Below are positions 1 to 35,259 of a DNA stretch of 35,259 nt, piece after piece (the first letter of the stretch is position 1; each line of letters begins with the position of its first letter). The translations under genes and the position numbers were made by a program. The notes below the pieces were generated by a model, which saw only the letters and a program-made list of their open reading frames with translations, was not told the origin of the DNA and searched no databases. The DNA comes from Bacillus multifaciens (GTDB lineage: Bacteria; Bacillota; Bacilli; Bacillales; Bacillaceae_G): contig NZ_JAVBXD010000044.1 of NCBI RefSeq assembly GCF_030756675.1, positions 1 through 35,259 of the forward strand. The letters are read 5' to 3'.

Positions 1-94
1 GAAAAATAGCGTATCGAAATGCATAGGTAGACCATCCATCCGGTAACGACTTTTTTGTTCCTTTTATATGTACACCCTCTTTTGTAGTTGCCAT
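1..94 (-). CDS. Unidentified protein, N-terminal part only (cut by window start)
   Basis: Thirty-one codons are readable on the minus strand, beginning MATTKEGVHIKGTKKSLPDG and running off the window. The ATG at 94 is preceded by GGAG at a 7-nt spacing. Another ATG two codons upstream lies too close to that ribosome-binding site to be the start. The visible part is polar and ends with aromatic residues; I do not recognise the family. Only the existence of a gene start is supported. Confidence 0.55.
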   Translation of the reverse strand, partial: MATTKEGVHIKGTKKSLPDGWSTYAFRYAIF

Positions 95-603
95 ATACAT
101 TCTCCTTTCTTTCGTATTTTCATATTTACTATATCGCATAGTCTCAAAAGTCCATACAAAGAACATATGTAGGCCATCACCTACCGAGAATTCATCCCCC
201 ACCTACTCGCTGGACTACGCCCTTCTCGCTCCTTGAGGAAGGGGAATTCTTTTCGGGAAATATGTTAAAAAATCATAATGACATCCTTTATAATTTCTAT
301 ATCTCCAAAGGAAATCCTACCCATAATTTTGTAAATATTCAGATTATAAATGTTTATAAGTAATATCAGTGTTGCTATTACTTATTTCTCCTAGTATCTT
401 TTAAGCCAAGACCTTAGGAAAACTTGAGAATACCATACCTTTGGCCCATTTGATTATTGTGGGTTTCCGTGAATAATGCCATATAGTTGTTACACTATAT
501 TCACATTAATTAACAAAATGAAGTTCAATTGTAATAATATGGTAAAATAGGTTTGTAAAGATGATAATTAATTTAAAAAAATAAAAAAAGAGGGGGCATT
601 TAA
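95..603. other. Gene-free stretch with one imperfect inverted repeat
   Basis: Apart from the inverted repeat at 184-256, which is listed separately, I see no gene here. A possible promoter for the following SdpI gene lies near its end: TTAACA at 510-515, a 16-nt gap, then TAATAA at 532-537. The remainder is A+T-rich and unremarkable. Confidence 0.4.
184..256. repeat. Imperfect inverted repeat, possible IS200/IS605-type end remnant
   Basis: CCGAGAATTC at 184-193 followed by a C-run pairs with GGGGAATTC and TTTTCGG at 241-256. The patch is richer in G+C than its surroundings. It resembles, from memory, the hairpin found near the 3' end of TnpB-carrying elements in Bacillus. No transposase lies beside it, so it would be a remnant. 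Confidence 0.3.
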
Positions 604-945
604 ATGGTATATATGCTAGTAAATATAGGAATTAGTCTATTAATCGGCATCATATTCATCTTATCCGCACTGCTATTAAAAAAATATCCACCTTCAGATA
701 TTAATGCAGCATTTGGCTATCGGACGCGTCGATCTATGAAGAATATAGAGTTATGGCATGCGGGGAATAAATATAGTGCTGAAATTATGAGGCAAAACGG
801 TTTTTTTATGATGCTTATAGGAAGTATAATTAGCCTAACATTCAGGTATCCACATACAATAATTGCACTCATAGCTCTTATGATACTATTAATAATTATT
901 ATGTTTCTTAGGGTAGAGACGAAATTAAAGGTAATGGAGAAATAA
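604..945 (+). CDS. SdpI/YhfL-family small membrane protein
   Basis: This 113-residue protein has three hydrophobic segments (about 4-25, 67-82 and 85-102). Between the first two lies the family's cytoplasmic stretch: a YPP near residue 30, then N-A-A-F-G-Y-R-T-R-R-S-M-K-N and a following tryptophan. That GYRT..SM..xxxW pattern is typical of the SdpI family, named for the B. subtilis immunity protein against the SdpC toxin. Most family members have no proven toxin partner, and no sdp-like toxin gene is visible here. The ATG at 604 follows GAGGGGG at a good distance. The gene is monocistronic and ends at a strong hairpin. Immunity is therefore only a family possibility. Confidence 0.75.
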   Translation: MVYMLVNIGISLLIGIIFILSALLLKKYPPSDINAAFGYRTRRSMKNIELWHAGNKYSAEIMRQNGFFMMLIGSIISLTFRYPHTIIALIALMILLIIIMFLRVETKLKVMEK

Positions 946-997
946 TATAATAATCAATTACAAACTTTTTATAAAAATCCTATCATGATTTATAGTT

Positions 998-1044
998 GAA
1001 GAATCCATTTTGCTCGAACTTTTTCAAAATGGATTCTTCTTTTT
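998..1044. terminator. Intrinsic terminator after the SdpI-family gene
   Basis: A perfect 15-bp stem (GAAGAATCCATTTTG and its complement) with a short loop is followed by a T-run. It lies between convergent genes and could serve both. Confidence 0.85.
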
Positions 1045-1095
1045 ATCATAAATTAAGGGTTTTTAATCAAACTGTATTTAAAAGCAAGAGTTAAT

Positions 1096-2463
1096 TTAAC
1101 TTGCAATCTTATTGTTGGAATTGTTAGATTTTTCCGCTTGCAAAAAGCGTTGTGTTTCTGTAACGACGATCCCGCTTAATCCAATCAAACCAATTAAATT
1201 CGGAATTGCCATTAATCCATTTGCAATATCAGAAAACGTCCAAACAAGTCCTAGTTTTAAATTTGCTCCAAACAGGATTATCCCAACAAAAATGAGACGG
1301 TAATATCGAACCGCATGATAGCCAAATAAATATTCAATACATTTCTCTCCATAATATGACCAACCTAACATGGTTGAGTAAGCGAATAAAATAATCGCAA
1401 TGCCAAGGATCATACTTCCTGCGTTTCCAAATACAGTTTGAAATGCAAACGTCGTTGCTTCAACACCTGTTTTACCAGAATTCCAAGCACCTGTTGTAAT
1501 GAGCACTAAACCGGTAATTGTACATACGACAAATGTATCAAGAAATGTACCTGTCATAGATACGAGTGCTTGTTTAGCAGGGGAATCAGTTTTCGCAGCA
1601 GCCGCAGCAATCGGTGCACTTCCAAGTCCGGCTTCGTTTGCGAACACCCCTCGAGCCATCCCGATTTGAATAGCTGAAGCAACGGTTGCTCCGGCAAAAC
1701 CTCCAGCAGCTGCAGTTCCATGAAAAGCACCTGAGAATATGAGCTGAAATGCTTTTGGAATTTGATCTATATGATAAAAAATTATAATAAGTCCAGCAAT
1801 GATATAGAAGAAGGCTTTAATTGGAACAAAAAATCCGGTCACTTTTCCTATTTTTTTAACGCCTCCTAAAATGACAATCGCGATGAAAAGAGCCATTATA
1901 ATTCCTGTTATGACAGGGGATACGGAAAAATTAATTTTCATTGCCTCAGCAACTGAATTAGACTGCACCATATTTCCGATTCCAAATGAAGCTGTTGTTC
2001 CGAAAATAGCAAATAATATAGCGAGCCATTTCTTTCCTAATCCATGTTCTAGATAATACATCGGACCACCAGAGTATTCCCCGTTAGCGCCTTGTGTGCG
2101 ATATTTAACTGCAAGAATCGCTTCTGAATATTTTGTTGCCATTCCAAACAAGGCAGTAATCCACATCCAAAACACTGCACCTGGTCCTCCGATTGACACT
2201 GCAGTTGCAACACCAGCTATATTTCCCATGCCGATAGTAGCGGACATGGCGGTCATTAACGCTTGGAAATGGCTAATATCTCCTTTAGTTGAGTTGTCCT
2301 CTGATTTTCCGAATGCTAACTTATGAGCATATAATAGTTTAATAAATTGTAGGCCTCGTAGACGTACTGTAAGGAGGATTCCTGTCCCAACAAGCAGTAA
2401 GAGTGTCGGTAGCCCCCATACGTAATGATTGATTACTTCTAATACTTGATTTACTGTTTCCAT
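1096..2463 (-). CDS. Sodium:alanine/glycine symporter (AGCS family)
   Basis: This 455-residue polytopic membrane protein imports alanine or glycine with Na+. The family signature is clear: GMGNIAGVATAVSIGGPGAV around residues 78-97, then ATKYSE near 109-114 and GGPMYY near 132-137. Length is normal for AGCS transporters. The ATG at 2463 follows AAAGGAGAG at good spacing. Upstream on the same strand lies a tandem glycine riboswitch with a terminator hairpin just before the gene, so glycine is the likely regulatory signal and probably one substrate. B. subtilis AlsT/GlnT is a homologue with other proposed substrates; the riboswitch favours glycine here. The gene ends convergently with the SdpI-family gene. 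Confidence 0.93.
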   Translation of the reverse strand: METVNQVLEVINHYVWGLPTLLLLVGTGILLTVRLRGLQFIKLLYAHKLAFGKSEDNSTKGDISHFQALMTAMSATIGMGNIAGVATAVSIGGPGAVFWMWITALFGMATKYSEAILAVKYRTQGANGEYSGGPMYYLEHGLGKKWLAILFAIFGTTASFGIGNMVQSNSVAEAMKINFSVSPVITGIIMALFIAIVILGGVKKIGKVTGFFVPIKAFFYIIAGLIIIFYHIDQIPKAFQLIFSGAFHGTAAAGGFAGATVASAIQIGMARGVFANEAGLGSAPIAAAAAKTDSPAKQALVSMTGTFLDTFVVCTITGLVLITTGAWNSGKTGVEATTFAFQTVFGNAGSMILGIAIILFAYSTMLGWSYYGEKCIEYLFGYHAVRYYRLIFVGIILFGANLKLGLVWTFSDIANGLMAIPNLIGLIGLSGIVVTETQRFLQAEKSNNSNNKIAS

Positions 2464-2480
2464 CTTTACTCTCCTTTAGA

Positions 2481-2515
2481 AAAAATAAAAAACCATTTCA
2501 TATAAACGAAATGGT
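2481..2515 (-). terminator. Expression-platform terminator of the glycine riboswitch
   Basis: On the minus strand ACCATTTC pairs with GAAATGGT around an 8-nt loop and is followed by a T-rich run ending about 18 bases before the symporter start. Its position between aptamer and gene fits transcription-termination control. Whether glycine promotes or prevents its formation cannot be read with confidence. Confidence 0.75.
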
Positions 2516-2569
2516 CTCTGGAGATACAAGGAATAGAAAAATAAACCGATTCGGGAATCGGTATTTTCT

Positions 2570-2790
2570 GTCGCTTGTCTCTGTCCTTTTACCTGAGAGA
2601 TTATCCGCTGTAATGGCGGATTTGCTCCTTCGGTGCTCTGTTTCCTCCATGCTGCTGTGCAACAGGAGGGAGTCTCTCCAGAGATTCGTCCCCATACAGT
2701 TCTACTTGAATACAAGACCTGAGAGTTTCAAAGCTGTCCGACCAGCTTTTTGCCCCATCGGTAGATCAAAGGATCTTCTCCTGTATGGTT
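2570..2790 (-). ncRNA. Tandem glycine riboswitch (gcvT type)
   Basis: Read on the minus strand there are two consecutive aptamers. The first, about 2715-2785, has GGAGAAGATC, CCGATGGGGCAA and ends CTCTCAGG. The second, about 2572-2695, has GGAGAGACTCCC, CACCGAAGGAGCAA and ends ATCTCTCAGG. CACCGAAGG-GCAA followed by CTCTCAGG is the hallmark of glycine aptamers, and the double arrangement is the classic cooperative form. It precedes the AGCS symporter, a known target class of this riboswitch. Confidence 0.93.
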
Positions 2791-2866
2791 CATCCGAATG
2801 CTATGAAATTAACATGAGTAATTATAGTCATGTTTTATATTGTAAGTCAAGAAGGAAATATATATA

Positions 2867-3234
2867 AATACAAATTGAAAAAAACGAAATAATAAACCTT
2901 TTCGTTTTTTTGATGGGCGAGAGTATCTGGCCATGCATAGAATCGGTCAGTGCCTTTTCCTGCCACATGCAAGGTTTTAATACAAGGCTCTGTTTAATTA
3001 CAATGTTTAATTTGATACAGATGAACGTGTATACAAATAATAAAGTTGTTTAAAAAAATGCGAGTCATTCTATTCAATAATCGGGCTGAGTTGTTTAGGA
3101 ACTATAGACAGTAGACATCCTACTTGAATAAGATTAATGATAAAATTGAGAAGTATGGAAGACTTGATAAAGAATATAAACTAGTTGGTTATAATTAAAA
3201 GGGTCTTAATAGTAAAGGAAGGAAGTGCAAAACT
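2867..3234. other. Intergenic stretch with a weak hairpin and an unidentified G+C-richer patch
   Basis: An A+T-rich inverted repeat (AAAAAACGAAA and its complement, about 2880-2911) may terminate transcription in either direction. A more G+C-rich patch at about 2911-2995 carries no intact reading frame and looks like a remnant I cannot name. A short imperfect dyad, CAATAATCGGGCTGAGTTGTT, lies at about 3076-3096. AGGAAGG just before 3235 is the ribosome-binding site of the next gene. Confidence 0.4.
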
Positions 3235-3942
3235 ATGGATTTTGAAACAGTTATGCAGGAGCTTGTAGCCCTCGGTAAGGAACGAACTAAAAAAATGTAC
3301 ATATCCAATGGTGCGCAAGAGCCGCTTTTTGGTGTAGCTACAGGTGCTATGAAACCAATCGCAAAGCAAATAAAAATAAATCAACGTTTAGCTGAAGAGC
3401 TTTATTCCACAGGTAACTACGATGCAATGTACTTTGCAGGCATTATTGCAAACCCAAAAGCTATGAGTGAGTCGGATTTTGATCGTTGGATGGATGGGGC
3501 GTATTTTTATATGCTGTCCGATTTTGTGGTGGCAGTAACTTTATCAGAGTCAGATTTTGCACAAGATGTTGCTGATAAATGGATTGCAAGCGGTGACGAG
3601 CTGAGAATGTCAGCGGGCTGGAGTTGCTACTGCAGGCTTTTAGGGAATCGCCTAGACAATGAATTTTCCGAAAACAAGATTTCCAATATGCTTGAAATTG
3701 TGAAAAATACGATTCATGATTCGCCAGAACGAACGAAATCCGCTATGAATAATTTTCTATACACCGTGGGGATTTCATATTTGCCACTACATGAAAAGGC
3801 AGTCGAGATCGCAAAGGAAATAGGTACAGTAGAAGTAAAACGGGACAAGAAAAAAAGCAGCTTCCTAAATGCTTACGAAAGTATTCATAAAGAAATTGAT
3901 AGAGGGAGGCTTGGTTTCAAACGTAAATATGTAAGATGTTAA
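3235..3942 (+). CDS. DNA alkylation repair family protein (AlkD superfamily, HEAT-like)
   Basis: The 235-residue, almost all-helical protein has the layout of the AlkD-superfamily alkylation-repair proteins: an N-terminal segment with L-A-L-G-K-E-R-T-K-K, YFAGIIANPKAM around 78-89, and a tryptophan-rich W-I-A-S-G-D-E..S-A-G-W stretch around 123-136. AlkD-type enzymes excise positively charged alkylated bases using stacked HEAT-like repeats. This sequence is not the classical B. cereus AlkC or AlkD as I remember them and may belong to a subfamily without proven glycosylase activity. The ATG follows GGAAGG. It is a stand-alone gene with a hairpin terminator after it. Confidence 0.72.
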   Translation: MDFETVMQELVALGKERTKKMYISNGAQEPLFGVATGAMKPIAKQIKINQRLAEELYSTGNYDAMYFAGIIANPKAMSESDFDRWMDGAYFYMLSDFVVAVTLSESDFAQDVADKWIASGDELRMSAGWSCYCRLLGNRLDNEFSENKISNMLEIVKNTIHDSPERTKSAMNNFLYTVGISYLPLHEKAVEIAKEIGTVEVKRDKKKSSFLNAYESIHKEIDRGRLGFKRKYVRC

Positions 3943-3958
3943 AAATTAGCTTAGTATC

Positions 3959-3993
3959 GGGGTGTTGATCCAAGAAGGATTGACACTCTTTTT
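3959..3993 (+). terminator. Terminator after the AlkD-superfamily gene
   Basis: GTGTTGATCC (3962-3971) pairs with GGATTGACAC (3977-3986), including one G-T pair, around a 5-nt loop, and is followed by TTTTT. Confidence 0.65.
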
Positions 3994-4102
3994 GTTGAAG
4001 TTACTGAACTAACGGGCAGAAAGGTGAATGATAATTTATCATGTAAGAAAAATAAGTTTTTTAAAATTAAAATAAGGGCAGTACACAAGAGGAGTGAATC
4101 AA

Positions 4103-4612
4103 ATGTTAGGGTTACCTCGTGGTGAAGTTTTTTTAGTTCCTTGGACTGAGGAATGGGGAGTCGAATTTTTAAAAGAGAAACAATTAATCGAAAAACAAAT
4201 TGGAGAATATATATTGGCAATACACCATATTGGAAGTACTTCTATTCCCAATTTGAGTGCAAAACCTATTATTGATATTGCTATTGAATTATATAATTTT
4301 GAAGATGGTGCGAAGTGTATTGATGAGTTAGAACAGTTAAATTATAGGTATAGAAAAGATGTATTACCCGAAAGGTACTATTTTAATAAGGGCGAACCGA
4401 GAACACACCAAATTCATATGTATGAAAAAGGTAATAAATATTTAATTGAACAATTGTGCTTTCGAGATTACTTAAAAAATAATGAAACGGCTCGAATTGA
4501 GTATGAACATTTAAAAATTCAACTTTCACAGGAAAATCCAAATAATAAATATAAATATGCAGATGACAAAACAAACTTTGTAAAATCCATATTAGCTAAA
4601 ATAAATGTTTAA
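4103..4612 (+). CDS. GrpB family protein (UPF0157, nucleotidyltransferase-like fold)
   Basis: At 169 residues this is the usual GrpB length. The hallmark HxGSTS motif appears at residues 42-47 (HIGSTS), followed by S-A-K-P-I-I-D-I-A at about 52-60. The family belongs to the nucleotidyltransferase-fold superfamily by its G-S-(x)n-D-x-D-like core; substrates are mostly unknown, and some relatives are fused to dephospho-CoA kinase. I place the start at the ATG at 4103 because GAGGAG at 4089-4094 is then 8 nt upstream. A GTG three codons earlier overlaps that ribosome-binding site. The gene is monocistronic and converges on the THEP1-like gene across a strong terminator. Confidence 0.88.
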   Translation: MLGLPRGEVFLVPWTEEWGVEFLKEKQLIEKQIGEYILAIHHIGSTSIPNLSAKPIIDIAIELYNFEDGAKCIDELEQLNYRYRKDVLPERYYFNKGEPRTHQIHMYEKGNKYLIEQLCFRDYLKNNETARIEYEHLKIQLSQENPNNKYKYADDKTNFVKSILAKINV

Positions 4613-4648
4613 AGGGGACGATTCTTACTTATTTGCCACTCGGAAAAG

Positions 4649-4682
4649 TAAGCGTATTTGAAATAACACTCAAATACGCTTA
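4649..4682. terminator. Terminator between GrpB and THEP1-like genes
   Basis: Perfect 13-bp stem TAAGCGTATTTGA with its complement, 8-nt loop, followed by TTATTTT on the plus strand. It serves the plus-strand gene and may also block read-through toward the convergent gene. Confidence 0.85.
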
Positions 4683-4825
4683 TTATTTTGAAAAAATCAA
4701 CAATCAAGTTAAACGGAGTCTAAAACAAAGAGAAGAAAGCAAGTGCAGGTCATTTCTCGTTTTACATAGTAGCGATTTATAGGTCGAAAATCAAAATGGA
4801 TGTATATATCGATATTTTCACACGC

Positions 4826-5359
4826 TCATTTAAACTGAAAAATGCTTGTCTTTCGTAATTCATAGATCACTTTAGTAAGCACTCCATTATAATTTTCACG
4901 CGTTAATTCATACATTTTCATACTACTATGAGACTTTATGTCATCTATTTTAGGATGAGAAGCATAATAGATTGTTTCTAACACAGTTTGAGAACTTTGC
5001 ATTAATTGATTAATAGTAGATAGAAATTTTGGAGATGAGATTTGCATAGGGCCAATTTCATCAATCACTATAATCTTATTTTTGTTATTTTGGACTGAGT
5101 CAATAGCAATACCTTCAAATTCGGAAACGTTTACGCCATATCTACCTACTCTAATATCACTGTTAGAAATAACATCTGCAATTACTGATTCGTCTCCATT
5201 TAGAGAGATGATTTTAAACCCTGTTCTATTAGAATTCTCTACAATTTCTTCTGTATAAAATCCACTAAAGTTTTTTACTCCAATTTCACTTATTATTTTC
5301 TTTAGAGCTGTAGTTTTACCTACTCTTGGCTTACCAGTTAGAAAAAAATGATTTCCCAT
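4826..5359 (-). CDS. THEP1-family nucleoside-triphosphatase
   Basis: This 177-residue P-loop protein hydrolyses nucleoside triphosphates in the THEP1/NTPase_1 family. Walker A is GKPRVGKT at residues 9-16. SGFYTEEI at 32-39 is the family's characteristic second block. Walker B is IIVIDEIGPM at 96-105. The physiological role of THEP1 enzymes in bacteria is unsettled. Start choice: AGGAGG abuts an upstream ATG (5371) with no spacing, so the in-frame ATG at 5359, 12 nt from AGGAGG, is the better start and gives MGNHFFLTGKP directly before the P-loop. The PH-domain membrane protein lies just upstream on the same strand, separated by about 45 nt, so the two could be co-transcribed. Confidence 0.85.
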   Translation of the reverse strand: MGNHFFLTGKPRVGKTTALKKIISEIGVKNFSGFYTEEIVENSNRTGFKIISLNGDESVIADVISNSDIRVGRYGVNVSEFEGIAIDSVQNNKNKIIVIDEIGPMQISSPKFLSTINQLMQSSQTVLETIYYASHPKIDDIKSHSSMKMYELTRENYNGVLTKVIYELRKTSIFQFK

Positions 5360-5404
5360 AAAGATATGCATCCTCCTGTGTCGTAAGAGTAACTACGTAA
5401 TGAA

Positions 5405-5857
5405 TTAGAGTTGTTTCGTTTTACTATTTTGTAAATGTGGACACTTAGCGAGTAAAGTAGTGATAAATAATTCTTCGTTCTCTGGTGATAGTTTGACGCT
5501 GCCGAATAGAGCGTTAGGATAGTGAATTTCTACACCGTGAAATGCAGCTGCGGGGCGGAAGCCCATCATCATATCATCGGTTGGATGAATTTTTGTAATA
5601 TTTACGTAGGGAACATTGCACCAAAAAGGACCGCATCTTGCATATAAACTCTTTTCTCGTAATTCGTAGCGAATTCCGAATATAATCCATAACATAAATA
5701 AGTCAAATATTAGAATGACACTAGGAATAACAATCCAATCTACAGAGTTCAATGTGTTATCTAACCAAAGCGGAAGAGAAAGGAGTATGCTAGATAATAG
5801 AATAATTCCAATCATCATATACCAATATCCCTTATCTCGTCGTACTTTCCATCTCAT
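5405..5857 (-). CDS. PH-domain (bPH-like) membrane protein
   Basis: The protein has 150 residues. A short positively charged N-terminus is followed by two membrane segments (about 12-31 and 41-61). The cytoplasmic half shows the bacterial PH-like pattern: G-I-R-Y-E-L then L-Y-A-R-C-G-P-F, V-P-Y-V-N-I-T-K-I-H-P and, near the end, L-S-P-E-N-E-E-L-F. Such proteins are of unknown function. The ATG at 5857 is chosen because GGTGAT, the 3' part of a consensus Shine-Dalgarno, lies immediately upstream; a codon-4-earlier ATG lacks one. The gene precedes the THEP1-like gene on the same strand and may share its transcript. Confidence 0.7.
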   Translation of the reverse strand: MRWKVRRDKGYWYMMIGIILLSSILLSLPLWLDNTLNSVDWIVIPSVILIFDLFMLWIIFGIRYELREKSLYARCGPFWCNVPYVNITKIHPTDDMMMGFRPAAAFHGVEIHYPNALFGSVKLSPENEELFITTLLAKCPHLQNSKTKQL

Positions 5858-5971
5858 AAAATCACCCATTTCTTTGTTTGATATGAAATAATAAAGAGCT
5901 ATACAAATATTACCACATTTTAAGCGTATGTGATTAAGGATAGATTATATTGAACAATAAACATACGATAG

Positions 5972-6069
5972 TTTATCCTGCTATTCGTGGGCAGTAAGAT
6001 CCCCCACCTCAGGATTCAGAGAAAAGAGATAGGGGAGACTGTGACTCATTTTGGAATCGATTTTTTTAT
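5972..6069. repeat. Possible bcr-type intergenic repeat of the B. cereus group
   Basis: The segment is bounded by TTTAT at 5972-5976 and TTTAT at 6065-6069. It contains a GTGGG...CCCCCAC hairpin at about 5987-6007 and a purine-rich stretch after it. From memory this resembles the short bcr1-like repeats scattered through B. cereus-group genomes, which are flanked by TTTAT. I cannot verify this by comparison, and it is shorter than the ~155 bases I recall for bcr1. Confidence 0.4.
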
Positions 6070-6181
6070 GAAAATAAAAAATAACGGAACAGTCCTCGTT
6101 TAATTTACTGAAAAAAATGAATAGAAAGAAAAGTATGATATATTCGTAATATCCAATTATTTTTTAAGGGAGATGGGGAAA

Positions 6182-6832
6182 ATGACAAAGGAAAATCAAA
6201 CAGTTGAAGATAAAGAACTAACGATTTTTAACCATACTGGAAACACAATTGTAACAGAAGATAGAGAAATCCAAATTATTTCCAGATTAGAAGAGCCTCT
6301 TATTGTCGTGTTAGCAAATGTATTAAGTGATGAAGAGTGTGAAACATTAATTGAAATGTCTAAAAATAAAATGAAACGTTCTAAAATTGGTATTTCGCGC
6401 AAAATAAATGATATTCGGACGAGTAGTGGTACGTTTTTAGAAGAAAATGAGGCCGTTACAAGAATCGAAAGACGAATCGCTTCGATCATGAATGTTCCTT
6501 TTGAACATGGAGAAGGATTACATATTTTAAAGTATACAGTTGGCCAAGAATATAAAGCACATTATGATTTTTTTGCAGAAAGTAGTGCGGCAGCAAATAA
6601 TAATCGTATAAGTACTCTTGTTATGTACTTAAATGATGTAGAAGAAGGCGGAGAGACTTTCTTTTCAAAACTTAACCTTTCTGTATCTCCGAAAAAAGGA
6701 ATGGCGGTATATTTCGAATATTTTTATCAGGATGAAGCATTAAACAAACTCACTTTACATGGCGGTGCACCTGTTATCAAAGGTGAAAAATGGGTTGCGA
6801 CGCAATGGATGAGGAGAAGGCCTTTGTATTAA
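6182..6832 (+). CDS. Prolyl 4-hydroxylase (2-oxoglutarate/Fe(II) dioxygenase)
   Basis: The protein hydroxylates peptidyl proline using O2, Fe(II) and 2-oxoglutarate. At 216 residues it equals the length of the structurally characterised B. anthracis P4H and is very similar throughout as I remember it. The iron ligands are H127, D129 (HYD) and H193 (LHGG); K203 is the 2-oxoglutarate anchor. The natural substrate in bacilli is uncertain; collagen-like spore or surface proteins have been considered. The ATG at 6182 is preceded by AAGGGAG with 9 nt spacing; an ATG three codons earlier directly abuts it and is unlikely. The gene is monocistronic. An extended hairpin follows. Confidence 0.93.
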   Translation: MTKENQTVEDKELTIFNHTGNTIVTEDREIQIISRLEEPLIVVLANVLSDEECETLIEMSKNKMKRSKIGISRKINDIRTSSGTFLEENEAVTRIERRIASIMNVPFEHGEGLHILKYTVGQEYKAHYDFFAESSAAANNNRISTLVMYLNDVEEGGETFFSKLNLSVSPKKGMAVYFEYFYQDEALNKLTLHGGAPVIKGEKWVATQWMRRRPLY

Positions 6833-6861
6833 GAGATCAATGGATTAAGGGTTTTTTATTA

Positions 6862-6897
6862 TTTTCGCAATCTTTCCATATTTAAAGATTGCGAAAA
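6862..6897. other. Perfect 14-bp stem-loop between P4H and the SRPBCC operon
   Basis: TTTTCGCAATCTTT (6862-6875) pairs perfectly with 6884-6897. It is not followed by a T-run in either direction, so it is only a possible terminator for the P4H gene. It lies just upstream of the next promoter's -35 box. Confidence 0.55.
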
Positions 6898-6908
6898 AGT
6901 TATCAATC

Positions 6909-6963
6909 TTGACACGAAACCAAAAGGTGTTATATTCTATTGAAGCGAAACCAAAAAGTTGTA
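6909..6963 (+). promoter_or_regulatory. Promoter with two direct operator-like repeats
   Basis: TTGACA at 6909-6914 is followed by TATATT at 6931 (16-nt gap) or TATTCT at 6933 (18-nt gap). CGAAACCAAAAGGTGTTA (6915-6932) fills the spacer and is repeated almost exactly as CGAAACCAAAAAGTTGTA at 6946-6963, 31 nt downstream. The placement in the spacer and just past the start site suits a repressor, most simply the ArsR protein encoded second in the operon. Confidence 0.65.
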
Positions 6964-6993
6964 TTTCAAAATAAGGAAAGAAGGAAAAGCAAT

Positions 6994-7413
6994 ATGAACA
7001 CATTACAAGATATTAAGCAAACGATCGTGCTAGAAGCACCTATTCAAAAAGTATGGGATACAGTATCAACTGCAGAAGGTATTGCATTATGGTTTATGCC
7101 AAATGATTTTCAGCTAGAAGTAGGACATGAATTTCATATTCAATCTCCTTTTGGACCATCTCCATGTAAGGTATTAGAAATCGATGCTCCGCATCATCTT
7201 TCTTTTGCATGGGATACGGATGGCTGGATTGTTTCATTTCTTTTAAAAGATTTAGGTGATAAAACTGAATTTACACTCATTCATGGTGGCTGGAAAGAGC
7301 CTGACTTTATTCTTCCAAAACCAAATGAGAAAAGTTCTGTTATTCGTGAGAATATGGCATCTGGTTGGATTCGCATTGTGAACGAAAAACTGAAAAAGGT
7401 TATTGAAGGCTAA
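6994..7413 (+). CDS. SRPBCC (AHSA1-like) domain protein
   Basis: The 139-residue protein has the START/Bet v1-like SRPBCC fold. The typical AHSA1-family opening is present ([14 protein letters not shown]), then G-I-A-L-W-F-M-P near 29-36 and T-L-I-H-G-G-W in the second half. These proteins bind hydrophobic ligands or act as folding accessories; no ligand can be inferred. The ATG at 6994 has AAGGAA 7 nt upstream. The ArsR gene begins directly after its stop codon, and SRPBCC-ArsR pairs are a recurrent autoregulated module. Confidence 0.85.
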
Positions 7414-7785
7414 GTGTCTCCAACAGCAGAAAATTACGATGTCTTTCAAGCGATTGCGGATCCAACCCGTAGAGAGGTACTTCGATTACTAGCAGAAAAA
7501 GAATTGCCTATTTCAGAAATAACGTCTCATTTTCCGATTAGCCGTACAGCTGTCACAAAACATCTTCACATTCTTTCAGAGGCAAAGCTAGTCAGTGGAA
7601 AGAAGGTAGGAAGAGAAAAAATTTATCAGCTGCAGCCAGAACCTTTACAAGAGTTAAAGCAGTGGCTTTTGTTTTACGAACAATTTTGGAATAATAAATT
7701 ATCCATTTTGAAACATGTAGTTGAAAATGGAGAGAACAGTGAATTGAAAATTATTGAAACAAAATTGAATGAACAAGAGAAATAA
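7414..7785 (+). CDS. ArsR-family transcriptional regulator
   Basis: This 123-residue winged-helix repressor has its recognition region at about 17-75: A-D-P-T-R-R-E-V-L-R-L-L, then P-I-S-R-T-A-V-T-K-H-L-H-I-L as the HTH, and G-K-K-V-G-R-E-K-I-Y-Q-L as the wing. No cysteine cluster for metal binding is present, so it is not an arsenic or metal sensor of the classic type. It starts with GTG immediately after the SRPBCC stop codon, implying translational coupling. Its likely target is the repeat-bearing promoter at 6909-6963. A strong terminator follows. Confidence 0.9.
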   Translation: MSPTAENYDVFQAIADPTRREVLRLLAEKELPISEITSHFPISRTAVTKHLHILSEAKLVSGKKVGREKIYQLQPEPLQELKQWLLFYEQFWNNKLSILKHVVENGENSELKIIETKLNEQEK

Positions 7786-7806
7786 GAGAATTCCCTTTCA
7801 TACACT

Positions 7807-7852
7807 AAAAAGGGCATGTTTTGAACGATTTGTTTTAAACATGCCCTTTTTC
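7807..7852 (+). terminator. Terminator of the SRPBCC-ArsR operon
   Basis: AAAAAGGGCATGTTT pairs with AAACATGCCCTTTTT around a loop of about 15 nt; the 3' arm ends in the T-run. Confidence 0.88.
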
Positions 7853-7929
7853 ATTTAATACATAAGGTTAAGACTAACTTGAAAAAGGTAATACTGTGTA
7901 TAGATTGCTATAAAGGGAATGGACTGTAG

Positions 7930-8427
7930 ATGAACATCGTTTTAGAAAGTATTATATTAATCGGTACAGGTATTGTTGTTTTGAAATTAGCGGGAAGCAA
8001 GTCTCTTAGTCAAATGACAAGAGCTGAAATTATTGTCGTTGTATCTATTGGTCGGATTATTGTAGAGCCAGTGTTAAGTAAAAAGTTAGGGCCAACTATA
8101 TTAGCCTCGTGTATATTTTCTGTTGTTTTACTAATCATTCATCATTTAGAGATGAAATCACGAAAGGTGGAACGATTTCTAGATGGTAACACGATCGTTA
8201 TTATTAAAGATGGAAAAATTATAAAGGATAACTTAAATCGTGCCAAAATGACAGAACAGCAATTATTTATGTATTTACGAGAACAAGGAATTCATGACAT
8301 TCAAACATTGCAGCAAGTAACTGCAGAGCCGAACGGCCGTATTGGTTACCAATTAACCGCTCAAGCGCAGCCGGTTACTCGCGAAGCGTTGGAGAAGGTA
8401 CTGGAGCAGTACCTTTCTAAAGAATAG
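7930..8427 (+). CDS. DUF421 (YetF-like) membrane protein
   Basis: This 165-residue protein has hydrophobic segments at about 4-20, 33-48 and 56-73, then the conserved DUF421 cytoplasmic domain. In that domain N-T-I-V-I-I-K-D-G-K-I appears at about 86-96 and a M-T-E-Q-Q-L-F-M-Y-L-R-E-Q-G-I stretch follows. YetF and YrbG-type proteins are inner-membrane proteins of unclear function, often linked to stress or sporulation. The ATG at 7930 has AAGGGA about 11 nt upstream, a little far. It is somewhat shorter than B. subtilis YetF. Its stop lies only 5 bases from that of the convergent MocR gene, with no obvious terminator between them. Confidence 0.85.
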   Translation: MNIVLESIILIGTGIVVLKLAGSKSLSQMTRAEIIVVVSIGRIIVEPVLSKKLGPTILASCIFSVVLLIIHHLEMKSRKVERFLDGNTIVIIKDGKIIKDNLNRAKMTEQQLFMYLREQGIHDIQTLQQVTAEPNGRIGYQLTAQAQPVTREALEKVLEQYLSKE

Positions 8428-8432
8428 GGTGT

Positions 8433-9869
8433 CTATCCTTGAAAATCTAAAATTACTCCACGTAATTTTTGGAGTCCAATAATTAAATCTTGATCATTTA
8501 GCGTGGAGTAACTGATACGCATATACTCGTGCTTTGATTGATGAACAAAGCAAGCTGTTCCGGGTAAAAAAGAAATGTCAGCTTCATTTGCTTTTTTTAG
8601 TAATGCAAATGAATTCATTGAATCTGGAAGGGAGATCCACAAATTAAAGCCGCCTTTTGGTACTTGAAAATGAATTGTATCCGTTAAAGAACTAAGTATT
8701 TCTACTGTAGTATCACGACGAATTTGTAAGGCAGTTCGTAGTTTTTCTAAATGATTCTTCATTCTTTCTGTCCGCAAAAAAGGTAGAATAGCTTTTTGCG
8801 TTATTAGTGGACTACCTATATCCATTAATGCTTTCGCAGCACATAACCAATCAAATACAGGTCCTTCTGCGAGTATGGCTGCAATACGAAGCCCTGGTGC
8901 TAACGTTTTACTGAATCCTTTTAAATAAATGACATGACCGTTCTTATCAAAATGTTTAATAGGAGCCGGAAGCTCAATATCATTAAAATAGATCTCACCA
9001 AAATAGTCATCTTCAATAATAAAAAAATGATAAAATTCTGCTAGTTCTATAAGTTCTTTTCTACGTTGTTCACTCATTAATGTTCCAGTAGGGTTATGAA
9101 AGGCGGGATTCACGTATAACAAAACTGGATTATTCTTTTGACATACTTCATCTAATAGATCAGAACGGATGCCTTGTTCATCAAGCTCAACGGGAATAAC
9201 GTTGATTCCTTTATTAATAAACACATCAATGGCACCGCCGTAGCACGGACTTTCTACTATTACAGTGTCGCCTGGTTTTAATAATGTTTGAGTAATTAAA
9301 TCAATTCCTTGCTGAGCACCACTTGTAATTAATAAATGAGCAGGATCAGCTGTTAATCCTTGATAGTCTTTTAAATATTTGCTGATTTCCACGCGAAGCT
9401 CTTCATCACCTTGCACAGGTCCGTATGTGGCTAACAGCATTTTGTCTGTGTCTAATATTTTTTGCATTTCGCTTGATAGAAACGGATTAGGTAAAAGACG
9501 TGGGTAAAGAACGGCCTGTGAAAAATCGTAATACTTTTTGTGGCGATTGATAATATATTGAGACCTTATTACATTAACAGCTTTCAAATGTTGCCAGTCA
9601 TATGGATCATGTACACCTCGAGAAGTATTCCTTTTTCCTCTTATGTAAACTCCTTTTCCTGTTTGTATATATACATACCCTTTTGCCTCAAGCCATTTAT
9701 ATGCTTTACGAACTGTTAATACACTTATATTTAAATCACCTGCCATGATACGTAAAGAAGGGAGAGGGTCTCCATCAGCTAAAATTCCACCTTGAATACG
9801 CTGAACGATTTGCTCGTATATTTGCAGGTAGAGCGGTGTATTAGATTCTTTTCTGAGTACAATCTTCAT
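8433..9869 (-). CDS. MocR-type regulator (GntR HTH plus PLP aminotransferase-like domain)
   Basis: The protein has 478 residues. The N-terminal winged helix (about 8-78) includes P-L-Y-L-Q-I-Y-E-Q-I, P-S-L-R and T-V-R-K-A-Y-K-W-L-E. From about 115 a fold-type I aminotransferase domain follows, with N-P-A-F-H-N-P-T-G at 254-262, I-I-E-D-D-Y at 284-289 and the PLP lysine K321 in KGFSKTLAPGLR. MocR proteins are usually activators or repressors responding to PLP or an amino compound rather than enzymes. Start choice: the ATG at 9869 has AGGTGA at ideal distance; an ATG ten codons earlier does not. The gene is divergent from a DMT-family exporter, like the ycxD/ycxC pair of B. subtilis, so that exporter is the probable target. 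Confidence 0.92.
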   Translation of the reverse strand: MKIVLRKESNTPLYLQIYEQIVQRIQGGILADGDPLPSLRIMAGDLNISVLTVRKAYKWLEAKGYVYIQTGKGVYIRGKRNTSRGVHDPYDWQHLKAVNVIRSQYIINRHKKYYDFSQAVLYPRLLPNPFLSSEMQKILDTDKMLLATYGPVQGDEELRVEISKYLKDYQGLTADPAHLLITSGAQQGIDLITQTLLKPGDTVIVESPCYGGAIDVFINKGINVIPVELDEQGIRSDLLDEVCQKNNPVLLYVNPAFHNPTGTLMSEQRRKELIELAEFYHFFIIEDDYFGEIYFNDIELPAPIKHFDKNGHVIYLKGFSKTLAPGLRIAAILAEGPVFDWLCAAKALMDIGSPLITQKAILPFLRTERMKNHLEKLRTALQIRRDTTVEILSSLTDTIHFQVPKGGFNLWISLPDSMNSFALLKKANEADISFLPGTACFVHQSKHEYMRISYSTLNDQDLIIGLQKLRGVILDFQG

Positions 9870-9941
9870 GATCTCACCTAATCTTCTTTTTATTTTCATT
9901 TAAATTGAAAAAAACTTAATAATCAACAGATAATTCATACA

Positions 9942-9988
9942 ACTGTTATATAGCTTGATGTACTGTTATACACAGTTTCCTCTATACT
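9942..9988 (+). promoter_or_regulatory. Divergent promoter region with 20-bp-spaced direct repeats
   Basis: ACTGTTATA occurs at 9942-9950 and again at 9962-9970, exactly 20 bp apart, i.e. on the same face of the helix. TATACT at 9983-9988 is a good -10 for the exporter gene, with no strong -35. Direct repeats next to a weak -35 are the arrangement described for MocR regulators such as GabR and PdxR. Confidence 0.6.
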
Positions 9989-10017
9989 CATTTCAACAAT
10001 GAAAGGGAGGAAACATT

Positions 10018-10935
10018 ATGGTTATTTTAAATTATTTTCTGGTTTGTGTTATTTTTGGGACGACATTTTTAACGATTAAAATAGGAATTGCAGCAGGGGC
10101 TCCGCCACTTTTTTCAGCAGGAATTCGTTTCTTTTTAGCAGGTATAATTGTTATCATGTTTTTTATTGTGAAACGGAAACCAGTTATACCATACCTTGTA
10201 GTAAAAAGAATTATATTTGCGGGATTTTGTCTTACATTTATGACCTTTGCAACTTTATATTGGGCAGAGCAATATATCTCATCGGGATTAGCAGCTGTTC
10301 TTTCTGCTACCGGTCCAATGATGATTTTATTGCTTCAAACGAAACGAACAAAAAGAAAATTGAGAAGGGAACAACTTTTTGCTTTTATACTTGCTCTTAT
10401 AGGAGTAGTGTGCATTACTTTACCGGGTCTGCAGCAACAATTTTCTTATATGTGGAGCATTGCTTGCCTTGTTATATTAGTAGGTGAATTTTTCTACGGA
10501 ATGGGTACGATCCGTTCCAAGGAAATTTTATCAGATTTACCAAATGTCTCCCCGTTTTTAATTAATGGAATTCAAATGTTTTATGGTGGCTTATTACTGA
10601 TTGTTTGTTCTCTTTTACTAGAGCATCCGAATCTATCTGTCTTAACTTCATGGAACGTTCAATGGCCGATTCTGTATTTAATATTTATCGGTTCAATAGG
10701 AGGACATGGCTTATACTATTGGCTTTTATCCAAAACCAATCCTGTCTTTCCATCTACTTGGCTTTATGTTTCGCCGTTAATTGCTGTTATAACAGGATAT
10801 ATGTTTTTAGGTGAACCAATTAAACCGGTAATGGGGATTGGAGCATGCTTTATCTTGATTGGTGTGTTTATGGCGAATCGATCCACACTTGAGTTGTATT
10901 GGAAACATGGAAAACTATTGAAAAAAGAGATGTAA
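10018..10935 (+). CDS. EamA-family (DMT superfamily) transporter
   Basis: This 305-residue protein has ten membrane segments arranged as two EamA repeats, roughly residues 4-130 and 145-285. The repeats carry the usual signatures, e.g. F-G-T-T-F-L-T-I-K near the N-terminus, A-T-L-Y-W-A-E-Q-Y-I-S-S-G-L-A-A-V-L near 77-94, and P-L-I-A-V-I-T-G-Y-M-F-L-G-E-P near 253-267. Members generally export amino acids or other small metabolites; the substrate is unknown. The ATG follows GGGAGG. The divergent MocR gene and the repeats between them suggest induction by a metabolite that the MocR protein senses. It ends at a hairpin shared with the histidine-kinase remnant. Confidence 0.9.
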   Translation: MVILNYFLVCVIFGTTFLTIKIGIAAGAPPLFSAGIRFFLAGIIVIMFFIVKRKPVIPYLVVKRIIFAGFCLTFMTFATLYWAEQYISSGLAAVLSATGPMMILLLQTKRTKRKLRREQLFAFILALIGVVCITLPGLQQQFSYMWSIACLVILVGEFFYGMGTIRSKEILSDLPNVSPFLINGIQMFYGGLLLIVCSLLLEHPNLSVLTSWNVQWPILYLIFIGSIGGHGLYYWLLSKTNPVFPSTWLYVSPLIAVITGYMFLGEPIKPVMGIGACFILIGVFMANRSTLELYWKHGKLLKKEM

Positions 10936-10969
10936 GGTTTCTTTATTTCGTTCATGATTTTTAAAGTTG

Positions 10970-11013
10970 AAAGGACGTCTTAAGGCTTGTTGTCTTATGG
11001 ACGTCCTTTTTTT
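10970..11013. terminator. Terminator of the EamA gene, inside a duplicated kinase tail
   Basis: AAAGGACGTC pairs with GACGTCCTTT, with inner TTAAG/CTTAT pairing, followed by a T-run. It is nearly identical in sequence to the hairpin at 13881-13923 and belongs to the same duplicated segment. Confidence 0.88.
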
Positions 11014-11171
11014 GGGTAATACACTTTCGAAAGTTCGCTCATGACAGAGATTGTACCATCATGAGAATGTACAAGTTTATAAACAAGTGCCTTTCCAAGC
11101 CCAGTGCCTTTAGAGGAGAAATCAGTTGTTGTTCCGTGGTAAAATTGTTGAAAAAGATTTTCTAACATATC
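11013..11171 (-). pseudogene. Remnant of a histidine-kinase C-terminus
   Basis: Read on the minus strand this encodes MLENLFQQFYHGTTTD, then G-T-G-L-G, Y-K-L-V and G-T-I-S-V. It is the C-terminal ATPase end of a kinase closely resembling the intact gene at 13906-15009. Compared with that copy it lacks about 20 bases near the 3' end, so the C-terminal LPKKG region is frameshifted. The match stops abruptly near 11171; a weak similarity may continue to about 11200 after a deletion. The remnant shares the terminator hairpin of the intact copy. It cannot make a functional kinase. Confidence 0.85.
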
Positions 11172-11407
11172 AAAAATCTATATGGAGATTACGCAACATC
11201 TACTAATGTATCATTTAAATGAAGTTCATAAATTAAAAAGCTTAATTATTTTTAAATAAGAGACTGAAGTAAATTTTGTAACATTCTTCATATCAAATTT
11301 GTATGAATGATACTTAACACCATACCACAAGTTAAAGAAAATACATATGTTGTGGACCTTTTGAGATAGATATTGTTATGCAAAAATGATAACAAGGGGG
11401 CAAGGAA

Positions 11408-12856
11408 GTGTTTAATGATTTTAAATTTGTAGATAATCGTCCAGTTTATGTTCAATTAAAGGATCATTTAAAAAAAATGATTATGAAAGGACACCTGCTG
11501 GAGCATCAGAAGCTTCCATCAACCCGAGAACTTAGTAAATTATTATCGGTTAGCAGAAATACAGTTCTCACTGCTTACGCAGATTTAGAGCAAGCAGGTC
11601 TAATTTATGCAATAAAGGGAAAAGGAAATTTTGTAGGTGAGATTGAAACATTCAAAACGCCATTCATCGAACTAAACTGGAAAGAAAAGGTCAATGAAGT
11701 TACCACGTTAGCTGATGAATTAGATTTAATGAAGCACGGTGTTCGTTGGGAAAAAGGCATGATTTCCTTCAATAGCATTGCTCCAGACGAAAAGCTTTTT
11801 GATGTTGAAAATTTTAAGAGAGCTTTTCTGACTCGAATGTCCATTGAAGGTGATATTGTTTTGAACTACGGATATGCCAAAGGGTATAAACCTCTAATTG
11901 ATTATCTACTTCACTACATGGAAATGAAGGGAGTAGACATTTCCAATAAAGATATTCTTATCACGAATGGCTTCACCGAAGGCTTGGATATTTTATTGTC
12001 TTCTTTAGCTAAAAAATCTGGACGTATTATTTGTGAAAACCCTACTCATCATGCTGCACTTAAACTTTTTCGATTACATGGATTTGATATACACGGGATA
12101 GAAATGAAAGATGATGGTATTGATATTGGTCAAGTTGAGAAAAACTTATCCGAAATGGATTTTGATTTTGCATATCTAATTCCGTCTTATCATAATCCGA
12201 CTGGGATCGTCACATCATCGGAAAAAAGGACTGAAATTATGAAACTTTTTTCCAAACACCAAATTCCTATCGTGGAGGATGGATTTAATGAGGAATTACG
12301 CTATTCAGGTTCCCATTTAGCTCCGTTAATGACTTTCGCCGGACCTGGCAACAATGTTATCTATATCAGCAGCTTTTCAAAAATTCTTTTTCCAGGGTTA
12401 CGTGTTGGGTGGATTTTAGCAGATAAAGAATTAATACACTGCTTAGAAAGTGTGAAAAGGGCACGGACGATTCATACATCCACACTGGATCAGGCAGTAC
12501 TTTATCAATATTTGCATGATGGTTATTTCGAAAAATATTTAAAAAAAGCGAAATCAGTTTATAAGAAAAAATATGAGTTAGCCGTTCAAGCTTGTCACCA
12601 ATATATTCCTTTTCAAAGAATGACTGGGGATGGTGGGCTGCATCTTTTTATAGAATTAGAAAAAGAAATGAATTCGCGTACACTTTTAAAAAAATGTTAT
12701 CAAAAGGGAGTTGTTTTTTCTCCTGGGGACGTCTTTTACACGGATGGAAGGGGAAGTAATACGTTTCGATTAGGATTCTCTCGGTTAAAAGAAGTGGATA
12801 TTCTTAAAGGAATTAAGATAATTGGAGATACATTGAAAAATGAAAATGGGAGTTGA
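11408..12856 (+). CDS. MocR-type regulator of the adjacent ligase gene (DdlR-like)
   Basis: The 482-residue protein has an N-terminal GntR winged helix (about 10-76; L-P-S-T-R-E-L and S-R-N-T-V-L-T-A-Y-A-D-L-E) and an aminotransferase-like domain. The latter carries P-S-Y-H-N-P-T-G at 259-266, I-V-E-D-G-F at 288-293 and PLP lysine K325 in SSFSKILFPGLR. It starts with GTG after GGGGGCAAGG. Its 3' end overlaps the ribosome-binding region of the D-Ala-D-Ala ligase gene, so the two form one operon. In Brevibacillus and clostridia a MocR protein named DdlR activates ddl, which makes that role likely here. The inverted repeat CCACAA...TTGTGG at about 11328-11356 lies in its own promoter region. Confidence 0.9.
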   Translation: MFNDFKFVDNRPVYVQLKDHLKKMIMKGHLLEHQKLPSTRELSKLLSVSRNTVLTAYADLEQAGLIYAIKGKGNFVGEIETFKTPFIELNWKEKVNEVTTLADELDLMKHGVRWEKGMISFNSIAPDEKLFDVENFKRAFLTRMSIEGDIVLNYGYAKGYKPLIDYLLHYMEMKGVDISNKDILITNGFTEGLDILLSSLAKKSGRIICENPTHHAALKLFRLHGFDIHGIEMKDDGIDIGQVEKNLSEMDFDFAYLIPSYHNPTGIVTSSEKRTEIMKLFSKHQIPIVEDGFNEELRYSGSHLAPLMTFAGPGNNVIYISSFSKILFPGLRVGWILADKELIHCLESVKRARTIHTSTLDQAVLYQYLHDGYFEKYLKKAKSVYKKKYELAVQACHQYIPFQRMTGDGGLHLFIELEKEMNSRTLLKKCYQKGVVFSPGDVFYTDGRGSNTFRLGFSRLKEVDILKGIKIIGDTLKNENGS

Positions 12857-12861
12857 AAAAA

Positions 12862-13779
12862 GTGAGAGTTGGCGTAATTATGGGAGGCGTATCCTCCGAA
12901 AAACAAGTATCCCTCATGACAGGGGAAGAAATGATTGCACATTTGGATAAGAGTAAGTATGAAATTATGCCTATTAAATTAAATGATAAAAAAGAGCTTA
13001 TTGATAAGGTAAGAGATATCGATATTGCTTTGATAGCGCTTCATGGAAAATACGGGGAGGACGGTACGATTCAAGGTACACTAGAAACTCTTGGTGTTCC
13101 ATATACCGGAAGTAACATGCTATCAAGCGGTATTTGTATGGATAAAAACATGTCAAAAAAAATGATTCGTTATGAGGGCATTCAAACACCGGATTGGATT
13201 CATATTTCAAATATGGAAGAGCTTCAATTTGATGAAATAGACAAAATGGGGTATCCACTAGTGGTAAAACCAAATTCGGGCGGTTCCAGTGTAGGCGTAA
13301 AAATCGTATATGATAAGGAGTCTTTACTTTCTTCACTTGAGGATGTGTTTAAATGGGATTCTGAAATCTTAATTGAAAAATATATAAAAGGCGAAGAAAT
13401 TACCTGTTCCATTTTGAACGGAAAACTTTTACCGATTATTTCAATTCAATATGCGGCTGAGTTCTTTGACTATCATGCGAAATACGATGATGCGGCTACG
13501 ATTGAAGAGATTGTAGAACTTCCGGTGACAACTCAAAAGCGTGTCGCTGAGGCTGCGATGGCATGTTATAGAGCATTAAAATGCAGTGTTTATGCTAGAG
13601 TTGATATGATTATAAAAGATGGAATCCCATATGTGATGGAAGTGAATACATTGCCGGGGATGACAAAAAATAGCTTACTACCTAAAAGTGCTCATGCGGT
13701 GGGAATCTCTTATAGTAAACTATTGGATATGATTATTGAAATCTCTTTAAAGGCTAGGAGAAGTGAAGGTATTAAATAA
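12862..13779 (+). CDS. ddl: D-alanine--D-alanine ligase
   Basis: This 305-residue ATP-grasp enzyme joins two D-alanines for the peptidoglycan stem peptide. MGGVSSEKQVS is at 7-17, HGKYGEDGTIQG at 61-72, KPNSGGSSVGV at 136-146 and EVNTLPGMT at 260-268. The omega-loop reads F-F-D-Y-H-A-K-Y at 201-208. The K-Y pair aligns with K215-Y216 of E. coli DdlB, which predicts D-Ala rather than D-lactate as second substrate; VanA-type enzymes differ there. Start: GGGAG lies 9 nt before the GTG at 12862, while the in-frame TTG three codons earlier abuts it. It is co-transcribed with the MocR gene. Chromosomes of this group usually also carry a ddl elsewhere, so this may be a regulated second copy. Confidence 0.93.
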   Translation: MRVGVIMGGVSSEKQVSLMTGEEMIAHLDKSKYEIMPIKLNDKKELIDKVRDIDIALIALHGKYGEDGTIQGTLETLGVPYTGSNMLSSGICMDKNMSKKMIRYEGIQTPDWIHISNMEELQFDEIDKMGYPLVVKPNSGGSSVGVKIVYDKESLLSSLEDVFKWDSEILIEKYIKGEEITCSILNGKLLPIISIQYAAEFFDYHAKYDDAATIEEIVELPVTTQKRVAEAAMACYRALKCSVYARVDMIIKDGIPYVMEVNTLPGMTKNSLLPKSAHAVGISYSKLLDMIIEISLKARRSEGIK

Positions 13780-13880
13780 AAACATAATTAAATATAGTGT
13801 TAAAATTTATTGTTGATTTAGCGACTTTAGATCTAGCAGGGCTGTAACTGTTTTAGTTTATTTGGATATTTTTAAAAATG

Positions 13881-13923
13881 AAAGGACGTCTTAAGACCTA
13901 TTGTCTTATGAACGTCCTTTTTT
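13881..13923. terminator. Terminator of the ddl operon overlapping the kinase stop codon
   Basis: AAAGGACGT pairs with ACGTCCTTT, with inner TAAGAC/GTCTTA pairing, and is followed by TTT. The stop codon of the minus-strand kinase (13906-13908) lies inside it. The sequence is a near copy of the hairpin at 10970-11013. Confidence 0.85.
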
Positions 13924-15009
13924 CGGCAAAATAATATTGAATAATGTCCCTTTCGAAGGTTCGCTTTCGACAGTGATTGACCCATTATGAGCTTGTACAA
14001 GTTTATAGACAATGGCCATTCCAAGTCCAGTTCCTTCAGATGAGGAATCGGTTGTTGTTCCGCGGTAATATTGTTGAAAAAGATTTTCTAGCATACGTGA
14101 GGACATGCCAACGCCATTGTCCATAATTTGGATTACTACATTTTTGTCATCATCAGAAAGTGTTGTATATATATCGGTATGTTCCGGATTGTGTAAAATC
14201 GAATTCATTAGAATGTTTTGTAAGATACGTTGTATAAATTTATGATCAAATTCAAGGTTAATTACAGGTGTATCGGTTTTAAAATGAAGATTATAGTTCT
14301 TCGCTTGTGGATCGTGACTAATATCGGCAACAACCCTCTTTGTGAATTCAACTAAATCTTGATCTGCTTTGTTTAAAGGTAACATACCTTCAGTACTATT
14401 TAATTGTATTACGAGGCTTAAATCTTGAATTAATTCCTCCATATGCTTTCCTTTATCATCAATTTCTTGGATAAAAGATTGAACTTCTTCCTTTGACCAC
14501 TCATACTGATCATTTAATAAAAGCGCTGAGTATCCTTTAATATATGTTAGAGGCGTTTTCAAATCATGCGAAATACCAGCAATCCACTCTTGTTTGGCAT
14601 GCTCTATTTTTTCTCTTTCTTTTTCAGCAGCTTGTAACTTTACAGCTAATACTTTGAGCTGTTGAAGTACTTCTTGATAAAGTAGATAACGCTTATGGAG
14701 TTTTCCTTTTCGTGTATAAATTTTTTGCAAATCTATAGGTTGCTCATAGTTTTCTTGTGAGAGTTGATGAATCCAAGTCATTATGAATCCAATCGGACCA
14801 CCAAAATACCATCCAAACAAGGCAATACAAATAATGGTGCTAAAAACGAAAATTCCAGCTACAAACAAACCTTCATTATCAGTACTAATAATGATACCGA
14901 ACTGTGGTAGAATACCTTCAAGAATAACGAGAATGCTGAAACCAGTTAGAAGCATCCAAAGAATAAGTCCTAATACTAAATGGAATGTAAATCGAGTTTT
15001 TATTCGCAT
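13906..15009 (-). CDS. Sensor histidine kinase of an OmpR-type two-component system
   Basis: The kinase has 367 residues. Two membrane segments (about 10-32 and 48-70) enclose a very short outside loop, so it probably senses in or at the membrane. A coiled linker with charged residues 110-140 leads to the H-box, GISHDLKTPLTYIKGY, with H148 as phosphorylation site. The N-box (M-N-S-I-L-H-N), the G1 box D-N-G-V-G-M and the G2 box G-T-G-L-G-M-A follow. It overlaps the response-regulator gene by 10 bases. A divergent BcrA-like ABC transporter is the probable target. Intramembrane-type kinases beside such transporters typically respond to envelope-active peptides; the ligand is unknown. Confidence 0.92.
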   Translation of the reverse strand: MRIKTRFTFHLVLGLILWMLLTGFSILVILEGILPQFGIIISTDNEGLFVAGIFVFSTIICIALFGWYFGGPIGFIMTWIHQLSQENYEQPIDLQKIYTRKGKLHKRYLLYQEVLQQLKVLAVKLQAAEKEREKIEHAKQEWIAGISHDLKTPLTYIKGYSALLLNDQYEWSKEEVQSFIQEIDDKGKHMEELIQDLSLVIQLNSTEGMLPLNKADQDLVEFTKRVVADISHDPQAKNYNLHFKTDTPVINLEFDHKFIQRILQNILMNSILHNPEHTDIYTTLSDDDKNVVIQIMDNGVGMSSRMLENLFQQYYRGTTTDSSSEGTGLGMAIVYKLVQAHNGSITVESEPSKGTLFNIILPKKGRS

Positions 15010-15719
15010 ATTAACGCCTCATTTGGAGGGATGAATTTATAGCCAATTCCTCGTAAATTTACAATGATTTTTGGTTTTCGTGTATCATCACCCAGTTTCT
15101 TTCGTAGTTTTGAAATATGGATTGTGACGGTTTTTTCTTCCCCAAAAACATCATTTCCCCATACGAATTCGTAAAGCTGTGCAGTCGTGAAAATACGATT
15201 GGGGTTTTTGCAAAAGAAATGTAGTAATTCCAGTTCTTTTGCTGTGCATTCTACGGGTTGATTTTTAACTGTTAATGTTGCAGATTCGGGGTTAAAAGTG
15301 AAGTAGTCATAATTGTATAAAGTACATTGTTGCTGTGAGCTATCATACATTTTTTGACGACGAAGGATGACTTTTATTCGAGCAATTACTTCTAAAGGAT
15401 TAAAAGGTTTTGTAATATAATCATCTCCGCCTATCCCTAATCCTGTTAATTTGTCAAAGTCCGTAGAACGCGCACTAACAAAAATAATCGGTGTATTTAT
15501 ATGTTTTCGTATTTCCGTACATAATTCAAATCCACTTATATCTGGAAGCATGATATCAAGCAAAATAATATCAAATACTTGTTCCTTGATACGCTGTAGC
15601 GCCTCTTTACCCGTTGATGCGGTTTCTATATTACTGAAATTCTCTTTCCTTAGCGTGATTTCTAATAATCTTAATATGCCAACTTCGTCATCTATAACTA
15701 ATATTTTTGCAGACTCCAT
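15000..15719 (-). CDS. OmpR/PhoB-family response regulator
   Basis: The 239-residue protein has a receiver domain (about 4-118) with acidic pocket D10-D11, phospho-acceptor D55 in DIILLDIMLPD, and the conserved S-A-R and K-P-F-N-P-L-E. A C-terminal winged helix (about 135-230) carries E-L-E-L-L-H-F-F, V-W-G, V-T-I-H-I-S-K-L-R-K-K-L and L-R-G-I-G-Y-K-F. It is the first gene of the two-gene operon; the kinase start codon lies inside its last codons, giving translational coupling. The divergent ABC operon begins about 160 bases away, so the shared intergenic region probably holds its binding sites. Confidence 0.93.
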   Translation of the reverse strand: MESAKILVIDDEVGILRLLEITLRKENFSNIETASTGKEALQRIKEQVFDIILLDIMLPDISGFELCTEIRKHINTPIIFVSARSTDFDKLTGLGIGGDDYITKPFNPLEVIARIKVILRRQKMYDSSQQQCTLYNYDYFTFNPESATLTVKNQPVECTAKELELLHFFCKNPNRIFTTAQLYEFVWGNDVFGEEKTVTIHISKLRKKLGDDTRKPKIIVNLRGIGYKFIPPNEALICE

Positions 15720-15880
15720 TTCGATTATCCCTCATTTCAATCTCATCATACTAATTTATTTTCTGTAAATGTAGGCATTAATAAAAATATTACAAGCATT
15801 TTCCCTAGCGTTTACTTTGATTTTACTTTCATTGGTTAAGCTTATTGTAACATATCGATATGAAGCAGGAGGGGAAATGA

Positions 15881-16804
15881 GTGGAAACTATTATTAAAAT
15901 TAACAAATTAAGTAAGGTGTTCAAAGGAACTGAAACGGTTTCTAATGTCAATATGAAAATTAACAGAGGTGAAATTTATGGATTTTTAGGACCGAATGGA
16001 GCTGGAAAAACAACCATTATGAAGATGATCTTAAATTTAGTAAAACCATCTTCTGGTGAAATTATAGTATTAAATCAGCCTGTTTTACCAACATCCTATC
16101 AATATTTAAAGGAAATAGGTAGCATCATTGAATACCCAGTGTTTTATGATCGGCTAACAGCAAAGGAAAATTTAGATTTTCACTGTAAATACATAGGTTA
16201 TCAAGATAAAAGGGCGGTGGGTGAAGCTTTAGAAATTGTTGGTCTGAAAGGTGTAGAAAATAAAAAAATTCATGAATTTTCTTTAGGAATGAAGCAACGA
16301 TTAGGGATTGCACGGGCGATTGTTACGAAACCAGAGATTTTAATTCTTGATGAGCCTATCAATGGACTTGATCCAATTGGTATTAAAGACATTCGCGAGC
16401 TTCTATTACTATTAAAAGAGGAACATGGAATTACTATTCTAATTTCAAGTCATATTGTGTCCGAAATTGAATCTATCGCAGATACGATTGGCATTATTAA
16501 TCATGGAAATTTAATAAAAGAAGTGAAAATGGAAGAAATCAGAAAGGAAAATGTCGAATATTTCGAAATCAAAGTAGACAATTTGGAAAAAACGACACGA
16601 GTGTTGGAAGAGAAATTAGGAATTAAAAAGTATGAAATAGTAGACAAGAATATGATTCGAATTTTTGAACAAGACATTTCTCAATATCAAATCAATAAAG
16701 AATTAATTATGAACGAAGTTGTTGTAAATGGATTTGAAAAAAGACAACATAGCTTAGAAGAGTACTTCTTAAACCTTATTAATGGAGGTAGTCAACATGT
16801 TTGA
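15881..16804 (+). CDS. ABC transporter ATP-binding protein, BcrA/lantibiotic-protection type
   Basis: This 307-residue ATPase has Walker A GPNGAGKTT at about 38-46, the Q-loop region near S-I-I-E-Y-P-V-F-Y, ABC signature FSLGMKQRLG, Walker B I-L-I-L-D-E-P and the switch histidine in S-S-H-I. The E-Y-P-x-F/L-Y and C-terminal extension are typical of BcrA-type subunits that pair with ABC-2-like permeases and expel or detoxify antimicrobial peptides. It starts with GTG eight bases after AGGAGG. Its stop codon overlaps the start of the permease gene. The divergent two-component system is the likely regulator. Confidence 0.9.
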   Translation: METIIKINKLSKVFKGTETVSNVNMKINRGEIYGFLGPNGAGKTTIMKMILNLVKPSSGEIIVLNQPVLPTSYQYLKEIGSIIEYPVFYDRLTAKENLDFHCKYIGYQDKRAVGEALEIVGLKGVENKKIHEFSLGMKQRLGIARAIVTKPEILILDEPINGLDPIGIKDIRELLLLLKEEHGITILISSHIVSEIESIADTIGIINHGNLIKEVKMEEIRKENVEYFEIKVDNLEKTTRVLEEKLGIKKYEIVDKNMIRIFEQDISQYQINKELIMNEVVVNGFEKRQHSLEEYFLNLINGGSQHV

Positions 16805-17492
16805 GATTATGAAACTAGAGTGGCAAAAACATCACTTATCTAGTTATTTTAAAGGATTAGCCATATGTATTTTGGGGATTTTCGTTGCTGTCGGTCTTAT
16901 GGCAGTGGGGGCTAAAGGTGAGAGCGAGCAAATGTTTCCAGATTATGCGGGATTCATGTCTTTAACAAATATTCTTACTAGAATCACATTTATCATTTTT
17001 TCAAGTGTAATTTTATCTCGTTTAGTAATTGATGAATACAAGAGCAAAACGATTCAATTTGTGTTCACATACCCACTAAAACGTAAAAAATTACTTCAAG
17101 CTAAGTTAGCGATTGTTTTTTGCTTTTGTTTTTTTAGCATCGTTTTTGCTACTTTTATTATCAGTATGTTAACTTTCTTTCTAAACCCAACTATAGGATT
17201 CTTTGAAACACCTGTTAGTATGAGTGAAATACTTGCTACAGTTCCAACTACTTTGATTCATGCATTTATGATGGCTGGAGTCAGTCTAATTCCTTTATAT
17301 TTTGGCATGAGAAAAAAATCAACTGCTACAACAATTACTTCAGCTGTCTTAATAGGATTTTTGATTAACGCAAATGTTCCTAATGGCGGTAGCGTATACG
17401 AATTCATTGGAATACCAATTGTATTCTGTTTACTCGGTCTAATAATTGCTTATTTTTCTTATCATAAAATTGACAAAATGGATGTTTCTTGA
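16797..17492 (+). CDS. ABC-2-type transporter permease (BcrB-like)
   Basis: The 231-residue membrane protein opens with the family's cytoplasmic helix (I-M-K-L-E-W-Q-K) and has about six membrane segments. It includes D-E-Y-K-S-K-T-I-Q-F-V-F-T-Y-P, the usual coupling-helix motif of these permeases, near residues 78-92. The ATG at 16797 sits 8 nt after GGAGG and overlaps the ATPase stop; an in-frame ATG five codons upstream overlaps the GGAGG and is less likely. Together with the ATPase it makes a simple export or protection transporter. A DUF4097 gene remnant follows in the same operon. Confidence 0.85.
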   Translation: MFEIMKLEWQKHHLSSYFKGLAICILGIFVAVGLMAVGAKGESEQMFPDYAGFMSLTNILTRITFIIFSSVILSRLVIDEYKSKTIQFVFTYPLKRKKLLQAKLAIVFCFCFFSIVFATFIISMLTFFLNPTIGFFETPVSMSEILATVPTTLIHAFMMAGVSLIPLYFGMRKKSTATTITSAVLIGFLINANVPNGGSVYEFIGIPIVFCLLGLIIAYFSYHKIDKMDVS

Positions 17493-17510
17493 ATAGAGGG
17501 GGAATAAAAA

Positions 17511-17776
17511 TTGAAAAAAATAATATTAGCCTCTACTGCATTAATTGTAATTGGTGGAGTCGTTTTTTATGTTAAAGGAGTAGGCGCAAAGAGTATTGAA
17601 AAAAAATCCTTTGAAGTAGAGCGTATTGAAGAAGTAGAAATAAACAACGACTAAGCGTCAATTTAAATAGCTTTAAGAAAAAAAGGGATACTGAAAAATC
17701 AAAAGAAGGAACCATTGGTGATGCAACGAATAAATTGGAGGTTTTAAGTAAAGCAGGAACTATAAATATAAGATAA
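17511..17776 (+). pseudogene. Broken DUF4097-family (putative adhesin) gene
   Basis: A TTG start with GAGGGGG 8 nt upstream opens MKKIILASTALIVIGG, a membrane anchor, then S-F-E-V-E-R-I-E-E-V-E-I-N-N-D and a stop at 17652-17654. One base further, in the +2 frame, coding continues as S-V-N-L-N-S-F-K-K-K and ends G-T-I-G-D-A-T-N-K-L-E-V-L, then G-T-I-N-I-R, the repeating beta-strand end typical of DUF4097 proteins. A single missing base creates the early stop, and the central repeat region is missing altogether: intact relatives have 200 or more residues. Such proteins commonly accompany envelope-stress ABC/two-component operons. Here the 47-residue stub may still be made. Confidence 0.78.
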
Positions 17777-17779
17777 AAG

Positions 17780-17826
17780 AAAAGCCTCTCATATATCATT
17801 AAAATATTGATATGTGAGAGGCTTTT
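17780..17826. terminator. Bidirectional terminator between the ABC operon and secY2
   Basis: AAAAGCCTCTCATATA pairs with TATGTGAGAGGCTTTT; the long stem is flanked by A- and T-runs, so it can stop transcripts from both convergent sides. Confidence 0.88.
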
Positions 17827-17831
17827 GTATG

Positions 17832-19136
17832 TTAATTCACTTTCTTAATAAATCCTTTATAGTGACGTTTCACAAGTTGGCTTTCTAACGTTTTCATTGT
17901 TTCTAACGCGACACCGACAATAATGAGTAAGCTTGTCCCACCAATTTGAGCGGAAGCTGGTAAATCGGAAATTTTTGTGAATATAATCGGCAAAATAGAG
18001 ATTGACCCTAAAAAGATTGCTCCGATAAAAGTTAAACGATATAAGATTTTTGTAACGTATTTCTCTGTCATTATTCCTGGTCGAATGCCTGGAACATACC
18101 CGTTTTGCTTCTTCAAGTTTTCGGCCATTTGTTCAGGGTTTACTTGAACGAAGGCATAGAAGTATGTAAATGCAATAATGAGTCCAACGTATAAACACAT
18201 TCCAACTGGGTGTGAATAATCAAAATTTGTATTGATCCATTTGGACACTGCGGAACTTGGAAATAGCTGCGCAATTGTTCGCGGCGTCATTAAAAATGCT
18301 GAAGCAAAGATAACAGGAATAACCCCTGCGCTATTTACCTTAAGAGGTAAGTGTGTATTTTTTGCTCCTTGATACGGATTGTTCCCATTAGAAGCTTTTG
18401 CATATTGAATAGGAATTTTCCGGTTTGCTTGTTGAATATAAATGACACCAACGATGATAGCTAAAATAACTAAAATAATTAATGCGATTTTTATAATATG
18501 CATAAAGAGTTGATCTCCAGCATTATGAATTTGTTGTAAGTATATTTGATTCATAATACTTGGAATTCCTGCTACAAGTCCTGCAAAAATAAGAATTGAA
18601 ATTCCGTTACCTACTCCATTTGCGGTAATTTGTTCACCTAACCACATTAAAAACGCAGTACCAGCAGTTAATACGGTAGCAATTAATAAGTAGGTTTTTA
18701 GGCCTGGATCCGTTATTAAATGTCCACCTGCCATATTGTTAAAGCCAATAGACATTCCTATCGACTGAATGAATGCAAGAACAATTGTAAAGTAGCGGGT
18801 AAATTGAGCTGATTTTTTACGGCCCATTTCCCCTTGCTTTGCCCACTCTGCAAATTTAGGAACGACATCCATCTGTAATAGCTGCACGATGATGGAAGCT
18901 GTAATATACGGTGTGATGCCAACTGCAAAAATTGAAAAGTTTTGTAAGGCACCTCCGCCAAATACATTGAGCATTCCTAAAATATTTGTTTGATCTTGTA
19001 TTTTTAATACCTCAGCATTAGTATGAGGAACTGGAATAAACGTGCCAATCCGAAAAACGATTAGCGCTGCTAAAGTAAAAAGGATTTTACTCCTGATCTC
19101 AGTTACTCTCATAAAGTTTGAAATTGTACGAAACAT
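17832..19136 (-). CDS. secY: SecY paralog outside the ribosomal operon (SecY2-like)
   Basis: This 434-residue protein is the central channel subunit of the Sec translocon, with ten membrane segments. Family blocks are intact: the N-terminal R-I-G-T-F-I-P-V-P near 29-37, the plug and TM2 region with Y-I-T-A-S-I-I-V-Q-L near 77-86, G-E-Q-I-T-A-N-G-V-G-N-G-I-S near 167-180, and the cytoplasmic loops with R-K-I-P-I-Q-Y-A. It starts with ATG after AGGCGA. In bacilli the housekeeping secY lies between ribosomal-protein genes and adk; none of these is here, so this is the accessory copy known from the B. cereus group. The length and motifs give no sign of decay. Partner and substrates are unknown. 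Confidence 0.9.
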   Translation of the reverse strand: MFRTISNFMRVTEIRSKILFTLAALIVFRIGTFIPVPHTNAEVLKIQDQTNILGMLNVFGGGALQNFSIFAVGITPYITASIIVQLLQMDVVPKFAEWAKQGEMGRKKSAQFTRYFTIVLAFIQSIGMSIGFNNMAGGHLITDPGLKTYLLIATVLTAGTAFLMWLGEQITANGVGNGISILIFAGLVAGIPSIMNQIYLQQIHNAGDQLFMHIIKIALIILVILAIIVGVIYIQQANRKIPIQYAKASNGNNPYQGAKNTHLPLKVNSAGVIPVIFASAFLMTPRTIAQLFPSSAVSKWINTNFDYSHPVGMCLYVGLIIAFTYFYAFVQVNPEQMAENLKKQNGYVPGIRPGIMTEKYVTKILYRLTFIGAIFLGSISILPIIFTKISDLPASAQIGGTSLLIIVGVALETMKTLESQLVKRHYKGFIKKVN

Positions 19137-19440
19137 CGTGTCGCCTCCTATTTGTTTACCAGTTATGTAAAGTAAAACTAGCTTTTATATCCTCATGTAT
19201 AAACTGTAAACCTCCTTCCGATTAAAATTCATTATGACAAATGGATTTTCAAACAGTTTACGGATATAAAGTAGAGCGATGTTTATGTTTTCGTAACAAC
19301 TTAATAACCATAATATAACTATAAAACAAATATTTGTACAGAGGGAAGGGAAAAAAGATACGTACATACAAGGGATTTTTGCTAGATTATAGGCGAGAAG
19401 AATTGTTATAATTTTCTTAAAAAATAAAGGGGTTCACTAT
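19137..19440. other. Divergent upstream region of secY paralog and amidase gene
   Basis: About 300 bases of A+T-rich DNA hold the promoters of both flanking genes. AAAGGGG lies just before the amidase start. I find no clear repeat, hairpin or RNA element. Confidence 0.4.
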
Positions 19441-20911
19441 ATGGAATTTCAATTACCTAATATAGATGGTGAAGAGTTAACAATTGCAGCGATTCAAGAA
19501 GCAATGGAAACGGGGAAGTTAACAGCAAAAGAACTTGTTATGTATTATTTGTATCGAATCGCAAAGTATGATAAAGCTGGTCCTAGTATAAACGCTTTAC
19601 TTGAAATAAATCCTGATGCAATTTTTCTTGCTGAAGCAATGGATCATGAACGAAAGAAAAAGGGGAAAAGAGGACCTCTCCACGGGATTCCAGTTTTATT
19701 GAAAGATAATATAGAAACAGAAGATAAAATGCATACAAGCGCCGGTATGCTTGCTTTAGAAAATCATGTGAGTCAAAAAGATGCATTTCTAGTCAAAAAG
19801 CTTCGAGATGCAGGAGCTGTAATTCTTGGGAAAACGAATATGACAGAATTAGCAAATGGCATGTCACTAAGAATGTGGGCTGGATATAGCGCAAGAGGAG
19901 GCCAAACTTTGAATCCTTATGGTCCTGCAGAATTTTTTGTAGGTGGATCCAGTTCTGGTTCCGCTGCTGCAGTGGCTGCAAACTTTACGGTATTATCGGT
20001 TGGTACAGAGACAGATGCCTCTATCTTAAGTCCACCAATACAAAATTCTGTAGTTGGCATCAAACCGACTGTTGGACTGATTAGTAGATCAGGTATCATT
20101 CCGTTTACATATTCACAAGATACTGTAGGGCCCATTGCTCGAACTGTAGAAGATGCTGCTCTTTTATTAAGTGTTACTGAGCGGCAAAGATGAACTAGAT
20201 CCAGCAACTTATCGTTGTGAAGAAGGTGGTGTACAAGATTATACTGCATACTTAGATAAGGGCGGGTTAAAGGGAGCTCGCATTGGTGTGTTTCAGCAAG
20301 TTTCTGAAGAAAATTTTCTACCAGGTGAATTTGATAAACATTTATTCTCTAAAGTGATTCACATTCTGAAAGAAGAGGGAGCAGAAGTAATTGAGAATAT
20401 TGAAATCCCTTCTTTCCATAGAAAATGGAGTTATGAAGTGCCAACTTATGAGATAAAACATAGTTTAGGAAATTATCTGTATCAACTACCATCACAGGCT
20501 CCTGTTCATAATGACCACGAATTAATAGAATTTAATAATAAACTTGGCGATAAAGCATTAAAGTATGGACAAAATATGCTTGAATATAGAAAATCTTTAC
20601 CAAATACATTAAGTAATTCGACATATATAATGGCGAAATTGGAAGATCTTTATTATTCACAGAATGAAGGAATAGATTTTGCGCTTCAAACATATAACCT
20701 GGATGCCATTTTATTCCCTGCTTATGTAGGGTCTACTCTTTCTGCAAAAGCAGGTTATCCATCAATTGCTTTACCAGCAGGATATATGGAAAACGGTCGT
20801 CCATTTGGCATTACTTTTGCTGGAACGGCATTTAGTGAGGGAACTTTAATTAAGATTGGTTACGCTTTTGAGCAATCGACAAAATTTCGGAAACATCCTA
20901 GTTTAAAATAG
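19441..20911 (+). pseudogene. Amidase-signature family gene, split by a frameshift
   Basis: Two reading frames, 19441-20193 and about 20171-20911, together cover one amidase of roughly 490 residues. The first part has the catalytic lysine K88 (LLKDN), the G-G-S-S-S-G-S-A-A-A motif with cis-serine S170, and the nucleophile S194 in T-D-A-S-I. The second carries the C-terminal half including A-Y-V-G-S, A-G-Y-P-S-I-A-L-P-A-G-Y and G-I-T-F-A-G-T-A-F. The frame changes near 20165-20190, where intact relatives read continuously into G-K-D-E-L-D. All catalytic residues are in the first frame. The first frame stops within the domain, so activity is doubtful. A sequencing error is the alternative. Confidence 0.85.
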
Positions 20912-20949
20912 AAAGTATAGTTATTTTTGACGTAAGAACAGCAGAACTC

Positions 20950-22200
20950 ATGAATAAAAAAATATGTACGGGTAGTGATATAGTGAAGATTGGTAAATTT
21001 GGAGAAGTAAATAAATTAAGTATCGATACTATTAGACATTATATGGATCTAGGATTGATTGTGCCTGAAAAGAAGGGAGGGCATTATTTTTTTGATGAGC
21101 GCTGTCAAAATGTATTAGAAATTATTTTGGAATTTAAAGGGATGGGATTTAGTTTAAATGAGATTAAACAATTGTTTCTTTATAAAAATTTTGGTGAATT
21201 TACGGATTATGAACAAGATACGTACTATCAATCTTTATTTATGGATAAATATAAGCATGTTGAGCAGGAAATAAATAATTTAGTAGAAATAAAGGACAAA
21301 TTAAAGACGAAATTAGATGCGTTATCAGCAAAATCGAAAGGTTCTAACGTGGTCATGGGGATTGATTTAAAAGTACTCGATATGCTGAGATGTTTTAAAT
21401 GTAGTGACAAGCTTATTCTACAAGATGGAATTATTAATAGAAATCAAATTATGGAGGGAAAGTTAATTTGCAATTGTGGTGAAAAATGTTTTGTGGAATC
21501 AGGTATTTTAAAAGTTGGTAATTCATTTCAAGCGGCTACTGCCCACAATCATGAAGAATTTATTCTTGAATATATTCATGCAACTGATCCATCTTATTTG
21601 GAAAATATCCATAAAGTTGGAGAATGGTTAAAGAGGAAACTGGGTCAATTAGACTTAAATGATAAAGTAGTACTTGAGTTAGGATCCGGAGTTGGTTTTT
21701 TTCTGAGAAATGTTTTTCGGGAGTTACCGGAAAGTTGCTTATATATTGCCGTTGATCGCAGCTTAGAACGGCATCGATTTCTAAAAGGTGTATTAGAGAG
21801 AACTGGGTTTAAAAGAAATGTCCTCTTTATTTGCGCTGATTTTTTAAATATACCAATAGAGGATTACTCCGTCGATATCGTGCTTGATCATTCGGGTACT
21901 AGTAACTACAGCTTTGAAAATGAGGAGTTTTTGCTACGTGAAGTAGATTCCCTTTTTAAGCATAATTGTTACTTATTGGGAACATTTATAGCTTTTAAAA
22001 ACTTTAGCACCAAAAGTAAAATCGAAGCTAAATTCAGAGACAACTTTATAGCTAGAAAAATCAAGGAAAACATCAACAGTTTAAAGTATATTCCTCTTGA
22101 GGAAAGGATTTCTGAATATGTTGATCGAGGCGGGAAGTACGAAAATTTCTTTGTACAGGGGGAAGAAATATATTCATATTCATTTTTTGGTAAAAGATAG
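20950..22200 (+). CDS. Fusion protein: MerR-type HTH, zinc-ribbon, SAM methyltransferase
   Basis: The 416-residue protein has three parts. Residues 12-82 form a MerR winged helix (L-S-I-D-T-I-R-H-Y-M-D-L-G-L and F-K-G-M-G-F-S-L-N-E-I), followed by the usual dimerisation helix (about 85-128). Residues 146-190 look like a Trm112-type zinc ribbon: C148-x2-C151, then C174-x-C176-x3-C180. Residues 200-416 are a class I methyltransferase with motif I V-L-E-L-G-S-G-V-G-F at 241-250, acidic D269, A-D-F at 296-298 and V-D-I-V-L-D-H-S-G at 308-316. Zinc-ribbon plus methyltransferase recalls rRNA or small-molecule methylases. The ATG at 20950 lacks a clear ribosome-binding site; the GTG at 20983 is an alternative matching usual MerR starts. 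An MFS exporter follows. Confidence 0.82.
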   Translation: MNKKICTGSDIVKIGKFGEVNKLSIDTIRHYMDLGLIVPEKKGGHYFFDERCQNVLEIILEFKGMGFSLNEIKQLFLYKNFGEFTDYEQDTYYQSLFMDKYKHVEQEINNLVEIKDKLKTKLDALSAKSKGSNVVMGIDLKVLDMLRCFKCSDKLILQDGIINRNQIMEGKLICNCGEKCFVESGILKVGNSFQAATAHNHEEFILEYIHATDPSYLENIHKVGEWLKRKLGQLDLNDKVVLELGSGVGFFLRNVFRELPESCLYIAVDRSLERHRFLKGVLERTGFKRNVLFICADFLNIPIEDYSVDIVLDHSGTSNYSFENEEFLLREVDSLFKHNCYLLGTFIAFKNFSTKSKIEAKFRDNFIARKIKENINSLKYIPLEERISEYVDRGGKYENFFVQGEEIYSYSFFGKR

Positions 22201-22220
22201 GGTTAACCCTATCTTTTTTC
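22192..22220 (+). terminator. Palindromic terminator overlapping the fusion gene's stop
   Basis: AAAAGATAGGG and its perfect complement flank TTAA; a T-run follows. The stem includes the last codons and the stop codon, so termination happens at the very end of the gene and the MFS gene needs its own promoter or read-through. Confidence 0.75.
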
Positions 22221-22253
22221 ATTTTTTTCAAAAAAAATTATGGATTACACCTA

Positions 22254-22284
22254 TTGATATCGGGTTCACCCGGCAGCTTAACCT
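22254..22284 (+). promoter_or_regulatory. Possible MerR-type promoter of the MFS gene
   Basis: TTGATA at 22254-22259 and the weak -10 TAACCT at 22279-22284 are separated by 19 bases, the abnormal spacing characteristic of MerR-activated promoters. The palindrome CGGGTTCACCCG (22261-22272) lies inside the spacer. Alternative -10-like sequences (TATTATATAA, about 22286-22295) exist, so this is tentative. Confidence 0.4.
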
Positions 22285-22320
22285 TTATTATATAAAAAGT
22301 TTAAGTGAGGTGGAGCATTT

Positions 22321-23616
22321 ATGGGAGCACTACAAATGAGTATAGGTAATGAAAAGAACAAAAAAGAAATGAAAAATCTTTTCCTCTATTCTACAGGAAA
22401 GACTGTCTCGATATTTGGTACAGCTATTTATAATTTTGCGTTAGGGTTATACGTTTTAAAACTGACGGGCTCGGCGTTAAGTTTTGCTGTGACCCTCGTA
22501 TTAGGCACTATTCCGATGATTATCATCAATCCGTTTGCCGGGGTGATTGTAGATAAGGTCAATAAAAAGACGTTAGTTGTTTTGATGGATTTTCTTAGTG
22601 GAATCCTGTTAGTTTTTGTTTATATATTGTGTATGAAATATGAATTAAATTTACTCATCATTTACACCACTACCTTCCTTTTGACGGTGTTTACTACTTT
22701 CTTTGGAATAGGTTTAGAAGCAGCAAAGCCAAACATTGTATCTGAAAAAATGTTGATGAATATTAATTCTGTTAGTAAAATAATCGACTCAGTCTCTTTG
22801 ATTATAGGCCCCATGTTAGGAGGGATTGTTTTTGCAATCTTTGATATGAGAACTTTTATTATCATAAATGGAATTTCTTTTATCCTTTCCGGAATATCGA
22901 TGATGTTTATTCATTTTAAACTTTTCAATTTCCAAACAAATGAAGATCATACAGGTGGGAAAATTCATTTAATAAGTGATATAAAGGACGGATTTAACTT
23001 TTTGTTCAAAAGAAAAAGTATTAAGAGCATGTTTACGATCTTAATATTAATTAATTTCTTTCTCGGCTTTGCAGTGACTGTTCCATTACCGTATATGATC
23101 AATACAGTTCTAAAGCTAGGGTCAAAAGAGTTTGGTATGATCCAAGGTGCCTTTCCGATGGGGATGATTTTAGGAGCTTTATTGGTAAAGAAAATCACAG
23201 AAAGAATTTCCTATTCCATTCTTTTAAAATATGTAAGTTTTGCTTTATCGATTTGTATGATTCTGTTAGGAGTTCCAGTTATGCTGAAAAGTTTACAACT
23301 GAACTCCATCGTTTACACCTGTTATTTCATTGCTGTCTTGTTCTTGTTTGGAGTAGTCATAGCGCTAATTGATATCCCTCTAGCTTATTTTATGCAAAAA
23401 GAGATTCCAGATGAATATAGAGGTAGAGTACTAAGCATTGGCATTAGTATTGCAAAAATAATGCTTCCTATGGCGATGATATCATCAGGATCTCTATTAA
23501 ATATCCTGCCTTCTTACGTCATGCCTATTGCAGGAGGAGTGTTATTCTTTCTATTTAGTGTGCGTTCAGCGAATAAAGTGAACTTTGAACTAACTTCAAA
23601 AAATATAAGTATTTAA
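22321..23616 (+). CDS. MFS transporter, macrolide-efflux-like (MFS_3 type)
   Basis: This 431-residue transporter has about twelve membrane segments. It shows the MFS_3 pattern: F-G-T-A-I-Y-N-F-A-L-G-L near 34-45, the loop N-P-F-A-G-V-I-V-D-K-V-N-K-K near 70-84, and A-Y-F-M-Q-K-E-I-P-D-E-Y-R-G-R-V near 354-369. MefA and related proteins expel drugs; the substrate here is unknown. GAGGTGGAG lies 5 nt before the ATG. It follows the MerR/methyltransferase fusion by 120 bases that carry a terminator, a palindrome and a possible 19-bp-spacer promoter. It is probably induced by the fusion protein. Confidence 0.9.
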   Translation: MGALQMSIGNEKNKKEMKNLFLYSTGKTVSIFGTAIYNFALGLYVLKLTGSALSFAVTLVLGTIPMIIINPFAGVIVDKVNKKTLVVLMDFLSGILLVFVYILCMKYELNLLIIYTTTFLLTVFTTFFGIGLEAAKPNIVSEKMLMNINSVSKIIDSVSLIIGPMLGGIVFAIFDMRTFIIINGISFILSGISMMFIHFKLFNFQTNEDHTGGKIHLISDIKDGFNFLFKRKSIKSMFTILILINFFLGFAVTVPLPYMINTVLKLGSKEFGMIQGAFPMGMILGALLVKKITERISYSILLKYVSFALSICMILLGVPVMLKSLQLNSIVYTCYFIAVLFLFGVVIALIDIPLAYFMQKEIPDEYRGRVLSIGISIAKIMLPMAMISSGSLLNILPSYVMPIAGGVLFFLFSVRSANKVNFELTSKNISI

Positions 23617-23621
23617 TTTGT

Positions 23622-23659
23622 TATAGGGCCTGATTATTATGTAATAATCAGGCCCTATA
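23622..23659. other. Perfect 18-bp palindrome after the MFS gene
   Basis: TATAGGGCCTGATTATTA (23622-23639) is perfectly complementary to 23642-23659 with only 2 bases between. It sits five bases after the stop codon. No T-run follows, so it may act as a stable 3' end or as a terminator of atypical form. Confidence 0.7.
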
Positions 23660-23787
23660 GTTGAAAAAAACTCTCCTTACAGTATACTGAATAAAGAAAT
23701 TTATCTTAAAGGTAAAAATGTGTTTGGTCATTTGTAAATCAAATTTCTGGAACGTGTAAAAGTATGAAAAAGGAAAAGGTGTTAGAA

Positions 23788-24915
23788 ATGAAAACGTATA
23801 TTGTAGTTGGAGCTGGGATTCTTGGAGCATCTACTGCCTATCATCTTGCAAAAGCAGGAGCTCGTGTTACATTGGTTGATCGTCAAGATTTAGGGCAGGC
23901 AACGGATGCAGCAGCGGGGATTGTATGTCCTTGGCTGTCACAGCGCCGGAACAAAGCATGGTATCAAATGGCGAAAGGCGGAGCTCGTTACTATGCTTCT
24001 TTAATTGAACAACTAGAAGCAGATGGCGAAAGAGATACGGGTTATAAACGTGTAGGAGCTATTAGTATCCATATAGAAGAGAAAAAATTAGATCAGATGG
24101 AGGAACGAGCGTATAAACGACGTGAGGATGCTCCGGAAATTGGTGAAATCACACGTTTATCACCAGCTGAAACAAAAAATTTATTTCCAACACTATCAGA
24201 AGAATATAGCTCAGTACATATTAGCGGTGCTGCGCGTGTGAACGGTAGAGCACTTCGCCAGGCTCTTGTGAACGCTGCAAAGAAACATGGCGCGGTATAT
24301 ATGAAAGGAAATGCATCATTAGTACATGAAGACAATCGAGTAATCGGTATTGAGGTAAATGGTGAAACTTTAACAGCTAATCAAGTAATTGTAACTGCGG
24401 GTGCTTGGGCAAATGAGTTATTGCAACCACTTGGTGTCAATTTCTTAGTTACATTCCAAAAAGCACAAATCGTTCATCTTCATATACAAGACATGAATAC
24501 AAATAATTGGCCAGTTGTAATGCCACCAAATGACCAATACATTCTCGCTTTTGAAGATGGCCGTGTAGTAGTAGGTGCAACACATGAAAATGACACTGGA
24601 TTTGATTACAGGGTAACAGCTGGTGGATTACATGAAGTATTTGATAAAGCACTATCAGTTGCTCCAGGTTTATCAAATAGCACAATGATGGAAACGAGAG
24701 TTGGGTATAGGCCATTTACACCAGGATTCCTTCCGGTAATTGGCGCATTACCTAACTTTGAAGGTATACTCGTAGCAAATGGACTTGGTGCTTCTGGGTT
24801 AACAGCTGGGCCTTATTTAGGTTCTGAACTTGCGAAACTTGCTCTTGGTGAACAGACAGAACTTGATCTTAGTTATTATGATGTAGCGGGGGCAATTGAA
24901 CAACCAAAGAATTAG
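23788..24915 (+). CDS. FAD-dependent amino-acid oxidoreductase (DadA/DAO family)
   Basis: The protein has 375 residues. The N-terminal dinucleotide-binding motif is V-V-G-A-G-I-L-G-A-S-T-A at 7-18 with the acidic residue D31 ending the second strand. A-A-A-G-I-V follows near 45-50, T-A-G-A-W-A-N near 205-211, and the C-terminal FAD-binding block G-Y-R-P-F-T-P-G-F-L-P-V-I-G near 315-328 and N-G-L-G-A-S-G-L-T-A-G-P near 339-350. Members oxidise D-amino acids, glycine or sarcosine; the substrate cannot be assigned. The ATG at 23788 follows AAAGGAAAAGGTG; an ATG eight codons earlier has no ribosome-binding site. It stands alone, although proC lies nearby on the other strand. Confidence 0.88.
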   Translation: MKTYIVVGAGILGASTAYHLAKAGARVTLVDRQDLGQATDAAAGIVCPWLSQRRNKAWYQMAKGGARYYASLIEQLEADGERDTGYKRVGAISIHIEEKKLDQMEERAYKRREDAPEIGEITRLSPAETKNLFPTLSEEYSSVHISGAARVNGRALRQALVNAAKKHGAVYMKGNASLVHEDNRVIGIEVNGETLTANQVIVTAGAWANELLQPLGVNFLVTFQKAQIVHLHIQDMNTNNWPVVMPPNDQYILAFEDGRVVVGATHENDTGFDYRVTAGGLHEVFDKALSVAPGLSNSTMMETRVGYRPFTPGFLPVIGALPNFEGILVANGLGASGLTAGPYLGSELAKLALGEQTELDLSYYDVAGAIEQPKN

Positions 24916-24934
24916 ATAAATAGTATGTATTACA

Positions 24935-25094
24935 TATAGGGGTAGCACTACATGCCCATCAGCCTAAAAAATATAATAATTCATAACAAAAAATTTCCTT
25001 TTCTACAACTATTTATATGAATTAAGATTCTTTTTTTGTTGTGAAGAGAAAAGAATTTCTTAACTTGATGGCCATGTTACGGTACCCCTATAAG
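24935..25094. mobile_element. Short inverted-repeat element with IS231-like ends (MITE-like)
   Basis: TATAGGGGTA then CATGCCCATCA at the left (about 24936-24964) is mirrored at the right (25067-25093) by CATGGCCATCAAG and TATAGGGGTA on the other strand. Internal parts also pair (TTTCCTTTTCTACAAC against ATTCTTTTCTCTTCACAAC), so the whole 160 bases forms one imperfect hairpin. No transposase frame is inside. The CATGCCCATCAA end recalls IS231/IS4-family termini as I remember them. Confidence 0.6.
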
Positions 25095-25167
25095 AAATAG
25101 TAACAGGCTTTTAACATTAAAAATAGCTTAAATTGATAGATGTGATGTTACCTCTAAACGTAGTTTC

Positions 25168-25986
25168 TTACTTATCAGTTAAACTGGATATTTCAACAGA
25201 TTTTTGAGTACAACGTTTCATAGCTGAAATGATAGCTGTTCTTAAGCCTTTTTCCTCTAATGTTGCTACAGCTTCTATTGTCGTTCCACCTGGAGAACAA
25301 ACCATATCTTTAAGTGTGCCTGGATGTATTCCTGTTTCAAGTACCATTTTTGCAGAACCTAATACAGCTTGAGCTGCGAATTTATAAGCTTGAGTTCTTG
25401 GCATACCATCTAGTACAGCAGCATCTGCCATGGCTTCTATAAACATATATACATATGCTGGAGAAGAACCACTTACAGATGTTACAACATCCATTAATTT
25501 TTCATTTACTATCTCTGTTTGGCCAAAACTATTAAATATATTTAGTATGTCTTCTAGATCTTTTTCTGTAACCATTTCATTAGCACATAACGCAGACATT
25601 CCTTCTCCAACAAGAGCAGGTGTATTAGGCATTACTCTAACAACTTTTAACTTTCTGCCGAAAGTATTCTCAGTACTCTTAATACTTTTTCCAGCAGCAA
25701 TAGTTACGACTATTACATCGTTTTTTATCTGCTCTTTTATTTGGTTAATTACTGATGAGTATAGGTCTGGTTTGATTGATAAAATTAAAATATCAGCATT
25801 GTTAGCTACTTCATTGTTGTCAGTAGTTGTAGTTATGTTATATTTTTCACTAGCATTTTTTAAATTAGTGACACTTATATCTGAACAAATTATTTTATCT
25901 GAAGAAATTATATTTTTGTTAATCATTCCACCTATTATAGCGATACCCATGTTTCCGCATCCGATGAATCCTATTTGTTTGTTCAT
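25168..25986 (-). CDS. proC: Pyrroline-5-carboxylate reductase
   Basis: The enzyme reduces pyrroline-5-carboxylate to proline with NAD(P)H, the last step of proline synthesis. It has 272 residues, the family norm. The Rossmann motif is I-G-F-I-G-C-G-N-M-G at 5-14. S-I-K-P near 71-74 and R-V-M-P-N-T-P-A near 117-124 are conserved. The P5CR signature near 190-205 reads D-A-A-V-L-D-G-M-P-R-T-Q-A, followed later by C-S-P-G-G-T-T. A clear AAAGGAG precedes the ATG. It is transcribed away from the T-box-proBA operon, about 1 kb apart, so all three steps of the pathway lie together although on opposite strands and with different base composition. Confidence 0.95.
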   Translation of the reverse strand: MNKQIGFIGCGNMGIAIIGGMINKNIISSDKIICSDISVTNLKNASEKYNITTTTDNNEVANNADILILSIKPDLYSSVINQIKEQIKNDVIVVTIAAGKSIKSTENTFGRKLKVVRVMPNTPALVGEGMSALCANEMVTEKDLEDILNIFNSFGQTEIVNEKLMDVVTSVSGSSPAYVYMFIEAMADAAVLDGMPRTQAYKFAAQAVLGSAKMVLETGIHPGTLKDMVCSPGGTTIEAVATLEEKGLRTAIISAMKRCTQKSVEISSLTDK

Positions 25987-26604
25987 AATAACTCACTCTT
26001 GCTCCTTTTATTATAAATTTTATTGGTTTGAAAATTATTATTCTAAAAAAATAATGATATCCCGTACAGAAGAAATAAACATTATAAACTATATCGAGAT
26101 TAGTATAAAAAAACATTTTAAGTGAGTACATTACTTTTTGCAATACAAAAAATATATAGAAATCACTTTTATTCTGCACTAAACAAGTACATTTTCATAT
26201 ACCACTTAATAACAGTTTAAATAATTTTGGAGAATATAAACGTATCACTATCAATAGCATAGGGAATTGAAAGGATTGTTATTTAAAGTATTTGAAAAAA
26301 GCAGTTTTATATATAGAGTATTTAGGAATCACAATATTATTTAGTGAAAACTGTACGTTTAGACACGAATTTCTCCTTTTGTTGTACTTAAAGAGATATT
26401 TGTTTAGAAAACTTTATGTTTAAGAACAAGAGATAAAGTATAGTTATATCAACGTTTTTCTCATTTGAGAACGTCGTCATAGTAAGGGGGTGTAGTCCTT
26501 ATCGTGCAATTTTCCCAGAGTAGTTTTGTAATCTGCAAAATCCTAAATCTTTATTTATTAACAAGAATTAAACTTGTCACCTTCCTTATTTTCTAAAATA
26601 TCTC
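25987..26604. other. A+T-rich divergent gap before the proline T-box
   Basis: About 620 bases between proC and the T-box promoter. It must contain the proC promoter. I see no gene, tRNA or clear repeat, and no second T-box leader on the proC side. Confidence 0.4.
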
Positions 26605-26634
26605 TTGACATAAAAATGCGTTATATTGCATACT
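26605..26634 (+). promoter_or_regulatory. Promoter of the T-box-proBA operon
   Basis: TTGACA at 26605-26610, an 18-base spacer, then CATACT at 26629-26634, followed closely by the T-box leader. The -35 is a perfect match; the -10 is moderate. Confidence 0.6.
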
Positions 26635-26644
26635 ATATAAAAAT

Positions 26645-26885
26645 TAAAGTGAAAATCGTTGAAGGGAACTAGTACATATGTCTTCTTGCGCAAGAGAGTG
26701 GAATTCGCAGGCTGAAAGATTCCTCGTATAGAAATTATCGAACCTATCCCTGAGTCTTAAACGAAAGTTTAGGCGTGTGCCTGCGTTACAGGCGACAAGC
26801 GGATATAGATTTATATCAATGAAGGTGGTACCGCGGAACAAAGACCGTTTCGTCCTTTTTTTAAGGGCGGAGCGGTCTTTTTTAT
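26645..26885 (+). ncRNA. T-box leader, proline specific
   Basis: The leader shows the main T-box elements in order. Stem I has GAACTAGTA (AGTA box, about 26665-26673), GAGAGTGGAA, and a distal G-G-C-T-G-A-A-A-G. The specifier loop reads GAACCTA, giving specifier codon CCT (26743-26745) for proline, followed by the usual purine. The T-box proper GAAGGTGGTACCGCGG lies at 26821-26836. A terminator follows, AAAGACCG (about 26838-26847) pairing with CGGTCTTT, with a T-run. Uncharged tRNA-Pro should allow read-through into proBA. Confidence 0.93.
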
Positions 26886-26932
26886 TTGGCTCTTTATTGT
26901 GAGATAGGCATCATTAGTGAGAGGTTCTTTGC

Positions 26933-26996
26933 TGTAAATTGCACGTGGTAGAAGAATAGTTTGTCTCCATTTGAAAAAGGATCAGTACAATTTACA
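26933..26996 (+). repeat. Inverted repeat between T-box terminator and proB
   Basis: TGTAAATTG at 26933-26941 and CAATTTACA at 26988-26996 are perfect complements 46 bases apart. Their role is unknown. Confidence 0.4.
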
Positions 26997-27030
26997 AAAA
27001 AACTTTTATTTTAGACTAGGGGGTACAAAA

Positions 27031-28134
27031 GTGAAAAAACAGCGAATTGTCGTAAAAATTGGAAGCAGTTCCTTGGCAGCAAATCATGGCGGTATCTCTG
27101 GCGAACAGCTTTCAGATCACGTCGCCGCCTTGGCGCGACTGAAGCAGGAAGGACATGAAATCGTGCTGATTACATCTGGGGCCGTCGCCGCAGGTTTTTC
27201 CGCTCTCGGGTATCCCAGCAGGCCTGTGACAATTAAAGGGAAGCAGGCTGCCGCCGCTGTCGGACAAAGTCTGTTAATGCAGGCCTATACGGAGGAATTC
27301 CGCAAATATGGGATTGTTACCGCGCAGCTTCTGCTGACAAGAAGCGATTTTTCCAGAAAAGAACAATACAGCAATGCCTACGCCACTTTATCGGAGCTAC
27401 TAAACCGCTCCGCTCTTCCTATAATCAACGAGAACGATTCTATTTCTTTGGAGGAGCTGACGTTTGGTGATAATGACATGCTGTCAGCTTTAGTAAGCGG
27501 GCTTGTCTCGGCGGATATGCTCATGATTTTTACGGATGTGAACGGTTTGTATGACCGGAATCCCCAGAAAAATCCGGACGCGAAAAAGTATTACTTTCTC
27601 CCTGCCGTTACGGAAGAAATCGCCTCTCTTGCTGGAGATGCTGGCTCAAAACTTGGTACCGGCGGCATGAAATCGAAAATCGATGCGGCAAAGACGGCAC
27701 TATCTCTCGGTGTGAGTGTATTCATCGGAACAGGACGTGGACGGGAGAAGTTTTTAGATGTTTTGAAGGGTAAAGGGGATGGAACGTATATCGGCAATAC
27801 GCCTCAAAAAGTGATCAAGATAAACAAGCAATGGATCGCGCTACATTCGCTTGTCAGCGGACAAATTGAAGTGGATGCCGGAGCAGCCGCTGCCATCATT
27901 CAGCGTGGAAAAAGTCTTCTGCCTGCCGGTGTTACCGATGTGTTTGGGATCTTTCAAGTCGGCGAAGTCGTGGAGGTCATCACAGAGCAAGGACGCGTGA
28001 TAGGGAAAGGACAGTGCAGATATAGTGCAGAGGAATTGCGAGAGCTAAAAGGTATGCAGAGCCATGACATTCAAGTGCGAGGCGAAAGGCATAGCTACGA
28101 GGTCATTCATAGGGACAATTGGGTTTCATTTTAA
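27031..28134 (+). CDS. proB: Glutamate 5-kinase
   Basis: The enzyme phosphorylates glutamate, first step of proline synthesis. The 367-residue protein has the amino-acid-kinase domain (about 1-255) with V-K-I-G-S-S-S-L at 8-15, I-T-S-G-A-V near 49-54, N-E-N-D-S near 133-137 and T-D-V-N-G-L-Y near 166-172, then a C-terminal PUA domain (about 275-350). The GTG at 27031 with AGGGGGT upstream is the start; the frame stays open upstream but lacks support. Codons are much richer in G and C than in the neighbours (about half G+C by eye), which suggests acquisition from another bacillus. It is controlled by the proline T-box and followed by proA. Feedback inhibition by proline would be usual. Confidence 0.95.
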
Positions 28135-28332
28135 GAATTGCGAGATGGCTCGTTCAAGTGAAGAATACAGGGGCCTCTGTCCTAAAAGGCGCTATTTGTC
28201 TTTTTCGTTCTAAGCGTCTGATGGATTCAACTAACATCTATGTAGGAGAGTCTTGGATGGTAGTGCCTAGTTGGCGGAATTGGACACGTCTCAAATGTTA
28301 TACTTTTTAATCTTTAAAAGGGGGAAACGAAA
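28135..28332. other. proB-proA intergenic gap
   Basis: The gap of about 200 bases is long for a proBA operon. It contains AAAGGGGGAAACG as the proA ribosome-binding site and no convincing terminator. A short stretch at 28270-28284 (TTGGCGGAATTGGAC) resembles the 5' part of a tRNA-Leu, but no tRNA fold follows. Confidence 0.35.
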
Positions 28333-29580
28333 ATGAATGAAGTGTTGGCAAAGGGACAAAAAGCGAAAAAGATTGCAGGAGAGCTTGTGACCAAATCGAC
28401 TAATGAAAAAAATAAGGCACTGGCGGCTGTCGCTGAGCAATTGATAGTAGAGACAACCTATATTTTGGAGGAGAACAAACGGGATATCGAACAAGGTAAA
28501 GCGAAAGGAATGTCTGCCTCTCTCCTCGACCGCCTCATGCTGAATGAACAGCGCATTATTGATATGACAGAGGGTATCCGGCAGCTGATTGATTTGCGCG
28601 ATCCTGTAGGAGAATGTGTAGCTGCATGGGAACGGCCGAATGGATTGTCTATTCGGGAGATGCGCGTGCCGCTCGGTGTTGTCGGGATGATTTACGAGGC
28701 GCGTCCGAACGTGACGGTAGATGCAGCCACAATTTGTTTGAAAACAGGTAATGCAGCGATCTTGCGTGGTAGTTCTTCCGCCGCTTATTCCAACAAAGCC
28801 ATCGTCGCTGTCATTCATCGTGCGCTTAAAGAAACAAGCTTGCCTCCAGAAAGCGTACAGCTCATTGAAAATAATTCACGAGACAGCGCAAAGCAGCTGT
28901 TTACATTGAACGAGTACTTGGATGTTCTTATTCCAAGAGGTGGCAAGCAGTTGATAGATACTGTAGTGAGAGAAGCGTCTGTTCCTGTATTGGAAACAGG
29001 TGCGGGAAATTGTCACATTTTTATTGATGAAACAGCGGATAAACAGATGGCATTCGATATTATCGTAAACGCCAAAACACAGCGTCCGTCTGTATGCAAT
29101 GCTATTGAAACAATTATACTTCATGAGAATTGGGCGCAACGATTCGGTACCGAGCTGTTTTCTTTCTTGAAGGAAAGAGGAGTGGAGCTGCGTGGAGATA
29201 AGAAAGCATTGGCAATTGATTCTTCTCTTGTACCCGCTTCAGAAGAAGACTGGGAAACAGAGTTTTTGTCTCTTACGCTGGCAGTCAAAATCGTTTCCTC
29301 TGTTGAAGAAGCGATTCGCCACATCAATGCTTATGGCTCCATGCATTCCGAAGCGATCATTACAGAGAACGAGGAAAACGTCAGCAAGTTTTTCACGTCC
29401 GTCGATGCCGCAGCGCTCTATCATAATGCTTCGACCCGCTTTACTGACGGTTTTGAATTTGGCTTCGGCGCAGAAATAGGCATCAGCACGCAAAAGCTGC
29501 ACGCGCGGGGACCGATGGGGCTATCTGCATTGACTTCCACAAAATATGTGATTCGTGGGAATGGGCAGATTCGGGGATAA
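28333..29580 (+). CDS. proA: Glutamate-5-semialdehyde dehydrogenase (gamma-glutamyl phosphate reductase)
   Basis: The enzyme reduces glutamyl phosphate to glutamate semialdehyde with NADPH, second step of proline synthesis. It has 415 residues, the usual length. The catalytic cysteine is C255 in [10 protein letters not shown]. The family signature [14 protein letters not shown] is at 217-230, and [10 protein letters not shown] at 121-130. C-terminal [24 protein letters not shown] is intact. The ATG follows AAGGGGG. Base composition is high like proB, so both came together. No clear terminator follows. Confidence 0.95.
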
Positions 29581-29664
29581 GAAGTAGAAGGATAGATGCA
29601 AAGCCCCTTTTATTTTATGAGATGGGACCTGCGGCATCTGGTGAGAATTTGGTTACTGTATCAG

Positions 29665-29803
29665 AAGTAGCTTACTTCTATTCTATCCAAAAAAGAAACA
29701 AGAAATATTAATTGCTAAAACGATTGGTTACAGTCGCTTTGTATTCAATTTCTTATTGAGCGAATGGATGAGTTTAGTTAAAGAAGAAAATCAAATCGCA
29801 TAG
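29665..29803 (+). pseudogene. Remnant of a TnpB (IS200/IS605) N-terminus
   Basis: From 29684 the frame reads Y-P-K-K-K-Q-E-I-L-I-A-K-T-I-G-Y-S-R-F-V-F-N-F-L-L-S-E-W, the start of TnpB proteins; a preceding A-Y in another frame suggests an indel near 29680. It stops at 29801-29803. No RuvC part is present, so the element is dead. Nothing else is recognised in 29581-29941. Confidence 0.65.
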
Positions 29804-29941
29804 CCTATAAAAAAGAAAGCAAACTAAAATCGTGGGTGCCGATAATGAAAAAATCTTACTCCGTGATCTTTATATAGCGTATTTATTATGGTTGGCATCC
29901 TTGAAGGAATAATTAAATCAAACTACAAGGGTGGTGAAAAA

Positions 29942-30067
29942 ATGGTTAAAAATAAGAATAATCAATTTAAGAATAATAAAAATGCTCTACCAAAAGCAGA
30001 TGTAGAGTTCGCAGGAGAAAATGGACTTGAGAAAATAGCATTAAGAGCTCAAAAAAAATCAAAATAA
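29942..30067 (+). CDS. Small basic protein, 41 residues, unidentified
   Basis: The ATG follows a strong AGGGTGGTGA. The protein is rich in lysine and asparagine: MVKNKNNQFKNNKN, then L-P-K-A-D-V-E-F-A and a C-terminal I-A-L-R-A-Q-K-K-S-K. The asparagine/lysine-rich start and the E-F-A block recall small spore proteins of bacilli (SASP- or YfhD-like), but I cannot place it in a family. The good ribosome-binding site and sensible amino-acid use make it a likely real gene. No signal peptide or membrane segment. Confidence 0.6.
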   Translation: MVKNKNNQFKNNKNALPKADVEFAGENGLEKIALRAQKKSK

Positions 30068-30311
30068 GTAAACAATATGGGGCAGTAAATCTGTCCCTCA
30101 AAATTAACCTGATGTTTTTAAGAGATACTAAAATGAATGTTTCTGAGACCGGAGATTCTATTCATCAAATAATTCGTGAGTTTTCATTGAAAAGAGAGAG
30201 CCCTTTGTTCAGCTCACATATATTATATATACATGTGATAACATTATAATGGTTTTTTTTACATAATTGTGATACTATTTTCCTTTATAACAAAAAAGGA
30301 CGTGACATATA

Positions 30312-30686
30312 GTGATCAAAATTGAGATACCAACATCAGACGTTACAATTACAGAGCGTAAACAAGTAATAAAAGGTGATGAACCAATAATCACTCCAAT
30401 TAATGGATTTATTGATTTCCACCTGATTCCAAGAGATAAAGGCGGCATTTTTATGTTTTATAATATTAATGATGAGCTGCTATTCGTTGGAAAGGCACGT
30501 AAATTACGTCAAAGAATTAAAAAGCATTTTGAAGATAATGTTTCACCGATCAAAGCATACAGAGATGAAGTATATCGAATTGATGCATGTATCGTAGAAG
30601 ATCCGATGGAACGAGAAATTTACGAAACATACATTATTAATGAACTTCAAGCGAAATATAATGTAGATAAAGTGTTTTTTAAATAA
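30312..30686 (+). CDS. GIY-YIG nuclease-fold protein (YurQ-like)
   Basis: The 124-residue protein has an N-terminal strand region then a UvrC-like GIY-YIG module. Within it are G-G-I-F-M-F-Y near 44-50, E-L-L-F-V-G-K-A-R-K-L-R-Q-R-I near 55-69, and the helical part with E-D-P-M-E-R-E-I-Y-E near 96-105. The second half of the signature reads F-V-G rather than Y-I-G, and the catalytic arginine-like R65/R68 and glutamate E105 positions look kept. B. subtilis YurQ is of this type; function is unknown. It starts with GTG, AAGGA about 11 nt upstream. A terminator between this and the convergent VOC gene follows. Confidence 0.8.
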   Translation: MIKIEIPTSDVTITERKQVIKGDEPIITPINGFIDFHLIPRDKGGIFMFYNINDELLFVGKARKLRQRIKKHFEDNVSPIKAYRDEVYRIDACIVEDPMEREIYETYIINELQAKYNVDKVFFK

Positions 30687-30697
30687 AAAATTTAAAA

Positions 30698-30737
30698 ATA
30701 AAATGACCTCGGCATTATGCTGAGGTCATTTTATTTT
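30698..30737. terminator. Bidirectional terminator between GIY-YIG and VOC genes
   Basis: ATAAAATGACCTC and its perfect complement GAGGTCATTTTAT with an 11-nt middle; T-rich on the plus side and A-rich on the other. Confidence 0.85.
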
Positions 30738-30753
30738 GCATTTATTTGCAAAA

Positions 30754-31164
30754 TTAGTTTTTCGCAAGATTTAGCTGCCAAGAAACGCCATATTTATCTT
30801 GAACCCAACCGAATTTCGCACTCCACGGGGAATTAGTTAGTGGCATTAAAATAGCACCATCTTGAGATAATTTATCAAAAGCTCGATCAATTTCTTCTTC
30901 CGTTTCACAAGAGACAAACAGTGACATAGCGGGTGTAAATTGATGTACATCTTTATTACTACTATCAATGCACATAAATCGTTGTCCTTTTAATGAAAAG
31001 GCAGCATGTAACACAGTTCCTTCTTCGCCAGCTTCGTTCGCTCCGTACCGAGAAATACTTATTATTTCTGATTGATCAAATATAGAAGTGTAATGATTCA
31101 TTGCTTCCTCGGCTGTTCCCCGGAACATTAAAAACGTAGTAATTTTTTGACTTGAATTATCCAT
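30754..31164 (-). CDS. VOC-family protein (PhnB-like)
   Basis: The protein has 136 residues. It opens with I-T-T-F-L-M-F-R-G-T-A-E-E-A-M-N-H-Y, the signature of PhnB-type glyoxalase-fold proteins (also called 3-demethylubiquinone-9 3-methyltransferase-like), and ends W-V-Q-D-K-Y-G-V-S-W-Q-L. Middle: F-M-C-I-D-S-S, and P-A-M-S-L-F-V-S-C-E-T-E-E-E. The family binds metals or small ligands; no enzyme activity can be claimed. Start after AAAGGAGTG. It is divergent from uppP. Confidence 0.88.
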   Translation of the reverse strand: MDNSSQKITTFLMFRGTAEEAMNHYTSIFDQSEIISISRYGANEAGEEGTVLHAAFSLKGQRFMCIDSSNKDVHQFTPAMSLFVSCETEEEIDRAFDKLSQDGAILMPLTNSPWSAKFGWVQDKYGVSWQLNLAKN

Positions 31165-31260
31165 TTCTAATTCACTCCTTTAATAATTTTTAACCCTATA
31201 AAACGAACGTACATTCTTGTGTATGCATTTATATTATCTTTAAGAGTTCGCGATTGTCAA

Positions 31261-31279
31261 TTGTTATACAATATAACAA
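31261..31279. promoter_or_regulatory. Operator-like inverted repeat between the VOC and UppP genes
   Basis: TTGTTAT, five bases, then ATAACAA form a perfect 7-bp-arm dyad in the divergent promoter region, next to TTGTCA. Plausible regulator site; the regulator is unknown. Confidence 0.45.
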
Positions 31280-31358
31280 CCCATTAAAAACGAATAATGT
31301 TACATAACTAAAAATTACAAACATATACTGGTACAAGCAAACTTGAAAGGAGACAATC

Positions 31359-32138
31359 ATGAATTGGTTAGAAGCCTTTATTTTAGGAATTATTCAAGGG
31401 TTAACGGAATTTTTGCCTATTAGCAGTACTGGTCATTTGTATTTAGGGAGACACCTTTTTGGTTTAGATGAGGCAGGTCTTTTTTTAGATACGATGCTTC
31501 ATATAGGGACGTTAATAGCAGTTTTTATTTACTATAAAAAAGAATTTATTTATTTAATGAAAAATCCGTTCTCAAAGTTAACGTATTTATTAATGATCGG
31601 AACAATTCCTGCAGTGGTAATTGGTTTATTATTTAAAGATTTCTTTGAAGAGATTTCAAAAACGGGTATTACAATCGGATGGGAGTTTTTAGTGACCGGT
31701 TTATTTTTATATATGGCAGAGAAACAAAAAAGCGGACGGAAGAAGATGGACGATATTACATATAAAGATGCATTTATTATCGGTTCATTTCAAGCAGTTG
31801 CGATTTTTCCGGCAATTTCAAGATCAGGTATGACGATTGTTGCTGCTTTATGGAGAAAGTTAGACCGTGAAACAGCCGCTTATTTCTCATTTTTATTATC
31901 GACACCTGCAATTGTTGGAGCAATTATCTTACAGTCACTTGATGTTTTTCAAGGGAAAGCAGAAGCAATCTCAAATACTTCACTTATCATTGGTACATTA
32001 TCTGCAGCGTTTTTTGGCTACATTGCAGTCTCCTGGATGATTCAATATTTAAAGCATCATTCTCTCAAAATATTTGCGTATTATGTATGGGCTCTTGGCA
32101 TTTTAATTCTCGCTTTACAATTTACTGGTTTCTTTTAA
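31359..32138 (+). CDS. uppP: Undecaprenyl-diphosphatase
   Basis: This 259-residue integral membrane enzyme dephosphorylates undecaprenyl diphosphate to recycle the carrier lipid for peptidoglycan, and in extra copies gives bacitracin resistance. Motif 1, G-L-T-E-F-L-P-I-S-S-T-G-H, is at 14-26; motif 2, P-A-I-S-R-S-G-M-T, is at about 150-158 and holds the catalytic arginine. About seven membrane helices. Start: AAAGGAG before ATG. B. cereus-group genomes usually have several copies, so this is one paralog. A 54-residue membrane protein follows 12 bases later and is probably co-transcribed. Confidence 0.94.
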   Translation: MNWLEAFILGIIQGLTEFLPISSTGHLYLGRHLFGLDEAGLFLDTMLHIGTLIAVFIYYKKEFIYLMKNPFSKLTYLLMIGTIPAVVIGLLFKDFFEEISKTGITIGWEFLVTGLFLYMAEKQKSGRKKMDDITYKDAFIIGSFQAVAIFPAISRSGMTIVAALWRKLDRETAAYFSFLLSTPAIVGAIILQSLDVFQGKAEAISNTSLIIGTLSAAFFGYIAVSWMIQYLKHHSLKIFAYYVWALGILILALQFTGFF

Positions 32139-32150
32139 GGGAGGACGACG

Positions 32151-32315
32151 ATGAAAAAATATGGGCAAGCAGTAAGTTTATTTTATGGAGGATTTTTTAT
32201 GTTTGGACTCGCTGCGGGAACTTTATTAGAAAAGCCTAACATTGGGATTTTTGTTGGGATTGCTTGTGGATTATTTACGCATGCAGTACTTGTTATAAAG
32301 GATAAAAATGAATGA
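32151..32315 (+). CDS. Small membrane protein downstream of uppP
   Basis: This 54-residue protein begins MKKYGQAVSLFYGGFFMFGL and has two hydrophobic segments (about 7-25 and 30-49) joined by E-K-P-N. AAGGGAGGACG lies just before the ATG, overlapping the uppP 3' end, and a terminator follows, so it is expressed with uppP. I do not know a family for it. A role beside UppP in the membrane is only an inference from position. Confidence 0.7.
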   Translation: MKKYGQAVSLFYGGFFMFGLAAGTLLEKPNIGIFVGIACGLFTHAVLVIKDKNE

Positions 32316-32332
32316 AATCATCGCTGAAAATT

Positions 32333-32369
32333 AAAATCTTGTATTAGTATTATGATACAGGATTTTTTT
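32333..32369 (+). terminator. Terminator of the uppP operon
   Basis: AAAATCTTGTAT pairs with ATACAGGATTTT (one mismatch or wobble), followed by TTTTT. Confidence 0.8.
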
Positions 32370-32431
32370 AGTTTGTTATAAATTGTATTATTTAAGAGGT
32401 TTAAGTTGAATAACATTCAGGAGGTAATCTA

Positions 32432-33751
32432 TTGGAGACTGCAATTGTAATTGGAGGAAGCATTGCTGGAAAACTTGTTGCCAAGGCATTATCACATTAT
32501 TTTCAGCAAGTAATAATTTTAGAAATGGCAGAAGAATGGACAGAAAAGACACCTAGAAAGAAGCTTCCGCAAAGTTATCATCCTCATGTTTTGTTAAAAG
32601 GTGGAGAAGAAGCAATTGAGAAATTATTTCCTGGCATTACGGAGCAATTAATTGAAGATGGAGGTATTGTAAATAACTTTACGGGAGATTTAAGGTGGCA
32701 TCATTTTGGTTTATGGAAGCGACCTTTTGTTGGAGAATTGAAAATGGTCCAACAGAGTCGGCCAATGCTCGAGTGGCACTTGCAAAGAAGGATTAACCAA
32801 GTCTCTAATGTTAAAACGAAATATGAAACAAAGGTGAAGCAGTTGCTAATAGATCAGCAGCAAAACAAAATTGCTGGAGTGAAAATACAATGTTTGAAAA
32901 CAGGGATAGAAGAGGAAGTTCATGCAGATGTAGTCGTTGATGCAAGCGGATTTGGTTCTAAAAATATAGATTGGTTACAAACACATGGTATAGAAGTCAA
33001 GGAAGAAAAAGTCTGGATCCAGTTATTTTATGCAACGAAATTAGTCTGCTTAAAACAGAAAGAACGACCTGACTGGTGTAATTTACTTGTTTCTCCTAGT
33101 TTCCCTGAAAATCCTTATGGTGCATTTATTCAAACTATTGAAGAGAATCGTTATTTAGTAACGTTTAGTGGTTATGCCAATGAGCCTGCACCACAAACTG
33201 ATAAAGAATTTCTTATCTTTGCACATAAATTACCTATTCCAGATGTATTTGGCTTTCTTACACAAGCAGAATCGATTACAGATATAAAAATACATAAGAT
33301 TCCTTGTCAAGTGCGACGGCGTTTTGATTTAGCGAGAAATATGCCAGAAGGTTTCTTAGTAATTGGTGATGCTCATTGTCGTTTTGATCCTGTATTTGGA
33401 CAAGGAATTTCTGTCGCGGCAATGGAAGCAGTAGAATTGCAGCGATGCCTGCAGCAAGGCAGTCCGCTAGAAAAAGGATTTACTAGAAAATTTTATAAGC
33501 GAATAGCCAAGATTATTGCAACGCCGTGGGAAATGACTACTACAGAATCATTTCGTCATCCTAAGATTAGAGGAAGTAAACCTTTTATGCAGCCTTTTCA
33601 ACAGTGGTATACGAAAAAAATATATCAACTTTCCGCAAGCAATTCAGATATTTATATTCGATTAGTCCGAGTTATGAATCTCATACGTAGTCCCTTACAC
33701 CTTTTTCATCCAAAAGTATTATTTGCTGTATTTACGAACCGAAGAAAATAG
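32432..33751 (+). CDS. FAD-dependent monooxygenase-like protein
   Basis: The 439-residue flavoprotein has an N-terminal Rossmann motif (A-I-V-I-G-G-S-I-A-G-K-L at 4-15) with acidic E31 after it. The D-A-S-G-F-G-S block near 170-176 and G-D-A-H-C-R-F-D-P-V-F-G-Q-G-I-S near 307-322 are the second and third FAD contacts of group A hydroxylases and squalene-epoxidase-like enzymes. Substrate unknown. TTG start with AGGAGG seven bases upstream. It is monocistronic, with no biosynthetic neighbours to suggest a pathway. Confidence 0.87.
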   Translation: METAIVIGGSIAGKLVAKALSHYFQQVIILEMAEEWTEKTPRKKLPQSYHPHVLLKGGEEAIEKLFPGITEQLIEDGGIVNNFTGDLRWHHFGLWKRPFVGELKMVQQSRPMLEWHLQRRINQVSNVKTKYETKVKQLLIDQQQNKIAGVKIQCLKTGIEEEVHADVVVDASGFGSKNIDWLQTHGIEVKEEKVWIQLFYATKLVCLKQKERPDWCNLLVSPSFPENPYGAFIQTIEENRYLVTFSGYANEPAPQTDKEFLIFAHKLPIPDVFGFLTQAESITDIKIHKIPCQVRRRFDLARNMPEGFLVIGDAHCRFDPVFGQGISVAAMEAVELQRCLQQGSPLEKGFTRKFYKRIAKIIATPWEMTTTESFRHPKIRGSKPFMQPFQQWYTKKIYQLSASNSDIYIRLVRVMNLIRSPLHLFHPKVLFAVFTNRRK

Positions 33752-33828
33752 TCGTTCCTCAGCAGGATTTCATGACTAAATAGCAAAATGTATATAGTTG
33801 ATAGATATCGAAAAGGAATGATTAGCGG

Positions 33829-34329
33829 ATGGAACTTTATATAGAAAAGTTAAAGGAACAGGATGCAGAGGAATTGTTTGCTTTTGAATGTAGTAACAGA
33901 GCTTTCTTCGAAAAGACGGTACCAAGTCGCGGTGAGGATTACTATACATTTGAAACGTTTCAGAAGATATTTTATGAATTATTACAAGAACAATTAAAAG
34001 GGATCTCATATTTTCATCTCATTAGAAATCATGAAGGAACAATTGTTGGACGAATTAATTTAGTAGACATTGAGAAAGAGAAAGAATTGGGGTATCTTGG
34101 ATATAGAATAGGAGAAAAATATGCTGGGAGAGGTGCTGCAACTAAAGGTGTAACACTCCTTTTAGATGAATTGGCAAATTATCACGTTACGGAAATTCAT
34201 GCGAAAACAACAACTGATAACATTGCTTCTCAAAAAGTATTAGAGAAGAGCGATTTTTCACGTATTTCAATTGATGCAAACGCATATCAAACTGATTTTA
34301 TCCATTATGTTTGGAGACATACTAACTAA
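33829..34329 (+). CDS. GNAT acetyltransferase, RimJ/RimL-like
   Basis: The 166-residue protein follows the GNAT order: L-F-A-F-E near 16-20, then I-V-G-R-I-N-L near 74-80, G-Y-L-G-Y-R-I near 90-96 and the acetyl-CoA loop [13 protein letters not shown] near 97-109. The C-terminal [16 protein letters not shown] is the typical RimJ/L helix. Such enzymes acetylate N-terminal or lysine amines or antibiotics. ATG start with AAGGA 10 nt upstream. The YfiT-like gene begins 26 bases after its stop and may be in the same transcript. Confidence 0.9.
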
Positions 34330-34355
34330 AACAAAAAAAGGAGAGCAATACAATT

Positions 34356-34874
34356 ATGGACTTACGTTTTCCAATCGGTCATTTTACTTATGAAGAAACG
34401 ATTACACAAGGAACAATTGAAAATTGGATAAAGCAAATTGAAAACCTTCCTACTGAATTAACGCAAGCAATAAAAGACTTAAATACAACTCAGCTTGATA
34501 CACCGTATCGTCCAGGTGGATGGACAGTGCGCCAAGTTGTTCATCATATTGCAGATAGTCATATGAATAGCTATATTCGTTTTAAATTAGCGCTGACAGA
34601 AAATAATCCAACGATTAAACCATATATGGAAGGGCAATGGGCAGATCTACCTGATTCTGAACTTCCTGTAGAAGTATCTTTAGCGCTTTTAGAATCATTA
34701 CATAAGAGATGGGTTACTTTGCTAAAATCAATGAAAACTAGTGATATTGAAAAGACATTTCATCATCCGGAAACAGGGTCTAATAAACTAGGCGTGACAA
34801 TTGGACTTTATGCATGGCACGGTCGTCATCATACAGCACACATTACTTCTCTTCGTAATCGATTAGGGTGGTAA
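34356..34874 (+). CDS. YfiT-family metal-dependent DinB-fold protein (bacillithiol transferase type)
   Basis: The 172-residue four-helix bundle opens with L-R-F-P-I-G-H-F and has [14 protein letters not shown] near 55-68. The second metal-binding histidine group is [11 protein letters not shown] near 153-163. The three histidines fit a Ni/Zn site as in B. subtilis YfiT. The family is annotated as putative bacillithiol S-transferases. Start after AAAGGAGAG. It follows the GNAT gene closely. Confidence 0.9.
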
Positions 34875-34940
34875 TAGTTTTAGAGATTATAATATATATT
34901 CATTCATGTAAAGAACATAGAAACAAGGGAGATGCACGAA

Positions 34941-35180
34941 TTGTTTGAACAACAAAATAATCTTAATGTAAAATGTGATACTAGTATGAATAGTTTGCGT
35001 GCTGACTGCGAAAAATGCTTCGGCTTATGTTGCGTTGCACTACCTTTTGCAGCTTCTGCAGATTTTGCAATTAATAAAGACGGTGGAACGCCATGCAAAA
35101 ATCTCCAATCGGATTTTCGGTGCAGCATTCATAAAAATCTGAGACAACAAGGCTTTAAGGGATGTACTCAGGCGTGTTGA
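34941..35180 (+). pseudogene. Truncated pentapeptide-repeat protein gene (N-terminal Cys-rich part)
   Basis: The TTG at 34941 has AAGGGAG nine bases upstream; an ATG at 34932 directly abuts it. The 79 residues are the cysteine-rich head found before many pentapeptide-repeat domains: L-R-A-D-C-E-K-C-F-G-L-C-C-V-A-L-P-F near 20-37, then P-C..D-F-R-C-S-I-H near 50-63, and G-F-K-G-C-T. Intact proteins continue from that C-T into the repeats. Here the frame meets unrelated sequence near 35168 and stops at once, so the repeat domain is lost. A partial minus-strand ORF, listed next, begins immediately after. Confidence 0.7.
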
Positions 35181-35259
35181 TTAACCAAAAATAGGCAGAC
35201 CTCTCCCCTGGGAATCTCGGACTCGTTTGAGTATAATTGCAACCGCACCTTTCCAGTCC
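35181..35259 (-). CDS. C-terminal end of an unidentified ORF, probably of an inserted element
   Basis: On the minus strand a frame entering from beyond the window reads D-W-K-G-A-V-A-I-I-L-K-R-V-R-D-S-Q-G-R-G-L-P-I-F-G and stops at 35181-35183, only about 13 bases from the break in the pentapeptide gene. An ORF that nearly reaches the junction suggests a compact element; I do not recognise the protein. Too little is visible to name the family. Confidence 0.4.
   Translation of the reverse strand, partial: DWKGAVAIILKRVRDSQGRGLPIFG

Follow-up and report, generated by a model that had tools for sequence, protein, structure and literature searches.

Regulators of the MerR family are textbook switches, and it is the sensing tail that defines what each of them responds to. 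In the multidrug regulators BmrR, Mta, TipA, EcmrR and AlbA this tail is a C-terminal effector domain, GyrI-like, TipAS or similar, and the proteins activate a neighbouring exporter from a promoter that carries a dyad in a 19-bp spacer. Trm112, a zinc-binding protein of a different kind, supports its partner enzymes. As stated in PMC1526738, every known regulator of the MerR family (COG0789) has a palindromic target lying between a −35 and a −10 box with a spacing of 19 or 20 bp. Fusions of Trm112 to methyltransferase domains in some bacteria are mentioned in an excerpted review, which calls the bacterial role of Trm112 unknown (PMC5372719). The locus described here lies in a stretch of 35,259 nt from Bacillus multifaciens (contig NZ_JAVBXD010000044.1), which is referred to below as the window. 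It encodes a single protein with a MerR head, a Trm112-type ribbon and a class I methyltransferase domain, followed by an MFS exporter (Table 1). Judged from its sequence, the fusion belongs with the MerR regulators and brings to them an effector domain of a new kind; as a module it is well supported. We found no description of a MerR–methyltransferase fusion among the titles and opening lines of abstracts listed by the literature searches, in which few subscription journals are covered.

Table 1. Coordinates of the fusion gene, the exporter gene and the associated signals in the window.
Feature	Position	Strand	Size or basis
MerR / Trm112-type zinc ribbon / class I methyltransferase fusion	20950..22200	+	ORF, 416 codons/aa
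Fusion gene from the likely true start, GTG	20983..22200	+	405 aa; aligned starts of relatives
MerR helix-turn-helix and wing, residues 12-80	20983..21189	+	Pfam MerR_1; helices and strands of the model
Predicted long helix, residues 86-127, presumably the coiled coil of a dimer	21205..21330	+	AF2 monomer model
Trm112-type zinc ribbon, residues 137-189 (C148, C151, C174, C176)	21358..21516	+	Profile matches, alignment
Class I methyltransferase domain, residues 201-416, SAM motif LGSGVG at 244-249	21550..22197	+	Pfam, alignment, AF2
Intrinsic terminator overlapping the stop codon of the fusion	22192..22217	+	11-bp stem and T run
MerR-type exporter promoter TTGATA - 19 bp - TAACCT	22254..22284	+	Pattern in 17/17 loci
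Operator dyad CGGG-TTCA-CCCG in the spacer, centred between 22266 and 22267	22261..22272	+	Shuffle test
MFS exporter (MFS_1/MFS_3, TIGR00900-like)	22321..23616	+	431 aa; Pfam, NCBIfam, neighbourhood
Inverted repeat (18 bp, perfect) downstream of the exporter gene, a possible terminator at the end of the module	23622..23659	+	Absent from the terminator-scan list

A sequence-only reading of this DNA had proposed a three-domain protein in which an enzyme domain occupies the place of the ligand-binding tail, with an MFS exporter behind it, and the domain analysis bears this out. In Pfam the fusion matches MerR_1 at residues 14-76 (E 4e-9, above cut-off), MerR-DNA-bind at 56-119 and Methyltransf_31 at 238-345 (E 8e-10), and the next ORF matches MFS_1 (E 1e-23) and MFS_3 (E 3e-17). 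MerR_1 is also found at E<=0.01 in 31 of 32 aligned fusion members. The AF2 model of the fusion, built from a 32-row alignment (pLDDT 91.0, pTM 0.78), predicts a winged helix, a helix at 86-127, a small beta ribbon at 156-189 and a methyltransferase fold at 201-416, the last with the seven-strand Rossmann-like arrangement of class I methyltransferases; motif I (GxGxG) and the acidic residue after strand 2 (D269) are both present. Homologues down to 21-22% identity retain the same domain order, and the fusion is for this reason no chance ORF. Its start is probably the GTG at 20983, giving 405 aa, since this is where relatives begin. In loci L064-L066 the ATG falls at the same aligned position, with similar sequence preceding it, and the start column holds Met in 81% of the members that carry the GxGxG motif and in 85% of those that have lost it.

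The relatives were gathered by similarity to the window protein. By tblastn one was found at 43.5% identity in Acetoanaerobium and another at 24.6% in Vescimonas, and a shallow scan of genome contigs with two peptide patterns, yielding five loci, added Bacillus sp. FJAT-29937, Alkaliphilus, Lysinibacillus, Heyndrickxia and Ureibacillus. Fusion residues 129-416 served as the query for the further genome search. In the order of the Bacillus relative, 9 of 299 genomes match at E<=1e-20 and 32 of 299 at E<=1e-3, the extra ones being weak and partial; at E<=1e-8 matches occur in 7 of 391 genomes from the class of the Alkaliphilus relative and in 12 of 398 from the phylum of the Lysinibacillus relative (each count includes the genome at its centre, and G303 is in both the class and the phylum counts). 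The resulting sample comprises 37 fusion loci including that of the window, all within Bacillota, and identities to the window protein range from 77% down to 21%. The 34 loci with an ORF of more than 300 aa were aligned, leaving out the broken L006 and L082 and the contig-end-cut L091; one aligned member, L080 10486, has an ORF call that misses the beginning of the MerR head.

The ribbon was examined in this alignment. Its proposed Trm112-like nature is supported: a profile of 32 members matches the PDB chain 6zxw_H (E 2.9e-9; the entry is titled 'Uncharacterized protein'), which we take to be an archaeal Trm112-type protein, and NCBIfam Trm112_arch matches residues 141-186 of the window protein (E 3e-4, 20.9 bits against a cut-off of 77) and is found at E<=0.01 in 27 of 32 aligned members. 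Pfam Trm112p matches just 5 of the 32. Of the five cysteines first assigned to the ribbon, four stand: C148, C151 and C174 are Cys in 34/34 members and C176 in 33/34, so that at least three of the four zinc cysteines are kept in every member. The fifth, C180, is Cys in 1/34 and drops out. The second Cys pair of the ribbon is CxC, compared with the CPxC...CxxC-like knuckle of Trm112.

A cysteine ribbon in a MerR protein could also be read as a metal sensor that reversibly binds zinc or another metal, in the manner of CueR or ZntR, with the methyltransferase as a passenger. The best models for the MerR head are indeed ZntR, CueR and MerR. Their scores, however, fall well short of the cut-offs (38.5 of 143 bits) and stem from the DNA-binding part and the helix, which led us to reject this candidate. 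The ribbon, moreover, is of the structural Trm112 kind, a passenger methyltransferase would not keep a conserved site, and the neighbouring gene encodes an MFS protein that matched no known metal exporter type above cut-off (a Pfam ferroportin match is below it). We consider metal sensing barely credible. The Trm112-type ribbon probably holds the methyltransferase or relays its state to the DNA-binding part, much as Trm112 backs up the enzymes it partners.

The conserved SAM site on which the sequence-only reading had staked its proposal is present in the branch paired with the exporter. In the alignment of 34, the GxGxG motif is found in 16/16 full-length MFS-paired members and is lost in 13 of the 18 others, giving 21/34 motif-bearing members in all, among which G245, G247, G249, R253 and D297 are invariant and D269 is kept in 95%. 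Such conservation in the MFS branch is equally expected of a working enzyme. The 13 motif-less members retain the MerR head and the zinc cysteines, and for one of them, L073, AF2 still predicts the full methyltransferase fold from an alignment that held motif-bearing rows. The members without the SAM motif hint at a non-catalytic role of the methyltransferase domain, and the distant ones among them suggest sensing as the common role of the family. At non-MFS loci one or two neighbours per locus were scanned. The five motif-bearing members among them lie next to genes for an APH-family kinase, a PAF-acetylhydrolase-like protein, a DrrA-like ABC ATPase, an alpha/beta hydrolase and a pirin. Neighbours of the motif-less members are flavoproteins with FMN_bind (3), amidohydrolases (2), DUF5058, a DAO oxidase, a cellulase, a transglutaminase, a solute permease and a purine permease; two of the scanned neighbours had no Pfam match.

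Because no other pocket in the MFS branch is kept as clearly as the SAM site, the fusion might be thought to sense SAM or SAH itself, reading the methylation state or methylating itself, with the exporter moving a methylated metabolite or a similar compound and no foreign drug. The site is missing, however, in 13/34 family members, and scanning one or two neighbours per locus brought up no recognised methionine or SAM gene. The nearest named models of the exporter, all matched below cut-off, also point elsewhere: they are those of an H+ antiporter and of enterobactin (EntS), macrolide and tetracycline exporters. A SAM/SAH sensor therefore appears very unlikely to us.

Another alternative starts from the fold. 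The best-scoring solved fold for the fusion model is RlmA(I), and the fusion has the ribbon-plus-methyltransferase overall fold of RlmA. It could accordingly be imagined as bifunctional, the MerR half inducing the exporter and the methyltransferase half methylating the drug or rRNA, as RlmA(II)/TlrB does; ribosome protection combined with pump induction had indeed been suggested from the sequence. A resemblance in fold shows no function, however, and the details argue against this one. In the eight genomes searched, with 11 fusion copies, the RlmA ribbon model PF21302 matches no fusion and finds RlmA-type genes in two: it is above cut-off in G003 and G004, in genes away from the fusion, with a weak match in G269 on another contig. 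It is absent from the 13 Pfam families matched by 32 members. Similarity to one of these RlmA proteins is confined to the methyltransferase core, with 21% identity over 84 residues and a profile match over 126 core columns (probability 94%). On these two grounds membership in the RlmA group is rejected and a ribosome-protection activity is not supported. In addition, an activator bound to DNA would be an unlikely modifier of rRNA, and the members without the SAM motif suggest a role without catalysis. We regard the bifunctional protein as unlikely, and a one-component activator, developed below, as the reading to prefer.

The exporter matches TIGR00900 with E 1e-63 and 215.6 of the 319.6 bits required, and because this match stays below the cut-off the label 'drug exporter' is a guess from the family. 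Matches to the Mef models, MefA with 78.8 of 675 bits and MefB with 83.8 of 800, fall short as well. The pairing itself, the second point on which the proposed module had been made to depend, is conserved. In 19 of the 37 fusion loci the adjoining downstream gene, in the same orientation, is an MFS orthologue, and 18 loci have none there, a proportion in which the MFS neighbour is favoured because the loci were gathered by closeness to the window protein. When the 16 full-length pairs are compared with one another, the identity between two fusions follows that between their MFS partners (r=0.96, reached in 0 of 2000 permutations), and this comparison of sequences shows that the two genes have been inherited together. 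The MFS label needs four changes on the fusion tree; the pairing therefore arose or disappeared on more than one occasion. Between fusion and MFS gene there is an inserted IS transposase in L005 and a small overlapping ORF in L007.

The region between the two genes has the anatomy of a MerR-controlled promoter. In the window the −35 box TTGATA (22254-22259) and the −10 box TAACCT (22279-22284) are separated by 19 bp, and here the earlier prediction was right to the base. The pattern TTGNNN-N19-TANNNT, first spotted by eye in the alignment and counted afterwards, occurs in 17/17 fusion-MFS gaps scored, several of which are close copies and all of which had their MFS ends set by hand. With spacers of 15, 16, 17, 18 or 22 bp the same boxes are found in 0/17 gaps, and with spacers of 14, 20 and 21 bp in 2/17, 2/17 and 3/17. 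The scored gaps include those of the broken L006 and the cut L091; the broken L082 was unscored and L005, with the IS between its genes, was left out. An N19 site is visible in the sequence of L005 despite the insertion. A sigma-70 scan with spacers of 16-18 returned eight sites, fewer than the shuffles (mean 13.2), and missed the exporter promoter, as one would expect of a 19-bp spacer.

The spacer also holds a dyad. In a set of 14 sites, 58% of the pairs around spacer position 7.5 are complementary, compared with 36% at the next best centre, a complementarity matched at any centre in 0 of 2000 spacer shuffles. These sites include L005 and omit the near copies L006, L065, L069 and L091, with the similar L064 and L066 both kept. 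Taken singly, 11 of 18 sites have their best centre at 7.5; it lies elsewhere in L001, L003, L005, L007, L067, L068 and L069. A 19-bp spacer with a dyad is the hallmark of MerR-activated promoters, and the site is the putative target of the fusion. Control of the MFS gene by the fusion, as first proposed, is thus supported by the promoter anatomy. Upstream of the promoter, the terminator that ends the regulator's transcript folds with −16.1 kcal/mol (z −4.9), and the exporter probably needs its own promoter for this reason. It was the one terminator found in a scan of the whole stretch, where shuffles gave 1.3, and hairpin-like sequence is seen by eye at the same place in the aligned relatives.

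Sites of the same design also occur away from the fusion-MFS pair. In genome G077 an MFS gene behind scattered fusion remnants (L092) has kept the promoter TTGATG-TTGCCCTTTCCCGATGAAT-TAAGCT, and the intact fusion of this genome (L070), on another contig, adjoins an APH-family gene with the promoter TTGATG-TTGCCTTTTCCCGATGAAT-TAAACT. The two N19 promoters are nearly identical, and the simplest reading of these sequences would be one operator served in trans by the intact fusion. Three further MFS relatives lie apart from a full fusion. That of G956 (L093), at a distance of about 18 kb, shows an N19 site, and the second MFS relative of G894 (L095) lacks one; that of G594 (L094) extends beyond the end of its piece and did not enter the scoring. 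At the non-MFS members, N19 sites are present in 6/7 divergent gaps (shuffle mean 1.2, maximum 4; 1-3 of 7 at other spacers) and in 7/14 same-strand downstream gaps (mean 2.1, maximum 8; 0-4 of 14 at other spacers), the latter count being reached in some shuffles. Upstream of the non-MFS fusions themselves, where self-regulation might be read, there is little excess of N19, with 8/18 compared with 4-7/18 at spacers of 14-18 and 20-22.

A mobile or defensive origin of the gene was also considered. Phage origin was rejected, as there was no phage match and no confirmed match to a viral contig. Of the five plasmid records matched, three were hit through the MerR head only, and the others were the Acetoanaerobium relative, on a record of 2.6 Mb, and the Vescimonas relative; a plasmid origin was rejected too. 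An anti-phage role was dropped, since the PADLOC matches do not extend beyond the methyltransferase part (mad2, E 2e-10) and 28 residues of the head (mad1).

We think it likely that the fusion is a one-component activator of the MerR type, with a recruited module of Trm112 ribbon and methyltransferase as its effector, that induces the exporter. A dimer held together by the long helix would sit on the dyad in the over-long 19-bp spacer of the exporter promoter. A small molecule, probably a toxic compound, would bind in the methyltransferase pocket, with SAM bound as well in the MFS branch. Ligand binding would then under-wind the DNA and bring the −35 and −10 boxes into register, so that the MFS exporter is made and could remove the compound. 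One may go further and suppose that the MFS branch methylates its own inducer, the reaction resetting the switch and the exporter clearing the product, and that the SAM-less branches are pure ligand sensors moved to metabolic genes (flavoproteins, amidohydrolases, purine and solute permeases); we hold this extension to be improbable. The idea of a ligand-responsive activator is easy to test because promoter, regulator and target sit together. A methyltransferase tail whose motif is kept with the exporter and lost in other members would illustrate clearly how an enzyme turns into a sensor, and the fusion-exporter pair would open a search for inducible exporters of a new class. The fusion may also provide a context for the Trm112 knuckle of bacteria, described in the excerpted review as lacking a known role (PMC5372719).

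Among known systems, TIGR00900 and Mef-type MFS exporters are matched by the partner, in all cases below the curated cut-offs. RlmA(I) and RlmA(II) (TlrB) differ from the fusion, which is without PF21302, shares about 21% identity in the core, bears a MerR head and has lost the SAM motif in 13/34 members. The ribbon is Trm112-like; in the Trm112-methyltransferase fusions, however, the excerpted account names no DNA-binding head (PMC5372719), whereas here the pair sits in a putative transcription regulator. The family profile matched PDB chains of BmrR, MtaN, TipA and EcmrR through the DNA-binding part, and among the 39 chains listed none was matched over both parts of the fusion by its best stretch. 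With the MerR multidrug regulators (BmrR, Mta, TipA, EcmrR, AlbA) the fusion shares the MerR head, the 19-bp spacer with a dyad in the promoter of an adjoining exporter gene and, as predicted here, the long helix, but instead of their effector domains it carries a Trm112-type ribbon and a class I methyltransferase.

At L005 (Lysinibacillus fusiformis), a putative IS-type transposase separates the fusion gene, which encodes the MerR head, zinc ribbon and methyltransferase, from the MFS exporter gene. Sequence comparison found TAGGGTAAACCCTATCT flanking the transposase on each side and, since it is present on both sides, the MFS gene retains its N19 promoter (MerR-type, TTGNNN-N19-TANNNT). At L092 the MFS gene, an open frame, likewise keeps its N19 promoter, and only pieces of the fusion lie upstream.

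Flavocytochrome-like reductases (FMN_bind + FAD_binding_2) adjoin fusions lacking the SAM motif GxGxG, on their downstream side, at L077, L085 and L088, and N19 promoters were found at all three of these reductase loci. The motif-less fusions there may regulate anaerobic reductases. At L080 two diverged fusion copies lie ~4 kb apart, one beside an MFS gene and the other beside an alpha/beta hydrolase gene; a third copy, L087, which lacks the motif, is found in genome G991.

Immediately 5′ of the window fusion, two overlapping frames carry one split amidase gene, which reflects either a disrupted gene or an error in the sequencing. Farther 5′, two other overlapping ORFs encode, judging from their translations, a putative MocR-type regulator and a putative D-Ala-D-Ala ligase-like protein.

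Coordinates of features in the window and at related loci
Feature	Location	Basis or remark
Putative GntR/aminotransferase-like (MocR-type) regulator	window 11408-12856	ORF translation
Putative D-Ala-D-Ala ligase-like gene	window 12853-13779	ORF translation
Amidase gene, first part	window 19441-20193	Pfam Amidase positions 1-208
Amidase gene, second part	window 20171-20911	Pfam Amidase positions 208-377
Two diverged fusion copies	L080 5614-6831 and 10486-11637	
Putative IS-type transposase	L005 6999-8363	name from translation
Scattered fusion-gene remnants	L092 5060-5338	upstream of MFS gene
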